A stretch of 64,000 nt of DNA from Nitrosopumilus sp. b3 (GTDB taxonomy: Archaea > Thermoproteota > Nitrososphaeria > Nitrososphaerales > Nitrosopumilaceae): NCBI RefSeq assembly GCF_014078525.1, contig NZ_MU078694.1:124001-188000 (forward strand), in the 5' to 3' direction. Each line of letters begins with the position of its first letter. Positions within the stretch are counted from its first letter, which is position 1. Under the pieces are notes generated by a model that worked only from the letters and a program-made list of their open reading frames with translations, searched no databases and was not told the DNA's origin. The translations under genes and the position numbers were made by a program. Positions 1 to 64,000 of the stretch are shown here, piece after piece.

Positions 1-154
1 CTGGATGTACTCTTGACACAATTCCTGCCTCTAACATAATATCTGCATTCCATATCATGTGGGGAACTTGAATAAACTGAATTATAGCAATTAAGATTAC
101 ACTTCCTAGTATTTTATTTTCATACCAATTCCAAAATTTGTTCCATGCATTCAT
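1..154 (-). CDS. 5'-end of a membrane protein gene, cut by the window edge
   Basis: Only the first 51 codons are present, reading from an ATG at 154 towards position 1 with no stop. The N-terminus is rich in Trp and Asn (MNAWNKFWNW), followed by a hydrophobic stretch at about residues 18-34 that looks like a signal anchor or first membrane span. I do not recognise the family, and the rest of the gene lies outside the window. The start is supported by an imperfect palindrome about 55 bp upstream and by the lack of another start nearby. Confidence 0.55.
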   Translation of the reverse strand, partial: MNAWNKFWNWYENKILGSVILIAIIQFIQVPHMIWNADIMLEAGIVSRVHP

Positions 155-207
155 GAATTGAATTTGTTTTTAATCATAATAAACAATGTGAAAATTAGAT
201 GAAACTA

Positions 208-223
208 ATTAGACCGGACTAAT
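208..223. promoter_or_regulatory. Imperfect palindrome upstream of the partial membrane gene
   Basis: ATTAGACCGGACTAAT has 5-bp arms (ATTAG/CTAAT) around a CCGG core, with one mismatched pair. It sits in the 87-bp gap between two minus-strand genes, about 54 bp upstream of the start at 154. A GC core in such AT-rich sequence resembles an operator. The role is inferred. Confidence 0.3.
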
Positions 224-241
224 ATTTTTACGCACAAATTT

Positions 242-949
242 TTATGAAATTAGCTTAAGCTTTTTTCTTTTTATTTTTTTGATAACAAGTATTGATGGAA
301 ATAATATCAATCCAATTAAAATTAAAATTGAAATTGTAATTGATGTGTAATCATTAAAAAATAATTTTGTTTCAAACCATGATTTTGGCAAAATTACAAA
401 CATGTTTTCACCTGAAAAATCTTCAATTGTTCCAATGGCCAAACTATATTTGCCAGCCTGATTTTTTTCATCAGAAACTACGACGAAATAGTTCCCATCC
501 TCTGCTATCTCTTTAGTGATCTCTTGTCTTTCCCAATAGGTTACCTGACCAAATGGTTCATAAAATTCACTTCCAGGAAAATCACCTTCGTAGAAAAATT
601 TTTCTGTTATTTGTGATTCTAATTGGGGACTTTCAGTTTGTGTCGTTTTTGGGGTAACAAAAAATAATGTTGGAGAATATTTCTCTAATCCAGAAATTTT
701 TGGTATAACAATGCTGGCATAAAATGAATCACCCTTTTTTGCATCAAAAGAGTAAAACTTTGCTTCATTTGTGCCTAAATTCTCATAAATTGCCCATGAA
801 ATTTTATGATCAGGAATATCTAAAGCTGAATCAAAATCTCTATGGGAATCATCATGTGAAATTAATTTGTGTCCGTAAGCTGGACTAGATGAAACAACAA
901 TGAGGAAAAGTAGAGAAATAATAATTTTTTTCATAAGCACTCTATTCAA
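242..949 (-). CDS. Secreted, C-terminally membrane-anchored hypothetical protein
   Basis: 235 residues. The N-terminus carries a signal peptide (Lys-Lys then a hydrophobic run, likely cleaved after about residue 26). A mostly beta-type extracellular domain follows, then one membrane span at about 207-226 and a basic cytoplasmic tail (KKIKRKKLK). This gives a cell-surface protein with its domain outside. There are no catalytic motifs I recognise. The reading frame offers Met1 or Met6; the second (MKK) is the more usual signal-peptide start. It stands alone on the minus strand. Confidence 0.7.
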   Translation of the reverse strand: MNRVLMKKIIISLLFLIVVSSSPAYGHKLISHDDSHRDFDSALDIPDHKISWAIYENLGTNEAKFYSFDAKKGDSFYASIVIPKISGLEKYSPTLFFVTPKTTQTESPQLESQITEKFFYEGDFPGSEFYEPFGQVTYWERQEITKEIAEDGNYFVVVSDEKNQAGKYSLAIGTIEDFSGENMFVILPKSWFETKLFFNDYTSITISILILIGLILFPSILVIKKIKRKKLKLIS

Positions 950-983
950 AATTAGTATTTTAAGAAGATTAAGAAAAATTCAT

Positions 984-995
984 GTTAGCACTAGT
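984..995. repeat. 12-bp direct repeat, copy 1 (GTTAGCACTAGT)
   Basis: GTTAGCACTAGT occurs here and again at 1736-1747. The two copies flank the small zinc-ribbon/flavoprotein operon at 1043-1722. This copy lies about 48 bp upstream of the first gene of that operon, where an operator could sit. Function is inferred. Confidence 0.35.
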
Positions 996-1042
996 AGATA
1001 TTTTTGAGCACTATTCATATATCAAAAGTGTCTAAAGATATC

Positions 1043-1150
1043 ATGAACTTTGAAACTATGCAAATATGTCGTAAATGTGGCAAACAATATCAGGATTGGT
1101 CATGCGACTATTGCTACACAAAATCTGTATTAATAACGACGGTGAAATGA
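1043..1150 (+). CDS. 35-aa zinc-ribbon microprotein
   Basis: A short ORF starting at ATG 1043 with two Cys pairs (CRKCG at residue 9 and CDYC at residue 21), the spacing of a minimal zinc ribbon. It ends 4 bp before the flavoprotein gene at 1155, so the two are probably co-transcribed. Too short for most gene callers; the support is the paired CxxC motifs and the tight gene order. Its partner (nucleic acid or protein) cannot be told from sequence. Confidence 0.55.
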   Translation: MNFETMQICRKCGKQYQDWSCDYCYTKSVLITTVK

Positions 1151-1154
1151 TTAC

Positions 1155-1589
1155 ATGCAGAAATTATCTCCTAATCCATTGGATAGTATGATTTATGACA
1201 AAAAAATACCAATAAGAATTGCTTTTATCAAACCTGATGGTACTCCAAATGTAATTTCTTTGTGGTATATGGTAGAGAATGAAAAAATTTACTGTGCTAC
1301 ACAGAAATCTGCAAAAATAGTTTCATATTTGAAGAATAATCCTAAATGTGGATTTGAAATTGCAGCTGATAAACCTCCCTACCGGGGAGTTCGGGGAAGT
1401 GGCTCTGTAAAAATTATTGAGGAAAATGCTTCTGAAACACTTGAGGTTCTAATAAAGAAATATTTGGGAGATAAAGAATCTACTCTCTCAAAATTTTTAC
1501 GGGAAAATTCAAAATCTGAAGTGGCAATTGAAATTACTCCTGACAAATTATTCAATTATGATTACTCAAAAAGGATGAAGGATGCTTAA
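1155..1589 (+). CDS. PPOX-fold flavin/F420-dependent oxidoreductase
   Basis: 144 residues of the pyridoxamine 5'-phosphate oxidase-like split-barrel superfamily. The pattern seen is an N-terminal strand with RIAFIKPDGTPNV, then SLWYMVENEKIYCAT, then a KxxxYLKNNPKCGFEI segment and a GVRGSGSVKI strand. Such proteins bind FMN or F420 in a dimer and reduce small cofactors or xenobiotics; the substrate is unknown. It lies between two zinc-ribbon microproteins and overlaps the downstream one by 8 bp. A second PPOX protein in the window is at 46518-46916. Confidence 0.8.
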   Translation: MQKLSPNPLDSMIYDKKIPIRIAFIKPDGTPNVISLWYMVENEKIYCATQKSAKIVSYLKNNPKCGFEIAADKPPYRGVRGSGSVKIIEENASETLEVLIKKYLGDKESTLSKFLRENSKSEVAIEITPDKLFNYDYSKRMKDA

Positions 1590-1722
1590 ATTGATCAATG
1601 AAGATAGATGTCCTACATGTGGTTCTAAAAATTTCGAATCCAATGACTCTGAAAAAAATTCTGATGGGACACAAATTGTGAAGAATCAATGCAATAACTG
1701 CAAAAAATTTTGGTATTCATGA
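1582..1722 (+). CDS. 46-aa zinc-ribbon protein
   Basis: Starts at ATG 1582 inside the last codons of the flavoprotein gene (8-bp overlap, different frame), so translation is likely coupled. It has CPTC at residue 10 and CNNC at residue 37 separated by a polar loop, the layout of a TFIIS/InsA-like zinc ribbon. A nucleic-acid-binding role is plausible by fold, but not shown. Confidence 0.6.
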   Translation: MLKLINEDRCPTCGSKNFESNDSEKNSDGTQIVKNQCNNCKKFWYS

Positions 1723-1735
1723 GTAAATAAGCCTG

Positions 1736-1747
1736 GTTAGCACTAGT
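1736..1747. repeat. 12-bp direct repeat, copy 2 (GTTAGCACTAGT)
   Basis: Second copy of the 12-mer found at 984-995, here just 3' of the zinc-ribbon operon and about 55 bp upstream of the next gene. See the first copy. Confidence 0.35.
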
Positions 1748-1801
1748 CAAAAAATTACCTCTAGATTATATTTTAGAAACACCATATACCAGTGAGGAGA
1801 A

Positions 1802-2116
1802 ATGCAACAAACAACAAACAAAAAAACACCACAGCTAAAGTTTCTAGCAATCTTTGCTGTTGCCACTTCAGTGATACTAGTTTTGACAATTACTCCTTGG
1901 AACATAATTCCAACTCTAGTAACTGAAGATGTCACAGTAATTGCTGTAACTGACTACGGTTGTGTTGGAGAGTCCATCTTAGGGCATTCCGTTGTTGTTT
2001 CTAATTGTGATGCAGCAGTTGGAGATATAGTGTCTGCAACATTTTATGTGCCTGCAATGGAACAAAACGGATTCTATGATAGAATTGAGGACAAGCTAGA
2101 AATGGTAAATCCTTAA
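1802..2116 (+). CDS. Small N-terminally anchored exported protein
   Basis: 104 residues. Residues 1-13 are polar and basic, 14-36 form one hydrophobic span, and the rest is an exported domain with two Cys (DYGCVG and SNCDA), possibly a disulfide. An ATTATA box at 1775-1780 lies about 24 bp before the ATG and a GAGGAG sequence lies immediately upstream, both supporting ATG 1802. The ORF ends just 5 bp before the convergent cysS gene. Family not recognised. Confidence 0.6.
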   Translation: MQQTTNKKTPQLKFLAIFAVATSVILVLTITPWNIIPTLVTEDVTVIAVTDYGCVGESILGHSVVVSNCDAAVGDIVSATFYVPAMEQNGFYDRIEDKLEMVNP

Positions 2117-2121
2117 TCTCT

Positions 2122-3516
2122 TTATTTTTTATTTTCTGCTTTGATATTCTCTTTTTTCATCCAAATGGTTTTTTCTTTATGATCGATTAATTCTACATTC
2201 ATCTCATTTAATTTATCTCTAATTTTATCTGCCTCGTCAAATTGCTTTTCTTTTCTAAATGTCTCCCTTGATAAAATTAGATTGTCGATTTCATGTTTAT
2301 TTTTTTCAGTCATTTCAGGAATTTTCAATCCTAAAATTTCAAGCATTCTTTTAAGTTCTTTTTTGATGGTGTGTGCATCTTCTTTGCCTAGTTTCTCCTC
2401 AGCAGCCAGTCTATTGGTCTCTTTTACGAGTTGAAAAAATGCAGATAAGGCTAGATGTGTATTGAGATCACTATCTAATGCATTATCAAAGTCTTTGTTT
2501 GCCTTGTCAATTATTGAATTTACCTCTATATTGTTTTCACTATTTGCATGAATCAACTCATAGTAGCACGTTTCTACTTGTCTCCATTTGATCAAATTCT
2601 CTTTTAGTAATTCTTCAGAGTAGTCAATTGGTTTTGAATAGTGCCCTGACAGACAAAATAATCTGATAATATTTGGCCCCCAGTTCTCAAGTACATGCTT
2701 GATTGATTTGATATTTCCAAGTGATTTTGACATTTTCTCGCCATTTATTGTCACCATTCCAACATGCATCCATATCTTTGCAAATTGTGTACCGGTACAT
2801 GATTCGGATTGAGCTATTTCGTTTTCATGATGTGGAAAAATTAAATCCCTTCCGCCTCCATGAATATCAAAATTCTCACCTAGGTACTTTATGCTCATAG
2901 CAGAGCATTCTATGTGCCATCCAGGACGTCCTTTGCCCCATGGACTATCCCAAAGAGGCTCTTTCTCTGAGAATTTCCATACTGCAAAATCTAGTGGATC
3001 ATTTTTAGCTTCATCGACTTCTATTCTTGCACCTGATTGAAGCTCATCTATTTTTTTCTTTGATAGCTTTCCATATTCTGGAAATTTTGATACTGCAAAA
3101 TATACTCCATTTTTAGTAATGTATGCGATTTCTTTTTCAATTAGTTTTTCAATAAATTCTATTATATCTCCAATATGCTCTGTTGCCTTTGGATAGTTTG
3201 TTGCATGCTTTACATTTAAGCCATCAAAATCTTTAAAATAATTTTCAATGTATTTTGTACTGATTTTCTCAGCTGTAGTGTTCTCCGAATCCGCACGATT
3301 AATTATTTTATCATCTACATCTGTGAAATTTTGAATGAATTCTATTTCGACATTCTTGCTTTCCAAATATCTTCTTAGCACGTCAAAAACTATGACGGTT
3401 CTTGCATGACCGATGTGTGACTCATCATAAACAGTAACTCCACACAAGTAAATTTTGATCTTTTTAGAAATATCTAACTCCTGTTCTGAATTAAGCAAAG
3501 TATCTTGGATTTTCAT
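2122..3516 (-). CDS. cysS: Cysteinyl-tRNA synthetase
   Basis: Charges tRNA-Cys with cysteine and ATP in the cytoplasm. 464 residues, the normal length for a class I CysRS. Seen: zinc-ligand Cys25 in YLCGVTVYD, the HIGH motif at 34-37, the FPHHENEIAQ segment holding further zinc ligands near 230, and KMSKS at 261-265, followed by the helical DALR-type anticodon domain. It lies 3 bp downstream of nadE on the same strand, so the two form an operon. Start ATG at 3516 gives a family-typical N-terminus. Confidence 0.97.
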   Translation of the reverse strand: MKIQDTLLNSEQELDISKKIKIYLCGVTVYDESHIGHARTVIVFDVLRRYLESKNVEIEFIQNFTDVDDKIINRADSENTTAEKISTKYIENYFKDFDGLNVKHATNYPKATEHIGDIIEFIEKLIEKEIAYITKNGVYFAVSKFPEYGKLSKKKIDELQSGARIEVDEAKNDPLDFAVWKFSEKEPLWDSPWGKGRPGWHIECSAMSIKYLGENFDIHGGGRDLIFPHHENEIAQSESCTGTQFAKIWMHVGMVTINGEKMSKSLGNIKSIKHVLENWGPNIIRLFCLSGHYSKPIDYSEELLKENLIKWRQVETCYYELIHANSENNIEVNSIIDKANKDFDNALDSDLNTHLALSAFFQLVKETNRLAAEEKLGKEDAHTIKKELKRMLEILGLKIPEMTEKNKHEIDNLILSRETFRKEKQFDEADKIRDKLNEMNVELIDHKEKTIWMKKENIKAENKK

Positions 3517-3519
3517 TTT

Positions 3520-4311
3520 CTAATCCCTGTTTGGTTTTCGTGCCGGCAATCTTTTGTGCTCACTGTTTATGTTTAGTTGGTAAATCTTTTCTACAAGTGA
3601 CTTATCAATTTGGGTTAATTCTGAAGTTTCATCAACAGTTTTTTTCTTTTCAAATAAGCAATACAAGATGGAATCAATTTCTTCATATGTTGCCCCCAAC
3701 TCTTCTTCTGCAACATGGTCTTTCCACAAATGCGGACTACTCTTTTTTGAAATAACATTTTCTGGAACTCCGAGATATTTTGCAATCTCTCTTACCTGTA
3801 GCTTGTAGAGTGAAATAATGGGAGTAATGTCTGATGCACCATCACCATATTTTGTAAAATATCCCATAAGGTACTCACTTTTATCACTTGATCCTAAAAC
3901 AAGATAGTTTTTGGCATTTGCATAGTAGTACAAAATATTTGTTCGAATTCTTGCACGTAGATTTCCCTTTGCCCAGCCATTTGGTTCTAGATACATAGAA
4001 TATTCATTTACAATTGGTTTGATGTCAATTAACTTGTATTCGATTCCTGTAAGGGAAATCATTTTGAGGGCATCATCCGTTTCAGACTTTGGAGTCATTG
4101 AAGTATCAGGCATTATCAATGCAACAGTTTTTTCTTTTAACTGTCTTTTACAAAGATAAGCTAAAACTGCAGAATCAATTCCGCCACTTAGACCTAGAAT
4201 AACCCCGTTTGCATGATTTTTTTCTATTTCATCTGATAGAAACTTTTCAAATGTTTGTGTAATTGAAGTATAATCCTGATTTTTTATTTCATTAATGATG
4301 TCTTGATTCAA
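3520..4311 (-). CDS. nadE: NAD+ synthetase, ammonia-dependent
   Basis: Makes NAD+ from deamido-NAD+, ATP and ammonia. 263 residues with the ATP-pyrophosphatase loop SGGIDS at 42-47, the GSSDKSEYLMGYFTKYGDG substrate-binding stretch and the SPHLWK loop near the C-terminus. No glutaminase domain is present, so it uses free ammonia, which suits an ammonia-oxidiser. First gene of the nadE-cysS operon (3-bp gap). nadM, the preceding step of NAD synthesis, is at 20245-20775. Confidence 0.96.
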   Translation of the reverse strand: MNQDIINEIKNQDYTSITQTFEKFLSDEIEKNHANGVILGLSGGIDSAVLAYLCKRQLKEKTVALIMPDTSMTPKSETDDALKMISLTGIEYKLIDIKPIVNEYSMYLEPNGWAKGNLRARIRTNILYYYANAKNYLVLGSSDKSEYLMGYFTKYGDGASDITPIISLYKLQVREIAKYLGVPENVISKKSSPHLWKDHVAEEELGATYEEIDSILYCLFEKKKTVDETSELTQIDKSLVEKIYQLNINSEHKRLPARKPNRD

Positions 4312-4462
4312 TAATTATTTTTGATTATTCTTGAGGATAAAAATTCTCCTTAATTTGAAGTAAAAACAGTTCATTTTGAACATACATTATTCCTTATAGT
4401 AAACTATTGATGAGAAATTACAGAAAAATCTGTGCCCTACAAAACCCATACCTAACACTAGG

Positions 4463-4482
4463 GAAGGGAAATTTGTCCCTTC
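4463..4482. terminator. Stem-loop between nadE and a convergent/tandem gene
   Basis: GAAGGGA-AATTTG-TCCCTTC is a perfect 7-bp stem with a 6-base loop. It lies 3 bp downstream of the stop of the minus-strand gene at 4486-4896, so it could shape the 3' end of that transcript. The only T-rich tail is on the plus-strand side. It could also act in the nadE upstream region. Confidence 0.4.
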
Positions 4483-4485
4483 TCT

Positions 4486-4896
4486 TTATTGATTATCTAA
4501 AATTTCAAATGATGTTGAAGCTATTTCCTCTTCATGATAAATCAGAATTAATTGATGAACTCCTATTTCTGAATCATTTGTGATATGATATGGCATGTGT
4601 ATTTCGCCATTTCTTGCAGCATATGTGCTGATCTCCGTTTGAGTTTCAGTTGGTGAAATAATTACGACTGTGATTAGTGATCCTCTACTATAATCCTCGA
4701 TGAATCCTGAGATAATCAATTGCTGATAATTGTGTTTTGATTGAGGCTGCTTGAATTTCTCTTCATCTACTGCAATGAATGTCTCATCTTCTAATTCCTC
4801 TGCAAATGAAAATTGCATTAATCCAACTGCTACAAGACCTAACAATACTGGAAGGATTACTTTGCTACTCAATACTATTCTATTAATTATTGACAT
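4486..4896 (-). CDS. Exported hypothetical protein
   Basis: 136 residues with an N-terminal signal peptide or anchor (hydrophobic about 12-32, FAEE after it). A single beta-rich domain follows, reading like an Ig/fibronectin-type fold (ISGFIEDYSRGSLITVVIISP, then YHITNDSEIGVHQLILIYH). Proteins of this general make-up are common on thaumarchaeal surfaces. No enzyme motif seen. A stem-loop follows the stop codon. Confidence 0.65.
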   Translation of the reverse strand: MSIINRIVLSSKVILPVLLGLVAVGLMQFSFAEELEDETFIAVDEEKFKQPQSKHNYQQLIISGFIEDYSRGSLITVVIISPTETQTEISTYAARNGEIHMPYHITNDSEIGVHQLILIYHEEEIASTSFEILDNQ

Positions 4897-5004
4897 TAAA
4901 CCCTGAGGGAATTAATGGGAAAAATTTGGTTCCATAATGGAATTTTTTTATGATCTTTCAAAACTATGCTGTTTTTTTAAAATTTGTAATATGGTGCTAT
5001 TTTT

Positions 5005-5307
5005 TTAGACATCCACATAGATGCCGTCATCTCTGGCCTCAACTTTGTATGTTTCTAGTTTGACATCTTTTAGATAGTCAGTTAGCTCTCCTGTTTTGAT
5101 ATTATAATGCCAGAAATGCAATGGGCATTCTACAATATCTCCCTCTAGTTTTCCTGGTGCAATAGAGCCATCCTGATGAACACATAGATCATCAATTGCA
5201 TGATATCCGTCTTGATTAAAGATTGCAATTTGCTTTCCTTCTATTTTGAAGGCTTTTCCTTTTCCAGATGCGACTTCGCCTTTTTCAGCAATCTTTTTCC
5301 AAGTCAA
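5005..5307 (-). CDS. Rieske [2Fe-2S] ferredoxin-like protein
   Basis: 100 residues, a stand-alone soluble Rieske domain. The cluster ligands are visible as C42-x-H44 and C61-x-x-H64 in LCVHQD and CPLHFWHY. This is the pattern of biphenyl dioxygenase/nitrite reductase small-subunit ferredoxins rather than of bc1 Rieske subunits (no disulfide Cys pair in the boxes). There is no signal or membrane span, so it is a cytoplasmic electron carrier. Its redox partner is not in the immediate neighbourhood. A TGACA-TTTT-TGTCA hairpin lies just upstream. Confidence 0.9.
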   Translation of the reverse strand: MTWKKIAEKGEVASGKGKAFKIEGKQIAIFNQDGYHAIDDLCVHQDGSIAPGKLEGDIVECPLHFWHYNIKTGELTDYLKDVKLETYKVEARDDGIYVDV

Positions 5308-5365
5308 TGATATTCTGACATTTTTGTCATTTATTTAGATTCGCATGATAGAATTTTATAGTGTG

Positions 5366-5373
5366 CCCTAGGG
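5366..5373. promoter_or_regulatory. CCCTAGGG palindrome before ahcY
   Basis: A perfect 8-bp GC-rich palindrome ends 9 bp before the TTG start of ahcY, in otherwise AT-rich intergenic DNA shared with the divergent Rieske gene. It may be an operator; this is inferred from position and composition only. Confidence 0.25.
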
Positions 5374-5382
5374 TTTTGATTA

Positions 5383-6624
5383 TTGAGTAAAGTAAAGTCT
5401 AGTTCTAAATTGATCAAAGAGGGAAAACTATCTTACGAATGGGCTAGATCCCACATGCAAATTCTTGATAATACTATTAACAGATTTAAAAAATCAAAAC
5501 CACTAAAGGGCGTAACCCTTGGATTTTGTTTGCATATTACAAAAGAAACATCTGTCTTACTAATGGGTGCAAAAGAACTTGGTGCAACTGTTGCTTGCTG
5601 TGGTGGTAATCCGCTAACTACTCAAGATGATATTGCATCATTTTTAGCCTCTCAGGGAATTCATGTTTATGCATGGCATGGCCAATCAGTAAAGGACTAT
5701 GATTGGTGCATTGATCAGGTATTGAAGCACAAGCCTACAATTTTGACTGATGATGGTGCAGACATGAACATCAAAGCTCATTTCGATAAAAGATTCAACA
5801 CAATGGAGATTCTAGGTGCCACTGAAGAAACCACTGCAGGTGTTACTAGAATCAGAGCTGTAGAAAATCAAGGTAAACTACGTTATCCTGTAATCTTGGT
5901 AAATGAGGCATATACAAAACACATGTTTGATAATAGATATGGAACTGGACAAAGTACCATAGATGGTTATCTAAGAGCTATGAACTTACTCATGGCTTCA
6001 AAACGTGTTGTTGTAATCGGATATGGTTGGGTAGGCCGTGGTGTTGCATCAAGATTCCAAGGAATGGGGTCCAAAGTCATAGTTACTGAGATTGATCCTG
6101 TAAAAGCACTTGAAGCTCACATGGATGGATTTGAAGTAATGCCAATGTCCCAAGCTGCAAAGATTGGTGATATGTTTGTCACATGTACTGGAATGACTAG
6201 CGTAATTAGAAAAGAACATATTCTTCAAATGAAGAATGGCGCAATTATGGGCAACGTGGGCCACTTTGATGTTGAAATTGATAGTAAATTCTTGTTAAAA
6301 CAATCAAAATCTGTAAAACAGGTAAGACCAAGTCTTGATGAATGCACTTTGAAAAATGGTAAAGTGGTCTATCTAATTGGTGAGGGCAGACTAGCAAACT
6401 TGGTAGCTGCAGAAGGACATCCGCCAGAAGTTATGGCGCAGTCATTTTCGAATCAAATTTTGTCTGTTTTGTATATTCTTAAAAACCATAAAAAAATGGA
6501 AAACAAAATTATCAATGTTCCTGAAGAAATTGATAGACAAGTAGCAGTAGATGCACTTGCTGCAATGGGAGTAAAAATAGATAAACTTACTCCTGAGCAA
6601 GTAAAATATGCAAACAGCTGGTAA
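5383..6624 (+). CDS. ahcY: Adenosylhomocysteinase (S-adenosylhomocysteine hydrolase)
   Basis: Splits S-adenosylhomocysteine into adenosine and homocysteine with a tightly bound NAD+, relieving inhibition of methyltransferases. 413 residues, the usual size for the archaeal enzyme. Seen: ETTAGVTR, the NAD-binding GYGWVGRG at 213-220, NVGHFDVE and the HPPEVMAQSF segment near the C-terminus. The start is a TTG at 5383; the next in-frame ATG is 24 codons later and would remove conserved N-terminal residues. metG follows after 37 bp on the same strand. Confidence 0.96.
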   Translation: MSKVKSSSKLIKEGKLSYEWARSHMQILDNTINRFKKSKPLKGVTLGFCLHITKETSVLLMGAKELGATVACCGGNPLTTQDDIASFLASQGIHVYAWHGQSVKDYDWCIDQVLKHKPTILTDDGADMNIKAHFDKRFNTMEILGATEETTAGVTRIRAVENQGKLRYPVILVNEAYTKHMFDNRYGTGQSTIDGYLRAMNLLMASKRVVVIGYGWVGRGVASRFQGMGSKVIVTEIDPVKALEAHMDGFEVMPMSQAAKIGDMFVTCTGMTSVIRKEHILQMKNGAIMGNVGHFDVEIDSKFLLKQSKSVKQVRPSLDECTLKNGKVVYLIGEGRLANLVAAEGHPPEVMAQSFSNQILSVLYILKNHKKMENKIINVPEEIDRQVAVDALAAMGVKIDKLTPEQVKYANSW

Positions 6625-6661
6625 AACTTCTTAACCTCAATACCGTTCTTCTCAAGTATTC

Positions 6662-8320
6662 ATGAATGACAAAGCCATCATTACAAGTGCATTACCCTAT
6701 GCAAATGGTGAAATCCATTTGGGCCATGTTGCATCAACTTATCTTCCTGCCGATGTTACAACTAGATTTCTAAAACTAAATGGCGTAGAGGCTTACTATG
6801 TTTGCGCATCTGATGATTTTGGTACACCTATCTTAATCCAGTCTGAGAAAGAAGGAAAGACTCCTGCAGAATATGTTGCCCATTGGAATAAACGTGATTA
6901 TGATGATTTTTCAGCATTTAACATTGAATTTGATTATTTTTACAAGACTAGCTCACCTGAAAATATTGCATTTGTTCAAGATGTTTTCAAAAAGCTTAAT
7001 GATGCTGGACATATCTATGAACAAGAAATAATTCAATTCTATTGTAATAATGATAAAAAATTCCTCCCTGACAGATATGTAAAAGGAACATGCCCTCATT
7101 GTAAAGCAGAAGACCAATACTCTGATCTTTGTGAGAGTTGTGGCCGTGTACCTGAAGAGATTACTAATCCTAAATGTTCTCTCTGTGGACAAGTCCCAAC
7201 AAAAGAGAAAACCACACATTATTTTTTCAAACTCAAAAACTTTGGTGACTCTTTAACTAAATGGCTAGATGAAAATGAACATCTTCAAAAAGATGTGAAA
7301 AAATATGTTCAAAACTGGATAAAATCTGGATTAATTGATTGGGATATCACACGTGATATAACTTGGGGAGTTCCAGTCCCACTAGATGATGCAAAAGACA
7401 AAGTCTTCTATGGTTGGTTTGACAATCACCTTGCATACATTTCAACTGCATTAAAATTTCTAAATGATAAAGGAATTGACGGAAAAGAATTTTGGAACTC
7501 TGCTGATATCTATCACTTTATTGGAAAAGATATTGTGTACCATCATTATCTCTTCTTACCTGCAATGCGATTGGGCATAAATAAAGAATACAAGCTACCT
7601 GATTTCATTCCAACAAGAGGGCATCTTACACTACAAGGAAAGAAAATCTCTAAAAGCAGAAATTGGTATATCGGATTAAAGGACTTTTTAGAATTTTACC
7701 CTGCAGATTATCTTAGGTACTATCTTGTATCAATCAATCCTTATTCTCAGGATGACTTGAATTTTGATTGGGATGATTTTACAACTAGAATAAATTCTGA
7801 ATTGATTGGAAATCTTGGAAACTTTGTAAACCGTGCATTGGGATTCACCAAAAAAGCATTTGATGGTAAAGTACCTGAGATAGAATCCTTTGATGAAAAA
7901 GATTCTGAGGCAGAAGAAAAAATAAAAAATCTTGCTTTAGAACTTGGCTCTCTCTTGGAAGAAAATCATCTTGATAGGGCTTTGAAGAAAATAATGGAAT
8001 TTTCGTCGTTTTTTAACACCTATTTCCAACACAAGGAACCTTGGAAAAAAGGACCAGGAACTTCAAACTGTGTGTATCTTTCAGTTAATGCAGCTCATAG
8101 TATTGCCATTGCACTCTTTCCATTTCTGCCTGAATCTGCACAAAAAATCTGGAAACAGCTAGGACTTTCTGGAAATATTATTGATTCATCATGGAGTAAA
8201 ATTTCTGAATTTGCTGTACCTGCAGGTCATGTTCTGGGTGATGCTTCTCCTCTGTTTGTCAAAGTCGAAGAATCTGACATTGAAAAACACAAGCAGCAAT
8301 TAGGATCATTTGAGAAATGA
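6662..8320 (+). CDS. metG: Methionyl-tRNA synthetase
   Basis: Charges tRNA-Met. 552 residues: HLGH at 19-22, a two-knuckle zinc insert with Cys144/147, 157/160 and 172/175 (CPHC, CESC, CSLC), KISKS at 328-332 and a helical anticodon domain. It stops after the catalytic/anticodon core; the C-terminal EMAP/Trbp111-like tRNA-binding domain of many MetRS proteins is absent, as is common in archaea. The stop overlaps the next gene by 4 bp (ATGA), indicating coupling. Confidence 0.96.
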   Translation: MNDKAIITSALPYANGEIHLGHVASTYLPADVTTRFLKLNGVEAYYVCASDDFGTPILIQSEKEGKTPAEYVAHWNKRDYDDFSAFNIEFDYFYKTSSPENIAFVQDVFKKLNDAGHIYEQEIIQFYCNNDKKFLPDRYVKGTCPHCKAEDQYSDLCESCGRVPEEITNPKCSLCGQVPTKEKTTHYFFKLKNFGDSLTKWLDENEHLQKDVKKYVQNWIKSGLIDWDITRDITWGVPVPLDDAKDKVFYGWFDNHLAYISTALKFLNDKGIDGKEFWNSADIYHFIGKDIVYHHYLFLPAMRLGINKEYKLPDFIPTRGHLTLQGKKISKSRNWYIGLKDFLEFYPADYLRYYLVSINPYSQDDLNFDWDDFTTRINSELIGNLGNFVNRALGFTKKAFDGKVPEIESFDEKDSEAEEKIKNLALELGSLLEENHLDRALKKIMEFSSFFNTYFQHKEPWKKGPGTSNCVYLSVNAAHSIAIALFPFLPESAQKIWKQLGLSGNIIDSSWSKISEFAVPAGHVLGDASPLFVKVEESDIEKHKQQLGSFEK

Positions 8321-9069
8321 GGCCTATTCCAAGAATTTCAACCAGGGGATACTATGATCTATCAAGTGGAAAAACTCTCAAAAATAATTCATATTATTTT
8401 TATCCAAAGCCTGATTTTAAGAAATTAATCAATTCTAAAGAAATCACAATAATGATTCATGGATTAAGAAACGATAATGCAGGTGCTGTAGCCAAAGTAA
8501 TCCTGGCAAAAAATAGGTTGCGAAAACTGGGGTATAGATATCCTGTAATTGGGTTTAGTTATGATTCTAACACAATAGGTGCTCATTTGGTTAAGCATGC
8601 AAAACATGCCCTAGCAGTTGGGCAAATAATTGCAAAGAAAAATGGACGAAATCTTGGTCTGTTTATTGAAGATTTCAAGAAGTCAAGTCCCAACACAAAA
8701 ATTAGATTGATGGGTCATTCATTAGGATCACAGGTAATACTGAGTACTCTGGAATATCTTTCAAAAAAGAAACAAAATCTTGGATTGGTTGAAGGTGTTT
8801 ATTTTTTTGGAGCATCAATAACTGAGAATGTACCCTCATCAAAAAAATATGGAAAAATTCTCCAAAACATTGTAAATAAAAAAATTGTAAACCATTACGC
8901 ACCTTCTGATGAAGTACTTGGTTGGGCAGACGATGAAAAATATGTCAAGGGTCCGTTGGGTCTTAATGGTGCGATTGGAAAAACAATCAGCAAATATCAT
9001 CAAAAGTTAGTAAAACCGAAAAATCATAGATTCGCAAGTTACGCTGCAGTGCTAAAATCCTTTCCTTAA
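8317..9069 (+). CDS. Alpha/beta-hydrolase-fold protein
   Basis: 250 residues. IMIHGLRND near residue 46 supplies the oxyanion HG, and MGHSLGSQ at 132-139 is the nucleophile elbow G-x-S-x-G with Ser135. A late Asp/His pair (SDEVLGWADD and KNHRF) could complete the triad. It resembles the DUF726/lipase-like branch; the substrate is unknown. No signal peptide, so cytoplasmic. Its ATG overlaps the metG stop by 4 bp, and a T-rich stretch follows its own stop. Confidence 0.75.
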   Translation: MRPIPRISTRGYYDLSSGKTLKNNSYYFYPKPDFKKLINSKEITIMIHGLRNDNAGAVAKVILAKNRLRKLGYRYPVIGFSYDSNTIGAHLVKHAKHALAVGQIIAKKNGRNLGLFIEDFKKSSPNTKIRLMGHSLGSQVILSTLEYLSKKKQNLGLVEGVYFFGASITENVPSSKKYGKILQNIVNKKIVNHYAPSDEVLGWADDEKYVKGPLGLNGAIGKTISKYHQKLVKPKNHRFASYAAVLKSFP

Positions 9070-9141
9070 TTTTCAATACATCTATGTGTAGTATCATTCG
9101 TACGTTACTCTTTAATAGAAAAATGGAATTCATAACATATT

Positions 9142-9249
9142 ATGGAAACCTGTCTTTACCCTGAAAGAAATAAATCTATTTTATATCATTTGCATATTCT
9201 TGATGAGACATATGATGACTCTTGTGACCTTTTTGAATACCCCTGTTAG
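9142..9249 (+). CDS. Possible 35-aa Cys-containing microprotein
   Basis: A short ORF from ATG 9142 to TAG 9247-9249 with an acidic, coding-like composition and Cys at 4, 28 and 35. A TTTAATA box at 9111-9117 is about 28 bp before the ATG, the distance expected for a leaderless archaeal mRNA. It occupies the middle of a 326-bp stretch (9070-9395) where I see nothing else. No family recognised; it may be a chance ORF. Confidence 0.35.
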   Translation: METCLYPERNKSILYHLHILDETYDDSCDLFEYPC

Positions 9250-9367
9250 AAACAATTTTGAATAATATGCATAGATAATTTTTATTCTATGTAAAAATAT
9301 GACTAAATCTATAAAATTTACAAGAATTGTGTATGTAACTAGGCACAGAATTCCGAAATAAAGCCGG

Positions 9368-9374
9368 TATATAT
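9368..9374 (+). promoter_or_regulatory. TATA box of the Cys-rich mini-ORF cluster
   Basis: TATATAT, centred about 25 bp before ATG 9396, fits a leaderless archaeal promoter for the three coupled mini-ORFs that follow. Confidence 0.45.
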
Positions 9375-9395
9375 CTAGGGTAAACTAGTTAGAGT

Positions 9396-9509
9396 ATGTT
9401 TAAAAAAATATTTGAAAAATTAAAAATTGGTACATCCAAGACAAAATCTTCACATGATGTAAATGCTTTCACAGAAGCTGAAAAAAAGAAAGAGGCCAAA
9501 CTAAAATGA
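9396..9509 (+). CDS. 37-aa basic microprotein, first of a coupled trio
   Basis: Starts at ATG 9396, 22 bp downstream of a TATATAT box. It is Lys-rich (MFKKIFEKLK and a KKKEAKLK tail) and probably one amphipathic helix. Its last codons overlap the next start by 4 bp (ATGA). Unlike its two neighbours it has no Cys. Family unknown; support is the promoter and the chain of overlapping starts and stops. Confidence 0.45.
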   Translation: MFKKIFEKLKIGTSKTKSSHDVNAFTEAEKKKEAKLK

Positions 9510-9613
9510 AATATCAATGCAGAATCTGTAATTTTCATTGGGAAGGAAATTCTGATACGTTTTCCAAAGTGTTAATTCATGAAAAGACTCACACAAAAAA
9601 GGTTTCAGCATAA
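9506..9613 (+). CDS. 35-aa C2H2-type zinc-finger microprotein
   Basis: Residues 5-8 form CRIC and residues 25 and 29 are His in HEKTH, giving C-x2-C-x16-H-x3-H, close to a classical C2H2 finger but with a longer loop. The start overlaps the preceding stop (ATGA) and its own stop overlaps the next start (TAATG). DNA- or protein-binding is suggested by the fold only. Confidence 0.55.
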   Translation: MKYQCRICNFHWEGNSDTFSKVLIHEKTHTKKVSA

Positions 9614-9714
9614 TGCTTACTTGTAACAAATGCTACAACAACCATCATGATCAGTGTATGGGAAAAGCTGGAATGTTTGATTGTGATTGTGAATGTTTTA
9701 AAAAATCAAAATAA
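9613..9714 (+). CDS. 33-aa cysteine-rich microprotein
   Basis: Starts at ATG 9613, sharing one base with the previous TAA. Six Cys in 33 residues plus two His: CNKC at 4-7, HH at 11-12, C15, and the dense CDCEC at 24-28. This suggests binding of one or two metal ions, as in metallothionein-like or small zinc proteins. Last of the trio; the convergent TBP gene begins its 3' end 30 bp downstream. Confidence 0.5.
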   Translation: MLTCNKCYNNHHDQCMGKAGMFDCDCECFKKSK

Positions 9715-9744
9715 ACAATTCTAATTTCTTTATTTTTTAAAACA

Positions 9745-10305
9745 CTAATCGTAAACCATTAGATTTTTCTCTTCAAGCAAACTGTGAATTTGATTGACAG
9801 AGCGATGAATGTCTTTTTCAATTCTTGCGCCAACACATACGAGTTTGCCTGAGGCAAAAATTAGAATTACTGTTTTTGGATCAAGCATTCTGTGTATCAA
9901 TCCTGGGAATTGTTCTGGTTCATACATGCTTCTTGGAAGTGTTCTAGCTGCTTGTTCCAAATTCACTTTGCCTCCAAGATTAATTGATGAGACGATATTT
10001 TGAATTGTAACTATGGGCTCGTTTTTAATTTTGATTTTGCCTTTTCTTAAGTTTTGAACAACAATGTTTACTGCTTTGATTGCCATCTCTTCTGATTTTG
10101 CACCTGTACATACCATTTTTCCTGAACCAAAAAGTAGTGTGGCAGTTCGTGGGGTTTTCAGTCTAAATACTGCACCTGGAAATTGCTCTGGATGATACTC
10201 TACGTCGGGAAATTTTTTTGTTATATCTACAAGATCTAATTTCTGCTCAATTGTCGCAGATGCAACTACGTTGACGATTGCTATTACTGGTTTTGTTTCT
10301 GTCAT
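9745..10305 (-). CDS. tbp: TATA-box-binding protein
   Basis: Binds the TATA box and nucleates the archaeal RNA polymerase pre-initiation complex with TFB. 186 residues made of two similar halves (about 9-95 and 100-186). Each half carries the saddle-repeat signature: P-E-Q-F-P-G followed by a strand and L-F-G-S-G-K-M-V-C-T-G or I-F-A-S-G-K-L-V-C-V-G. It is the second gene of an operon led by a TFB gene (22-bp gap). Confidence 0.98.
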   Translation of the reverse strand: MTETKPVIAIVNVVASATIEQKLDLVDITKKFPDVEYHPEQFPGAVFRLKTPRTATLLFGSGKMVCTGAKSEEMAIKAVNIVVQNLRKGKIKIKNEPIVTIQNIVSSINLGGKVNLEQAARTLPRSMYEPEQFPGLIHRMLDPKTVILIFASGKLVCVGARIEKDIHRSVNQIHSLLEEKNLMVYD

Positions 10306-10327
10306 ATCTTTTTTGGTTATTTCTCGA

Positions 10328-11248
10328 CTATATCTCCGTATCTTGGTCTAATCTGAGGCCTTTGTATCTATTTCTAATGGTCACTTCAGTCACATTTGAG
10401 GCTTCTGCAATGTCTCTTTGTGTTCTATCTTCTCCGTTTTTCACACATGAGAGGTATAATGCAGCAGCTGCTAATCCCATAGGATCTTTTCCTGCTGATT
10501 CCTCATGATCTTGAGCAATCTGCAGAACTTTGGCAGCATAGCGTTTAGTCTTCTCAGAAATATCTAATTTACTTGAAATTCTTGCAATGCATTGAACTGG
10601 ATTAACCACTGGCATTTTTAGTTCTAGTTCTTGATGCAAAATTCGATAACATCGTGAGATGTCTTTTTTCTTTATGTTTCCAGCATCTGCGACATCTTTT
10701 AGAGTTCTAGGGGTTTCTGTATCTCTGCATGCTGCATATAATGCAGCAGCAATTAGTGCAGAAATGGAGCGACCTCTAACTAGACCTTTCTCCAATGCTT
10801 TTCTGTAAATGTATGATGCTTTTTCAATAACAGAATCTGAAAGTGATAATTTGTCTTTTAATGTTGATAACTGACTCAGGGCTTGTCGTAGATTTTTATC
10901 TGCAGATGCGTTGACTTTACTTCGACTATCCCAAGTCCTTAGTCGCTCAATTGTACTCTTCATAGATGATGAGAGTGGCTTTCCTGATGCATCTTTATTC
11001 ATAGGACTGATAATTGTTGCAAGTCCTCTGTCGTGCATAGCAAGTGATGTTGGGGCTCCTGTTCTTGTAGGATCTGCACCGCCTTCTTTTGAAAATGATC
11101 TCCACTCTGGTCCTGAATCTTGTAATGTCTCAGAAATCACAAACCCACATTTAGAACAAAATCTTTCTCCTGTAACATTATCTGTTAACATGGATTTTTG
11201 TCCACAACGTCTACAAACACTATCTGCATTAACAGTTTCTAAAACCAA
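10328..11248 (-). CDS. tfb: Transcription initiation factor TFB (first copy)
   Basis: Recruits RNA polymerase to TBP-bound promoters. It has an N-terminal zinc ribbon (CRRC and CSKC), a B-finger/linker (SGPEWRSFSKEGG) and two cyclin-like repeats at about 110-200 and 205-300, with a helix-turn-helix for BRE contact at the end. I chose the TTG at 11248: it gives 306 residues, the same length as the second TFB at 23402, and sits 24-26 bp from an AAATAAAATAAAC TATA region. A GTG at 11260 is the alternative. Followed by tbp. Confidence 0.95.
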   Translation of the reverse strand: MVLETVNADSVCRRCGQKSMLTDNVTGERFCSKCGFVISETLQDSGPEWRSFSKEGGADPTRTGAPTSLAMHDRGLATIISPMNKDASGKPLSSSMKSTIERLRTWDSRSKVNASADKNLRQALSQLSTLKDKLSLSDSVIEKASYIYRKALEKGLVRGRSISALIAAALYAACRDTETPRTLKDVADAGNIKKKDISRCYRILHQELELKMPVVNPVQCIARISSKLDISEKTKRYAAKVLQIAQDHEESAGKDPMGLAAAALYLSCVKNGEDRTQRDIAEASNVTEVTIRNRYKGLRLDQDTEI

Positions 11249-11368
11249 AAATATTACCACTATTGTTTATTTTATTTCCTATAATAACTGACTTATTTTG
11301 TGAATTTACTCAAAAATCCCTATTTTTATTTTTTAGGCACGTTTAATGCTTAAAATAAAATCATTTTC

Positions 11369-11446
11369 TTACAAAAGAAAAACGCCTAATGCTTGGGCAA
11401 GAATTGCTATTATTCCAACAATGACAATCTTCATACCTAATTTCAT
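11369..11446 (-). CDS. Possible 25-aa single-span membrane microprotein
   Basis: An ORF from ATG 11446 to TAA 11369-11371 encodes MKLGMK followed by an unbroken 19-residue hydrophobic helix with one Gln. A tiny tail-less membrane peptide is a common class of real microprotein, and the frame is closed just upstream so it cannot be a longer gene. No known family. It is divergent from the EF-Tu-like gene at 11521. Confidence 0.3.
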   Translation of the reverse strand: MKLGMKIVIVGIIAILAQALGVFLL

Positions 11447-11520
11447 ATTCTCTCTGAACTGCTGATGTCCTATAATCTTTACAAAAAACTACATTAACCC
11501 AAATTTTTAATTCAAAACTA

Positions 11521-12441
11521 ATGGTACTATCTGTAAATTTTGTAGTTTTAGGCAAGCAAGATATTGCAGCTGAATTTGGAAAAAAAGGAACAGTAACTGA
11601 TCTTTCACTTTATGACAGAAAAGAGTCTGATGTAATCAAAACATGGGTTACTCCAACAGGTTTTCCAGAAAAAATTCAGCCATTATTTCAAGCAATCAAT
11701 TTAGCAGAATATGTCATTTTTTTAGTGGATAAATTAGATAAATTCACAGGAGAGCAGATTATTGCGTTAGACTCTCTAAAAAAAGACAAAGGCATTTTGT
11801 CTCATACCTTTGATGTTGATGAATCAAAATTAGATGCTATGATCAAAGGAACTGTGGTTGAAAATTATACCAAAGTTGATCATGATAAAATTAAAGAAGC
11901 AATGGATAAACTGGAACCGCAATCAAATGATGATCCTTCTGAGATGGTAATTGATCATTGTTTTGATGTCAAGGGAGTTGGAACTGTAATTTTAGGTAAA
12001 GTGACCCATGGAAAAATAAAACAATATGATAACTTGAAGCTATATCCTGCGGGAATTGATGTCTTGATAAAATCCATCCAAATGCATGATGATCCTGTAG
12101 ATGAATCTGTTTGTCCTGCTAGAGTTGGACTTGCAGTAAAGGGTGCAAAGCCTGATGAAGTGGGACGTGGAGATATAATTTCCCAAGAAGGTGCAGTAGA
12201 TGTAAAAACTGAGATTGAACTTGATTTTAAAAAGAGTCCCTTTTACAAAAGTGAAATTTCAGAAAATCAGGGGTGTCTAGTGAATATTGGATTGCAAATT
12301 AAAGCTGCAAAATTCACATCCCTCTCTCCACTAAAACTAACATTTGAAAAACCCATTGCATGCAAGAAAGGTCAAATCGCAGTAATTCTAAAACCTGAGT
12401 CATCCACAATTAGAATTCTTGGAAGCGGTGTAATTCAATAG
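11521..12441 (+). CDS. EF-Tu/SelB-like protein with a degenerate GTPase domain
   Basis: 306 residues in three parts like EF-Tu. An N-terminal G-domain-like region (1-135) keeps the strand pattern (VNFVVLGK, YVIFLVDKLD) but has no GxxxxGK[ST] P-loop, no DxxG and no NKxD. The domain-2 beta-barrel begins at about 140 (CFDVKGVGTVILGKVTHGKIKQYD) and is followed by a domain-3-like barrel. The combination recalls archaeal SelB-like paralogues found in organisms lacking selenocysteine. It cannot be a canonical translational GTPase; a tRNA- or ribosome-binding role is conjecture. Confidence 0.7.
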   Translation: MVLSVNFVVLGKQDIAAEFGKKGTVTDLSLYDRKESDVIKTWVTPTGFPEKIQPLFQAINLAEYVIFLVDKLDKFTGEQIIALDSLKKDKGILSHTFDVDESKLDAMIKGTVVENYTKVDHDKIKEAMDKLEPQSNDDPSEMVIDHCFDVKGVGTVILGKVTHGKIKQYDNLKLYPAGIDVLIKSIQMHDDPVDESVCPARVGLAVKGAKPDEVGRGDIISQEGAVDVKTEIELDFKKSPFYKSEISENQGCLVNIGLQIKAAKFTSLSPLKLTFEKPIACKKGQIAVILKPESSTIRILGSGVIQ

Positions 12442-12587
12442 GCTGATTTTTATAATAACCTCCCAAAATAATCTATGAATATTTGATTAAAAAAATGATA
12501 TTAATCAAAATATAATGTGATGAATTTAATTAATAAATATATTATGAAAAATAATGCTTATAATCATGTACTAAAAATTACTAAATA

Positions 12588-13082
12588 ATGACTGTGTCTT
12601 GGGATGATAAGGATATAAGAAAACTTCCGCATGAAGAGCGGCTTATACGCTTAGAAGAAATCGCAAAAAATGATCCTGATGAATCTGCAAGATGGGATGT
12701 AGTGTGGATGCTTGGGGAACTTGCTGAAGAGACTAATCTTAAAGGTCCTGCCTTCGAAAAAGCTGGAAAGTTACTTGCTTGGATGTTAAAAAATGATGAA
12801 AACAGTATTGTACGACATGAAGTCAGTTATCAGTTAGCTGGTCGTGGTTATCACAAACATATCCCTGATATGGTTGAATCGGCAATTCACGATGAAAGTC
12901 CTCTGGTTCGTCATGAATCCTGCGAATGCCTGGCAATCATCAATGCAGTTGATTCTAAACCCCACATTGAAAAATTATTACATGATCCGGAAAAGATAGT
13001 TAAAGAAACTGCACAATTTGTATTAAAAAGAATGGAGAGAAGAAAAAATAAAGGTTATGATCGAATGGAAAATTCTTTTTGA
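12588..13082 (+). CDS. HEAT-repeat protein (copy 1 of a duplicated module)
   Basis: 164 residues of helical pairs. The repeats read RWDVVWMLGELAE, VRHEVSYQLAGRG, VRHESCECLAII and VKETAQFVLKRM, i.e. HEAT/PBS-lyase-like repeats that usually form a protein-binding surface. It is paralogous to 43778-44275 (shared DIRKL-x-x-EER and RWDxVW-x-x-GELAE). Like that copy it lies beside an 8-TM membrane protein, here convergent at 13155. No catalytic residues. Confidence 0.75.
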   Translation: MTVSWDDKDIRKLPHEERLIRLEEIAKNDPDESARWDVVWMLGELAEETNLKGPAFEKAGKLLAWMLKNDENSIVRHEVSYQLAGRGYHKHIPDMVESAIHDESPLVRHESCECLAIINAVDSKPHIEKLLHDPEKIVKETAQFVLKRMERRKNKGYDRMENSF

Positions 13083-13154
13083 TTTATTCTGATTATTTTA
13101 TTTTGTCATAATGGAACAAAACTGAAATTTTTATTAAATACGGGATGTTTTTTG

Positions 13155-13925
13155 CTAGATGATTTTCTTGTGTCTGTATAATGCATATATCATAAACATA
13201 TATGCTATCAACCATAATGTGTTAACTGGGTGGATTGTTGTATACTCTCCAAGTTCTTCAATATAATAATACCACACATCTGTAAATGAATATATGAAAA
13301 TCCCTATTACTAACATAAACCATGCCATTCCCAACACACTGTTTCGGAAAATTGTTGCCCCAAAAATTGCGAGAGATAATATTGTAGCAGAAGCTGAAAC
13401 ATAAAGAATTCCCATGAAATATACTGTGGGGTCATCATTCAAAGTTTCAATAGTAAATAAACCAAACCCCCCAATTAATAATGATGCAATTATTGGAACT
13501 CCTAATTTTGAAGTCACACTCAAATTTTTCTTAAAATATTTAATGTTTTTAACAAGATGATATCCTGCAAAAACATAAAATCCTAAGAAAAATGCGTCTG
13601 CTATGGATGGATAGGGGTCTTCTTCTAGAACCAAGGAATAATAATTATAAATTAAATCTCCTACAAATATTGTGATGAATCCAATTCCTAGTGCAAAATA
13701 TGATTTTCCAAAAACTGGTGATCCTTTGTATCGTTTTGCTACAATTAACGAAACAATTCCAACTACAAAAGATGTGATTCCATATGAGACATCTGCAAAT
13801 GAAAATTCTTCTTGATCAACAAAATTATCTATATAAATTTGATAACTGATGCTTAATGCAATTATGATTATTATCCCCTTTATTCCTAGAATATTTTTAG
13901 TGAATCCAAGTGAAGATTGTTTCAT
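13155..13925 (-). CDS. Polytopic (about 8-TM) membrane protein (copy 1)
   Basis: 256 residues with hydrophobic spans near 13-33, 47-66, 75-98, 110-128, 142-160, 168-192, 197-221 and 235-250. Signature motifs shared with its paralogue at 42914-43690 are DPYPSIADxFF, D/T-x-WYYY-x-E-x-x-GE and HPVNxxW. A related N-terminal sensor module with a PxPSxAD motif occurs, to my knowledge, in bacterial GGDEF proteins; here it stands alone with no output domain. Sensing or transport at the membrane is inferred. Confidence 0.7.
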   Translation of the reverse strand: MKQSSLGFTKNILGIKGIIIIIALSISYQIYIDNFVDQEEFSFADVSYGITSFVVGIVSLIVAKRYKGSPVFGKSYFALGIGFITIFVGDLIYNYYSLVLEEDPYPSIADAFFLGFYVFAGYHLVKNIKYFKKNLSVTSKLGVPIIASLLIGGFGLFTIETLNDDPTVYFMGILYVSASATILSLAIFGATIFRNSVLGMAWFMLVIGIFIYSFTDVWYYYIEELGEYTTIHPVNTLWLIAYMFMIYALYRHKKII

Positions 13926-13982
13926 AATTGAGTATTTTAAGTACTTCTTAATAACATCTTCAAAAAGACTTTTTTAATAAAA

Positions 13983-14714
13983 GTGAGTAATACATGTATG
14001 ATAGACCCAAAAAATCATTGGGAATCAAAGGTATCTGAGCTAAAAAATGAACGAAGATTTGAAGAAGCAATTGAAGTTATAGACAAAGTCCATGATATTC
14101 AAAAATCGGAAAGATCTCCGAATTATTGGTACGAAAAAGCCTTGCATCTATATGAAATTGGGGAGTATGATGATGCCAAAGTTTCCTTGTTCAAAAATTT
14201 AAAAATTAATCAAAAAAACTTTGAAACATTTTTTCTATTAGCAAAAATTTTCTTTGAATTAAAAAACTATGAAGAATCATTAGAATATTTGAATAGGATG
14301 TCTGAAGAACATAACAGAAAACTTTTGAAAAATAGTCAAAAAATTGATCAGATGAAAAATGTTCATAAATTTGAAGAGGCAGTACTATATCATGATAAAA
14401 TAAATCAAGTGAGTACTTTAGATCACAAATATTGGCATCTGCGAGGAATGGTTTTATTTAAATTAAAAAAATTCGCCGAATCAATACCCTGTTTTGAATC
14501 AGCATTGGGAATAAAGTCAGATTATCTTGACGTGTATTATTCATTGGCAAAGGCTGAATTGCATGCGGGGAATAAAACAAAATCATTTAAAATTTTGGAA
14601 AGGTTATGTATTGATGATCCACATAATAAAGAAAAATTACGACTAGATAATGATTTTGAATCTGTAATTAATGAGAAAGAATTTAGACTAATTGTTGGAC
14701 CCTTCAACTTTTAA
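13983..14714 (+). CDS. TPR-repeat protein
   Basis: 243 residues with tetratricopeptide-like helix pairs: NYWYEKALHLYEIGEYDDAKVS (about 50-70), FFLLAKIFFELKNYEESLEYL, WHLRGMVLFKLKKFAESIPCFESAL (about 155-180) and VYYSLAKAELHAGNKTKSF. No signal or membrane span, so a cytoplasmic scaffold. It starts at GTG 13983; MIDPK six codons later is an alternative. It sits between the 8-TM protein (divergent) and a class III cyclase (convergent), suggesting a role in the same signalling region. Confidence 0.75.
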   Translation: MSNTCMIDPKNHWESKVSELKNERRFEEAIEVIDKVHDIQKSERSPNYWYEKALHLYEIGEYDDAKVSLFKNLKINQKNFETFFLLAKIFFELKNYEESLEYLNRMSEEHNRKLLKNSQKIDQMKNVHKFEEAVLYHDKINQVSTLDHKYWHLRGMVLFKLKKFAESIPCFESALGIKSDYLDVYYSLAKAELHAGNKTKSFKILERLCIDDPHNKEKLRLDNDFESVINEKEFRLIVGPFNF

Positions 14715-14719
14715 TATAA

Positions 14720-15925
14720 TTACCATTCTAGACGAATTCCATCTTTTATATTGATTCCGTGATCTTTTTCCCACATGATTTCCTTGAATATGCCTTTTCT
14801 ACTATTTGAAGAAATTTCTAAAATCTCTTTACTTCCATTTTCTGAATTTAGAAAATATAGAACTGGATTAAACTCCATATTTGCATAATGTTTAAAATTA
14901 AATTCAAACAGTTGTGTGTCTGTTGTAAAAATATTTTCAAAATTATTTTTTGCCAATTTCTCATCGTACATAATTTTCACACTTCTTCCATCCTCTCCTT
15001 TAAAGACTGGCTTTGATAATTTAATTATGATTTTTTTAGAGTAAGGTGTAACTGATAATATTTTAGAAATTTTTAACTCCTTTTTATTTTCATCATATAT
15101 CTTAAAATTAAGTTCATTAATCTCTACTTTGGAGTTGGTTATCATGTTTACAATAAGCTCGTATATTGGCTCTGTATGTTGATTTGAAAAATAATATGTT
15201 CTTACAAATCTTCCAATTCCGGGGGTATCTTTTAAAATCACGTCAAATACAATTTTATCACAAATAGATTTTTTTTCAACATCTGAAACTTGATTGTTAA
15301 TTTTAATTTTTTCATTAGGGATGGCGGAATTTCCAAAATCTTCTCCATGAGCTGAATAGATTAGTAAGTCGTCTCCATGTTTTATTCCAAAATTATGTAG
15401 AAGGTGAATTGATTTTTTATATTCGTCAGAAATTTCAAAAATATCTTCAACAATTTCATTACTTAATAATATGTGACTGGAATCTCCCATATCCATAACT
15501 CTTCTAGCAATAATAGCCCCTGGTCCCCACAAATTTACATTTCCATAAATGTCATTTACTACAAAAACATGGCCAATATGACAGCCAATTCTTACTTCAA
15601 TTTTTTCAACATTAGTTGCATTATTGTTATAATCTGCCAATTTTTTATGCAATTCTATTGAAAGTTTTAGGGGCTCATCTGACCCCTTTTTGAATCCTAT
15701 TAACATACCGTCCCCAGTTGGTAATATCAAAAGATTATCTTTTGAAAATTCATTGAACGTTTTACAATCATAAATTAATTCATTTAACACTTTAATTTTT
15801 GTTCGTTGTGTTTCAGTTGAAATTATTGGATTTGATAGTCCTACAATATCTATAAAAAAAAACGAAGCATAAATTAGATCATTTGGAACATCCGAAGTCA
15901 AGCATGTTTTGTATCGAAAATTCAT
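14720..15925 (-). CDS. Class III nucleotidyl cyclase domain protein
   Basis: 401 residues. The N-terminal 200 match the class III adenylate/guanylate cyclase fold: first metal Asp26 in FFFIDIVGLS, second metal Asp72 in LPTGDGMLIGF and an NLWGPGAIIARRV segment supplying the transition-state Asn/Arg. The purine-selecting Lys usually found three residues before GD is replaced (LPTGD), so the substrate or activity may differ. Residues about 225-401 are an unrecognised beta-rich domain. A motif shared with the second cyclase lies 37 bp upstream of the start. Confidence 0.75.
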   Translation of the reverse strand: MNFRYKTCLTSDVPNDLIYASFFFIDIVGLSNPIISTETQRTKIKVLNELIYDCKTFNEFSKDNLLILPTGDGMLIGFKKGSDEPLKLSIELHKKLADYNNNATNVEKIEVRIGCHIGHVFVVNDIYGNVNLWGPGAIIARRVMDMGDSSHILLSNEIVEDIFEISDEYKKSIHLLHNFGIKHGDDLLIYSAHGEDFGNSAIPNEKIKINNQVSDVEKKSICDKIVFDVILKDTPGIGRFVRTYYFSNQHTEPIYELIVNMITNSKVEINELNFKIYDENKKELKISKILSVTPYSKKIIIKLSKPVFKGEDGRSVKIMYDEKLAKNNFENIFTTDTQLFEFNFKHYANMEFNPVLYFLNSENGSKEILEISSNSRKGIFKEIMWEKDHGINIKDGIRLEW

Positions 15926-15961
15926 TTATATCATTTTACTAACCTATCAAATATTGTTTGA

Positions 15962-15975
15962 TTAGCTGATTTGTA
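15962..15975. promoter_or_regulatory. Motif shared by both cyclase upstream regions, copy 1
   Basis: TTAGCTGATTTGTA lies 37 bp upstream of the cyclase start at 15925. TTAGCTAATTTGTA, differing at one base, lies upstream of the second cyclase at 17792-17805. A further TTAGCTTA follows at about 15983. It is a candidate binding site of a common regulator. Confidence 0.4.
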
Positions 15976-16032
15976 AAGAAATTAGCTTAATTTTGAATCT
16001 GACTTAATATCTTTGAATACATTATAGTGAAT

Positions 16033-16158
16033 ATGAGTTTCAGTTCTATTGTAACCTGTATTGTATGTAATTCAAATGCAAGAATCATTGAAGTAAAAAA
16101 ATACAATGGTCTAAGAGGTTTTTGTTCCAATTGTGGTGGAAATTGGCCTGAATCCTAA
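16033..16158 (+). CDS. 41-aa zinc-ribbon protein
   Basis: ATG 16033 to TAA 16158. CIVC at residue 9 and CSNC at residue 31 with a basic loop between (ARIIEVKKYNGLRG) make a compact zinc ribbon. It lies in the gap between the divergent cyclase gene and the HTH regulator at 16206, 47 bp before the latter and on the same strand, so they may share a transcript. Confidence 0.55.
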   Translation: MSFSSIVTCIVCNSNARIIEVKKYNGLRGFCSNCGGNWPES

Positions 16159-16205
16159 ATTTTTTCCAGAATATTTAGATAGTATTAGACAGTGTTTTTT
16201 GTGTT

Positions 16206-17006
16206 ATGGATTCGGAGAAGATCGCAAGTGATTTTTTAGAAATATCTAGTGAACAAAGATTGAATATTTTAAAAAATTTATTTGAAAATAATCTCAATAT
16301 ATCAAAATTAGCGAAATTGCTTGGGGCAACCAATTCTGAGATTCATAGAAATATTGGACGCTTAGCAAAGAATGAACTTATAATTAAATCTCCTGATGGA
16401 AATTATGAATTAACAACATTTGGTGTTCTAGTTTTAAAATTAATCCCTTCATTTAATTTTGTTTCTGAAAATAAATTATTTTTTAATAAACATTCACTTG
16501 AAAATATTGAAACAAAATTTCTTCAAAGAATTGGCTCTCTTCAAAGTAAAAAACAGATTAAAGGGTATGTTAAAGTATTAGAAAAATGGAAAAAAATACA
16601 TGAAAATTCTGAAAAATTTATCTATAATATTTTATCCGAAGTCCCATATTCTAATGAAATAATTGATATTATTTCAAATAAACTTGAAAAGGAAATTCCA
16701 ATAAAATCTATATTTCTAAAAAATGTCATAATTCCAGAAGATAGACGAAAGATATTTGAAAAAAGACAATTTCAAAAATATGTTACAAAAGGCATTCTTG
16801 AAAGACGAATGTCCTCAGTTAATCTTATTGGATTATTTTTAACCGATAAAGAAGCAGCAATATTTTTTCATAATAAAGAAGGGGATGTCGATCTTAGTGA
16901 AATGTTTTCAAGTACTGAAAAAGAATTTAGAGATTGGTGTTTAGATTATTTTGAAAATGCATGGAAGAATTCAACTACCTTCCAAGAAGGAAAATTAAAA
17001 GAGTGA
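16206..17006 (+). CDS. Winged-helix transcriptional regulator with a long C-terminal domain
   Basis: 266 residues. Residues 15-80 form an ArsR/GntR-like winged helix (QRLNILKNLFENNLNISKLAKLL, then SEIHRNIGRLAKNELI and a wing ending YELTTFG). Residues 90-266 form the kind of effector domain seen in archaeal DUF1724-type regulators (VIIPEDRRKIF, ILERRMSSVNLIGLFLTDKEAAIFFHNKEGDVD). It sits between two minus-strand cyclase genes and is a candidate regulator of them. Its ligand is unknown. Confidence 0.75.
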   Translation: MDSEKIASDFLEISSEQRLNILKNLFENNLNISKLAKLLGATNSEIHRNIGRLAKNELIIKSPDGNYELTTFGVLVLKLIPSFNFVSENKLFFNKHSLENIETKFLQRIGSLQSKKQIKGYVKVLEKWKKIHENSEKFIYNILSEVPYSNEIIDIISNKLEKEIPIKSIFLKNVIIPEDRRKIFEKRQFQKYVTKGILERRMSSVNLIGLFLTDKEAAIFFHNKEGDVDLSEMFSSTEKEFRDWCLDYFENAWKNSTTFQEGKLKE

Positions 17007-17016
17007 TTTTCAAATT

Positions 17017-17727
17017 TTAAGATTGGACAAGATAAACCGGATATGATTGTTTAAACCCAATATTACAACTTTTTACTTCTTGAAACTCATGCATCTCTAA
17101 TTTCTTTACGTATTGTTGAAAATCATTTCCTATTACAAATTCATTATGCCCAGCACAATGATTTATTTTTGCGCACATATTAACTGGAGGTCCAATTAAA
17201 TCTATGTCCTTTGAAATATTGGTATTCATCATAATTACTGCCCCATAGTCTGCACTCACACGAAAATTAAGGCTAGGTAGTTTTTTTGACTTTATTTCCT
17301 CTGAAATAAATTGTTGAGAATTGATCATTGCGATACCACAATCCAAACAATTTTTCATACCCTCTAATGTTGAATCTGGAAAATAAAACAATAGGCAATC
17401 CCCGATATTTTTGATGACTTTGCCTCCATGCATTCCAATTATCTTAGACATTGAATTTAGAAAGATCTCATAATATTTTGATAATTGTTCTGAGGAGAGT
17501 CTAGCTGAAATCTTTGTTGAATTTACAATATCTACATAACCAACACAGAATTTTTTAGATTGAGTTGAGAAAGCTACTAAATAATCCGTGGTTGATATTT
17601 GTGGTTTTTCTATTTTTTTTCCATTATCTATAATGGATAATTCTTGAGCCGTTCCTGCAAAACTGTCATAACTAAAAAAATCACTTGAGTTTATGAGATT
17701 ATTAAATTCCACTATCTTGTCAATCAT
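17017..17727 (-). CDS. Class III nucleotidyl cyclase (second)
   Basis: 236 residues, essentially a lone catalytic domain after an approximately 50-residue lead. First metal Asp66 in YVDIVNST, second metal Asp110 in KNIGDCLLFYF with the purine-selecting Lys106 retained, and GPPVNMCAKI at 179-188. The last segment normally reads aaRl; here Lys187 replaces the transition-state Arg, so catalysis may be weak or altered. No membrane span. The upstream region is rich in inverted repeats and carries the motif shared with the first cyclase. Confidence 0.8.
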   Translation of the reverse strand: MIDKIVEFNNLINSSDFFSYDSFAGTAQELSIIDNGKKIEKPQISTTDYLVAFSTQSKKFCVGYVDIVNSTKISARLSSEQLSKYYEIFLNSMSKIIGMHGGKVIKNIGDCLLFYFPDSTLEGMKNCLDCGIAMINSQQFISEEIKSKKLPSLNFRVSADYGAVIMMNTNISKDIDLIGPPVNMCAKINHCAGHNEFVIGNDFQQYVKKLEMHEFQEVKSCNIGFKQSYPVYLVQS

Positions 17728-17744
17728 GAAATAATATTATCATA

Positions 17745-17805
17745 AATGAATCAAATAGATTCATTAGCTAACTAACTAATGTTTTTCAAATTTAGCTAAT
17801 TTGTA
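17745..17805. promoter_or_regulatory. Dense inverted repeats upstream of the second cyclase
   Basis: Three elements lie 18-78 bp upstream of the cyclase start at 17727. AATGAATC/GATTCATT is an 8-bp perfect inverted repeat with a 5-bp spacer (17745-17765). CATTAG/CTAATG has an 8-bp spacer (17762-17781). TTAGCTAATTTGTA (17792-17805) is shared with the first cyclase. This looks like a multi-site operator; the binding protein is unknown, and the nearby HTH protein at 16206 is one candidate. Confidence 0.45.
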
Positions 17806-17815
17806 TGATAAATAA

Positions 17816-17914
17816 TTAAAATTTGTTCCAAAAATGTATTTCTTTTACATGCTTTTCAATATTTTGTACCTTCATGTGTTCACCACACTCGTGACAAACA
17901 AATGAATCCATCAT
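17816..17914 (-). CDS. 32-aa C2H2 zinc-finger microprotein
   Basis: Reads from ATG 17914 (a second ATG follows directly) to TAA 17816. CHEC at residue 7 and His22/His27 within EKHVKEIH give C-x2-C-x11-H-x4-H, close to a classical C2H2 zinc finger. It precedes the second cyclase on the same strand with an 88-bp gap that holds that gene's inverted repeats. Confidence 0.5.
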   Translation of the reverse strand: MMDSFVCHECGEHMKVQNIEKHVKEIHFWNKF

Positions 17915-17984
17915 GGTTATTGGGTTTTATTTTAGTAGATAAATGATTCGTAAATAGTAAAATTAAGATCATTATAATATTTTG

Positions 17985-18016
17985 ATAAATTATTTAAAAA
18001 AATTGAAATAATTTAT
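17985..18016. promoter_or_regulatory. 11-bp inverted repeat upstream of the repeat-domain operon
   Basis: ATAAATTATTT / AAATAATTTAT, perfect 11-bp arms with a 10-bp spacer, about 75-105 bp before the GTG at 18090. Pure A/T arms arise by chance more easily, so weight is modest. Confidence 0.3.
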
Positions 18017-18043
18017 GTGTAAAATACTTTAATATTAAAATAA

Positions 18044-18066
18044 TATTTGAAGATCATATTCAAATA
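18044..18066. promoter_or_regulatory. Inverted repeat TATTTGAA/TTCAAATA before the repeat-domain operon
   Basis: A perfect 8-bp inverted repeat with a 7-bp spacer, ending 23 bp before the GTG start at 18090. It overlaps the place where the TATA box of a leaderless gene would lie, as expected for a repressor site. Confidence 0.4.
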
Positions 18067-18089
18067 GTAATAATTATGTTTGTTAAATT

Positions 18090-18794
18090 GTGAGTTTTAA
18101 AATTATTTTATATTCCATAATTTTTTCAAGCATGTTATTTTCTTTGCCCTTGAATATTGTTGATGCTGTAGAATGTTCTGGCGCTTCTTTGCGTGATAAC
18201 TCTACAGGACAATGTGTTCCAGCATGTGGTGATGGGACAAAATTAATCAATGGTAAATGTGAACCTCTTAATTCACTTTTTCCATTTGCGGTTGGTGAAA
18301 TTGAGACAATCGGTGTGGGTATTGGATTAGGAATTTTAGCTACTCTTTATGGAATTTACAGAACAGAAAAAACAAGACGAGAAGAAATCAAAAAAGAAGA
18401 TCTAGAGTTAATACATAATTATGGGAATAAATTATCTGAAATAGTTGAATCTGAAAGACATCTATCTACAAAATTGGATTGTACATTATATGCTGAAAGA
18501 TATCTTGACACAATAGAGCAAGTTGCTACATTATATGATAAAACAATGCTTAGGGATGATGTGGTGGATTATTTTCAAAATCATTTTAGCTATGGAAAAC
18601 ATTTGTGGTTTTGGTATAAAAAAAATGTAGAAAATGTAGCTGATGATCTTTTGGAAAATTATTTTGTAAGGGGACTTCCTGGACATTTATCTAACCTTAC
18701 TTTAGAAGAGAAAAAAAAATATCAAAATGATAGATGGTATTATTTTAGATGGGTATGTGATGGGCGCAAAAAGGAGTTAAAAAATGACAAATAA
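18090..18794 (+). CDS. Membrane-anchored protein with one copy of an unrecognised repeat domain
   Basis: 234 residues. Signal peptide 1-26; short external Cys-rich segment (four Cys at about 28-55, EGF-like spacing in GQCVPACGDGTKLINGKC); one membrane span at about 65-90; then a cytoplasmic helical domain. That domain holds LDCTLYAERYLDTIEQVA, VVDYFQNHFSYGKHLWFWY and DRWYYFRWVCDG, the same three blocks found twice in the next protein. Starts at GTG 18090 and overlaps the next gene by 11 bp. Function unknown; the topology suggests an outside-to-inside sensor or anchor. Confidence 0.65.
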   Translation: MSFKIILYSIIFSSMLFSLPLNIVDAVECSGASLRDNSTGQCVPACGDGTKLINGKCEPLNSLFPFAVGEIETIGVGIGLGILATLYGIYRTEKTRREEIKKEDLELIHNYGNKLSEIVESERHLSTKLDCTLYAERYLDTIEQVATLYDKTMLRDDVVDYFQNHFSYGKHLWFWYKKNVENVADDLLENYFVRGLPGHLSNLTLEEKKKYQNDRWYYFRWVCDGRKKELKNDK

Positions 18795-20124
18795 AAAAAT
18801 TTTATCATTTTTGGGAATTAATAAAAAGAATGATGATGTGAAAATAGATTTCTTTGAAGAATTAAGTCCTAAAGAGACTCTTGAAAAAAATATATCCCTT
18901 TTAAACAAAGAAATTGATAAAGATTCTAACAAAAAACATCATTTAAAAATTTTGCAAGCATTATCTGCACATTTTAATGAACATTCGAAACTTAAAGATG
19001 ATGACATAAGGAAAATTTTTGAAGATTTGAAGTTTAAAGATGATGATCCTATGGAATACATTGCTCGCTATGGTGAAAATTCAACATATCGAATTCTTCC
19101 TGACATAATGACTGATGATTATTATAATATTCCTGATGAAAATGGATTGTCGAAGTTTGAATTACTCCAAATAATTCAAGAATATGGTTTGAGAATTAAT
19201 AATATCAAAAATTTAGAGCGAAAATTAAACTCCCAGTTAGATTGTTCTCTTTATGCTGAACAATATTTAGATACTCTTGAAGAAGTTGCATCATTACATC
19301 GTAAAAGATTAATCCCTCAAAAAGTAATAGATTATTTTAAGAATAATTTTGCTTATGGTATTAATTTAATAAATTGGTATTTCAAATTTGTATTAGAAAA
19401 AAAATATAATGGCAATGACGATTTTGTAACTTTTGATCCTAAAGTAAAAATTTCTTCATCTGAATTAGAATTTGAAACAAATAATATTGATAGCCGATGG
19501 GTAAATTTTAAATGGTTTTGTAGAGGGGGGGAATCAAGAAAAAAAGTAATTGAATCTTTTCATGATTGCGTTAATGATAAATTTATCACACTTCCAGATT
19601 CTATGTATGAATATAATTATTTGCCTCCAGAAGAAGGAATTAATCCTGACAAAGTTTTGGAGATTATGCGTGAATACAGTGTACAATTAACTGAATTATC
19701 TGACAAAGAAACAAAATTGAAGACTCAAATTGACTGTTCAGTGTATGTTGAGCAGTATCTGGATATCCTTGAACAAATTGCATATCTTTTTAATAATAAA
19801 GCTCTCACCACTGATGTTCCAACATATTTTGAAAATAATTTTGCATATGGGTTGACTTTGAAAAGTTGGTATGACTACAAGGTATTTGGAGCCGAAGGTC
19901 AGGAAAATAGATGGAGTGAATTTTTGAAATATTGTGAGAATTTTGAAGATGATGAAAATAATCCAAAACCCATCAAATCCTTTAACATTAGGTTTGTCCT
20001 TCCAGCATCCATGCTTTATTATGATTTTCTCCCAATTGATTTATTTGATAAAAAATCTTCTCTGGAATATCCTGAAGATAAAATTGAATTTGATAGTAAA
20101 TTACATGAGTATGACAATTTGTAG
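18784..20124 (+). CDS. Cytoplasmic protein with two complete copies (and the start of a third) of an unrecognised repeat domain
   Basis: 446 residues, no membrane span. Unit A (about 104-248) and unit B (about 269-387) share the order LPD-x-M, Y-x-(L/I)P, LDCSLYAEQYLD / IDCSVYVEQYLD, YFKNNFAYG / YFENNFAYG, then RW-x-x-F-x-x-C. A third unit begins at about 404 with VLPASMLYYDFLP and is cut short by TAG. After the TAG the same frame stays open for 31 codons (see 20125-20220). The gene overlaps its membrane partner by 11 bp, so they are coupled and likely interact. Confidence 0.65.
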   Translation: MTNKKILSFLGINKKNDDVKIDFFEELSPKETLEKNISLLNKEIDKDSNKKHHLKILQALSAHFNEHSKLKDDDIRKIFEDLKFKDDDPMEYIARYGENSTYRILPDIMTDDYYNIPDENGLSKFELLQIIQEYGLRINNIKNLERKLNSQLDCSLYAEQYLDTLEEVASLHRKRLIPQKVIDYFKNNFAYGINLINWYFKFVLEKKYNGNDDFVTFDPKVKISSSELEFETNNIDSRWVNFKWFCRGGESRKKVIESFHDCVNDKFITLPDSMYEYNYLPPEEGINPDKVLEIMREYSVQLTELSDKETKLKTQIDCSVYVEQYLDILEQIAYLFNNKALTTDVPTYFENNFAYGLTLKSWYDYKVFGAEGQENRWSEFLKYCENFEDDENNPKPIKSFNIRFVLPASMLYYDFLPIDLFDKKSSLEYPEDKIEFDSKLHEYDNL

Positions 20125-20220
20125 TTAAAATATTTAGCATTGCATTTAGATTACAGAAATGAGAATACTGAAAAATTTTGTAAAGAATACTGTGAACTAA
20201 TTGTCAAAATAATGACTTAA
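20125..20220 (+). other. In-frame open extension after the TAG of the repeat-domain gene
   Basis: After TAG 20122-20124 the same frame runs 31 sense codons to TAA 20218-20220, with coding-like composition (LKYLALHLDYRNENTEK, two Cys, then an aliphatic helix). It may be a decayed C-terminus after a nonsense mutation, or a readthrough product. A run of this length is not rare by chance in AT-rich DNA. Confidence 0.35.
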
Positions 20221-20244
20221 TTAATTCCTCTTCCAATATCCAAC

Positions 20245-20775
20245 ATGCGTGGATTGATGATGGGGAGGTTTCAACCTTTTCATTTAGGGCATTTAGATTT
20301 GACAAAACAAATTCTCGATGAATGTGATGAGGTTATAATTGCAGTTACTAGTGCTCAGTTTAATTATTTAGAAAAAGATCCCTTTACAGCAGGTGAAAGA
20401 ATGGCGATGATTCATAATTCTCTAAAGGAATCTTCTTTGGATTTGACTAGGTGCTTTGTTGTCTCAATTGAGAATCAATTCAATGTGGCCACTTGGGCAT
20501 CATATCTAAAATCCGCATTACCTAATTTTGATAAAGTGTATAGTGGGAATGACTATGTTTCAATGTTGCTTGCTGATTCTGATATTGAGGTGGTAACGCC
20601 AAAATTTTTGGATAGAACTCAATTCAATGCAACAAGAATTCGCTCAATGATTATCTCTGATGAAAACTGGAAAGACTTTATTCCAAATGCCGTTTATGAT
20701 TTGCTGACAAAAATTAATGCAAAAAACAGACTTTCCGTAATTTCTAAATCTGATACCAATCCTACAAAATACTGA
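20245..20775 (+). CDS. nadM: Nicotinamide-nucleotide adenylyltransferase (archaeal NadM)
   Basis: Joins NMN (or NaMN) with ATP to give NAD(+) or its deamido form. 176 residues with the nucleotidyltransferase signature GRFQPFHLGH at 7-16 (HxGH), the FTAGERMAMI segment and a C-terminal RTQFNATRIRSMI loop for ATP phosphates. A TTAATTAATT box lies about 25 bp before the ATG. Overlaps the next zinc-ribbon gene by one base (TGATG). NadE at 3520-4311 can complete the pathway. Confidence 0.93.
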   Translation: MRGLMMGRFQPFHLGHLDLTKQILDECDEVIIAVTSAQFNYLEKDPFTAGERMAMIHNSLKESSLDLTRCFVVSIENQFNVATWASYLKSALPNFDKVYSGNDYVSMLLADSDIEVVTPKFLDRTQFNATRIRSMIISDENWKDFIPNAVYDLLTKINAKNRLSVISKSDTNPTKY

Positions 20776-20894
20776 TGGAGCCTATTAGAGCCTGCCCAAT
20801 TTGTCCAAAATGTGGCTCAAAGAGATTTGTCCGGCTACATGGAGAAAAAGTCACAGTAAAATGTCGTTCATGTGAAAAAATAATTGAAATCTAA
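20775..20894 (+). CDS. 39-aa zinc-ribbon protein coupled to nadM
   Basis: ATG 20775 shares its A with the nadM stop (TGATG), so translation is coupled. CPKC at residues 10-13 and CRSC at residues 30-33 form a zinc ribbon; two extra Cys (7 and 10) precede. The body is basic and beta-like (RFVRLHGEKVTVKC), as in RNA polymerase/TFIIS-type ribbons. Function unknown. Confidence 0.6.
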   Translation: MEPIRACPICPKCGSKRFVRLHGEKVTVKCRSCEKIIEI

Positions 20895-20932
20895 ATTTCA
20901 TAGTTAATATTTGCAGCATTCTTGAAAAATTC

Positions 20933-21931
20933 ATGGCAAAAACATGGAAGGATAATGAAATCAGCCTTGATCCTATAAAGGATCAAACAGTCGCTGTAAT
21001 CGGTTATGGAATCCAAGGTGATGCACAGGCAAACAACATGAAAGACTCTGGTCTGAATGTAATAATTGGTCTTAAAGAAGGCGGTAACAGCTGGAAAAAG
21101 GCAGAATCTGACGGTCACAAAGTAATGTCAGTTGCAGATGCAACAAAACAAGGAGACATTATACACATTTTGATTCCAGATATGATTCAAGGACAAGTAT
21201 ACAAGGATGAAATCGGACCAAATCTTTCTGAAGGAAAAGCATTGTCATTTTCTCATGCAGCTGCTATCTATTGGAAATGGATTGAAGCTCCAAGTAATGT
21301 TGACCTGATCATGGTTGCTCCAAAAGGACCTGGCTCAAAAGTTAGAGAAACATACCTTGATAATTTTGGAACTCCTGCAATTGTTGCAGTTGAACAAGAT
21401 TTTACAGGAAAAGCTTGGGATAGAACATTAGGAATTGCAAAAGCAATTGGAAGTGCAAGAGCCGGCTTGATCAAAACTGCTTTCAAAGAGGAGGTAGAGA
21501 CTGATTGGTTTGGTGAACAAGCAGACCTTTGTGGTGGTGCAGCTTCTATGGTGACAAATGCATTTGAGACTCTTGTTGAAGCAGGATATCAGCCTGAGAT
21601 TGCATACTTTGAGGTTTTACATGAACTAAAACTCATCGTAGATATGATTCAGAGATATGGAATTAATGGTATGTGGAGACGTGTAAGTGAAACTGCAAGA
21701 TATGGTGGTCTAACACGTGGCCCAATGGTAATGGATTCTGCAAATAAAGAAAACATGAAAAAAGTTCTTACCATGATTCAAGATGGTACATTCAACAGTG
21801 AGTGGATTTCTGAATATCAGAAAAACGGCAAAGATGCATTTGACAAATACATGAAAGAATATGACGAACACCAAATTGAAAAAGTTGGTAAAGAAATGCG
21901 TAAAATGATGTGGCCTGATTCCACAGAATAA
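20933..21931 (+). CDS. ilvC: Ketol-acid reductoisomerase
   Basis: Second step of branched-chain amino acid synthesis: converts acetolactate or acetohydroxybutyrate with NAD(P)H and Mg2+. 332 residues, class I (short) form. Rossmann motif GYGIQGDAQANN at 25-36, SHAAAIYW for the catalytic His, then the C-terminal knotted domain with DLCGGAASMV and the metal-binding Asp/Glu residues (EEVETDWFGEQ). No other ilv genes lie in the window. A B12-binding subunit gene is convergent 10 bp away. Confidence 0.97.
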   Translation: MAKTWKDNEISLDPIKDQTVAVIGYGIQGDAQANNMKDSGLNVIIGLKEGGNSWKKAESDGHKVMSVADATKQGDIIHILIPDMIQGQVYKDEIGPNLSEGKALSFSHAAAIYWKWIEAPSNVDLIMVAPKGPGSKVRETYLDNFGTPAIVAVEQDFTGKAWDRTLGIAKAIGSARAGLIKTAFKEEVETDWFGEQADLCGGAASMVTNAFETLVEAGYQPEIAYFEVLHELKLIVDMIQRYGINGMWRRVSETARYGGLTRGPMVMDSANKENMKKVLTMIQDGTFNSEWISEYQKNGKDAFDKYMKEYDEHQIEKVGKEMRKMMWPDSTE

Positions 21932-21941
21932 TCTTTTTTTC

Positions 21942-22364
21942 TTATATTTTTCTTAATTTTGAAACGCCTGTTGTAATGTGATCAATTATTGTTGGCAATG
22001 GTGTTCCAGGACCAAATACATGATCGACTCCTGACTTTATCAAATCTTTGTGATCAATGTCTGGAATTACTCCTCCGCCAACTATTAGGACGTCATTGAT
22101 TCCTTTCTTTTTTAATGCCTTTACTACTCTTGGGAAAAGCGTCCCATGTGCACCGTTAAGCAAACTCATTGCAACAGCATCCACATCCTCATCTTCGGCA
22201 ATCTGTGCAATTCTTTCTGGTGTTGCAAATAATCCTGAATAGATTACCTCCATTCCCGCATCTCTGAATGCTCTACATAACACTAGAGCTCCTCTATCGT
22301 GACCGTCAAGGCCTAACTTGGCAACTAATATTTTGATGCTTCGTGATGCAGTTTTTTGCTTCAT
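21942..22364 (-). CDS. mcmA2: Methylmalonyl-CoA mutase, small (B12-binding) subunit
   Basis: Carries the cobalamin of methylmalonyl-CoA mutase, which interconverts methylmalonyl-CoA and succinyl-CoA. 140 residues: DGHDRG at 20-25 (the DxHxxG His ligand), SLLNGAH and VGGGVIPD, the three loops that hold the B12 tail. Split from its catalytic partner mcmA1 at 29566, about 7 kb away and on the other strand. In Thaumarchaeota the pair works in the hydroxypropionate/hydroxybutyrate cycle. Confidence 0.95.
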   Translation of the reverse strand: MKQKTASRSIKILVAKLGLDGHDRGALVLCRAFRDAGMEVIYSGLFATPERIAQIAEDEDVDAVAMSLLNGAHGTLFPRVVKALKKKGINDVLIVGGGVIPDIDHKDLIKSGVDHVFGPGTPLPTIIDHITTGVSKLRKI

Positions 22365-22493
22365 AATAATTTCTATATTTTCTTGGTTTTAAAGGGTTTA
22401 TTTGATTTTCGTCAATCTATTTTTTTAGGTGTAATACTTTAATCTCTTCAAATATATTGATTCAAAAATTAGATTGTATTGGTAAAAGCAGGT

Positions 22494-22757
22494 ATGACAG
22501 AAGACGTATGTGATTTTTGTAAAGGAGTTGGCTCCTCTGGTCCAAATACGTGTGTGTATTGTAATGGTACAGGAGAGTGGAATAATGCAGCTCAAGCATA
22601 TGTAAAAAATCATATTTGCCAATGTATTGTACTTGATAGAAAATTCTGTCCTGTTTGCAACAAGGCATGTCACCATGACACTTCACTAAATCCTAAACAA
22701 AAAATTGATCCTGGCTATGGAGGAATGTCCAGTCCTGAAATTTCTGTAATAGCATAA
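22494..22757 (+). CDS. Small multi-CxxC zinc protein with a DnaJ-like CxxCxGxG motif
   Basis: 87 residues from ATG 22494 (a TTG at 22479 would add five). CDFCKGVG and CVYCNGTG are the CxxCxGxG modules of the DnaJ zinc centre, followed by HICQC and CPVCNKACHHD. At least four Cys pairs imply two zinc sites. A similar small CxxCxGxG protein can act as a thiol/chaperone-like factor, but here the role is not known. A TTCAAATATATT promoter lies upstream. Confidence 0.7.
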   Translation: MTEDVCDFCKGVGSSGPNTCVYCNGTGEWNNAAQAYVKNHICQCIVLDRKFCPVCNKACHHDTSLNPKQKIDPGYGGMSSPEISVIA

Positions 22758-22834
22758 ATTCTACTAATCTTAATGGTTTACGATTTTTTCTAAAAATACC
22801 TACCGTTCTTATAGTTGAGAAAGTCAAGCTAACT

Positions 22835-22963
22835 ATGTCCGAAGATAGAAAAATGTACAAATGTACATGTTCTGACTGCGGCAAAGAATCTGAAGTTCCT
22901 TTTGAGCCAAAAGAGGGAAGACCAGTCTATTGCCGAGAATGTTTACCAAAACATCGTAATTGA
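22835..22963 (+). CDS. 42-aa CxDC zinc-ribbon protein
   Basis: ATG 22835 to TGA 22963. CTCSDCGKESEVPFEPKEG followed by VYCRECL is the CxDC...YCxxC zinc-ribbon pattern that I associate with small archaeal and bacterial CxxC-x-xxC proteins, where PVYCxxC is the second knuckle. It stands alone between the CxxCxGxG protein and alba. Confidence 0.65.
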   Translation: MSEDRKMYKCTCSDCGKESEVPFEPKEGRPVYCRECLPKHRN

Positions 22964-23076
22964 TGAATTTAGACTAGTTTTGTTTAATTAATTTTGAACT
23001 AAATTATTTCCAAGTATGTCAAAAGTCTTTTTCTTTTTTTGTTTTAGATATTTTGCGACTAGCCACATATACTCAG

Positions 23077-23085
23077 TTTAAATTA
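23077..23085 (+). promoter_or_regulatory. TATA box of alba
   Basis: TTTAAATTA centred about 26 bp before the ATG at 23106, the spacing for a leaderless archaeal transcript. Confidence 0.5.
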
Positions 23086-23105
23086 TACGTTAATACGATT
23101 GCAAT

Positions 23106-23390
23106 ATGTCAAACAATTCTAAAGATACAATTTTCATCGGAAAAAAACCATTGATGACTTATGTCACATCTGCAATTATCCAACTAGCTACAATGCCTTT
23201 AATCACAATTAAAGCCAGAGGAATGACAATTGCTCATGCAGTAGATGTTGCTCAAATAGTGCTGCAGAAAACAAAGCCCGCATTTGTAATTGGCGATGTT
23301 AAAATCGGTTCTGAATCATTAGTTTCTCAAGATGGAAGAAATCGAGATGTTTCCTCAATTGAGATTTCTCTAAAAAGAGCACAAGAATAA
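23106..23390 (+). CDS. albA: Alba, DNA/RNA-binding chromatin protein
   Basis: 94 residues. The N-terminal IFIGKKPLMTYVTSAI segment holds the Lys pair that contacts nucleic acid (a site of acetylation in Sulfolobus Alba), followed by ITIKARGMTIAHAVDVAQIV and the long beta-hairpin FVIGDVKIGSE...VSSIEISLKR. It compacts DNA and binds RNA as a dimer. The second TFB gene follows 11 bp later on the same strand, so both are probably expressed together. Confidence 0.96.
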   Translation: MSNNSKDTIFIGKKPLMTYVTSAIIQLATMPLITIKARGMTIAHAVDVAQIVLQKTKPAFVIGDVKIGSESLVSQDGRNRDVSSIEISLKRAQE

Positions 23391-23401
23391 GGTTAGTTTA
23401 G

Positions 23402-24322
23402 ATGGTAACTACAAATCAAAACTCTCTTTGTTTACGTTGTGGAAAAAATTCTTTGCTTACAGATGATGTTACAGGAGAAAGATTCTGTGGTAAATGCGGG
23501 TTTGTAATTTCTGAAACCTCTCAAGATTCAGGACCAGAGTGGAGATCATTTTCAAAAGAAGGTGGGACAGATCCTGCAAGAACAGGAGCTCCATCATCAT
23601 TGATGATTCATGACATGGGATTATCTACTGTAATTAATCCATTAAACAAGGATGCATCAGGAAAACCACTTACTACATCAATGAAAAGTACAATTGAGAG
23701 ACTAAGGACCTGGGATAGCAGAAGCCAAGTTCATGAACCTGTTGATAGAAATCTACGACAAGCACTAGGTGATTTGAATAAATTAAAAGACAAGATTGCA
23801 ATTCCTGCAAATGTTCTTGAAAAAGCATCATACATTTACAGAAAAGCATTGGAGAAAAAACTTGTTCGTGGACGCTCTATTACAGCAATGATTGCAGCAT
23901 CCCTTTATGCTGCATGCAGAGATACAGAAACACCTCGAACTCTAAAAGATATTGCAGATGCTGCAAATGTAAAGCGAAAAGATATTGCAAGATGTTATAG
24001 ATTACTGCACCATGAATTGGAATTAAAAATGCCTGTTGTGGATTCCATCCAATGTATTGCAAGAATTTCAAGTAAATTAGATATTTCTGAGAAGACTAAA
24101 CGTTATGCCGTTAAAGTTCTAAAAGAGGCACAAGAACGCAAAGAATCTGCAGGAAAAGATCCTATGGGATTGGCAGCTACTGCATTATACCTCTCATGCG
24201 TTCACAATGGAGTATCTATCACTCAACGAGATCTAGCAGAAGCAGCAGGTGTAACTGAAGTTACCATTAGAAATCGATACAAAGGGCTCAAAGCAGATCA
24301 AAGTAACAAATTAGATATCTAA
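23402..24322 (+). CDS. tfb: Transcription initiation factor TFB (second copy)
   Basis: 306 residues, same length and architecture as the copy at 10328-11248. Zinc ribbon CLRC/CGKC at 10-33, the PEWRSFSKEGG B-finger region and two cyclin folds ending in the ITQRDLAEAAGVTEVTIRNRYKGL helix-turn-helix. The two copies are highly similar throughout; the differences are mainly at the N-terminus and in the first cyclin fold. Multiple TFBs allow alternative promoter selection in archaea. Placed directly after alba. Confidence 0.96.
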   Translation: MVTTNQNSLCLRCGKNSLLTDDVTGERFCGKCGFVISETSQDSGPEWRSFSKEGGTDPARTGAPSSLMIHDMGLSTVINPLNKDASGKPLTTSMKSTIERLRTWDSRSQVHEPVDRNLRQALGDLNKLKDKIAIPANVLEKASYIYRKALEKKLVRGRSITAMIAASLYAACRDTETPRTLKDIADAANVKRKDIARCYRLLHHELELKMPVVDSIQCIARISSKLDISEKTKRYAVKVLKEAQERKESAGKDPMGLAATALYLSCVHNGVSITQRDLAEAAGVTEVTIRNRYKGLKADQSNKLDI

Positions 24323-24401
24323 TTTCATAATTCTGCATTTGTCTTGCAGTGCACTTTATTGCCTTCTCACTCATTATAACTCAAAATCACCTAGTAATAA
24401 C

Positions 24402-24731
24402 ATGCAAATTCTAAATCAATTAAAAATCGAAGAGCCAGAAAGAAAAGAAGTTTTTCTTGAAATCTTATCTGACAAGTATTGTAGATTGATATTGGAATCC
24501 GTAATGAATTCTTCAAAATCTGCAATTGAAATATCCCGAGAAAAAAATATTCCTCTGAGCACCGTATATAGGAGAATACAACAACTTCATGACTCACACA
24601 TGGTTCGTACTTCGGGGGTAATCACTGAAGAAGGAAAAAGACTCTTTTTGTATAAGAGTAAAATTAAAGAAGTCAATACACGATTCTGTGATGGAAAGAT
24701 TACTGTTGATGTAGTTTTCAACACAAACTAA
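24402..24731 (+). CDS. Small winged-helix transcriptional regulator
   Basis: 109 residues from ATG 24402. EILSDKYCRLILESVMNSSKSAIEISREK, then IPLSTVYRRIQQLHDSHMV (recognition helix) and a beta wing. The C-terminus (TRFCDGKITVDVVF) matches the tail of the regulator at 44363 (NIEKNKLTVDVQL), defining a small family. I prefer this start to the upstream TTG because an ATTATAAC box at 24373-24380 lies 26 bp before it. Target unknown. Confidence 0.75.
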   Translation: MQILNQLKIEEPERKEVFLEILSDKYCRLILESVMNSSKSAIEISREKNIPLSTVYRRIQQLHDSHMVRTSGVITEEGKRLFLYKSKIKEVNTRFCDGKITVDVVFNTN

Positions 24732-24744
24732 TCTTCTTTAATTT

Positions 24745-25329
24745 TTAATAATCGTGTTCACTAAAATCATTGCCCAGTGCAATAGATGCTACAACAGTGG
24801 ATTCTGTTGTCTGTGATTTCATTTTTGTATCTGGTAAGAATTCATGAAATATCTCTTGTAATAGTTGTTCTGTGAATATTGACCAATTACTTCCAAGCTC
24901 ATGCTGAATTACAAAATGGTGTATGTTTCCTTCTATTCTGTGATCTGACTTCATTCCTGATGCTCGCATATAGTCTTCTAATATCTCAATACATCTTTTC
25001 AAATCATACCCTCCTTTGATAAATAATACTGTGTCTTTAATTACGGGCTTTATTACGTTGATAATCTCATTAATATCTTCTGAACTCATTTCTGCCCCAA
25101 AAATATCTAAAATTTTCTTTGGTATTGGAATGATTCCCATTTTTTCTGTGTACCTATCCCATTGGACATATTTTTCTAAAATTTGTCTTGCCATTACATT
25201 ATGTGAGATGTTGTGATTGCTTGCTTCAGCTTCAATCTCCTCAATTAATTTCACTGGTAAGCGATAAGTTACACTTCGTGTTTTTTCTTTTTTTGGTGGA
25301 TGTTGCTGTGACTTTGTTTTTGAATCCAA
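24745..25329 (-). CDS. Ribbon-helix-helix (CopG-like) DNA-binding protein
   Basis: 194 residues. After a basic, polar lead, residues 18-55 form an RHH domain (RSVTYRLPVKLIEEIEAEAS, then HNVMARQILEKYV). The C-terminal 130 residues are a separate helical domain (IPIPKKILDIFG, EDINEIINVIKPVIKD, IHHFVIQHELGSNWSIFTEQLLQEIF) that may sense a ligand or mediate assembly. Probably an autoregulated repressor. Divergent promoter region shared with the zinc protein at 25486. Confidence 0.75.
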   Translation of the reverse strand: MDSKTKSQQHPPKKEKTRSVTYRLPVKLIEEIEAEASNHNISHNVMARQILEKYVQWDRYTEKMGIIPIPKKILDIFGAEMSSEDINEIINVIKPVIKDTVLFIKGGYDLKRCIEILEDYMRASGMKSDHRIEGNIHHFVIQHELGSNWSIFTEQLLQEIFHEFLPDTKMKSQTTESTVVASIALGNDFSEHDY

Positions 25330-25485
25330 CTAACAAAATCCAAAGTAAAATGAGAATATAAGTTGGATCCATTTTTGAGATAGCATTATCATAAATGATA
25401 TTTGTTCTCAGAAATGATAATTGTGGATTATTTTATACCCTTATTTCTTAAAACTATGCTGAGTGATAATCTGGTGAGATGAGAA

Positions 25486-25647
25486 ATGGGAAAATATTGT
25501 AAAAACTGTGGAAAATACATGAAAATTTCAGAATTGACTCATTGCTCAGATGAGTGTTTATTGTCAGGTCTTAGTGATAGTATTTCTATATCTGACAATA
25601 GCTTTAATGCAATTTCTTGGGATGAAAGATCAGATCCTTGGACATGA
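25486..25647 (+). CDS. 53-aa zinc-finger protein with an acidic tail
   Basis: ATG 25486 to TGA 25647. CKNCGKYMKISELTHCSDEC gives a CxxC...CxxxC knuckle as in small treble-clef proteins, followed by an acidic Ser-rich tail ending WDERSDPWT. It lies 49 bp before the M1 aminopeptidase gene on the same strand. No family name known to me. Confidence 0.55.
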   Translation: MGKYCKNCGKYMKISELTHCSDECLLSGLSDSISISDNSFNAISWDERSDPWT

Positions 25648-25696
25648 TCCCTGAAAATGGAAAATCTACTTAAAGCCTAAACAAAGTACCTCAGTC

Positions 25697-28198
25697 GTGG
25701 ACATCATTCCGATTAATTATGAATTAACTTTTGAGCCGGATCTTAAAAAATTCACATTTTCTGGTACTGAAATTATTACCGCTGATTGTAAAAAATCCAC
25801 AAATACAATCTCTATGGATTGTGCTGAATTAAAAATACTATCCTGTAATGTGAAATCGGGAGGAAATATTGTTAAATCAACCCCAATACTAGATTCAAAA
25901 AAAGAAGAATTACAAATTAAATTATCTGAAAAAATCAAGGGCAAAGTTATCATCTCTATTGAATTCCAAGGCATATTAAATGACAGACTACTTGGATTTT
26001 ATCGAAGTCAATACCAGCAAAACGGTAAAACAAAATATCTTGCAACGACCCAGTTTGAGGCAGCAGATGCCAGACGTGCATTTCCATGTTGGGATAAACC
26101 TGAAGCAAAGGCTACATTTGAAATCTCAATAATTGCTGACAATAAATTCTCAGCAATATCTAATATGCCAATTAAATCAAAGAAAAAAATTGGTGCCAAA
26201 ACAATTTACAATTTTGGAAAGACCCCTGTTGTTTCAACATATTTGATTTATCTTGGTGTTGGTGAGTTTGAGTATCTAACAGGAAAAGTTGGAAAGATTC
26301 AGATCCGAGTAGTTACAACAAAGGGAAATAAATCAAAAGGAAAGTTTTCCTTGGAACTAGGAAAAAAACTTTTGACATCCTATGAAAAATATTTTGGAAT
26401 AAAATATCCTCTTCCCAAACTTGATTTAATCGCAGTTCCTGATTTTGCAGCAGGTGCAATGGAGAACTGGGGTGCAATTACATTTAGAGAAACAATTCTA
26501 CTTTATGATACTAAAACATCATCAACTAGAACCAAACAATTCATTGCCGAAGTAATCTCCCATGAAATTGCCCATCAGTGGTTTGGAAATTTAGTTACTA
26601 TGAAATGGTGGAATGATTTGTGGCTAAATGAAAGCTTTGCAACATTTATGGCTACAAAGTTTGTAGACAAATTTTATCCAGAATGGGATTTGTGGAATCA
26701 ATTCATTGAGGATGCGATGAATGTTGCAATGGGCCTTGATTCCCTTAAAACAACACACCCAATTGATGTTAAGGTAAATTCACCTGCTGAAATTCGAGAA
26801 ATCTTTGATGCGATTTCTTATGATAAAGGCGGATGTATTTTGAGAATGCTTGAGAATTATGTTGGAGAGCCAAATTTCCAAAAGGGCCTAAAAAAATATT
26901 TGTCAAATTTCAAATACAAAAATGCTGAAGGACAAGATTTGTGGAATGCCATTGGAAAGGCATCTGGCATGCCTGTTTCCTCTATGGTCCATACGTGGCT
27001 AAAACAACCTGGATTTCCATTAGTTGAAGTAAATCAAGATGGAAACACACTCAAGCTAAAACAGAAGAGGTATTTGCTAGAACCAGATAAAAAATTCAGC
27101 AAGGGCTTGTGGTCCATCCCACTATCTTTGGGATTGGATGGCGAAATTTCCAAAAAACTATTTACAAAAAAATCCTTGTCAATGAAACTCCCTAAAAACA
27201 CAATAGGCTTTGTTGCAAACTATGGAAGAAAAGGATTCTATCGTGTAAAATATGATGAAGGAATTCTTCTTGATTTGAAAATGCTGGTAGATGAAAAACG
27301 AATCCCTGCAATTGATAGATGGGCTATTCAAAATGATTTATTCTCACTTTGTGTTTCTGGAAATGAACAAATTCGAAATTATCTTGACTTTTCTGATGCT
27401 TATTTTGATGAAGATAGTTATCTTGCATCAGTTAATGTTGCACACAATCTGGCATCGTTATACTTTAGAGCATTTGATGAAAAGTTTGTCGAAGAGATTA
27501 GAAATTATGCCATAAATTATTTTAGAAAAATTTTATTTAATTTAGGATGGGAGCCAAAAAAATCAGACAAGCACACTGATGCCCTTTTACGCTCTTTTGT
27601 AATTTCGGCATTGGGAAAAATGAATGATGATGAGGTAACAGAAGAGGCAATTAGAAGATACAAAAAATTCTTAAAATCTCCGAGTTCGATCACACCCGAT
27701 TTGGTCGAGCCTATTTGCTCTATTGCTGCATGGAATGGAAATTTAAAAACTCATGCGGAATTGACCAAACTATACAAGAATGCAAAAACCATGGAAGAAA
27801 AACTTCGATTTCTAGGTGCCATGTGTAGTTTCAAAGACAAAAAACTATTACTAAAATCACTTGACTTTTCTCAAACTCCACATGTTCGTTCACAAAACAT
27901 GCAATTACCTATCATGAAAGTAGCAGCTAATCCATACGGTGATCAGGTTTTATGGCCATGGTTGAAGAAAAATTGGAAAAAATTAAACAAAAAAGTTGGA
28001 CATGGAAATCCTTTGTTTAATAGAATTGTAGCAAGCATCTCTTCAGTAGCTGATGACTCGATGGAAAAAGAAATTAAAACATTCTTCAAAAAAAATCCTA
28101 CTCCTGGAACTGAAAGAACACAAACACAAACACTGGAAAGAATTAGAATCAACTCAAAACTCCTAAGACGAATGAGAAAAGAATTCAAAGATGGCTAA
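25697..28198 (+). CDS. M1-family zinc aminopeptidase
   Basis: 833 residues. GAMENWG at 253-259 (exopeptidase motif), HEIAH at 289-293 and Glu312 in WLNESFA complete the HExxH-x18-E zinc site, and a Tyr in SYDKGGCIL is the transition-state tyrosine. The N-terminal beta domain, catalytic domain and long helical C-terminal (ERAP1-like) domain are all present, as in tricorn-interacting factors F2/F3. Cleaves N-terminal residues from peptides in the cytoplasm. Start is GTG 25697. Overlaps the next gene by 8 bp. Confidence 0.95.
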   Translation: MDIIPINYELTFEPDLKKFTFSGTEIITADCKKSTNTISMDCAELKILSCNVKSGGNIVKSTPILDSKKEELQIKLSEKIKGKVIISIEFQGILNDRLLGFYRSQYQQNGKTKYLATTQFEAADARRAFPCWDKPEAKATFEISIIADNKFSAISNMPIKSKKKIGAKTIYNFGKTPVVSTYLIYLGVGEFEYLTGKVGKIQIRVVTTKGNKSKGKFSLELGKKLLTSYEKYFGIKYPLPKLDLIAVPDFAAGAMENWGAITFRETILLYDTKTSSTRTKQFIAEVISHEIAHQWFGNLVTMKWWNDLWLNESFATFMATKFVDKFYPEWDLWNQFIEDAMNVAMGLDSLKTTHPIDVKVNSPAEIREIFDAISYDKGGCILRMLENYVGEPNFQKGLKKYLSNFKYKNAEGQDLWNAIGKASGMPVSSMVHTWLKQPGFPLVEVNQDGNTLKLKQKRYLLEPDKKFSKGLWSIPLSLGLDGEISKKLFTKKSLSMKLPKNTIGFVANYGRKGFYRVKYDEGILLDLKMLVDEKRIPAIDRWAIQNDLFSLCVSGNEQIRNYLDFSDAYFDEDSYLASVNVAHNLASLYFRAFDEKFVEEIRNYAINYFRKILFNLGWEPKKSDKHTDALLRSFVISALGKMNDDEVTEEAIRRYKKFLKSPSSITPDLVEPICSIAAWNGNLKTHAELTKLYKNAKTMEEKLRFLGAMCSFKDKKLLLKSLDFSQTPHVRSQNMQLPIMKVAANPYGDQVLWPWLKKNWKKLNKKVGHGNPLFNRIVASISSVADDSMEKEIKTFFKKNPTPGTERTQTQTLERIRINSKLLRRMRKEFKDG

Positions 28199-28598
28199 AA
28201 AACTTGGCCCTCCAATATTTCTTGGAGTTTTCACTATTTTGGCATTAGTTTTTCTCACAGGGGGAGCAACTGATGATAAAGATGAACTGCGTCAAACTTT
28301 TCAAGTAGATGCAGTATACTATGATACTGGACACGTGGAAATTTCATTCCTTGATAAATCCGATAAGACAACTACGGTTGTAATGGAAATACTTGGAATG
28401 GATGAATCCTTTCAAAAAACTTTCTCTGAATCACAATTTATTGAAATTGTGCCATTTCAAGATGTACCAAAATATGGCTGGGAAATACATCCTGTAGTTT
28501 TGGAAATTGACCATAAGGAATTTGGACATGTACAATTAAAAACTGAGATTCATACACTTGGTGATCCTACACCTCCTGTAATCTATTCCAAACCTTAG
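28191..28598 (+). CDS. Small exported/membrane-anchored protein
   Basis: 135 residues. Residues 1-25 (KKLGPPIFLGVFTILALVFLTGGA) form a signal anchor; the rest is a beta-sandwich-like exported domain (VDAVYYDTGHVEISFLDKSDKTTTVVMEI). Its ATG lies inside the end of the aminopeptidase gene (8-bp overlap), so the two are translated from one message even though the products lie on opposite sides of the membrane. Family not recognised. Confidence 0.6.
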   Translation: MAKKLGPPIFLGVFTILALVFLTGGATDDKDELRQTFQVDAVYYDTGHVEISFLDKSDKTTTVVMEILGMDESFQKTFSESQFIEIVPFQDVPKYGWEIHPVVLEIDHKEFGHVQLKTEIHTLGDPTPPVIYSKP

Positions 28599-28642
28599 AT
28601 CAGATACAAGATTTTATTGCACCTCTGAATTCTATTTGTGTG

Positions 28643-29560
28643 ATGGACCTGTTGGCAGATTTGAAGAAAGGAAAACGAGGTGCCATTGCCAAAGCCATAA
28701 CAATTATGGAAAATGATCAAAAAGAAGCTAAAAAAATAATAAAGAAAATTTTCAAAGATACTGGTAAATCCATCATTATTGGAATCACTGGGCCTGCTGG
28801 TGCTGGAAAAAGCTCACTGATTAACAAAACAGCAGTAGAGATGAAAAAATTAGGCACAAAACCCGCTGTTCTTGCAATTGATCCTACTAGTCATGTCACT
28901 GGCGGTGCCATACTTGGCGATAGAGTTAGGATGACTGAATCCACAGATTCTGGAACATACATCAGAAGTATCGCTTCTCGTGGGGCAACAGGTGCAGTGT
29001 CTCGTTCATTACGTAATAGTATTCGAATTTTAGAATTTGCAGGATTCAATCCAATAATAATTGAAAGTGTTGGGGCTGGTCAAACAGAAGTTGAGATTTC
29101 TAATATTGCAGATATTACCGTTGTTGTTTTTAATCCCAATACTGGTGATAGCATTCAAACTATCAAAGCTGGGTTGACTGAAATTGGTGATGTTTATCTT
29201 GTTAACAAAAGTGATCTTGCTGGAACAAATCAACTATTTGATGCAGTTAGAGACTTTATTGGAGATTCAGTTAGAAATCCTACTATCCTTAAGACATCTG
29301 TAAAAAAGAATTCTGGAATTACACTATTTGCAAAAACTCTCAAAGAACTGATGATATCTAAAAAGAAAGTCAAGAAGGAAAAAGACCAAAAACGACTTGA
29401 AGCAGAACTAAAAGATATTGTTTTAAATAACATCAAAGAAAAGATGGATCATATGTTAGATTCTGATAAATCATTCTCAAATTACCTCAAAAAATTACAG
29501 ACTAAAACAATAGATCCATTTGATGCAGGAGATAAAATTACAAAATCTTTGCTAAAGTGA
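28643..29560 (+). CDS. meaB: MeaB/ArgK-type GTPase, methylmalonyl-CoA mutase chaperone
   Basis: 305 residues from ATG 28643 (GTG 28640 also possible). Walker A GPAGAGKSSL near 50-59, the SRGATGAVSRSLRN and ESVGAGQTEVEI switch segments, and a base-recognition NKSDLAG. MeaB uses GTP to gate cofactor loading and protect methylmalonyl-CoA mutase. It leads the operon meaB-mcmA1-mce with a 4-5 bp junction, which confirms its partner. Confidence 0.95.
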   Translation: MDLLADLKKGKRGAIAKAITIMENDQKEAKKIIKKIFKDTGKSIIIGITGPAGAGKSSLINKTAVEMKKLGTKPAVLAIDPTSHVTGGAILGDRVRMTESTDSGTYIRSIASRGATGAVSRSLRNSIRILEFAGFNPIIIESVGAGQTEVEISNIADITVVVFNPNTGDSIQTIKAGLTEIGDVYLVNKSDLAGTNQLFDAVRDFIGDSVRNPTILKTSVKKNSGITLFAKTLKELMISKKKVKKEKDQKRLEAELKDIVLNNIKEKMDHMLDSDKSFSNYLKKLQTKTIDPFDAGDKITKSLLK

Positions 29561-29565
29561 TAAAA

Positions 29566-31167
29566 ATGGCTACAAAAAAATCAACAAAATCAAAAAGTCC
29601 TGAAAAGAAAATTTTCACTGATTCGTCTTTTCCTGTAAAACGTATTTACCAAAAATCAAACAAAAAAAGACCTGTAGAGGATGCCGGAAAATATCCCTTC
29701 ACTAGAGGCATTCATCCAGGAATGTTTCGTGAAAGATTTTGGACAATGCGACAGTATTCTGGATTTGGTGATGCAAAACTTACAAACGAGCGATTCAAAT
29801 TCATGCTTGAAAAAGGCCAAACCGGGCTTAGTATGGCCTTTGACTTGCCAACTCAGATTGGCTATGATTCTGATTCTCCCCAAGCAGAGGGTGAAGTGGG
29901 AAAAGTTGGCGTATCAATAACATCCATTAAAGATATGATGACTGCATTTGATGGTATTCCTTTAGGTAAAGTCAGTTCTTCAATGACAATCAATTCCACA
30001 GCCTCAACACTATTGGCATATTACATTGCAGTTGGAGAAGCACAGGGATTCAAAAGCCATGAACTACGTGGAACAACTCAGAATGATATTTTAAAAGAGT
30101 ATATTGCAAGAAATACATACATCTATCCTCCTCAACCCTCGATGCGATTAATTGGTGACATGATTGGATACTGTGCAGAAAAAGTTCCATCGTGGTATCC
30201 CGTTTCAATCTCTGGATATCATATGAGAGAAGCTGGCTGTACTGCAACACAAGAGGTTGCATTCACATTGGCAAATGCAATCGCATACATTCAAACTTGT
30301 TTGGATGCAGGTTTGAAAATCGATGACTTTGCCCCACGTCTTTCATTCTTCTTTTGTTGCACTATTGAATTCTTTGAGGAAGTAGCAAAGTTTAGGGTGG
30401 CAAGAAAAGTTTATGCCAAAATTTTAAAAGAAATGTTTCATGCAAAAAACCCTCGTTCACTACAGCTAAAATTCCATACTCAAACTAGTGGAGAATCCCT
30501 AACTGCGCAGCAACCTGACAATAACATCATTCGAGTTGCAATTCAAACAATGGCAGCTGTTGCAGGTGGTACTCAATCACTTCACACTAATTCTAGAGAT
30601 GAGGCCCTTGCTCTTCCAACTCAAGAGTCTGCAAAAATTGCACTTCGAACACAACAAATTGTTGCACATGAAAGTGGAATTACAAAAACTGCTGATCCTC
30701 TTGCAGGTTCATACTATCTTGAAGAATTATGTGATCAAATTGAAGACGGCGTATGGAAATATCTTAAAAAAATCCAAAAGATGGGTGGGTCTGTTAAGGC
30801 AATTGAGAAAGGCTTTTTCCAATCTGAAATCCGAGCTAATGCATATCGTCTAAAGAAAGAAATCGATGACGGTGAACGAATTATTGTTGGAATGAACAAA
30901 TATGCCGAAGAAGAAGAGCAACCTGACTTGCTACGTATTGGCGGTGATGTCGAAATTCAACAGAAAAAGGCACTCAAAAAGTTACGTGACTCTAGAGACA
31001 AAAACAAATGGGAAAAAGCACTCTCTGCAATGAAAAGTGCTGCTGACACTGACGAAAATCTAATGCCTTACATAATTACTGCTGCCAAGGCATTTGCAAC
31101 AACTGGTGAAATCAGTAATACATTCCGAGAGGTATTTGGTGAATATCGTCCAAAAGAGGTCTTTTAG
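29566..31167 (+). CDS. mcmA1: Methylmalonyl-CoA mutase, large (catalytic) subunit
   Basis: 533 residues from ATG 29566 (a GTG at 29557 overlaps the meaB stop). The TIM barrel carries TRGIHPGMFRERFWTMRQYSG for substrate, AFDLPTQIGYDSD, STASTLLAYY and GTTQNDILKEYIARNTYI. No B12-binding domain follows, so it needs the separate McmA2 (21942-22364). Acts in 3HP/4HB carbon fixation, converting methylmalonyl-CoA to succinyl-CoA. The stop is directly followed by the mce start (TAGATG). Confidence 0.97.
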   Translation: MATKKSTKSKSPEKKIFTDSSFPVKRIYQKSNKKRPVEDAGKYPFTRGIHPGMFRERFWTMRQYSGFGDAKLTNERFKFMLEKGQTGLSMAFDLPTQIGYDSDSPQAEGEVGKVGVSITSIKDMMTAFDGIPLGKVSSSMTINSTASTLLAYYIAVGEAQGFKSHELRGTTQNDILKEYIARNTYIYPPQPSMRLIGDMIGYCAEKVPSWYPVSISGYHMREAGCTATQEVAFTLANAIAYIQTCLDAGLKIDDFAPRLSFFFCCTIEFFEEVAKFRVARKVYAKILKEMFHAKNPRSLQLKFHTQTSGESLTAQQPDNNIIRVAIQTMAAVAGGTQSLHTNSRDEALALPTQESAKIALRTQQIVAHESGITKTADPLAGSYYLEELCDQIEDGVWKYLKKIQKMGGSVKAIEKGFFQSEIRANAYRLKKEIDDGERIIVGMNKYAEEEEQPDLLRIGGDVEIQQKKALKKLRDSRDKNKWEKALSAMKSAADTDENLMPYIITAAKAFATTGEISNTFREVFGEYRPKEVF

Positions 31168-31566
31168 ATGAAAATTGATCATATTGCGATTGCTGTAAAT
31201 GATGTAGAAGAATCTGCCAAAGTGTATCAACAAGCCTTAGGGGTAGATAGTGTAGAATTTGAAACGGTAGAAACTGAAGGTGTTAAAGTTGCAATTATTC
31301 ATTTAGAAAATGGTCGTGTTGAATTAATGCAGCCAACTAATGATTCTAGTCCCATCAAAAAATTTCTTGACAAAAAAGGACCAGGATTACATCACATGGC
31401 ATTAGAAACTGACAACATTGAAGGTGAAGTGCAAAGAATGGAAGGATGTGGAATTCAATTCTTAGGAAAAATTAGACCTGGCTCTGCAGGAACTAAGGTT
31501 ACTTTCATTCATCCAAAATCCCTTCATGGTGTTCTTGCAGAACTTTGCTCTCATCCCAAAGAGTAA
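31168..31566 (+). CDS. mce: Methylmalonyl-CoA epimerase
   Basis: 132 residues of the VOC fold: HIAIAVNDVEESAKVYQQALG at 4-24, the metal His/Glu residues in HIAIAV, LEMxQP-like VELMQP and GLHHMALETDN, and a second beta-alpha-beta unit ending in LAELC. Converts (S)- to (R)-methylmalonyl-CoA, feeding McmA1. The ATG follows the mcmA1 stop with no spacer. Confidence 0.95.
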   Translation: MKIDHIAIAVNDVEESAKVYQQALGVDSVEFETVETEGVKVAIIHLENGRVELMQPTNDSSPIKKFLDKKGPGLHHMALETDNIEGEVQRMEGCGIQFLGKIRPGSAGTKVTFIHPKSLHGVLAELCSHPKE

Positions 31567-31635
31567 TATTTTATTCCTAAAAAATGGAAAATGATTAATC
31601 AAAATTAGGAATTTATTTTTTAAAATTATTCATAC

Positions 31636-32193
31636 TTACTCCATCATTTTCAAAGTATCAGAAGCTGTAATGATCCCAACAATTTTTGATTTTTTTGTAA
31701 CAAGAATACATTTTGAATATCTAATTAATGGAACAAGTACATTTGCTGGAGTGTCAAAGTCCACAATTGGTGGAACAGGATCCATTGTGTCTGCAAGCTT
31801 TGCCTTTTTTAGCTCTGACTCTCCTACATCTGCTAGATGTTTTACTATTCCATCTTCTGACACAACTCCCACAACTTCTGAGTTACTAAAAACAGGAATC
31901 TGACTAATTGATAACTGATGCATTTTTTTGATTGCATCATGTAGAGTGTTGGTGGGTTTTAGTTTTACAATATCTTTACTGCAAAAATCACCTGCTGTAT
32001 GAGATGATGATTCCCCTTCTAGTTTTGCAAGACTGTCAAAAATTCTCTTTGCAGTTTCATAGCTTGGCTGACTTCTTCCTGATTCAATTTGATTAATCAT
32101 CGAAGTACTAACTCCTGTCATTGTGGCTAATTTTTTCTGTGTAATGCCTATCTTTTGCCTTATTTGCTTTATAGAATCAATACGTGGTAACAA
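31636..32193 (-). CDS. XRE-type HTH regulator with two CBS domains
   Basis: 185 residues. Residues 7-60 are a Cro/CI-type helix-turn-helix (IRQKIGITQKKLATMTGVSTS and SGRSQPSYETAKRI). Residues 75-185 are a CBS pair (ISQIPVFSNSEVVGVVSEDGIVKHL and LIRYSKCILVTKKSKIVGIITASDTLKMM) that usually binds adenosyl ligands. This gives a cytoplasmic regulator linked to energy or SAM state. Convergent with mce; a probable target is the neighbouring carbon metabolism (mce operon or ppdK), by position only. Confidence 0.88.
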   Translation of the reverse strand: MLPRIDSIKQIRQKIGITQKKLATMTGVSTSMINQIESGRSQPSYETAKRIFDSLAKLEGESSSHTAGDFCSKDIVKLKPTNTLHDAIKKMHQLSISQIPVFSNSEVVGVVSEDGIVKHLADVGESELKKAKLADTMDPVPPIVDFDTPANVLVPLIRYSKCILVTKKSKIVGIITASDTLKMME

Positions 32194-32264
32194 TTCATTT
32201 TGAATTATCCTAGTTAGTTTTAAAATCTATAGTTTGATGAAATGATTTTGCTGCCTGTATGAGG

Positions 32265-32441
32265 TTAAACTTCTTTGATGAGTGATTTTATGCTGGAAAT
32301 TGTTTCGGCGTTTAGTTCAATTTCTTTGTGTTTTTCTATCACATGTTGAGTTACTTTTCCCATGAGTTCTTCTTCTGTTTGTGCAGTAGTGGACCAACTA
32401 CAATCTTTTCCTGCATCTGAACATCTAATACTTTTTGTCAT
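32265..32441 (-). CDS. DUF1059-like small metal-binding protein
   Basis: 58 residues, ATG 32441 to TAA 32265. SIRCSDAGKDCSWSTTAQTEEELMGKVTQHVIEKHKEIE follows the DUF1059 pattern: C-x6-C, an EEEL helix and an H-x4-H pair near 33-38. A single metal (likely zinc) site is implied. It is between ppdK (30 bp away, same strand, downstream of it in coordinates) and the HTH-CBS regulator. Confidence 0.7.
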   Translation of the reverse strand: MTKSIRCSDAGKDCSWSTTAQTEEELMGKVTQHVIEKHKEIELNAETISSIKSLIKEV

Positions 32442-32471
32442 TATGAAAATACTTTGATTTGGAATTATTTA

Positions 32472-35159
32472 TTATTTCTTGGACTTTTTCTTTTTCTTTG
32501 CTTTTTTTGGTTGCTCAATTGCAGCTTGTGCTGCTGCAATAATGGCAATAGGAATTCTATGCGGTGATGCACTAACATAACTCAGACCAATACTGTGACA
32601 GAATTTAATGGAGTTTGGATCTCCTCCATGTTCTCCACATATTCCAATCTCCATGTTTGGTCGCAATTCACGTCCTGCAGTTACGCCTATTTTGATCAAA
32701 CTTCCTACGCCGTTAACATCAATTGATTGGAATGGATTTCTCTCAAGAAGTTCTTTTTCCATATATTCTGGAAGGAATTTCCCTTCTACGTCTTCCCTGC
32801 TAAAGCTAAATGTACCTTGTGTCAAATCGTTGGTTCCAAAACTAAAGAATTCCGCAGTTGTTGCAAGTTCATTTGCAGTAAGTGCTGCTCTTACAACCTC
32901 GATCATGGTACCAAAGTTGATCTTTAATTTCATCTTGTGTTTTGTCTCTGTCTCTTTTTTGATTCTGTCATAGATTTTCTTTATGTGGTTTAATTCTGCA
33001 ATGCTGCTTATTTGTGGGATCATTATTTGTGGGTGGGCCTTTACTTTTCTCTTTGTTAGCTCAACTAGTGCATCAAATACTGCACGAATTTGCATCTCAT
33101 AAATTTCGGGATATGTAATACCTACTCTGACACCCCTATGTCCCATCATTGGATTGATTTCTGCAAGCTCTCTTGCTCTTTTTAAAATAATTTCTGTTTT
33201 TCTTACCCCTTCTGCATCTCCACTTGTTTTGAGTTTCTGAATTCTTTCTGACAATTCTTCTGGATTGGGTAAGAATTCATGAAGTGGAGGATCTAGTAAT
33301 CTGATAGTTACCTCATACCCTTCCATTGCTTGTAAAATTTCAATAAAATCACTTTTTTGTAGTTGGCCTAATTTGCTTAAAATTTTGTTTCGCTCCTCAA
33401 TATTTTCTGCCATAATCATTTCTACAAATAAATTAATTCTGTCACTGCCATTGAACATTCTTTCTGTTCTGCATAATCCGATTCCTTGGCCTCCAAATTC
33501 TCTTGCAAGTTTCGCTCCTTCTGGAGTATCTGCATTTGCTCTAATTCCGAGTGTTTTGGTTTTTTGTGCCCAATCTAAGATTTGCTCAAAGTCTTTTGTC
33601 ATTTTAGGCTCTACTGTTGGGACTTCACCGATAAAGACAGTTCCTGCACTTCCGTCAATGGTGATTGTATCTTTTTCTTTGATAGTTATTCCGTTTGCAG
33701 TACATGTGTTGTTATCGTAATTGATTTTTAATTCTGGGCATCCTACAATGCATGGCTTTCCCATTCCTCTTGATACAATTGCTGCATGGGATGACTTTCC
33801 TCCCAAACTAGTCAAAATACCTTCTGATGAAAAGAATGCTGGAACATCTTCGGGCTTTGTTTCTTTTCTTACTAGAATAACTTTATTTCCTGTATCTCCT
33901 AATTCTATTGCTTTTTTTACATCAAATACTACAATTCCGCTTGCAGCTCCTGGTGATGCTGCAATTCCTTTGGCTAATTGTTTATAATTTTTAATTTTTG
34001 ATTCATCCATAGTTCTGTGAAGTAATGCTTCTAATTGCTGAGCAGGAATTCTTGCAAGTGCCCTGTTTTTACCAATTAGTTTTTCTTTTACCATGTCTAC
34101 TGATGTTTTTACAAGTGCACTTGCACTCATCTTTGCAGTTCTTGTTTGCAACAAGTAGAACTTTCCTTGCTCGATAGTAAATTCAATATCTTGCGGTTCT
34201 CTGAAATGTTTTTCTAATTTTGCACATGCCTTGCTTAACTCCCTATGTGATTTTGGCATGTCTTTTTTTAGAAATTCAATGTTTTTCCCTGTCCTTACTC
34301 CTGCAACAACGTCTTCGCCTTGAGCATTGATTAGATATTCTCCTTCTAACTCTTTTTTACCGTTATTCCCGTTTCTTGTAAATACCACTCCTGTTGCACT
34401 ATCATCTCCCATGTTTCCAAACACCATCGCAACGACATTTACTGCAGTCCCATTTGCAATATCTTTTGTAATGTTATTTTTTTCACGATAAACTATTGCC
34501 CTTTCTCCCATCCAACTTTTAAAAACAGCCTCAATGGATAACACTAATTGCTCATCTGGGGTGTCTGGGAATTTTCTTTTTGTATGCTCTTCACAGATTT
34601 TTTTGTATTCTGATACAATATTTTTTAATGACTCTACACTTAGTTTACTGTCATCTGTGACTCCTTGTTTTTCTTTTACAGAGTCTAGTACATGATCAAA
34701 CTTTGTATCACATACTCCAAATACTACCTTGCCAAATAATTGAATAAATCTCCTATACGAATCCCATGAAAAACGTGGATTTTTTGTTTGCTCTGCAAAA
34801 CCTTCTACTGTTTTCTCATTTAGCCCTAAATTCAAAATCGTATCCATCATTCCTGGCATTGATATTGCAGCACCGGAACGAACTGAAACTAGTAATGGAT
34901 TTTTAGTGGAATTCCATTTTTTACCTGTCTTTTTTTCCATTTTTGCAATATTTTTCATTACTGCAGGCATGACATCTTTGGGAAGTTTTCTATTGTTATC
35001 GTAATACTTGTTACAAACTTCAGTTGTGATCGTAAATCCTGGAGGTACTGGAAGCTTTAGACGGGTCATCTCGCTGAGCCCTGCTCCTTTTCCACCTAGA
35101 AGCATTCTATTTTTACTATCTGCCTCTTCAAATGCATATACTGGCTTTGTTTTTACCAT
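32472..35159 (-). CDS. ppdK: Pyruvate, phosphate dikinase
   Basis: Interconverts pyruvate + ATP + Pi with PEP + AMP + PPi, the entry to gluconeogenesis from fixed carbon. 895 residues, full length: N-terminal ATP-grasp domain (LLGGKGAGLSEM, MPGMMDTILNLGL), the phospho-His loop GGKSSHAAIVSRGMG in the middle, and a C-terminal PEP barrel with CRTERMF, FGTNDLTQ and CGEHGGDP. The C-terminus adds a Lys-rich tail. tpiA lies 27 bp upstream on the same strand, a gluconeogenic operon. Confidence 0.97.
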   Translation of the reverse strand: MVKTKPVYAFEEADSKNRMLLGGKGAGLSEMTRLKLPVPPGFTITTEVCNKYYDNNRKLPKDVMPAVMKNIAKMEKKTGKKWNSTKNPLLVSVRSGAAISMPGMMDTILNLGLNEKTVEGFAEQTKNPRFSWDSYRRFIQLFGKVVFGVCDTKFDHVLDSVKEKQGVTDDSKLSVESLKNIVSEYKKICEEHTKRKFPDTPDEQLVLSIEAVFKSWMGERAIVYREKNNITKDIANGTAVNVVAMVFGNMGDDSATGVVFTRNGNNGKKELEGEYLINAQGEDVVAGVRTGKNIEFLKKDMPKSHRELSKACAKLEKHFREPQDIEFTIEQGKFYLLQTRTAKMSASALVKTSVDMVKEKLIGKNRALARIPAQQLEALLHRTMDESKIKNYKQLAKGIAASPGAASGIVVFDVKKAIELGDTGNKVILVRKETKPEDVPAFFSSEGILTSLGGKSSHAAIVSRGMGKPCIVGCPELKINYDNNTCTANGITIKEKDTITIDGSAGTVFIGEVPTVEPKMTKDFEQILDWAQKTKTLGIRANADTPEGAKLAREFGGQGIGLCRTERMFNGSDRINLFVEMIMAENIEERNKILSKLGQLQKSDFIEILQAMEGYEVTIRLLDPPLHEFLPNPEELSERIQKLKTSGDAEGVRKTEIILKRARELAEINPMMGHRGVRVGITYPEIYEMQIRAVFDALVELTKRKVKAHPQIMIPQISSIAELNHIKKIYDRIKKETETKHKMKLKINFGTMIEVVRAALTANELATTAEFFSFGTNDLTQGTFSFSREDVEGKFLPEYMEKELLERNPFQSIDVNGVGSLIKIGVTAGRELRPNMEIGICGEHGGDPNSIKFCHSIGLSYVSASPHRIPIAIIAAAQAAIEQPKKAKKKKKSKK

Positions 35160-35186
35160 GCAAAATTGCGTAAATTTTTTGGCTTT

Positions 35187-35843
35187 TTAAACTAATGCCT
35201 TGGCAAATTCAGAAATTATTTTATTCCAATCTTTTGCCTTGATAATTCCACTGGCAACTAAGATGCCTTTTGATCCTAATTCTATTGCCTTTGCTACATC
35301 TTCACCCGATACAATACCTGCACCACAAAGAAGTTTTGTTTTGTTTTTTGAATTATTTATTATACTAGCTGCTTTTGAAATCAATTCTGGTTGTTCTTTA
35401 GATACTGCTTTACCTGATCCAATCAATTCTGGAGGCTCTATTGCAATATAATCTGGATTTAATTTAACATATTTTTTTACTTCTGCAAGATCTTTTACGC
35501 AAAGAATTGAAATCATTTTTAATTCTCTTAATTTTAATACTAGTCTTTCAATCTCTTTTCTTGAAATTCTATGCTCACTGTGATTAATTAAAGAACCTTT
35601 GACTTTGGATTTCTTTAACAACTCTGGGATGATAAACCCCGTAGTACTACCAACTTTTGAATCATCAACATGCTGGGAAAAAATTGGAATCGAACTATTT
35701 GCAACTACTCCAACCAAATGCTGAGGTGGAGAAATTGCAATCTTTACTTTATATTTTTTTGATATCTTTTCAGCAGTTTTGACAAATTTGATTATTTTGT
35801 CACCTGAAATCTCTTCATAATTTTTACAATTTATTACAAACAT
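35187..35843 (-). CDS. tpiA: Triosephosphate isomerase, archaeal short form
   Basis: 218 residues, typical of archaeal TIM (bacterial/eukaryotic forms are near 250). Asn5/Lys7 in VINCKNY, the catalytic His in INHSEHR, the catalytic Glu in AIEPPELIGSG and the phosphate loop CGAGIVSGED. Interconverts DHAP and glyceraldehyde-3-phosphate. Upstream of ppdK on the same strand (27-bp gap). Confidence 0.96.
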   Translation of the reverse strand: MFVINCKNYEEISGDKIIKFVKTAEKISKKYKVKIAISPPQHLVGVVANSSIPIFSQHVDDSKVGSTTGFIIPELLKKSKVKGSLINHSEHRISRKEIERLVLKLRELKMISILCVKDLAEVKKYVKLNPDYIAIEPPELIGSGKAVSKEQPELISKAASIINNSKNKTKLLCGAGIVSGEDVAKAIELGSKGILVASGIIKAKDWNKIISEFAKALV

Positions 35844-35887
35844 CTTTCTTTGAAATTTTTTGTATCGTATTTAATCCTTCATTATGT

Positions 35888-36172
35888 TTAATTTGAATTT
35901 GCTCTAATGTCGTATCTTTTTTTCATTCCTAATACAATAATCATCAGAATCAATCCTGACATGTTAGTTCCAATAATGAATACATCTGATATTATTATGC
36001 CATATACTAGCCATAAAATTGAACCAGCTGCAATGAAAATCATTAGAAATTTTGAAATGTCTTTGAGTCGTTTGGTCTTGTATCCTTTGTAGATTTGCTC
36101 CACCCATCCCATTAAAATTAAAACTCCTGCAGTAATTCCTAATAATGTCAGAAGCGTTCCGTCTACTTCCAT
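35888..36172 (-). CDS. SemiSWEET-like three-helix transporter
   Basis: 94 residues with three membrane helices (about 6-24, 40-59, 65-83) and the SemiSWEET order: an IYKGYKTKRLKDIS loop after helix 1 and SILWLVYGIIISD in helix 2. The hallmark PQ at the end of helix 1 is replaced by VEQ. SemiSWEETs dimerise to move sugars; here the substrate is unknown. It sits 8 bp downstream of polB on the same strand, and tpiA follows. Confidence 0.85.
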   Translation of the reverse strand: MEVDGTLLTLLGITAGVLILMGWVEQIYKGYKTKRLKDISKFLMIFIAAGSILWLVYGIIISDVFIIGTNMSGLILMIIVLGMKKRYDIRANSN

Positions 36173-36180
36173 TGTCTATT

Positions 36181-38739
36181 CTAACTCCAAAAAAATTCAT
36201 CTAATCCTGTCTGTTTTGGCTTTCCTAAAATGGTGTCAAAGTCCAAATCCATCGATGATGTGATTTGCTCAAGTGTTGATTCCATAAATTCCATGTATTT
36301 TTTTGAATCAATCTCTTCTTTTTTTGCCATTTCTACAGGTTTCACACCTGGCTTGTTTAAAATTTTGATAAATGAAATTCTGTCCCCTTTCTTTATCTCT
36401 CTAATTGTTTCTAATTGTTTTGCAGCCCTGATGTGCTGAGGAATTGTTTTTGTGTATTCTGATGGGGCTTTGCTGAGCATCACATTAAATGTTAAATCCT
36501 CAAGTGGAATTTCTTTTGCTTCTACTTTTTTACCGCACGTTGCAATCTTTTCTGAAATCTGCTGTTTTGCTTTTACGAAATCCTCTACTGTTTGAACTTT
36601 TGATAGTACATCTAGCAATTCATAAAATAATTTTTTGATAAATGGCGGTGTATGTGATTTCTTTCCTGTAAGCCCTTTGACATCAACACTTCCATCTTTT
36701 GTTACTCCAAGATAATTTTTCTTTCTATTACTTAGCACACAGTATCTGTATGTTTTATCAATCTCTAAATCTACACCGTGATCCTTTTTTGCTTGTTCGA
36801 TTACTGTCTGGATCTGTTCTTTTGTTGGCTTTTTAATGAATAATGAATCCGTATCTCCGTATAATACCTCGATTTCAGCTGCCTCACATTTTTTAATTGT
36901 CTCTAAAATTGTGTGTCTCCCTATGGCTGTTGTGGCCTCTGCCACGGGTAGAAAATATAGTGGAAATATCTCTGCACCCATTACACCATAACTTGCATTT
37001 AGAATAACCTTAAGCGCTTGACTGACTACTGTGTATTGCTGTCTTTGTTCATCTGTAAGGGTCTCTTTTTTTGATAAGCTCTTGTAATAGTTTACCCTCA
37101 AATCTCTTAGTGATCCAATAATCATTGATGTTAGTCCGTTTCTTTTAGAGCATGTCCAATGATTTGTCTGCTCAATAATATTTTTTTTGCATTCTTCATG
37201 AGAGCATCTTACTGTTTCATATGAAAGATTTCTAACTTTGATGATACTAGGATACAGGCTAGCAAAATCCATGACCACTACGTCAAAATGAATTCCTTCT
37301 TTTGGCTCAACTACCAAACCTCCGCGATATTTCTTATCTTTAATCACTGCATCTGATAATACTCCCTCTGATCTTCTTTGCAGCTCTTCTCTTTTTGGAA
37401 TTAAGCAATTTCTTCGTCTATGCTCATAATATAGTAGACTTCTAATCCATTGGGATACTCCCATTCTTGCAATATCGTCAATTGGCATTCTGCCGATTCT
37501 TGCAATGATGACTAGAAGATTCATCAGTAAATCTTTGTTGAAGCTTGTAAGCTCAAATGTTAGTAGGGCATCGTTGTAGCAATAATTTGCAGTTTGATAT
37601 AGCGATAATTGGTCAAAATCTAAACCATAGTCTATCTTTTCTTTGCCCAGTAGAGCTTTAGAGACACTGTTTAGTGAAAAATTAGTGTACTTTTGGCTGA
37701 AAGCATAAATCTGAAATGAGCGATTAGATAGTGTTCTATACAAATCAAGATGAACTCCTTCCTTTAATGTTGCAGAATCTCTCATCATGTAAAATGGATT
37801 TTCAGAATTTTTTATTCCCAATCTCTCTGCCCTATTGTAAAGATAGGGCAAGTCAAATTCATCTCCGTTATATGTTACTACAAATGGAAATTCTTTAATG
37901 ATTTTAAATGCATCATGAATCATCTCTTTTTCTTTGTCTAATTCATAAAATGTGATTTTGATATCTTTCTCTAGTTCATTAATTCCTTCTTCAGTTCCTT
38001 CTGTTTTGAGAACAAAAATCTGATTAAATCCATCTGAGCCTTTCATTCCAATTGCAGTGACTTTTTTTTCGGCAATTTTTGGATCTGGAATTCTTCCTAT
38101 CTCTGCTTCGACTTCAATGTCTACACTAAGTCTTTTTATTTTTGGAATTGGCTGATTTAGTAAATCTGCCCACTCTGTAATGTATTTTTTAAATTCTTCA
38201 GAATCTACCATGCTTTCACTATCTACTTTATCCCACAGCAAACTTTTCAGTGCGATTTTAACTTCATCAGAAATTTCCAAATCATGTGGCTTTAGTTTTT
38301 TGTCAACTATTTCATAATATTTCCCAACAATTAATTTTCTATCATATAGATAGTTTTCATAATATTTTATGTCAGACTCCCATGTTTCAATTACGTTTCT
38401 GATACTTTTGTCTCCTGATGTCCCGCCAATTGCCAAAGGATCTGCTACTGTGATTTTTGACATGTCAATTTCTTTATCAGTAATAAGATCAAATCTCTGA
38501 ACAGTTTTGATTTCAAAAACATCTTCTCTTTCTTGAAGAAAATCTAATTCATCTGGTGATAATCTTGAGTAACAATAAGGTTTGTGACCTGTTTCATCTT
38601 TCCATAGAATTAGTTTTTGAGATTCAGGATTGTAGAATTTTAAAACTGCGGATTTTGAATTATTGTCATATGTGGCAGATACGAGCATTGATGGGGGCAT
38701 TGATTCAACCTGCTCGGTATTTGTAAGATTTACTTGCAT
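36181..38739 (-). CDS. polB: Family B DNA polymerase
   Basis: 852 residues. Exonuclease motifs DIEVEAEIG (Exo I), YNGDEFDLPYLYNRA (Exo II) and YCYNDALLT (Exo III) precede polymerase motif A DFASLYPSIIKVRNLS, motif B KVILNASYGVMG and motif C YGDTDSLFI. So it is a proofreading replicative-type enzyme. The C-terminus ends in a PIP-like QTGLDEFF motif for PCNA binding. It lies 4 bp downstream of a dCMP deaminase gene on the same strand. Confidence 0.97.
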   Translation of the reverse strand: MQVNLTNTEQVESMPPSMLVSATYDNNSKSAVLKFYNPESQKLILWKDETGHKPYCYSRLSPDELDFLQEREDVFEIKTVQRFDLITDKEIDMSKITVADPLAIGGTSGDKSIRNVIETWESDIKYYENYLYDRKLIVGKYYEIVDKKLKPHDLEISDEVKIALKSLLWDKVDSESMVDSEEFKKYITEWADLLNQPIPKIKRLSVDIEVEAEIGRIPDPKIAEKKVTAIGMKGSDGFNQIFVLKTEGTEEGINELEKDIKITFYELDKEKEMIHDAFKIIKEFPFVVTYNGDEFDLPYLYNRAERLGIKNSENPFYMMRDSATLKEGVHLDLYRTLSNRSFQIYAFSQKYTNFSLNSVSKALLGKEKIDYGLDFDQLSLYQTANYCYNDALLTFELTSFNKDLLMNLLVIIARIGRMPIDDIARMGVSQWIRSLLYYEHRRRNCLIPKREELQRRSEGVLSDAVIKDKKYRGGLVVEPKEGIHFDVVVMDFASLYPSIIKVRNLSYETVRCSHEECKKNIIEQTNHWTCSKRNGLTSMIIGSLRDLRVNYYKSLSKKETLTDEQRQQYTVVSQALKVILNASYGVMGAEIFPLYFLPVAEATTAIGRHTILETIKKCEAAEIEVLYGDTDSLFIKKPTKEQIQTVIEQAKKDHGVDLEIDKTYRYCVLSNRKKNYLGVTKDGSVDVKGLTGKKSHTPPFIKKLFYELLDVLSKVQTVEDFVKAKQQISEKIATCGKKVEAKEIPLEDLTFNVMLSKAPSEYTKTIPQHIRAAKQLETIREIKKGDRISFIKILNKPGVKPVEMAKKEEIDSKKYMEFMESTLEQITSSMDLDFDTILGKPKQTGLDEFFWS

Positions 38740-38743
38740 TTTC

Positions 38744-39271
38744 TTACACAGAATTCTCGTATTTGCTTACCAGCTTGCTTGCCCATTTTGAAATCTCATT
38801 TTTGTCCAGTTGAATTACTTCAACTCCTGCCTCCTTTAGTAAATCATAATCTGTTTCCGGATAAGAGTCAAGACATACAAATTTTTTAATTCCAATTGTA
38901 ATTGCCATTTTTGTGCATTCCAAACATGGTACAAATGTTGTATACAATACTGCCCCCTTTATTCCAGCTTCAATCCCTAAAATTGCACAATGCATAATGG
39001 CATTTGCCTCTGCGTGATTACAAAGACATCTATCCAATGATGCCCCTGATTTTATTTTACCTTCCATTCTAAGTTGGCATCTCTTGCATCCACCTTCAAA
39101 ACAATTTTTAATTCCGGGTGGTGTTCCATTATAACCTGTTGCAAGCTGTCTATGATTTCTAACAATTACTGCACCTACTTGTCTTGTCATGCAGTTTGAG
39201 CGAAGCTTTGCCAGTTCCGCTTGAAGCATAAAGTATTCATCCCAATCTGGTCTGTCAAAAGAATCACTCAC
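38744..39271 (-). CDS. Deoxycytidylate (dCMP) deaminase
   Basis: 175 residues with the zinc-dependent deaminase motif HAEANAIMHCA and PCLECTKM (H-A-E, then P-C-x-x-C), the DRPDWDEYFM N-terminus and an extra Cys cluster (CFEGGCKRC) seen in dCMP deaminases. Makes dUMP for thymidylate synthesis. Immediately upstream of polB with a 4-bp gap, tying nucleotide supply to replication. Confidence 0.93.
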   Translation of the reverse strand: MSDSFDRPDWDEYFMLQAELAKLRSNCMTRQVGAVIVRNHRQLATGYNGTPPGIKNCFEGGCKRCQLRMEGKIKSGASLDRCLCNHAEANAIMHCAILGIEAGIKGAVLYTTFVPCLECTKMAITIGIKKFVCLDSYPETDYDLLKEAGVEVIQLDKNEISKWASKLVSKYENSV

Positions 39272-39384
39272 ACAGATTGTCTTTACCTGCTCAATATATG
39301 GATCACGCTAATCCTTGTTTTCAATGCGATCAATTTTCAGCAATTTGAAAATAGGATTTGAAATACATAAACTTCTTTAGTATC

Positions 39385-39591
39385 ATGTGGCCTTTTGTTT
39401 TAATGGCAAGTTATTCTGCGCAAGTGAATGTTATTCACAAAAAATTTGAAAATGCTGTTAAAAGAGCAAAAACAAAACAGGCTCTAAACAAAGCATACAG
39501 TGTTCACAAAAAAGATCATGAAGCCTTATTGAAAAAACATCTTCGCGAAGAGACTTTGATGATAAACAAAGCAAAGAAAAAACTAGAATAA
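39385..39591 (+). CDS. Small Lys/His-rich helical protein
   Basis: 68 residues from ATG 39385 (ATG 39403 and an upstream TTG are possible). The body is a long basic helix (NVIHKKFENAVKRAKTKQAL, KAYSVHKKDHEALLKKHL, INKAKKKLE) with predicted coiled-coil character. An AAATACATAA box precedes it. Divergent from the dCMP deaminase. Function unknown; nucleic-acid binding is possible from charge. Confidence 0.55.
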   Translation: MWPFVLMASYSAQVNVIHKKFENAVKRAKTKQALNKAYSVHKKDHEALLKKHLREETLMINKAKKKLE

Positions 39592-39855
39592 AATTTAGTT
39601 TTTTCAATTTTTATTTTTCATTTTCTCCTAAATCTTTCCCTAGTCTGAATCTGGATTCACTTGTTGAGAATGATTTCGAAGATATACTTGATATTAATCC
39701 TATTTTCAGGCTCAAATTCCCCTTTAATTCACAATTTCTCTATTAATTGGTTAATCAGGAATTTTCATGATAAAATATCTGCTCATTTTTGAGTAATGGA
39801 TAGTATTTTGCTACACGAAAGCATAAAATCAATAAATTGTGATTAATAAAATATC
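39592..39855. other. Gene-poor intergenic stretch before the helicase
   Basis: 264 bp, AT-rich, with T-tracts after the small helical gene that may end its transcript. I see no ORF, RNA or strong inverted repeat here. Confidence 0.5.
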
Positions 39856-41364
39856 TTGGATCAGTATCTAGAGAAAAAATATGTTCAAAAAAACTCTATA
39901 GAAAAACGTGATTATCAGGTAAATCTTGCAAATCAGGCAATCAAAGAGAATTGTATAGTTGTTTTGCCTACAGGGTTGGGAAAAACTGCCATCGCATTAC
40001 AGGTAATTGCCGAATATTTGTCAAAAGGATCTGGTGGGATATTGTTTTTAGCTCCTACAAGGGTATTGGCAAATCAACATTATGAATTCTTAAAAGAAAA
40101 CCTGACGTTAGATGATATTTCATTGATAACTGGAGAGGACACAATTCAGAAACGAACCAAACTCTGGAATAATAGTGTAATCTGCGCAACTCCTGAAATT
40201 GCTAGAAATGATTTGAATAGAGGAATTATTTCCCCTGATCAATTTAGTCTTGTAGTATTTGATGAAGTTCACAGAACAGCTGGGGATTATGCATATTCTG
40301 GAATTGCAGAAAGTTTTGAAAATTCTTCTGCTAGAATTCTTGGAATGACAGCTACTCTTCCAAGTGAAAAAGAAAAGGCAACAGAGATTTTGACAAAACT
40401 TCGAATTTCAAGTGTTGCTGAAAGAAGAGAGGATAGTCCAGATGTAAAGCCTTACACTCAAGAAACTCATACTGAGTGGATTAACGTAGAGCTTCCTCCA
40501 GAACTTAAAACAATCCAAACGTTGCTGAAATTAGCATTAGATGAACAATATTCTGCATTAAGAAAAAACGGAATTCGAATGGCAGAACAACAATCTCTTT
40601 CTGCTTTATTGAGAATACGGCAATTTGTATTAAATCAAAATAGACGTTCGGCAAAACCTCTTTTCACTGGCATTAGAATTCATTATGCTCTGAACATTCT
40701 AGAGGCTCATGGAATTACGCCTTTTCTAAAATTCTGTGAGCGTGCTCAGGCAAAAAAAGGCGTAGGAATCAAGGAACTTTTTGAAATGGATCCTAATTTT
40801 ACAAGGGCAATTCATCTTGCAAAAGAAGCACAATCGCGAGGAATAGAACACTCTAAAATTCCAAAATTAAAGGAAATCCTTGAATCTGTTCCTGGTAAGG
40901 CCTTGATATTTACCAGCTATCGTGATTCTGTGGATTTAATTTTCAATAAACTAACTGAGATGGGAATTTCTGCTGGAATTTTGATTGGCAAAGCAGGTGA
41001 TGCTGGCTTAAAACAAAAAAAACAGATTGAAACCGTACAGAAATTCCGAGATGGGATTTTTCAGGTACTAGTTGCAACACGAGTTGGTGAGGAGGGTCTT
41101 GATATTGCTGAAGTAAATCAGGTGATTTTTTACGATAATGTCCCAAGCTCAATTAGGTTTATCCAAAGAAGAGGAAGAACTGGAAGAAAAGATACCGGTA
41201 AACTGGTTGTACTGATAGCAAAAAATACAATTGATGAGACATATTACTGGATTGGAAAAAGAAAGATGAGTGCAGCAAAATCTATGGGGGATAAAATGAC
41301 AAAGGTGCTGGAAAAAAATCAGGAAATTGAATCTCAGAAAACAGGACTCGATGCATTTCTCTAG
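39856..41364 (+). CDS. Hef-like (FANCM-type) SF2 DNA helicase without nuclease domain
   Basis: 502 residues. Walker A LPTGLGKTAIA near 38-48, DEVH in VVFDEVHRTAG, TATLP, then a helical insert (about 215-320) and the second RecA domain with ATRVGEEGLD and QRRGRTGRK. This is the helicase half of archaeal Hef; the XPF-type ERCC4 nuclease and HhH domains are absent. A KTGLDAFL tail at the very end looks like a PCNA-interacting (PIP) box. Acts at stalled forks. Start is TTG 39856. Confidence 0.92.
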   Translation: MDQYLEKKYVQKNSIEKRDYQVNLANQAIKENCIVVLPTGLGKTAIALQVIAEYLSKGSGGILFLAPTRVLANQHYEFLKENLTLDDISLITGEDTIQKRTKLWNNSVICATPEIARNDLNRGIISPDQFSLVVFDEVHRTAGDYAYSGIAESFENSSARILGMTATLPSEKEKATEILTKLRISSVAERREDSPDVKPYTQETHTEWINVELPPELKTIQTLLKLALDEQYSALRKNGIRMAEQQSLSALLRIRQFVLNQNRRSAKPLFTGIRIHYALNILEAHGITPFLKFCERAQAKKGVGIKELFEMDPNFTRAIHLAKEAQSRGIEHSKIPKLKEILESVPGKALIFTSYRDSVDLIFNKLTEMGISAGILIGKAGDAGLKQKKQIETVQKFRDGIFQVLVATRVGEEGLDIAEVNQVIFYDNVPSSIRFIQRRGRTGRKDTGKLVVLIAKNTIDETYYWIGKRKMSAAKSMGDKMTKVLEKNQEIESQKTGLDAFL

Positions 41365-41636
41365 ATTTTATATTGTTCAGAAATTAATTTGATGATTTTC
41401 TGCTTTCTTTGAATGACTTTGTTTTTCATTCCTGATTCTAAATGATGGATGCTGCTGTCTTTTGCTGCTAGTAAATTTTCTAGTCTTACTTCGAACTGAT
41501 TTTCAAGAAAATTCATAATTCCATAAAAACCACCTTCGATTTCTATATTCTCAAATGATTCTTTTGCAAGATTAGAAATTGATTTTTCCAGATGTGCTAG
41601 AATTTCTTCTAATGTTTTTTCATTTAATAAAACCAC
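41361..41636 (-). CDS. Small helical protein of unknown function
   Basis: 91 residues, mostly amphipathic helix (EKTLEEILAHLEKSISNLAKESF, ENQFEVRLENLLAAKDSSIHHLESG) ending in a basic segment (NKVIQRKQKIIKLI). No signal, no Cys. Its stop overlaps the end of the convergent helicase gene by 4 bp. Not recognised. Confidence 0.6.
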   Translation of the reverse strand: MVLLNEKTLEEILAHLEKSISNLAKESFENIEIEGGFYGIMNFLENQFEVRLENLLAAKDSSIHHLESGMKNKVIQRKQKIIKLISEQYKI

Positions 41637-41702
41637 AAATAATTTTGCTTAAATGTCCCAAAAAATGTTATGTATTGTTTGGTCTAAGGAAATGAAATTA
41701 TT

Positions 41703-41981
41703 TTACTCGAATCTTTTGATGATGTGATATCCAAACTCTGTTTTAATTGGCTGTGAAATCTCGCCAATTTGTAGCTTGAATGCTGCTTCTTCAAATGGTT
41801 TTACCATCATGCCTTTTGTAAAATAGCCCAAACTCCCGTCCTTTTTTGCACTGCCTGAATCAATTGACAATTCTTTTGCTAATTTGCCAAATTTTTCGCC
41901 CTTTTTGATTCTCTCTAAAATAGCAAGTGATTCACCTTGTTTTTCTACTAAGATATGAGAGCATTTTATTTTGGCAGCCAT
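41703..41981 (-). CDS. Parvulin-type peptidyl-prolyl isomerase
   Basis: 92 residues, a single PpiC/rotamase domain: KCSHILVEKQGES at 6-18, FGKLAKELSID, GSLGYFTKGMMVKPFEEAAF and GYHIIKRF at the end. No signal peptide, so a cytoplasmic isomerase, as in the single-domain parvulin described from a Thaumarchaeote. It speeds cis-trans isomerisation of Xaa-Pro bonds. Confidence 0.95.
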   Translation of the reverse strand: MAAKIKCSHILVEKQGESLAILERIKKGEKFGKLAKELSIDSGSAKKDGSLGYFTKGMMVKPFEEAAFKLQIGEISQPIKTEFGYHIIKRFE

Positions 41982-42107
41982 TACTGGTTGGAAAATTTAC
42001 TAATTCTTAATTGTTTTCTATCATCTCTTTTTAATTCTATTTTACCTGATCTTGATGCTCACGATAAATACCTAGAACGATTTATTATCTTAGTCATATA
42101 TGATAAT

Positions 42108-42347
42108 ATGATGAACGACTCCATTGTTCCTTCATTGCTTGTCAAATTTAGATTTATTGATGAGAAAAAATCTGAAATTGCATTATTGACTTTTGAGCAA
42201 TACTCTAACATCAAAGATCTACCTATTACGAAAGAATGCAAGATAGTTAAGAACGAAAAACCTACCTTATCAAAAAGGGATGTTGCGGCTATCAATAAAA
42301 AAATCGCATCATTGTCAAAATCGCATACTCAGACATTGTCTGAGTGA
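42108..42347 (+). CDS. 79-aa hypothetical protein
   Basis: I chose ATG 42108 (a second ATG follows) because a TTTATTATC TATA box at 42081-42089 lies 27 bp before it; the longer open frame back to 41955 overlaps the parvulin gene and has an unlikely composition. The protein has a strand-rich first half (SLLVKFRFIDEKKSEIALLTFEQY) and a basic helical tail (KRDVAAINKKIASLSKSH). Unknown function. Confidence 0.55.
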   Translation: MMNDSIVPSLLVKFRFIDEKKSEIALLTFEQYSNIKDLPITKECKIVKNEKPTLSKRDVAAINKKIASLSKSHTQTLSE

Positions 42348-42392
42348 CATTTGCTAGGTGAACAAAAATGATTAATTCTATAACTTCTTCAT

Positions 42393-42905
42393 ATGCTTAT
42401 GTTTGAAAATTTGTGTGGTAACTGTAATCATAAAAACTGTTGCACCGACTCTGCAGTTCCATTAGTGTTTTCAAATGATTTACAAAAAATAATGAAAACT
42501 GAGCCTGTTCCTGAAAAATACATCCAAACAAAAAAAATCAATGGCAAAAATATTGATACACTCAAAAAGAAGGATAATTCTATAGAATGTGTTTTTTGGA
42601 ATGCAGAAACATCTGGTTGTAGTATTTATGAATCTAGGCCAATAGATTGTAGGTTATACCCATTTGATATTATGTATTTGAATAATTCCTATCATTGGAT
42701 TGTATATTCATGTAATGAAAATAGTGATTGGAAGTGGAGTGAAAAATATTTGGAGTTTTTTGAATCAGATGAAGGATTTCGTGAATTAATGAAAAATATT
42801 GATATTTTTACTGCACATACAAAAATGATTTTACCGGAAGAATCTAAAAAAACACCTTTTATTATTTTACGAAAAATTAATTGGAATGATGGTGATGTTC
42901 TATAA
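42393..42905 (+). CDS. YkgJ-family cysteine-cluster protein
   Basis: 170 residues. CGNCNHKNCC near 9-18, then CVFW, CSIYESRPIDCRLYPF and a final SC, the eight-Cys pattern of the YkgJ/CxxCxxCC family, thought to bind zinc or an Fe-S cluster. ATG 42393 or the ATG two codons later (MF) are both possible. Convergent with the second 8-TM gene. Function in archaea is not known. Confidence 0.8.
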   Translation: MLMFENLCGNCNHKNCCTDSAVPLVFSNDLQKIMKTEPVPEKYIQTKKINGKNIDTLKKKDNSIECVFWNAETSGCSIYESRPIDCRLYPFDIMYLNNSYHWIVYSCNENSDWKWSEKYLEFFESDEGFRELMKNIDIFTAHTKMILPEESKKTPFIILRKINWNDGDVL

Positions 42906-42913
42906 TTCTAAAA

Positions 42914-43690
42914 CTAAATGGTTTTTTTGTGTTTGTATAAAGCATAAATGATTATCCAATATCCCGCATACCAAAAAAGATTAACTGGATGGGAAAGTTC
43001 AAACTCTCCTGAAAGTTCTAGATAGTAATACCATGTATCCCCTATTGTCAATGATAAAATTCCTATGACCAATATCATCCATGCCTTTCCTATCAGCCCT
43101 TCTCGGAATATTGTTGAACCTAAAACTGCAAATGCTAAAAGCACTCCTGCAGATGTAACGAAAACCAATCCATAAAAGAAATCAAATCCAGCTTCTCCCA
43201 ATTCAGTCAGTGCTGAACTTGAATAACTAATCAGAATTAATAATGGAAGTAAAATGATCCACATCTTGTATTTATTTGAAAAACTAGCAAAAAATCTGAT
43301 GTTGAGAATAAGATATGCTATTGCTAGTGGGTATTGCATGAAAAAGAATATGTCTGCAATTGAAGGATATGGGTCTAATTGTAAAACTATGTCATAGACT
43401 AGATAAGTTACTTCGCCTAAAAATATTCCCAGATATGCAAAACCTAAAAAAATATATGATTTTCGATAAATCCCTGCATCCATGTATTTTATTGCAACTA
43501 TGAATGCAGCAATTGTGACTACCAATGGATTCAGAAAAGAAAAAATTGAAATTATTACCTCTGCATTTTCAGTACTTGAAAAATTGTTCACATAGGTGTG
43601 GAAAATAAATACTGAAAAAATAATCCCTGCAATAATTTTGATATTTATGTTGGTGTCTAATTTTTCGGGTACTGTATTGGGTTTAGACAA
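42914..43690 (-). CDS. Polytopic (about 8-TM) membrane protein (copy 2)
   Basis: 258 residues, paralogue of 13155-13925 with the same span layout and the motifs DPYPSIADIFFF, GDTWYYYLELSGE and HPVNLFWYAGYW. The C-terminus IIYALYKHKK is nearly the same as MIYALYRHKK in copy 1. Lies downstream of the HEAT-repeat gene on the same strand with an 87-bp gap. Conserved acidic/aromatic loop residues suggest ligand binding; no output domain. Confidence 0.7.
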   Translation of the reverse strand: MSKPNTVPEKLDTNINIKIIAGIIFSVFIFHTYVNNFSSTENAEVIISIFSFLNPLVVTIAAFIVAIKYMDAGIYRKSYIFLGFAYLGIFLGEVTYLVYDIVLQLDPYPSIADIFFFMQYPLAIAYLILNIRFFASFSNKYKMWIILLPLLILISYSSSALTELGEAGFDFFYGLVFVTSAGVLLAFAVLGSTIFREGLIGKAWMILVIGILSLTIGDTWYYYLELSGEFELSHPVNLFWYAGYWIIIYALYKHKKTI

Positions 43691-43777
43691 TTTAATTCAC
43701 ATTTTGATTATTTATCAGGTATATATCAAATAGTGTCTTTTGTATGTGAATAAACGGATTGTCAAAATATTTACAAA

Positions 43778-44275
43778 TTATAAAATGTTTGATGGGGTGT
43801 ATTCTCCACAATCTTTCAATCTTTGGAATCTCTTTAAAACAAATCCAGCTGTTTCTCTAACGTCTCGACTTTGATCCTTTTCTAAAGTTCGAATCTGATC
43901 TTCTACTTCAAAAGCTCGCATCAATCCTAATGCTTCTATAGCTTCATGTTTTGAAAGTATGCTGTCATCATTTAATGAAATTTCCATTAATATTGGAATT
44001 TTTTCTCTAAAGTTTCTTGCTGCTATCTGAAAACTTGCTTCATGTTTTACAACACCATTTGAATCATTTTTTAAAACCCATTCCATAAGGTCTGCAACTT
44101 TTTGACGCATTTTGTCATTTTGATTCATATTTTCAGCCAATTCTCCTGCAAGCCAAACTGCATCCCATCGTCTTGACTCATCATCATTATTTTTTAACAC
44201 TTCTTCGCAATAGTTGAATCTCTCTTCATCAGACAATTTCCTTATGTCGTTCTCATCAAACAATTGTATGGCCAA
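43778..44275 (-). CDS. HEAT-repeat protein (copy 2)
   Basis: 165 residues, paralogue of 12588-13082. Shared blocks: NDIRKLSDEERF, RRWDAVWLAGELAENM, VVKHEASFQIAARN, LSKHEAIEALGL and VRETAGFVLKRF. Four or five HEAT/PBS-type helical pairs form a probable binding platform. Same strand as, and upstream of, its 8-TM partner, unlike the convergent order of copy 1. Confidence 0.75.
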   Translation of the reverse strand: MAIQLFDENDIRKLSDEERFNYCEEVLKNNDDESRRWDAVWLAGELAENMNQNDKMRQKVADLMEWVLKNDSNGVVKHEASFQIAARNFREKIPILMEISLNDDSILSKHEAIEALGLMRAFEVEDQIRTLEKDQSRDVRETAGFVLKRFQRLKDCGEYTPSNIL

Positions 44276-44362
44276 TACCCAAATTTGGGAATTACTATTT
44301 ATTAAAAATACCTATAATTCCCATAAAAAAAACTAATAAACTAGAACATGTAATGATATCAC

Positions 44363-44968
44363 ATGTCTGGATTCGACCGTTTATTGGTAATATCTCTTAC
44401 TGAAATTATTGAAAAAAATCTTGGCTCAAAAACAGTTAAGAAAATTGACGATAGGCTTTTTGAAAAATTTGGAATTTCTCTTATTCAATCAATTGAAGAA
44501 TTTGATAAACTTGATCTTGTTTTAAGGGAATTTTTTGGAAAAGGTGCAGATGGAATTGAGAAAAAGATATTTGAAAATATTTTTCAAACAAAATCCAAAA
44601 AATCAAAAGATCCTTGGTACACGCTTTCCGACTCCTACGTAAATGAGATTATTTTACAGGCATATGGTGATATGGAAAAAAAGAAAATAATTGAATCTGT
44701 CTCAGAATCTCCTAAAATCATTAATGATATTTTAAAGGATTGTCAATTGCCTAGAACATCTGGATATCGTAAAATCAATAGTCTAATTGATGATGGTTTA
44801 ATCTATCAGTCAGATCAAATTATTGTTGATAATAAAAAAATTAACAAATATGCTTGTGCATTTACTAATTTAAAAATAAATATTGAAAAAAATAAATTGA
44901 CTGTTGATGTCCAATTAAGCGAATCCGACATTGCGAAAAGTTCGATATTTCAGATTATTCTGAACTGA
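44363..44968 (+). CDS. Winged-helix regulator related to the one at 24402
   Basis: 201 residues. Residues 1-85 form a helical N-terminal domain (VISLTEIIEKNLGSKTVKKI, NEIDKLDLVLREFFG-like), then a winged helix at about 112-160 (KKIIESVSESPKIINDILKD, LPRTSGYRKINSLIDDGLIY) and a C-terminal strand pair (NLKINIEKNKLTVDVQL) that matches the tail of the 24402 protein. Two ACATGT hexamers 15 bp apart lie at the start codon (44346 and 44361), a possible self-binding site. Confidence 0.7.
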   Translation: MSGFDRLLVISLTEIIEKNLGSKTVKKIDDRLFEKFGISLIQSIEEFDKLDLVLREFFGKGADGIEKKIFENIFQTKSKKSKDPWYTLSDSYVNEIILQAYGDMEKKKIIESVSESPKIINDILKDCQLPRTSGYRKINSLIDDGLIYQSDQIIVDNKKINKYACAFTNLKINIEKNKLTVDVQLSESDIAKSSIFQIILN

Positions 44969-45012
44969 TTTATTTACTATTACGATCATACTATTAAGGT
45001 AGCACACTGATC

Positions 45013-45029
45013 CCAAATATGGGATTAAT
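45013..45029. repeat. 17-bp repeat CCAAATATGGGATTAAT, copy 1
   Basis: The same 17 bp recur at 46109-46125. Here they lie directly before the TTG start of the EamA gene, and the ATG inside the repeat opens a 6-codon mini-ORF (MGLIAN, stop 45037-45039) overlapping that start. An ATCCC/GGGAT inverted arm pair surrounds the copy. Confidence 0.45.
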
Positions 45030-46006
45030 TGCAAATTAAACTCTATGGAAAAAAATCAAGGTTTGGATATTATTTAATTATTGCATCTGCTGCACTTTCT
45101 GCACTTTTACACGTTCTATCAAAACCAATGATGGAAATAGGTCCTAATCAAATTGAAATAAATCCAATTTTTATGACGTTTATTATTTATCTGGTATGTA
45201 GTATATTTTTTACGCCTATAGCACGCAAAACTGATTCATTTTCTAATTTTTCTCAAAAAGACATATTCTTTATGATTATGATTGGTTTGGCTGAAGTATC
45301 CGCACTTGCAGCATATTTTTTTGGATTAAATAATTCGACTGCTGTAAATGCATCTCTTTTCATAAATGGAGAAATGATTTTTTCTCTTATCATAGCGATG
45401 GTATTTTTCAAAGAGCGACTCAAAATTAAGGAATACATTCCATTTTCTATGATTATTATTGGAATGGTGTTTATTCCCATTGCTAACAATCTATATTTGG
45501 ATGGAATGAATTTTGAACAAATTGCATCTGGTGATCTGCTGATCCTTCTTTCTGGTCTGTTATATGGGATTGATATTACAATATGTAAATATGTTGGAGA
45601 TAAATATGATGCAAGAAGAGTAACACAGATAACTTCAATTTTTTGTGCAATAATTGCATTGTCATTTTTAGTTATACTTGAAATTCCTATGGACTTTGAA
45701 TTGATGTCTCTTCCAAGCATTGTAATCATTGGTATTCTGGGAACTGGAGTGTCTACCTTGTTCTTTTTAGCTGGATTGAAATTAATTGGTGCCGTTAGAA
45801 CTGTTCTCCTGTATTCTACTACCTCTGTTTTTGGAATTATTTTTGCAGGACTTTTCTTGTCTGAAGAAATTACTTCCATTGACATTGTTTCTCTTGTAAT
45901 AACATTAACTGGAATATTCTTTTTAAGAAATAAATTGGCAGATGCTGATTCTGAAAGTCACTCTGTGAAAAAAAATACTGAAAAATACTTGCAATTTAAT
46001 AAATAA
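45029..46006 (+). CDS. EamA/DMT-family transporter
   Basis: 325 residues with ten hydrophobic spans arranged as two five-helix EamA halves (first ending ...FFKERLK near residue 133, second ending ...FLSEEITSID and GIFFLRNKL). The family exports metabolites or drugs; the substrate is unknown. Start TTG 45029 is the only one before the first span. A 17-bp repeat and a short overlapping ORF at the start suggest translational control. Polar tail of about 20 residues. Confidence 0.88.
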   Translation: MQIKLYGKKSRFGYYLIIASAALSALLHVLSKPMMEIGPNQIEINPIFMTFIIYLVCSIFFTPIARKTDSFSNFSQKDIFFMIMIGLAEVSALAAYFFGLNNSTAVNASLFINGEMIFSLIIAMVFFKERLKIKEYIPFSMIIIGMVFIPIANNLYLDGMNFEQIASGDLLILLSGLLYGIDITICKYVGDKYDARRVTQITSIFCAIIALSFLVILEIPMDFELMSLPSIVIIGILGTGVSTLFFLAGLKLIGAVRTVLLYSTTSVFGIIFAGLFLSEEITSIDIVSLVITLTGIFFLRNKLADADSESHSVKKNTEKYLQFNK

Positions 46007-46068
46007 CAATATTCAATTCTAATTCTCCTTTTTTTATTTTATACTTAAATTAAATACCCTTTTTCTTA

Positions 46069-46097
46069 TAAGTAATAAAAGAATATCTTATTACTTA
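46069..46097. promoter_or_regulatory. 10-bp inverted repeat over the response-regulator promoter
   Basis: TAAGTAATAA / TTATTACTTA, perfect 10-bp arms with a 9-bp spacer, ending 17 bp before the ATG at 46115. It covers the region where the TATA box of a leaderless gene must lie, so a protein bound here would block transcription. Confidence 0.5.
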
Positions 46098-46108
46098 GTT
46101 TATCAATA

Positions 46109-46125
46109 CCAAATATGGGATTAAT
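46109..46125. repeat. 17-bp repeat CCAAATATGGGATTAAT, copy 2
   Basis: Identical to 45013-45029. In this copy the internal ATG is the start of the response regulator (Met-Gly-Leu), so the repeat spans the leader and the first codons. Confidence 0.45.
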
Positions 46126-46504
46126 GATTAAAACTTGTATTATTGTAGATGATGATGTTCAAATCACTGAACTATTTTCTGAATTGATGACTATGCAAGG
46201 ATTAGATGTTTTAGCCGCTGGTTATGATGGGTTGGATGCGATAAAACTTTATGAAAAACACAAGCCTGATGTTCTTTTCTTAGATGTTGAGATGCCAAAA
46301 TTAAATGGAATTGAGGCACTAAAAAACATCAAAAAAATTGATTCATCTGCTAATGTGATTGTTGTTACTGGAAGTACTTCAAGTAATATTGAAAAACAAC
46401 TAGAAGAAAATGGTGTTTTAGAAATTGTTCACAAACCTTTCGATATTAATAAAATCAGCAAAATAATTGATTCTCTTAACAACACCGTTTCAATGTATCC
46501 ATAA
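46115..46504 (+). CDS. Stand-alone response-regulator receiver protein
   Basis: 129 residues, a CheY-like domain alone. Acidic pocket DDD at about 13-15, phospho-acceptor Asp in FLDVEMP, Thr/Ser in VVTGST and the conserved Lys in HKPF. No output domain and no histidine kinase nearby, so an orphan. The start may be ATG 46115 or the in-frame ATG three codons on (MIKTCIIVDDD). Confidence 0.93.
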   Translation: MGLMIKTCIIVDDDVQITELFSELMTMQGLDVLAAGYDGLDAIKLYEKHKPDVLFLDVEMPKLNGIEALKNIKKIDSSANVIVVTGSTSSNIEKQLEENGVLEIVHKPFDINKISKIIDSLNNTVSMYP

Positions 46505-46517
46505 CCAAACTCTTCTT

Positions 46518-46916
46518 TTATTTTAGCCCCCATGATGTTTTGTTGTTTGGGATAATTTTCAAAAATGGAGCCTCATTTTCAGCCCATGGATCTTTTCTAA
46601 CCCATTCAAATTTTTTATGAAAAATCTCATAATATTTTTTAAATTCTGATCCCTTTTCAACAATTTCTACTTTCCCCTGAATGCAGATTGCTTTGTGATT
46701 TCCCGATTTGTAGATGTCGATAACAATTCCTGTTTTTGGATTGTCTTTGATGTTTGAAAATGTGCGAGTGTTGTAATCTGTAGCAACTAAAATATTGTTT
46801 TCATGAAGAATAAACGATACTGGCTTTACATGCGGAATATCATCATGTGATGTTGCTATCCTTGCCTCTTCTAGTGATTCTAGAAAATCTGTCTCTTTTT
46901 GATTAAATTCTATCAA
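46518..46916 (-). CDS. PPOX-fold flavin/F420-dependent protein
   Basis: 132 residues: EARIATSHDDIPHVKPVSFILHENNILVATD, TRTFSNIKDNPKTGIVID and an AICIQGKVEIV strand, the split-barrel FMN/F420-binding pattern. F420-dependent reductases of this size are abundant in ammonia-oxidising archaea. The ATG overlaps the stop of the gene upstream (46913-47191) by 4 bp. A second family member is at 1155. Confidence 0.85.
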   Translation of the reverse strand: MIEFNQKETDFLESLEEARIATSHDDIPHVKPVSFILHENNILVATDYNTRTFSNIKDNPKTGIVIDIYKSGNHKAICIQGKVEIVEKGSEFKKYYEIFHKKFEWVRKDPWAENEAPFLKIIPNNKTSWGLK

Positions 46917-47191
46917 TTGAATATTCTTTCTCTTATCTCTGGTATGTGTTTGTATACGATGTCTCTGATTTTCATCTGATCCTCTGCAGTTGGAACTTCT
47001 TTTTGTGCACTCAGTATTGCTCCTCCCATCCCAAGTGCCATACCCATTACAATCCCATACACGAATTCTTGGGGGTTTTCAACTTTGAGAGTATCTTTGT
47101 TTTCCTTAATATCTTCAAGATAAGCTGGAATTGTAGATACTGCACCGTTAATTACTTGAATAATTATCTCTTCAAATTGCTCTTCGCTCAT
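46913..47191 (-). CDS. Small conserved-looking hypothetical protein
   Basis: 92 residues. Acidic helix (SEEQFEEIIIQVINGAVSTIPAYL), a small-residue hydrophobic patch (YGIVMGMALGMGGAI, possibly a helix hairpin at the membrane) and an acidic/basic C-terminal helix. It is translated into the PPOX gene by a 4-bp ATGA overlap, so the two products probably work together. Family unknown. Confidence 0.6.
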   Translation of the reverse strand: MSEEQFEEIIIQVINGAVSTIPAYLEDIKENKDTLKVENPQEFVYGIVMGMALGMGGAILSAQKEVPTAEDQMKIRDIVYKHIPEIRERIFN

Positions 47192-47263
47192 GCTGCAGTT
47201 TGTTGTGGAATTCTTAATAAATTTGTGCCTAAGATTTTTAATCCAGCCTTCCTGAAAAAGAAC

Positions 47264-47665
47264 ATGTTCTCTCTATTTACAACGAATGAGGCAAATACAG
47301 CACTTCCTGACGTGATTAAAAAATTTGAATATGCACTTTCTAAAAAGAACGAAGTATCAAAATTAGAACAGCAAATTCAGATGAGTCTTTCTACGACCAA
47401 TTCATTTGAAGAGTTTATCACATTAAAGCAGAAATTAAATTCTGCAGTTACAAAATTCTATGAAGCTGTAGAAATCCTGGAAAACACTGGAGTATCAGTC
47501 AAAAGTATTGAACAGGGACTGCTTGATTTCCCCTCAAAACGATTTGATGAGGAAGTTTGGCTTTGCTGGAAATACGGTGAGACAGAAATAAAATTCTGGC
47601 ACGAGAAAGACTCTGGTTTTATGGGTAGAAAGCCAATTGAAGTAAACGACGAGTCCCTAGTCTGA
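47264..47665 (+). CDS. DUF2203 family protein
   Basis: 133 residues from ATG 47264. FTTNEANTALPDVIKKFEYAL at the start and GLLDFPSKRFDEEVWLCWKYGE followed by IKFWHEKDSGFMGRKP at the end are the DUF2203 signatures (GL-x-DFP, LCW-x-x-GE, WH-x-x-x-GF-x-GR). A long open frame upstream (from 46946) is antisense to the gene at 46913 and is not used. A TTTTTAAT box sits about 26 bp before the ATG. Function of the family is unknown. Confidence 0.85.
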   Translation: MFSLFTTNEANTALPDVIKKFEYALSKKNEVSKLEQQIQMSLSTTNSFEEFITLKQKLNSAVTKFYEAVEILENTGVSVKSIEQGLLDFPSKRFDEEVWLCWKYGETEIKFWHEKDSGFMGRKPIEVNDESLV

Positions 47666-48514
47666 CTAGTCTTCACTTGTCTTTTTTATGAAATTTTTGA
47701 CATCAATTGTCTTGAGTGGCTTTGATGAATCCCACAAGAATGAACATAATGTGAATATGTTGTCTACCATCTCATTAGAATTTGTACACAATGAAAAGTC
47801 TGAATCTGACCCCGAGTGCTGTGATGATGCTGCATGATCAGACATTATCATTTTTTTATCTTTTTGAACTACAATTCGTCCCTTTGATGGTAGTTTGCCA
47901 ATCTTTGTTTCAGTTGCATTAAATCTTTTAACAAAAGGTGCCAATTTAGGATCATTCATGTCTACCAATAATCTTACCGTTCCACCATTCTTTTCACATA
48001 TGCTAATTTTTTCTGGAATTGTACTGTGATACATTCTTGAGACATCATCCAACGTCGTTGCAATGTAAATTGTATCTGTAGAATTTTCAATTAATTGTGC
48101 AATATCTGCATAGATGTTCTGCCTACCTTGAACAACTCTGAATGTAGGAACCGTATTGATTTGGTTTGATGTAATTTCATCGTTAATTTTATCAATAATT
48201 GCCTCTCCTAGCTTTTTAATTTTATTTACTTCGTCTTCTTTTTTGCTTAATGCAATTTTTAATGCATCGTGGGGATCTGATGCTATACATAACTTGGGAC
48301 TAGATAGTGTTGTTGAAATAATATTTCTGCTAACAAGTCTATCCACTGTTCTATACATTCTTGCTCTGTCAATGTCTAGCTCTTTTGCTAAAGCACTTGC
48401 AGTGATTGGCCCTGCTCTGAGTAAATTCAGGTAAACCTTGGCCTCCAAGTCGTCGAGATCTAAAATCTCTTCAAGCTCTGTTGCAATTCTACTTACTTGA
48501 TCTTGGTAAGACAT
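47666..48514 (-). CDS. TrmB-family transcriptional regulator
   Basis: 282 residues. N-terminal TrmB winged helix at 15-75 (DLDDLEAKVYLNLLRAGPIT, ASALAKELDIDRARMYRTVDRLV) followed by a coiled-coil link and a PLD-like C-terminal domain (TIYIATTLDD, VRLLVDMNDP). Such proteins sense sugars or other effectors. It ends back-to-back with the DUF2203 gene, with no gap. Its upstream region faces the 3' end of the pilus operon. Confidence 0.9.
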   Translation of the reverse strand: MSYQDQVSRIATELEEILDLDDLEAKVYLNLLRAGPITASALAKELDIDRARMYRTVDRLVSRNIISTTLSSPKLCIASDPHDALKIALSKKEDEVNKIKKLGEAIIDKINDEITSNQINTVPTFRVVQGRQNIYADIAQLIENSTDTIYIATTLDDVSRMYHSTIPEKISICEKNGGTVRLLVDMNDPKLAPFVKRFNATETKIGKLPSKGRIVVQKDKKMIMSDHAASSQHSGSDSDFSLCTNSNEMVDNIFTLCSFLWDSSKPLKTIDVKNFIKKTSED

Positions 48515-48810
48515 CTCTTTTTTTCTCCCATCTCTAATAACCTAGACTCGTTTTGTGTAATTGCATTTAGTATTTTCGCAGAACTACTATGCTTTACAAA
48601 ATATTTTCCCCTCATCATCGATAAAAAATTTAGATCATAATAGAACTAAAGGCTCTGTTTGTGCGATAGTACACACAAAAATGAAAATGTGTTGTTTTTT
48701 TATTACAACAATTTCTTTTGATGTTCAATTTTATGAACATTTTTTTCAATTCTATGATTTTTTTATATTTCAAATCTGACACTTTTTTAAAAAAATGTCC
48801 AAAGTGAAAA
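48515..48810. terminator. Intergenic region with two hairpins at the 3' end of the pilus operon
   Basis: Two inverted repeats stand out. ATGTTCA-ATTTTA-TGAACAT (48722-48741, perfect 7-bp stem, followed by T7 on the plus strand) and GACACTTTTTT/AAAAAAATGTC (48778-48799, one mismatch), which lies 12 bp past the stop of the last tad gene. Together they probably end the minus-strand pilus transcript. No coding signal found elsewhere in the 296 bp. Confidence 0.45.
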
Positions 48811-49734
48811 CTAGAATACATTAAATGCAATAACTGAGATTACAATCATCACTACTACGTGCTTTGTTCCAGCTACGTAAGAGCCTGAGCCAATCTTGCC
48901 TGCAGCAAGTCCTCCAAATACTGCTTCGATAATTGCCATATTGAACAATGCCGATTCTAGTTTTTCAATCTCCATGCTTGCAAGTGAGCCAAATAATCCC
49001 TGCGTTCCACTTCCTGATGCTAATAATCCTTCCTGAACTTTTTCAATTTCTGTAAAAAAACTAGTTGTTAACAAAACTGCTACTGCCAAAAACACTGCAA
49101 ATGAAATGTAAATTGTATATGTGTATGGCTGAAGAGCTGATTTTCTACTCTTTTCAATATTTTGCATATCTGAGACGTGCTTTTGAATCATTTCCAGATT
49201 TTCTGACACATCCCCTCCAATTTTCATTGCCATCTCAAGTAAGACTGTAACACGTCGTGCAACCCTAGTCCCTGTTCTTTCTGCAAAATTCTCAAACGCA
49301 TCCTCAATTGGTGTTCCCCAACTGATGTTTGCTCTCAGATTTTTTAATTCAGGAGTTAGTGCTCCTAGATTCCGTTCACCTGCTTGCTCTATTGCTTTGA
49401 TCAAATTTGCTCCACTTTGCACAGAGCTTAACAGTGCAAGCAAAAAAACTGGTAGATTTCTGTCTATACTATCTCTTCTTTGCACTTCTTTTAGCTGATG
49501 TATAGTTAAGGGAATGATTCCTACTAGTATTCCGAAAATTAATCCTACATCCCTAATTGTTGTTGAATCAGAATATTCTGAAAAATAGAAACTCATTGAA
49601 ATTACACTGATGGATGCAATAATGGAAAATGTTACAGTCTTTAGAATCTCATTTTTTAATATTGATTGTTTTGGCTCGAGTTTTGCTACCCTTCTTCTTA
49701 TTTTTCTTTTTTGTTTGCTTTGCACTCTTTCCAT
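48811..49734 (-). CDS. TadC/FlaJ-like pilus membrane protein (second)
   Basis: 307 residues of the type II secretion F-domain family. A basic N-terminus and two spans (about 32-75), a helical cytoplasmic T2SF domain (DRNLPVFLLALLSSVQSGANLIKAIEQA, ENFAERTGTRVARRVTVLLEMAMKIGGDVSENL) and further spans at about 205-230, 255-280 and 285-305. It anchors the pilus base in the membrane with its partner 4 bp upstream. Confidence 0.9.
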   Translation of the reverse strand: MERVQSKQKRKIRRRVAKLEPKQSILKNEILKTVTFSIIASISVISMSFYFSEYSDSTTIRDVGLIFGILVGIIPLTIHQLKEVQRRDSIDRNLPVFLLALLSSVQSGANLIKAIEQAGERNLGALTPELKNLRANISWGTPIEDAFENFAERTGTRVARRVTVLLEMAMKIGGDVSENLEMIQKHVSDMQNIEKSRKSALQPYTYTIYISFAVFLAVAVLLTTSFFTEIEKVQEGLLASGSGTQGLFGSLASMEIEKLESALFNMAIIEAVFGGLAAGKIGSGSYVAGTKHVVVMIVISVIAFNVF

Positions 49735-49738
49735 CTTT

Positions 49739-50659
49739 CTACCTCTTTGGTACCATTGTGTCCATCATGACTAACATCAAAACTCCACTAAGAGGAATAA
49801 CTGCAAATGTTAGAATATTCATTAATGTGATCAAATCAAATCCTGCAAGACTTGGACTCATTATTCCCATAATTGATAACATGATTACCGCAAGTAATGG
49901 GAATACAATTAACAAAATTGTATAAATTTCTGCAACACTACCTAATGATTCGGTAGTTTTTTGCATTAGCATCTTTTTTTCTTCAAGCTGGACTTTTGCT
50001 GTTGCATTAAAGTATTCTTTAAGATCTCCTCCTGATTGAACGGTTACTACTGCGCCTTCTAGTAATTCAGAATATGGTCCAGTTGGAGTTCGATGTATCA
50101 AATCTTTAATTGCACTAATCAAATCCATGCCTAAAATATCGATATTTCTTACAATGTATCTAGCATCTTTTACGATATCTTCCTCTGTCTCCTCCTTTGC
50201 AATCGCTTTGAAAATACCTTCTAGTGTAAGGCCGCTTGTCGCTAATGTTGACATGTATCCAATAAAATGAGGTATTTCCTCAACTAGTTTTGAAGATCTA
50301 TTTGTAACTCTAACTTTGGGAATCATCTGCAGTATTCCAAATGTTATTCCAAATAGCATGAATCCTGCTAATACTGGCAGTAAAAAACTCAGACTTGCTG
50401 GTTGAATATTGATGAATTGAGCTACAATTAATGCTAAAACTGCTCCGCAAATACCTGCAATCAAACTAAAAAAAATCATGCTTGAAACATACACTTCAAA
50501 TGGGATTGGCATCATTGCCTGCTTGATTGATTTGTCTAGTGATTTTAATTTTGGATGTAAAAATTTTACATGCTCATTTAGTAATTTGTAGCTATACACA
50601 TGAATTTGTCCAACTGATTCTTCGTCATTCTTTTTTTGTTTCTTTCCAATTAGATTCAT
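49739..50659 (-). CDS. TadC/FlaJ-like pilus membrane protein (first)
   Basis: 306 residues, the same family as its downstream neighbour. Two spans at about 57-105, the T2SF domain (SSKLVEEIPHFIGYMSTLATSGLTLEGIFKAIA, EGAVVTVQSGGDLKEYFNATA) and C-terminal spans. Two tandem FlaJ-like genes after one ATPase is the pattern of Tad-type and some archaeal pilus systems. The ATG overlaps the ATPase stop by 4 bp. Confidence 0.9.
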   Translation of the reverse strand: MNLIGKKQKKNDEESVGQIHVYSYKLLNEHVKFLHPKLKSLDKSIKQAMMPIPFEVYVSSMIFFSLIAGICGAVLALIVAQFINIQPASLSFLLPVLAGFMLFGITFGILQMIPKVRVTNRSSKLVEEIPHFIGYMSTLATSGLTLEGIFKAIAKEETEEDIVKDARYIVRNIDILGMDLISAIKDLIHRTPTGPYSELLEGAVVTVQSGGDLKEYFNATAKVQLEEKKMLMQKTTESLGSVAEIYTILLIVFPLLAVIMLSIMGIMSPSLAGFDLITLMNILTFAVIPLSGVLMLVMMDTMVPKR

Positions 50660-52323
50660 GATTTTACCTCTAGTCTTTTTCTTTCGTAGAATCTTTCTGG
50701 ATCAGCATAATACTCCATTACATTGGCAGTTACTTCTTTATGATCACGAATATCATTTTTTACCATCCATTCTAATGCTAATCGTCTTTTTGTCAATTCA
50801 TAATTGATTTTTTCGTCACTGTCTCCATCTCTTTCTTTGAGTTTTCTAAAAATTACACTGTTGCCCATATAGTCATGGGTATCTGTTTTTGGATTCCATT
50901 TGAAAATTTCATGTGTTCTAATTTCCCCTGTAGTTTCATGAATTCCGTCAATTTCTGAAACCTGGATAATCCTTCTAGCTGATTTGTTTCCTACTCTAAT
51001 TTTTAATTGAAGTGTGATTAGATCAAGACTGTTTGCAATTAGTGCTTTTGGGACATCCATTGGGGATGATGTTAATCTGGTAAGTGTCGCATCAACAGAA
51101 TCTGCGTGAATTGATGAAAATCCCCCGTGCCCTGTAGCCATTGCCTGAAATAGTGTATATGCTTCTCTTCCCCTGGTCTCTCCTACAATGATAATGTCAG
51201 GTCTTTGTCTTAGGGCAGCTCTTAGAAGATCGAATTGATTAATTTCCCCAATTTGAGTATCTGTAAAGTTTTGACGTGATACGGCTGGAATCCAGTTCTC
51301 ATGAGGCAGATTTAGTTCTTGGGTGTCCTCTATGCTGACCACTTTCTCTCCAGGCTTGATAAATGAGGCTAGGGCGTTTAGAGCTGTAGTCTTACCGCTA
51401 GCAGTTCCTCCGGCAATGAGCATTGTTGATTTTTTCTCAGCCAAATACCACATGAATGCTGCAATATCAATTGAAATTGTTCCAAATTTTATCAAATCAA
51501 TAATTGTTATTGGATCTGCTCTGAATCTTCTAATGGTAAATGTACTGCCTCTCTTGGTAATTTCATGACCTAGTGTGAGATTAATTCTACTTCCATTTGG
51601 AAGTGATGCATCAATGATTGGGTCTGCCATCGAGACATGTTTTCCACAAATGTATGCCATCTTTCTTGAAAAATTATTTAGCTCTGCATCTTTTTCAAAG
51701 ATGATGTTGGTTGGCATGGATTCATGTTCTCTGTGCCATATGTAGATTGGAATATTGGTTCCATCACAACTGATTTCTTCAATCATGTGGTCTCTCATCA
51801 ACGGTTCTATTTTCCCTAAATGAACAAAATCCCTAATCGCATAATAATTAATTTTGGAAATATTTTTTTTTGGAATATTTAATCTGTATTTTTTAACCAT
51901 CGATGAAATTTTCTTTTTTAATCTTCTTTCTGCATCTTTTTTTGATTTTATGTCTTGAAGTGATACAGTAAGCTCTGTCATTAATAATTTTTTAATAATT
52001 TCAAATGCCTTCTGGTCTCTTTCAGACAGTATCGGCTCAATTACTTGATACCTTAAGCCGCCTTTTGCTGTTGGGTCTTTAATAATTCCTGCATGTATCT
52101 CGTTGTTGTCCCATTCTAACTTTGATAAGGTCATGAATTGAGGAATTTTTGTATCCTTTTCTTCATTTTTCAAATCTTTTTCTTTTTTAATTTTATCTTC
52201 TTTGATTATTTCTTTTGATTCTACCTGCAATTTTTGCAATCCTGATATCTTTTCTTTGAATATTTTTAGCCTCAATTTCAGGTTTAATACATCTCTAATG
52301 CGTTTTAACGCATGTTCGTTCAT
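50656..52323 (-). CDS. Type IV pilus assembly/secretion ATPase (TadA/VirB11/FlaI family)
   Basis: 555 residues. A 100-residue charged N-terminal extension, then the N-domain with DGTNIPIYIWHREHESM, GSRINLTLG and RGSTFTIRRF. The RecA-like core has Walker A GGTASGKTT, the Asp box SIEDTQELNL, Walker B IIVGETRG and the His box GHGGFSSIHADS. Powers pilin extrusion. First gene of the operon with the two TadC-like proteins. Archaella are not expected in Nitrosopumilus-like cells, so type IV adhesion pili are the likely product. Confidence 0.95.
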   Translation of the reverse strand: MNEHALKRIRDVLNLKLRLKIFKEKISGLQKLQVESKEIIKEDKIKKEKDLKNEEKDTKIPQFMTLSKLEWDNNEIHAGIIKDPTAKGGLRYQVIEPILSERDQKAFEIIKKLLMTELTVSLQDIKSKKDAERRLKKKISSMVKKYRLNIPKKNISKINYYAIRDFVHLGKIEPLMRDHMIEEISCDGTNIPIYIWHREHESMPTNIIFEKDAELNNFSRKMAYICGKHVSMADPIIDASLPNGSRINLTLGHEITKRGSTFTIRRFRADPITIIDLIKFGTISIDIAAFMWYLAEKKSTMLIAGGTASGKTTALNALASFIKPGEKVVSIEDTQELNLPHENWIPAVSRQNFTDTQIGEINQFDLLRAALRQRPDIIIVGETRGREAYTLFQAMATGHGGFSSIHADSVDATLTRLTSSPMDVPKALIANSLDLITLQLKIRVGNKSARRIIQVSEIDGIHETTGEIRTHEIFKWNPKTDTHDYMGNSVIFRKLKERDGDSDEKINYELTKRRLALEWMVKNDIRDHKEVTANVMEYYADPERFYERKRLEVKS

Positions 52324-52397
52324 ATGAACAGCATTTTCCTTTTACTGTTCATTTGCTTAAGAAAACAACTGGGATGATTGATATGTTCATACTTTAT

Positions 52398-52404
52398 GAG
52401 GTGA
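52398..52404 (+). promoter_or_regulatory. Shine-Dalgarno deciding the TTG start at 52411
   Basis: GAGGTGA, six bases before TTG 52411, matches the anti-SD of archaeal 16S rRNA (complement of GGAGGTGATC). This decides a non-ATG start for the TackOD1-like gene. Confidence 0.6.
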
Positions 52405-52410
52405 AAAAAA

Positions 52411-53565
52411 TTGTTTAGAAAAAAAACAAATGATAATTCTAAACTCGAATCAAATTCTGGTCATAAATTAGTGGGTCTGAATAACATATCTTCAATTTTC
52501 AAAGGAGCCTCAAATGAGACCAAAATTGAGCCTAAAATAGAGAAGATATCTGAAGAATCTATTCATTTTGATGACTCTGATTCACCAAAACCTTCTACCA
52601 GTAAGGCAGTAAAACTGATTCAGGAAGTTCAAAAACTCAAGGATAGGACAATTACCCCCTTTGTTGATTACAATGAAGGCTTAATTTTTTACCCAATTCT
52701 ATCTAAAATTGGTGAAGTTCAGGACAACATTTCATGTCTTGATGATTTGGTCTCAGATGGAATTTTAGAGAAAAAAATTTATGAAAAATTAATTGTTTGT
52801 CCAATCCATCCTGATACTCACTCATCTAGTGTTCGTCTTTATTGTCCAAAATGCCATTCACTGAATGTTGAAAAACTAAATCTATTTGAGCATAAGATAT
52901 GTGGGTATATTACAGAAAACACGAACTTTGATTTCACAGATCCTGAAAACTCTCGATGCCCTTCTTGTAAGAAATCCATTAAAAATTTTGAAAAAGAAAT
53001 ACGTGTTCCTGCAATGTGGTATCAATGCATTGACTGTGTTGAAAAATTTGATAATGCTGTAATCAAATTACATTGTAGAAAATATGAACATGATTTTGAT
53101 ACCAATTCTGGACAATTTGTTCCAACATATTGCTATAAATTAAAAAATTCTGAATCCTCCATCAATTCTGATACGAATCAAATTAAAGATGATTTACTAA
53201 AATTATTACAGGGATTCAACTTTGATGCAAATCTCAATATTCAGATAAAGGGTAAGAGTAACAATATTCATGAAATTCCAATTTATGGAAAAAGTAGAAT
53301 CACTGATGAATCGATACTGATCTTTATAAAAAATCAGCCCGACGGAATTAATCAGTCAGATATGAATTCTATACTAGTTCCCAAATTAGACATTGATCCT
53401 ACCAAAACATTACTGTTAACCGTATCTGGAATTAATGATGGTGTTGAAAATCTTGCAAAGCATTATAGGATTCATTTGATTGCAGAATCTGACTTCTCTC
53501 AAATTATTTCACGGGTAGAAAAATTTGTTTCTGATTGGTATTCTGAGAGTGGTGGCAAAAATTGA
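52411..53565 (+). CDS. TackOD1-like multi-zinc protein at the head of the pilin operon
   Basis: 384 residues. A charged disordered lead (1-62), then at about 125-225 a cluster of Cys/His (CPIHP, CPKC, EHKICGYI, CPSC, YQCIDC, a late LHC) that fits the thaumarchaeal output domain TackOD1, a double zinc ribbon proposed to act at the end of signal chains. Residues 285-384 look like an alpha/beta domain, possibly a restriction-endonuclease-like fold. Starts at TTG 52411 behind GAGGTGA. Overlaps the first prepilin by 4 bp; likely regulates or assembles the pilus. Confidence 0.75.
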   Translation: MFRKKTNDNSKLESNSGHKLVGLNNISSIFKGASNETKIEPKIEKISEESIHFDDSDSPKPSTSKAVKLIQEVQKLKDRTITPFVDYNEGLIFYPILSKIGEVQDNISCLDDLVSDGILEKKIYEKLIVCPIHPDTHSSSVRLYCPKCHSLNVEKLNLFEHKICGYITENTNFDFTDPENSRCPSCKKSIKNFEKEIRVPAMWYQCIDCVEKFDNAVIKLHCRKYEHDFDTNSGQFVPTYCYKLKNSESSINSDTNQIKDDLLKLLQGFNFDANLNIQIKGKSNNIHEIPIYGKSRITDESILIFIKNQPDGINQSDMNSILVPKLDIDPTKTLLLTVSGINDGVENLAKHYRIHLIAESDFSQIISRVEKFVSDWYSESGGKN

Positions 53566-54092
53566 AAAATGTCTTTTCAAATCGTTTTTTAAAAAATCGT
53601 CGAGCTGTAAGTCAAGTAATGGGAAGTGTGGTGATTTTGGGAATTGTCAGCTCAGTTGGATCTGTAATTCTGTTTAATGGTATGAACAGTATTAGCGCAT
53701 TTACATATGACCTCTCTTTTCATGAGGCCTCAAAAAATCAAATTCATAGAGAGGATTTGGTATTTGAGCATGTCCGATTTGAGCCTAATACTGATAATTT
53801 AGAGATTGATTTGGCAAATATAGGCTCTGTTGAATCTACTATATCCAGTATCACTATCATAAATATCGACAATCAGGAAATTATCACAAATTGGGTAGAT
53901 GTTGATCAAACCATTCAACTAAAAGATAATCAGCAAATTATTTTGGATCTAATCGATGATACTCAAATTTTATTGGTTCAGGGAACTGGAACATGGAATG
54001 ATCCTGCATATGTCAATTCTGAATATAGAATATCATTAACAACTACTAGGGGAAACTTCTTCACAACTGTAGCTAGTCCATTTAATACATAA
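53562..54092 (+). CDS. Prepilin-like protein 1
   Basis: 176 residues from TTG 53562. N-terminus MKNVFSNRFLKNRRAVSQVM: a class III signal peptide with RRA as the cleavage box, followed by a hydrophobic helix (about 20-42) that would form the pilus core. The rest is a beta-domain. A GGTGG six bases before the TTG supports the start; it overlaps the preceding gene by 4 bp. A minor pilin or pseudopilin seems likeliest. Confidence 0.8.
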   Translation: MKNVFSNRFLKNRRAVSQVMGSVVILGIVSSVGSVILFNGMNSISAFTYDLSFHEASKNQIHREDLVFEHVRFEPNTDNLEIDLANIGSVESTISSITIINIDNQEIITNWVDVDQTIQLKDNQQIILDLIDDTQILLVQGTGTWNDPAYVNSEYRISLTTTRGNFFTTVASPFNT

Positions 54093-54095
54093 AAA

Positions 54096-54797
54096 ATGTC
54101 ATCAAACTGTTTCTCTGGTATTAAGAAAAAAAATTCTCGTTTAAAAAATAGGCGGGGAATTACAGATATTATCAGTACCATGATGTTGATGGCTGTAACT
54201 GTTACTGGAGCTAGCACATTGACTTATTTTATGAATGATGCATTTCTTTCTGGAAATTTGGGTACTACCTCAACACTTGAAGCATCATCTTTGAACATTC
54301 TTCTTTTAGCATATGATACACGTGATTCTTCAGGATTACTTACACTGACTGATGTGGATAACAAATATGATTCTCTTTTGTGCCGTAACAGCTGCAGTAG
54401 TAACCAGAATAATATTCCTAATAATGGCGGTACAGAATTTATTGTAATTCAAATTCAAAACAATAATCTTAATTCAATTTTTCTAGAACATCTATCAATT
54501 AATGGTGAGCGCTATTCTTGGGATATTTCTACTTCTGGTGTTACGTTAGACACTACTGTCCCATTAACCAATGGGAAATACCCTGCTGATGGAATGTTTT
54601 CAATATTACCTGTTACAGTGGGGACAATTATTCAAAAAGAAAATACTGAAATCCAAAGTGGCCAAACAGTTAACCTTCTTATAAAATTAGATTCTGTTGG
54701 CTCTGACATACAATTGAATAAGGGAATTCGATTGCTTTTAAATTCTGGACAAATTCAACCCGTGGAATTTTTACTTGAAAGTGGTGGTGCACAATAA
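54096..54797 (+). CDS. Prepilin-like protein 2
   Basis: 233 residues. Basic lead (IKKKNSRLKNRRG) ending in the RRG cleavage box, then the hydrophobic helix ITDIISTMMLMAVTVTGAST, then a surface domain with one close Cys pair (CRNSC) that may form a disulfide. ATG 54096 lies 3 bp after the previous stop. Its last codons carry the GGTGG that serves the next gene. Confidence 0.8.
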   Translation: MSSNCFSGIKKKNSRLKNRRGITDIISTMMLMAVTVTGASTLTYFMNDAFLSGNLGTTSTLEASSLNILLLAYDTRDSSGLLTLTDVDNKYDSLLCRNSCSSNQNNIPNNGGTEFIVIQIQNNNLNSIFLEHLSINGERYSWDISTSGVTLDTTVPLTNGKYPADGMFSILPVTVGTIIQKENTEIQSGQTVNLLIKLDSVGSDIQLNKGIRLLLNSGQIQPVEFLLESGGAQ

Positions 54798-56578
54798 AAT
54801 CTCAATCAAAGAATTTTGCAAAAAATAGACGAGGTCTTTCTTCTGTTGTTGGTGCATTATTCTTCACCGTACTGATGGTTGCAGGATTTTCAGTATTGAG
54901 TTTGGCATTGGATGCTCAAACTGATATTGTTACTACTCAGAGAATAGTTTCTGATGTTGAGCTAAAAAAACAACAAGAAAGATTTGGAATTGCAGTGTCC
55001 ACTGATTCAACTAACAAATTAGATATTTCTGTGACTAATTTTGGTCAAAATCCAGTTGAAATCTCTAGTTTTTGGATAATAAACAAGACTCTATCTACTC
55101 AACCTGCTACTCGTTATTCTGTAAACTATGATGACTCTTTTGTTACGGGTGGTATTCCTTCATCCATACTTTCTTCTCAATCACTTTTCATGGTGCCTGA
55201 CTCTTATGATATCAAGGTAATCTCTTCATTAGGTACTATTGAAATTGCAGAATTAGTTGTAGGGCCTGGTGGTTCTTCAGTTAATGATTTACGTTCTGTA
55301 CTTGTAACTGATCCTCCTGATGTAATTCTTGGACAAAATGTAACAATTGGAATGGTTGTGACTAATACTGGCCAATTAAAAATTAATGATGTCACTCCTT
55401 CAACCATATCCGTTAATCCACCTGGTGTTGTTGTTGGATCTTCTGGCCCTAATCTTTCTTCAGTTGATTTGATTCCTGGTGAATCCTTTTTGTTTTTGTG
55501 GGATTACACTATTGATGGAACTGCAGATACAAGTATTGACTTTTCAAATTTTGCAACAGGATTGGATGTAAATAATAATTTAATTCAGAGTAATATTGCA
55601 TCAGATAAAACTGTTTTACGAGATAGTGCAAATTCAACAAGTTCTGAGGAATTAATTGTCCTTACACAAGATCTTTTGGCAAAGCCTGAGCTGTTCATAG
55701 TAATGCCTGCACCATTTGGTGAATCTGGGCAACAGGGTGTTTGGGGAATTAATGTTGTTAATCCAATTGAAAAAGATCTTGAGGTCAGCAAAATTGTGAT
55801 TACTGCGACATCTACAAGATATACTGGCGGAGATGAAATTTTTACAGATAATAACGGTAATGCTTGTGAGGCCGAACACGTTGATTTAAGCTTAGGTGGA
55901 ACATGGAGTTGTCCTATGCCGAATCAATTAATGTGGAAAAGTCTCAGTAGCCCTGTTTCTGTTCCTGGTTTGTCAAATGTTCCGTTTTTAGCTTTAGTTG
56001 AACCTGGATTTATTGGAAGCAGTGGTGATTTCCTTGAAACCGTCCCTGTTGATGTAAGTGTCTATACTACATTAGGGCAATTTGGAAAATCTGGATATGG
56101 TACATCATATAATGAAGGGTCTACGACATTGCCAAATGTCTATCTGACAGATGTGCCTGGATCTTCTAGTAACGCAAACATTCTTTCAAGTATTCAAGGA
56201 ATATCAAGTGGAAGTGTCATTAAACTAAATGCTACTCTAACTGACTTTGATGATAATCTTAGTCATGTTATTCAGGCAACGGATTCCAGATTAATTATTA
56301 ATATCCCTAAAGGTTGGACCTCTCCTTCTATAATTAATGCCCCTGGATTTACAATGGATCCAATTGAAACATTTGCAGATGGCTCTTCGCAAATTGTTGG
56401 AGTTCTAAATTCTGATATTGCTAGCACTGCAGATACCCAAACTATAGAATTTCAAGTAACTGCTCCTACTGTAACTTCTACACAACTGTATGTCATGTAT
56501 GTTCTAGCAGATGGAATTAGTAGTGGCGATGTAGCTATTGGCCCATTAGCTGAAATAGTATTACAAGTAATTCCGTGA
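54794..56578 (+). CDS. Prepilin-like protein 3 (large surface pilin), apparent ATA start
   Basis: 594 residues if read from ATA 54794. No ATG, GTG or TTG is available in frame between the preceding stop and the hydrophobic core, yet the signal peptide NFAKNRRGLSSVVG lies upstream of the first ATG (54875). The ATA has a GGTGG six bases before it, exactly the spacing used by prepilin 1. Beyond the helix there are CARDB/DUF11-like beta domains (NVTIGMVVTNTGQLKINDV) and a 150-residue adhesin-like C-terminus. An alternative is a GTG start at 54781-54787 joined by a one-base slip in the A6 run at 54820-54825. Confidence 0.75.
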   Translation: MKSQSKNFAKNRRGLSSVVGALFFTVLMVAGFSVLSLALDAQTDIVTTQRIVSDVELKKQQERFGIAVSTDSTNKLDISVTNFGQNPVEISSFWIINKTLSTQPATRYSVNYDDSFVTGGIPSSILSSQSLFMVPDSYDIKVISSLGTIEIAELVVGPGGSSVNDLRSVLVTDPPDVILGQNVTIGMVVTNTGQLKINDVTPSTISVNPPGVVVGSSGPNLSSVDLIPGESFLFLWDYTIDGTADTSIDFSNFATGLDVNNNLIQSNIASDKTVLRDSANSTSSEELIVLTQDLLAKPELFIVMPAPFGESGQQGVWGINVVNPIEKDLEVSKIVITATSTRYTGGDEIFTDNNGNACEAEHVDLSLGGTWSCPMPNQLMWKSLSSPVSVPGLSNVPFLALVEPGFIGSSGDFLETVPVDVSVYTTLGQFGKSGYGTSYNEGSTTLPNVYLTDVPGSSSNANILSSIQGISSGSVIKLNATLTDFDDNLSHVIQATDSRLIINIPKGWTSPSIINAPGFTMDPIETFADGSSQIVGVLNSDIASTADTQTIEFQVTAPTVTSTQLYVMYVLADGISSGDVAIGPLAEIVLQVIP

Positions 56579-56641
56579 TATTTTTTAAAGTGACTTTTAA
56601 AATTACTTTGTTTTTATTCTAATAAAAAAGAAAAAATGGTG

Positions 56642-58033
56642 TTATTGACCCATAGTTGGATCAATCATAACATAATTGATTTTGTAGACTTTGTCAGCGT
56701 TAAGTTCTGCACATCCAAGAAATACCATTAGATTATCTGTTGGATCTTCTGGTGGCATATCATCATCATCAAAAAGGAATTCTGATTCGCTATTGTGTGG
56801 TATTATTCTCTCTAGTGTGCATTCAGCATTCTCAGCCCCTATCAGTGGATCAAGAGTTTCTTCTACTACACTGAATAAGACAATTGTAGTAGTTGAACTT
56901 AATTCAGAATCAACAATTCCGATGTTTCCTTCAGTTCCCATAATTTCTATACATGGTTCTGTTTTGATTCCATCAACGTAATGATCACAACTGTCTTTTG
57001 TTGCCAGACCAAGACCATTTCCGTCAATTTCAATCTCCATTGAATTATTTTGGAAAACTATGCCACCAGGTCCGCCTGAACCGTCTCCATTATCATCATT
57101 ATAGATTGTGCATGAGATCGTTTTGTCTTTATTAATCATAAATGATTCATTGGTTGTTGCTGGACATTTTTTGTCTCCTGTAATGAGAACTTCGGTATAT
57201 GATTCCGTGACTGCTGGTGTAATTATTTGACTTAATGTGTATGCTCCTTTTGGAACTTCTGCAACATGTACGGATGGATCAAGTGTATCTTGAACTAAAT
57301 CAAATGTAGCACCTAATTCATCAGTTACTTTGTATGAGAAGTCCTTTAGCATGGCTTCTCCACCATTGTCTTTTGTGAGTGCATTTCTAATCACAATCAT
57401 GCCTGTTTTTTCTGGTTCTGGCTCATCTCCGCATGTAAGTGGGTTTGATGCTGAAATTGACGTTTCTCCATCTTTCAAACCATCTGTGATTTCTAAAGAA
57501 TACCCGTTATCACTTTCTGTTTGTCCGATGTATAGATCCTGCGAACAAGATGTGTGTATTTCAATTGATGAAACTAGATCATCGTCATCATTTTCTACTA
57601 TTTTGTAAATAACAAAGACTGTGTTAGAATTTAATTTTCCTTTACCAAAACTGGATGATTCAATTTGATAATCTCCCATATTGGTCACATCTGCAATACT
57701 TGTTAATTTTTTGTCATCATTACCTATGTAATTGATTTTTTTGTAAATCTCAATTCTAAATTCACTGTCTATCTCTTCACTTGGTGTAGAAAATTTGAAC
57801 TTTAGCGTGTCAGGCTTCTCACAATCACATGGATCTTTAGGACTATCTTGATCACAATCATCGTCATCGTCATCATGATTATATCCGTGATATCCGTAAC
57901 TACAATCATCGTCATCGTCATCATGATGACCACCATATGTTGAAAATGCATTTGGAGTTGCTGTAGCAAATCCTCCGATTATTAAAATCGATGCGATTGC
58001 TGATATTGTCAAAGTCGTCTTTAATTTTGTCAT
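56642..58033 (-). CDS. Secreted Asp-rich surface protein
   Basis: 463 residues. Signal peptide 1-31 (cleaved near FSTYGG). A His/Asp-rich segment follows with two HDDDDDDC motifs and a third acidic/Cys patch (CDCEKPD), ideal for binding Ca2+ or Cu2+/Zn2+. Then come beta domains and a DUF11/Prealbumin-like fold (VTDELGATFDLVQDT, SCTIYNDD). The two acidic motifs come from a 26-bp exact repeat 48 bp apart. No membrane span at the end, so secreted or attached to the S-layer. Divergent from prepilin 4. Confidence 0.7.
   Translation of the reverse strand: MTKLKTTLTISAIASILIIGGFATATPNAFSTYGGHHDDDDDDCSYGYHGYNHDDDDDDCDQDSPKDPCDCEKPDTLKFKFSTPSEEIDSEFRIEIYKKINYIGNDDKKLTSIADVTNMGDYQIESSSFGKGKLNSNTVFVIYKIVENDDDDLVSSIEIHTSCSQDLYIGQTESDNGYSLEITDGLKDGETSISASNPLTCGDEPEPEKTGMIVIRNALTKDNGGEAMLKDFSYKVTDELGATFDLVQDTLDPSVHVAEVPKGAYTLSQIITPAVTESYTEVLITGDKKCPATTNESFMINKDKTISCTIYNDDNGDGSGGPGGIVFQNNSMEIEIDGNGLGLATKDSCDHYVDGIKTEPCIEIMGTEGNIGIVDSELSSTTTIVLFSVVEETLDPLIGAENAECTLERIIPHNSESEFLFDDDDMPPEDPTDNLMVFLGCAELNADKVYKINYVMIDPTMGQ
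57854..57927. repeat. 26-bp exact direct repeat encoding the HDDDDDDC motif
   Basis: 57854-57879 recurs exactly at 57902-57927, offset 48 bp (16 codons), which preserves the reading frame. It encodes the two Asp6-Cys motifs of the secreted protein and probably arose by an in-frame duplication. Confidence 0.6.
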
Positions 58034-58066
58034 TGTCTTGACATGTTTTGATGACTACAAATGAGC

Positions 58067-58115
58067 AATGTTGTAATGTTTGAACAACATTTGAAGATGC
58101 TGTGTTGTTTGAACA
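58067..58115. promoter_or_regulatory. Repeats in the divergent region before prepilin 4
   Basis: AATGTTG/CAACATT is a perfect 7-bp inverted repeat with an 11-bp spacer (58067-58091). GTTTGAACA occurs twice (58078-58086 and 58107-58115), 29 bp apart, the first copy inside the inverted repeat. The 123-bp region separates the Asp-rich protein from prepilin 4, so one regulator could control both. Confidence 0.4.
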
Positions 58116-58156
58116 CAAATTGCTTTAACATCTCTTTTGATTTTAATAATTTCAGA

Positions 58157-58819
58157 ATGACAAAACTACAGTCAAAACAAAACAAGTTGACTTCAAGAAG
58201 AGCCGTTGCTCCAGTTATAGCAACACTTCTTTTGGTAGCAATTGCCGTAGTAGGTGGAAGTATTGTCTTTGTGTTTTCACAAGGATTCTTTAGTTCCGCA
58301 CAAATCAGTGGAGCCCCACAAATTGAGTCTCTTCAAATTGTAGGGTATGATGCTAGTGACGTAGCGAATCTACAAATTCATGATGGGGGTCTAACTGATA
58401 ATACAGGACCTCCTGCTACAATAGCTGATGGCGTTCAGAATAATGGTCTACAAACCGGTGAACGAATAGCAGTCTATGTGGTGAATCAAGGTGTATCTCA
58501 AGCCGCATTAACTGAAGTGAGATTTGGTGGTGCTGTATACACATATCAGCCAGGTACTGCTGTTACAGATCTAGATGACTTTGCAGCAGATACTTTGTTG
58601 GGTGCATCCCAAGAATTTGCAATTATCACTAGAGGTACTGCTGGTGTTGCTGAAGTATCTATAAATCCAACAGCAATAATTGAACCAGGTCAACAAGCTA
58701 CAATTCTACTCGAATTAGAACAAGATGTTCAATTTGGTAGAGACATGCAATTCAAACTAACTACTGCACAAGGTGCGGTATTTGTAGGAACTGTTGTAGC
58801 AGGACAACAAAGTGGATAA
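58157..58819 (+). CDS. Major-type archaeal type IV pilin (prepilin 4)
   Basis: 220 residues from ATG 58157 (an open frame from 58061 adds an unlikely Cys/Phe-rich lead through the regulatory repeats). SKQNKLTSRRAVAPVIATLLLVAIAVVGGSIVFVF is a class III signal peptide (RRA box) plus the pilin core helix, matching the Pfam archaeal pilin N-terminal type. The mature part is Ala/Gly/Gln-rich, without Cys, like a structural subunit. Transcribed alone or with the surface protein that follows after 63 bp. Confidence 0.88.
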   Translation: MTKLQSKQNKLTSRRAVAPVIATLLLVAIAVVGGSIVFVFSQGFFSSAQISGAPQIESLQIVGYDASDVANLQIHDGGLTDNTGPPATIADGVQNNGLQTGERIAVYVVNQGVSQAALTEVRFGGAVYTYQPGTAVTDLDDFAADTLLGASQEFAIITRGTAGVAEVSINPTAIIEPGQQATILLELEQDVQFGRDMQFKLTTAQGAVFVGTVVAGQQSG

Positions 58820-58882
58820 CTCCACATTTTTTCATTTTTATGAAAAACTATGGAGGCAAAAAATGAAAAAAGGAGAAAAACG

Positions 58883-61594
58883 ATGAAAAATAAAACACCT
58901 TTGGTATTTTTACTTGTAACTACTCTACTGTTATCCGGAAACTTACAATTATCCTCTGCTCAAAATCTAGAAGCATTAGCAGAATATTCGATAAAACTTG
59001 CCATTTCTCCAGATCATCTGGAAAGTGGAACTGCAGAACATCCAGTTGGATATCTATATGTTCTAAGTAAACATGGTGTCCCTATCACTTCTTCTTATGA
59101 TGTACCAGTAAGTTTGAGTTCTGACGACCCAACAATTGCTTCGGTGCCTGCCAAAACCATTCTAAAGGCTAATGAAGAATTTGTATCATTTCCTATAATT
59201 ACAACTGAAAAATCTGGAAAAACAACAATCAATGCATCTCTAAATGGAAAAACAACTTTTCAAAAAATCCAAGTAGGGACTGATGAAACATATCTTCCAG
59301 ATGATCTAATTTTAGAATTAAATTTACCGACAAATGAAATGCATGTAAACTCACAAATGCCTTTTTCAGTTTTTTTAAAGAACGCTGATGGAACTATTAT
59401 CCGTGCACCAAATGATGTTGAAATTATTCTTGAATATGATGAACTTTTAGCTTCACCTGATTCCAATTTATTGAAAATTAAGAAAGGCGATTACTATGCT
59501 TGGGGAATTTTATCTTCTCATGAAAAAATTGGTAATACATTTGTGCGTGCAATTCATGAAGAATCTGGTCTTGATGTGGCAAAGAGCATTGAAATTTCAT
59601 CTACTTTACCTACAGGCTTGAAATTATCTGTATTTCCTAAATTGATCCCGGCAGAATATGATAGGACTTTGGATATTTTCGTTACAGTTGTTGATTCTGA
59701 TGGTAATCCGACAAAGACTCATGAAGATATTGAGTTGGAATTTTTTTCAAATGAGCAATTCCCTATTGGAGATGTTTTAGATAAAATATCCAAAGATGAG
59801 ACTCCTATAATTAAAAAAGGAGAATTTGGATATTTACTTCAAGAAAAATTTAGCTTACAAAATTTACTTAAAAATGATATTTTGATTGGAGTAAGCTCTG
59901 AAGGGTATGGTACTGCAACTGATACTTTTCGCACTGTGGGTGAATCTATCGAAGAGGGGAATAAATTAAAACGAACTCTCCAAAATGTTTTTAGTTTTGG
60001 ATTTAATGTCAAAGACTATGGGAATACTGTAAAAGTTTTTGGTTTAGATTTTATCCCAAGCAATGCAACTGCATTCTTTACTTATCAACTATCTATGATT
60101 GAAGATGATGAAGATGATGATGGGATAAGACCTGATGGGACTGAAATTGAAATTAATCCCGAATGTGCGGAACAATCTGATGAGGATACTGGTTCTTCAG
60201 ATGATGTAACTCATAATACTGAACTGTCTCCTGAAGAAATAATTCTTTATTCTATAGATTGTTTAGAGGATGAAGAACTATATCCTATGCAGGCCACTGA
60301 GACTCTTTACGCTGATGGATTCATTAAAAAAGTAAATGTTATCTCCAGTGATGACAAACTTGCTCAAATAATTGATGGCGGGAAAATTCTCAGCTCTTAT
60401 TCTTTTGGAACTGCAGAAATATCTACTGGTCAAAAAACAGGACCGGTAACCATTTCCACATCGATCAATGGTGTTGGAACTGGCTCTTTTACCTCAAATG
60501 TGGTGAATACTTTGGAGCAAAAAGAAGTGCGTATATTTTCTCCTACTGGGGAGAATAGCTTAATTTTTGATCGTGATGGATATTTTGATCTATTCCTAAT
60601 TGCACTTGATGGAAAAGAACGACCTAAAGTTATGAAGGAATCTGGTAAATATTTGATTACTCCTACTAACGGTCTTGTAGAAATTGCTAAGGGAACAACT
60701 TTTACTTTTGCACAACTTAGAAGTGATTCATTTGATATATCTGTAGGAAAATCCAACATTCTTCTTACTATTGAGCCTATTGGTGAAAATGCTGATTTAA
60801 AATTAGAAGGAAATAAGGCATTTACCACTCAACCTTCATCACAAATTCAAATTTCATTGCCACTTGCAAAAATTAATTCAAATCATCAAGAAAATTTAGG
60901 TGTAATACAACTAGTGGACTTGCAAGGGTATCCTGTAATTCCAAAATTTAATGTAAAATCAAAAATTACCTCTTCTGAAAATTCTGTTGTCCAAATAATT
61001 GATGATTCAATAATTCCAGCAGGATCATCGTATGCAACTTTTCCAATTAAAACAACCGGTTCTGTCGGAACTGCAACCATTTCTGCAAGTGCTAAGGGTG
61101 TTAATGGAACTTCGTCAATAATTAATGCCGCATCATCACAAATGCAACTACAAATTTTTACTGGTGGGTTAGTTGATGTGGTAAAAGTAGATGATCCGAT
61201 AGAATTTAAATTATTTGTAGATGATGAAAATGCAGAATCTGTACCTGGAGCTTCGATTAAAATTATTACAAAGGGTGATGCAGTAATTTCTCCTGAAGTT
61301 GTAAGGACAAGCTCTGATGGCAGTGCTATTGTAAGTTTAACTGCATTTGAAGGTCCAAACATTTCATTTGACATAATTGCAACAGCTGAAGGATATGCTG
61401 AAGGAAAAGATTCGTTTACTGTGAATGTTGATTCGCCAGATAAAACTTTCAATGGAATTGAACTGGAATTACCTGAATGGATTGTGTATCTTGTAATTGG
61501 AGGAATTCTAATGATTGGCGTTGTGGTCTTTGTGTTCTTAAAGAAATCAAAGGCTGATTTGGAAGAAGATTGGGAAGAGGAAGAAGAGATATGA
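58883..61594 (+). CDS. Large membrane-anchored surface protein with Ig/invasin-like domains
   Basis: 903 residues from ATG 58883, preferred to ATG 58850 because GGAG lies seven bases before it. Signal peptide up to about SSAQ, a chain of Big/invasin-type beta domains (PVSLSSDDPTIASVPAKTIL, TEKSGKTTINASLNG and similar repeats), an acidic insert (IEDDEDDDG, about 430) and a C-terminal anchor (WIVYLVIGGILMIGVVVFVFL) followed by a very acidic cytoplasmic tail (DLEEDWEEEEEI). Same strand as prepilin 4, so a possible pilus-linked adhesin. Confidence 0.78.
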   Translation: MKNKTPLVFLLVTTLLLSGNLQLSSAQNLEALAEYSIKLAISPDHLESGTAEHPVGYLYVLSKHGVPITSSYDVPVSLSSDDPTIASVPAKTILKANEEFVSFPIITTEKSGKTTINASLNGKTTFQKIQVGTDETYLPDDLILELNLPTNEMHVNSQMPFSVFLKNADGTIIRAPNDVEIILEYDELLASPDSNLLKIKKGDYYAWGILSSHEKIGNTFVRAIHEESGLDVAKSIEISSTLPTGLKLSVFPKLIPAEYDRTLDIFVTVVDSDGNPTKTHEDIELEFFSNEQFPIGDVLDKISKDETPIIKKGEFGYLLQEKFSLQNLLKNDILIGVSSEGYGTATDTFRTVGESIEEGNKLKRTLQNVFSFGFNVKDYGNTVKVFGLDFIPSNATAFFTYQLSMIEDDEDDDGIRPDGTEIEINPECAEQSDEDTGSSDDVTHNTELSPEEIILYSIDCLEDEELYPMQATETLYADGFIKKVNVISSDDKLAQIIDGGKILSSYSFGTAEISTGQKTGPVTISTSINGVGTGSFTSNVVNTLEQKEVRIFSPTGENSLIFDRDGYFDLFLIALDGKERPKVMKESGKYLITPTNGLVEIAKGTTFTFAQLRSDSFDISVGKSNILLTIEPIGENADLKLEGNKAFTTQPSSQIQISLPLAKINSNHQENLGVIQLVDLQGYPVIPKFNVKSKITSSENSVVQIIDDSIIPAGSSYATFPIKTTGSVGTATISASAKGVNGTSSIINAASSQMQLQIFTGGLVDVVKVDDPIEFKLFVDDENAESVPGASIKIITKGDAVISPEVVRTSSDGSAIVSLTAFEGPNISFDIIATAEGYAEGKDSFTVNVDSPDKTFNGIELELPEWIVYLVIGGILMIGVVVFVFLKKSKADLEEDWEEEEEI

Positions 61595-61595
61595 T

Positions 61596-61802
61596 TTATT
61601 TTTCAACTCTTTTCTTGTCTCTGCAGATTCCACAGAGGTAATTTTTCTTTAACTCTTGTAATTCATTTTTAAATTCATTCGTTTCAAAATAAGATTCTCC
61701 TGTTTGTAGTCCTCCTGGAACCTTTACTCCACAATTGTTACAATAAATCTCAATGTTGAATTTTACTCTTTTTTCATTTTCTAACACTCTACCAATTATC
61801 AT
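61596..61802 (-). CDS. 68-aa zinc-ribbon protein
   Basis: Two Cys pairs (YCNNCGVKV and YLCGICRDK) separated by about 35 residues, a zinc ribbon in a small basic protein. The lead (VLENEKRVKFNIEIY) forms a strand into the first knuckle, a CxxC-Gxxx style seen in DksA/TraR-like and rubredoxin-like small proteins. Stop is 1 bp from the convergent surface-protein gene. Divergent from the prenyltransferase gene. Confidence 0.65.
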   Translation of the reverse strand: MIIGRVLENEKRVKFNIEIYCNNCGVKVPGGLQTGESYFETNEFKNELQELKKNYLCGICRDKKRVEK

Positions 61803-61888
61803 GAATTCATCTAATGACTATATTTCATATAAACAATGTTTAACCTCAAACCTCATGAATATTATACCGAAAAATTGTGACTATTCTT

Positions 61889-62773
61889 ATGCTATCTGTT
61901 TGGTTTCGTGTAATTCGAGTTAGATTTCTTCTTGCATCAGTCATTGCAGTTTCTGTAGGTTTGGCACTTAATTGGTGGCAAAATTCTTCAATAGACTTTC
62001 TTGATATGTTATTGACTTTTGCAGGAGTAATGGCACTTCATGCAAGTGTTGATTTACTAAATGATTTTTGGGATTTTAAACGAGGAATTGATACTAAAAC
62101 TAAACGAACCAAAATGAGTGGAGGTACTGGAGTATTGCCTGAAGGGCTACTAAAACCGACCTCTGTTTATCGTGCAGGAATTGCATTTTTAATTATTGGT
62201 TCTTTGATTGGAGGATATTTTGTATTTACAGATGGAATACTAATTGCAATAATTTTGGGATTTGCAATACTTTCAATTTATTTTTATTCCACAAAAATTG
62301 TTGATTCTGGATTAGGTGAATTTTTTGTCGCAGTAAAGGGCTCAATGATTGTAATTGGCACATTCTTTATTCAATCAGGACAAATTAACATGGAGTCAAT
62401 ACTTGGTGGCATTGTTGTTGGCTCTTTGTCTGCATTAGTGCTATTCATTGCATCATTTCCTGATCATGATGCAGACAAGTCAAAAGGTAGAAAGACTTTG
62501 GTTATAGCAGTTGGAAAGAAGAAAGCATCTCAATTGTTTTGGATTTTTCCATTAATATCATATGGTGCAATAATTGGTGGAGTATCTGTAAGTCTATTCC
62601 CTGTACTCTCTTTGATTAGCCTTCTTAGTATGCCATTAATGATAAAATCTGGTCTTGGATTGCAAAAAAACTATGATGCTGTAGATGGACTAGTACCATT
62701 TATGTCCTCTACTCTATTATTTGGTAGAATTACAGGTGCCCTATTTGTAATTAGTTTCTTAATTGACATTTGA
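61889..62773 (+). CDS. UbiA-family prenyltransferase
   Basis: 294 residues, eight to nine membrane spans. The two Asp-rich motifs are NDFWDFKRGID (about residue 57) and DHDADKSKGRKT (about 190), which bind Mg2+-prenyl diphosphate. The Lys-rich second motif and NDFWD match the MenA-like branch that makes membrane quinones, and ammonia-oxidising archaea use menaquinone-type electron carriers. ATG 61889 has an ATATTATAC box 26 bp upstream; GTG 61877 is an alternative start. Confidence 0.88.
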   Translation: MLSVWFRVIRVRFLLASVIAVSVGLALNWWQNSSIDFLDMLLTFAGVMALHASVDLLNDFWDFKRGIDTKTKRTKMSGGTGVLPEGLLKPTSVYRAGIAFLIIGSLIGGYFVFTDGILIAIILGFAILSIYFYSTKIVDSGLGEFFVAVKGSMIVIGTFFIQSGQINMESILGGIVVGSLSALVLFIASFPDHDADKSKGRKTLVIAVGKKKASQLFWIFPLISYGAIIGGVSVSLFPVLSLISLLSMPLMIKSGLGLQKNYDAVDGLVPFMSSTLLFGRITGALFVISFLIDI

Positions 62774-62811
62774 CGCTTTAGACATAAATTTAGTAATTCT
62801 TTACAATTAAC

Positions 62812-63912
62812 ATGATTTCAGGATTTGCTACAAAAGAGGGAACCAAAAAATTTGCTCAAAATTCAGGTGTAAATCAAGCTAATTTCAAAGATTTTGTAAA
62901 TCTCACTCTTTCAAATGTCGGAATAGGCACATATCTTGGTGATCCCGATTCAAAAACTGATGAATTAGTTACAAATGCCGTAAAACAATCAATCTTATCC
63001 GGAGTTAATGTTGTAGATACTGCAATTAATTATCGTGCTCAAAAAGCAGAGCGTTCTGTTGGAAAAGCAATATCTGAATTAATTCAGGAAGGAAAAATCT
63101 CTCGGGATCAGTTGTTTGTAAGTACTAAAAATGGCTATGTCACAAATGATGCAGATGTTCAATTAGGTTTTTGGGAATATGTGAAAGAAGAATATTCGCA
63201 AAAAGGAGTAATCAAAGAAGGTGACGTCACATCTGGATATCATTGTATGACTCCTCCATATCTTTCTGATCAACTAGACCGAAGTTTGAAGAATCTGAAT
63301 ATGGATTGTGTTGATTTGATGTATTTGCACAATGCAGTTGAGGGACAAATAAAAGATGTATCAAAAGAACAATTTTTGGAAAATTTAAAATCCGTTTTTG
63401 AATTATATGAACAAAAACGTGATGAGGGAAAAATAAAATTTTACGGAATGGCAACATGGGAATGCTTTAGAGTTGCACAAGATAATCCCCAATACCTTTC
63501 TCTTGAAGATACTGTAAATTTAGCTAAAAAAATTGGTGGAGATAATCATGGGTTTAGATTTATTCAATTACCATTCAATATGCATTATGATCAAGCATTA
63601 CTTGGAAAAACTCAGATGATTAATGACAAACAAGTTTCAATTTTAGAGGCATCCTCATCATTGGGAATTGGTGTGTTTACCAGTGTTCCATTTATGCAGG
63701 GACGATTACTTGCTCCGGGCGTTATGCCTGAATTCAATGAGTTAAAATCCTCCCTTCGTGCTTTGCAATTTATTCGCTCATCTCCTGGAATTTTGGCTCC
63801 TCTGGTTGGGCAGAAATCATCACAGCATGTGTCAGAAAATCTTGAAATTATGAAAATTCCTCCAATCCCTGAAGATGAATTTCTAGCCTTGGTCAAAAAA
63901 CTTACTTCCTGA
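62812..63912 (+). CDS. Aldo/keto reductase-like protein
   Basis: 366 residues, an (alpha/beta)8 barrel. NVVDTAINYRAQKAERSVGKAI supplies the catalytic Asp/Tyr, STKNGY the Lys and DLMYLHNA the His; the NADPH-binding C-terminal loop reads LGIGVFTSVPF. Longer than typical AKRs by an insert near 115-145 (VQLGFWEYVKEEYSQKGV). Substrate unknown. It follows the UbiA gene by 38 bp on the same strand; a joint role in lipid or quinone metabolism is conjecture. Confidence 0.88.
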   Translation: MISGFATKEGTKKFAQNSGVNQANFKDFVNLTLSNVGIGTYLGDPDSKTDELVTNAVKQSILSGVNVVDTAINYRAQKAERSVGKAISELIQEGKISRDQLFVSTKNGYVTNDADVQLGFWEYVKEEYSQKGVIKEGDVTSGYHCMTPPYLSDQLDRSLKNLNMDCVDLMYLHNAVEGQIKDVSKEQFLENLKSVFELYEQKRDEGKIKFYGMATWECFRVAQDNPQYLSLEDTVNLAKKIGGDNHGFRFIQLPFNMHYDQALLGKTQMINDKQVSILEASSSLGIGVFTSVPFMQGRLLAPGVMPEFNELKSSLRALQFIRSSPGILAPLVGQKSSQHVSENLEIMKIPPIPEDEFLALVKKLTS

Positions 63913-63952
63913 TTGACTCTATTTTTAAAAAATTCATATGGAAAAATAATAA

Positions 63953-64000
63953 ATGAGCCAATACTCGGAAATAGAATGCATGTCTGCTAAGATTTATGAT
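63953..64000 (+). CDS. Start of a gene cut by the window end
   Basis: An open frame from ATG 63953 to the end of the window (16 codons) with no stop. It lies 40 bp after the aldo/keto reductase stop. Too short to identify. Confidence 0.3.
   Translation, partial: MSQYSEIECMSAKIYD

Follow-up and report, generated by a model that had tools for sequence, protein, structure and literature searches.

A repeated helical unit shared by a membrane protein and its overlapping-gene partner beside a cyclase cassette in Nitrosopumilus

What might two overlapping genes, one for a membrane protein and one for a soluble protein carrying further copies of the same domain, be doing beside two nucleotidyl cyclase genes in a Nitrosopumilus genome? 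Ammonia-oxidising archaea commonly encode class III cyclases, and membrane receptors that work with cyclases are a known kind of protein. Our literature searches found only general remarks on the class III cyclases of ammonia-oxidising archaea and no description of the architecture of this pair. The locus lies in a 64,000-nucleotide stretch of Nitrosopumilus sp. b3 DNA (the window, to which positions given without a locus name refer) from a genome of 1.79 Mb whose nearest relatives are Nitrosopumilus, and it was singled out in an earlier note made from the sequence alone.

The overlapping genes and their products

The upstream gene (18090..18794, + strand) encodes M234, a 234 amino acid single-pass membrane protein recognised from its open reading frame, hydropathy and an AlphaFold2 model, and has a GTG start codon that is backed by alignment with the homologue from a second genome, G316. 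The downstream gene (18784..20124, + strand) starts with ATG and encodes C446, a 446 amino acid protein judged soluble from its open reading frame and hydropathy. Both open reading frames lie where the earlier note had placed them, with an overlap of 11 bp (18784..18794, + strand).

M234 is predicted to consist of a signal peptide, a cysteine-rich part outside the cell, one transmembrane helix and a cytoplasmic unit (all features on the + strand). The putative signal peptide covers about residues 1–27 (18090..18170) and is suggested both by hydropathy, which is maximal in the N-terminal segment at residues 5–23, and by the presence of the same N-terminus in the G316 homologue. The likely outer segment that follows (18174..18269) contains four cysteines and, in the model, short strands at residues 33–59 (pLDDT about 75–79). 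A second hydrophobic stretch near residues 66–90, with hydropathy peaks at residues 66–71 and basic residues after it on the inner side, marks the predicted transmembrane helix (18290..18360), which appears to run without a break into the cytoplasmic unit. C446 has no transmembrane segment, no hydropathy window exceeding 1.03. With two hydrophobic segments in one protein and none in the other, prediction agrees with the earlier description of a membrane protein with a cytoplasmic partner.

The DNA 5′ of the M234 gene is 81% A+T. The two inverted repeats that had been reported there prove weak and are not conserved: the best of them (17985–18016, with perfect 11-bp arms) has its equal in 10 of 300 dinucleotide-shuffled sequences and no counterpart 5′ of the homologous pair in G316. 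We have accordingly dropped these repeats as a candidate operator. No RNA families were found at the locus.

A three-copy unit and its tail

The two proteins share a helical unit of ~105–130 amino acids, present once in M234 (18381..18770, profile match 1.9e-37) and twice in C446, as unit A (19150..19533, 3.8e-37) and unit B (19645..19947, 2.5e-37), all on the + strand. The M234 copy is 38% and 42% identical to the two C446 units (E = 7.7e-24 and 2.1e-16, respectively), scores 138 bits against C446, whereas none of 2,000 shuffled C446 sequences gives more than 8.8 bits, and a profile gives 122–126 bits for each of the three copies. BLAST, profile and shuffle tests thus agree with the earlier proposal of a three-copy domain common to both proteins. 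Of the three sequence blocks proposed as its signature, the first two are as originally written and the last needs correction, as three residues rather than two precede its cysteine (RWYYFRWVC, RWVNFKWFC and RWSEFLKYC in the three copies). The blocks occur in a fixed order, and over 25 aligned rows their invariant columns read DC..Y......L, Y...F.YG...W and W...C.

The M234 unit is modelled with confidence: the continuous helix (residues 68–124) is followed by helices at residues 128–150, 156–165 and 168–179, with pLDDT of about 86–95 in the core blocks. Confidence is lower for the C446 model (mean pLDDT 68), whose unit helices repeat the M234 order (residues 124–147/151–173/186–204 and 288–311/315–337/346–366). 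The structure prediction called for in the earlier note therefore gives a confident model for the M234 unit and a predicted helix order common to all copies; that the copies share one fold is suggested by their sequence homology together with this helix order.

The C-terminus of C446 had been taken for the start of a third unit. It is better described as a tail: the C-terminal sequence VLPASMLYYDFLP is of the form LPxxM...LP, and a tail of the same type stands behind unit A. In C446, the tail motif is LPDSMYEYNYLP after unit A (19591..19626, + strand) and LPASMLYYDFLPI after unit B (19999..20037, + strand), the latter being the supposed third unit. An LPxxM...L(P) tail follows every C446 unit and every aligned single-unit relative (ending LPKIMLDYN). 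Because a like tail is found behind unit A and at the end of the single-unit relatives, we assign the C-terminal piece of C446 to unit B, which it closes. M234 has no such tail, and C446 has three of these motifs, the third (LPDIMTDDYYNIP, residues 105–117; 19096..19134, + strand) lying before unit A. The N-terminal 100 residues of C446 are predicted to be helical, and this motif hints at a possible remnant of a decayed N-terminal unit. As a candidate, such a unit went unsupported by profile comparison, hhalign aligning the LPxxM tail only.

Searches of Pfam, NCBIfam, PADLOC and PHROGs with the unit yielded no credible family, and a search of PDB sequences gave no match. Fold searches were likewise empty at E ≤ 0.001, both for the M234 and C446 models against the PDB and for the M234 model against BFVD. 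The earlier statement that the signature belongs to no known family stands across all of these collections, and none of the libraries searched contains the unit family.

Relatives of the unit

Beyond the pair, the unit occurs in proteins with a single copy. One such membrane-anchored orthologue is encoded elsewhere in the source genome (G000:C4:318833-319153), profile matches to single-unit proteins are found in 49 of 400 genomes of the class, and the GTDB contig collection contains 28 records with such proteins (L106–L132 among the examples). The single-unit proteins match the unit over its whole length (profile 3e-48 to 4e-42) and, in common with M234, have a transmembrane helix immediately N-terminal of the unit, a feature lacking in C446. 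The single-unit proteins of the Nitrosopumilaceae therefore resemble the pair in the unit itself, in the transmembrane helix directly before it and in the LPxxM tail, but differ in having one unit only and in lacking the cysteine-rich outer domain, the soluble partner and the cyclase neighbour. Their genes show no conserved partner beyond ordinary synteny and no conserved cyclase neighbour.

In a sample of 329 genomes from the phylum, matches are restricted to the Nitrosopumilaceae, with none outside the Nitrososphaeria, and a search of the class added a few weaker matches in other families of the order. From these sequence comparisons, the unit appears to be part of a wider uncatalogued family that is restricted to these archaea as far as sampled. 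One of the 28 GTDB records, a contig titled Phycisphaerae bacterium (L108, JAJDDX010000236.1), encodes a protein 82% identical to a Nitrosopumilus single-unit protein and, because of this identity to an archaeal protein, is very likely a mis-binned archaeal contig. No relatives were found in IMG/VR, INPHARED or PLSDB, that is, no virus- or plasmid-borne copies, and a viral or plasmid origin for the pair was set aside on this ground.

A second pair and the age of the triplication

C446 is encoded in only two of 250 Nitrosopumilaceae genomes, the source genome and G316, one of which is a 78%-complete MAG. The G316 pair (L060 9326-11408, contig JAOTXZ010000018.1; L060/L133) is 46% identical to that of the source genome for M and 52% for C. 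The G316 genes overlap too, an in-frame ATG at 10047 giving a 17-base overlap. The recurrence of the two-gene order in other genomes, proposed earlier as a test, is thus seen for the pair and its overlap in one second genome; wide recurrence is confined to the single-unit relatives.

In a maximum-likelihood tree, which has moderate support and long branches in its distant members, the units of the two genomes group by position, with support of 100/97 for the two M copies, 98/92 for the two B copies and 94/75 for the two A copies. The six together make up a single group (88/83), and the single units of two further genomes, G164 and G166, group with them (89/82) on a long branch. Since the six units group by position, the unit triplication is, on the sequence tree, older than the split of the two genera.

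The neighbouring cyclase cassette

Divergent from M234 lies the gene for cyc236 (17017..17727, − strand), a class III nucleotidyl cyclase (PF00211, 1.8e-10). Beyond it are genes for a winged-helix regulator with a FilR1-middle-type ligand domain (16206..17006, + strand; PF25213 4.2e-10, PF08350 3.5e-6), cyc401, the second class III cyclase, which is divergent and extended at its C-terminus (14720..15925, − strand; PF00211 6.1e-7), a TPR protein (13983..14714, + strand; TPR_2 9.8e-16) and a multi-pass membrane protein of no Pfam family (13158..13973, − strand). This five-gene cassette recurs in the Nitrosopumilaceae (window 13158-17727; L060 11778-16418; L090 9665-14253; L091 10306-14928), with two class III cyclases flanking the winged-helix regulator, then the TPR protein, then the multi-pass membrane protein. 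L093, L095, L099 and L105 have a shorter version of three genes, for a cyclase, a longer second cyclase and the regulator.

Cyc236 retains both metal-binding aspartate motifs (GYVDIVNS and KNIGD) and has lysine and aspartate at the class III substrate-specificity positions; lysine and aspartate there go with adenine. Because of these adenine-type positions and the metal motifs, cyc236 can be read from its sequence as a probable adenylyl cyclase. In its NxxxR motif the asparagine is kept and the arginine is replaced by lysine (VNMCAK), as in most orthologues read. Cyc401 keeps the metal aspartate motifs and lacks the adenylyl-type lysine and asparagine (LPTGDG, WGPGAIIARRV), and may thus have an unusual substrate or activity. 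The catalytic domain of cyc236 aligns with that of CyaB (PDB 3r5g, 6.1e-15). CyaB-type proteins usually carry their membrane-sensing part on the cyclase chain itself, whereas the candidate membrane receptor here is a separate gene pair.

The earlier note had remarked on the proximity of the pair to two cyclases, and this link is strengthened by G316: in both carriers the pair borders cyc236 in the same cassette, on the same side of it but inverted relative to it in G316, and a HEAT-repeat protein gene adjoins the cassette in both. In the source genome the pair and cyc236 are divergently transcribed and are not one operon. G164 and G166 each have a single-unit gene at a distance of about 0.8 kb from a related cassette, the two being separated by a cupin gene. 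Cupin, single-unit, FAD-dependent halogenase-like and LodA-like oxidase genes are syntenic beside a related cyclase cassette in two genomes (L066 9417-13603; L067 4819-8720).

In genomes without the pair, the slot by cyc236 is occupied by a clostripain-family peptidase, caspase-domain proteins or large secreted surface proteins (L091 7388-9865; L092 7559-9193 and 12523-14043; L093 5695-9609; L099 10723-12576), and it may be a variable partner slot. G071 and G390 have the cassette but not the pair, and cut contigs of G253, G177 and G166 (contig C102) bear parts of the cassette, again with no pair. Since at least five close cassette relatives are without the pair, the cassette does not need it.

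What might the pair do?

We consider it about an even bet (probability roughly 0.5) that M234 acts as receptor or anchor and C446 as adaptor, the docked pair serving the adjacent cyclase circuit. The pair would have arisen by triplication of a membrane-proximal helical unit that is widespread in single copy in the Nitrosopumilaceae. The N-terminus of M234 would be secreted first, displaying a small cysteine-rich domain outside, and after a single membrane crossing the transmembrane helix would continue as one long rigid helix into the cytoplasmic unit. C446 would be co-translated from the overlapping gene and contribute two more units, which probably dock on the M234 unit by like-with-like helical packing. 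The assembly would then probably regulate, localise or report to the two cyclases, the winged-helix regulator and the TPR protein. Docking between units, the direction of signalling and control of the cyclases are all inferred. A stronger version, in which a receptor and adaptor built from three paralogous units relay an outside signal to a two-cyclase, winged-helix cAMP circuit, is offered tentatively. The association with the cyclases rests on few events, there being two pair-carrying genomes, and its weight is further limited by the close cassette relatives that lack the pair and by the single-unit relatives, with no conserved cyclase neighbour.

The main rival to the receptor–adaptor reading takes the pair for a membrane-anchored scaffold or envelope-organising complex, in which the units oligomerise, the cysteine-rich domain attaches to the S-layer or to the cell surface, and the cassette is a bystander. 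That single-unit relatives are common away from cyclases, that cassettes exist without the pair and that elsewhere the slot adjacent to cyc236 is filled by unrelated surface or protease genes would all fit such a role. A bystander cassette is harder to square with a pair that is missing from 248 of 250 genomes but in each of its two carriers lies against the same cassette, or with the single-unit proteins near related cassettes in two further genomes, and we regard the scaffold as possible but doubtful. Considerably less likely still is an anti-virus role of the Pycsar type (PycC with PycTM or PycTIR), in which cyc236 would be the cyclase and M234/C446 would serve as membrane effector. This locus and Pycsar both have a class III cyclase beside a membrane-protein gene, PADLOC PycC models match cyc236 (best 2.1e-15), the distribution of the pair is patchy, one of its members is a membrane protein and transmembrane types are among the known Pycsar effectors (PMC11224242). 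The PycC models match class III cyclases generically, however; neither M234 nor C446 has a PADLOC, CNBD or TIR match, cyc236 appears from its sequence to have the adenylyl-type lysine and aspartate, and virus- or plasmid-borne copies are lacking in the three collections searched. Moreover, Pycsar as described comprises a cyclase and a receptor-effector only, to which the regulator, TPR protein and second cyclase are foreign (PMC11224242).

A further alternative concerns the unit rather than its role and is compatible with any of these functional readings: that the unit is a divergent member of DUF4760 (PF15956), the pair being a repeat-containing variant. DUF4760 is likewise helical and uncharacterised, some of its members have a similar layout of a transmembrane helix followed by several helices, DUF4760 proteins are present in the same archaeal class, and hhalign places the membrane-proximal helices in register (P = 0.006). 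Set against this, the hhalign probability is just 6% and falls further with narrower profiles, profile searches are empty in both directions, neither the pair nor any of 20 relatives has a Pfam match, and DUF4760 lacks the DC..Y...YLD, YF..F.YG and RW..F...C blocks. The source genome has no PF15956 match. On the profile and hhalign results, membership of DUF4760, the nearest candidate family, is not established, and we think the relationship improbable.

Outlook

The receptor–adaptor reading makes the locus a compact candidate, in which a conserved cyclase–regulator–cyclase cassette is accompanied by a receptor-like pair that varies between species. For the specialist, the domain family is new, and the locus could serve as a testable cAMP module in archaea.
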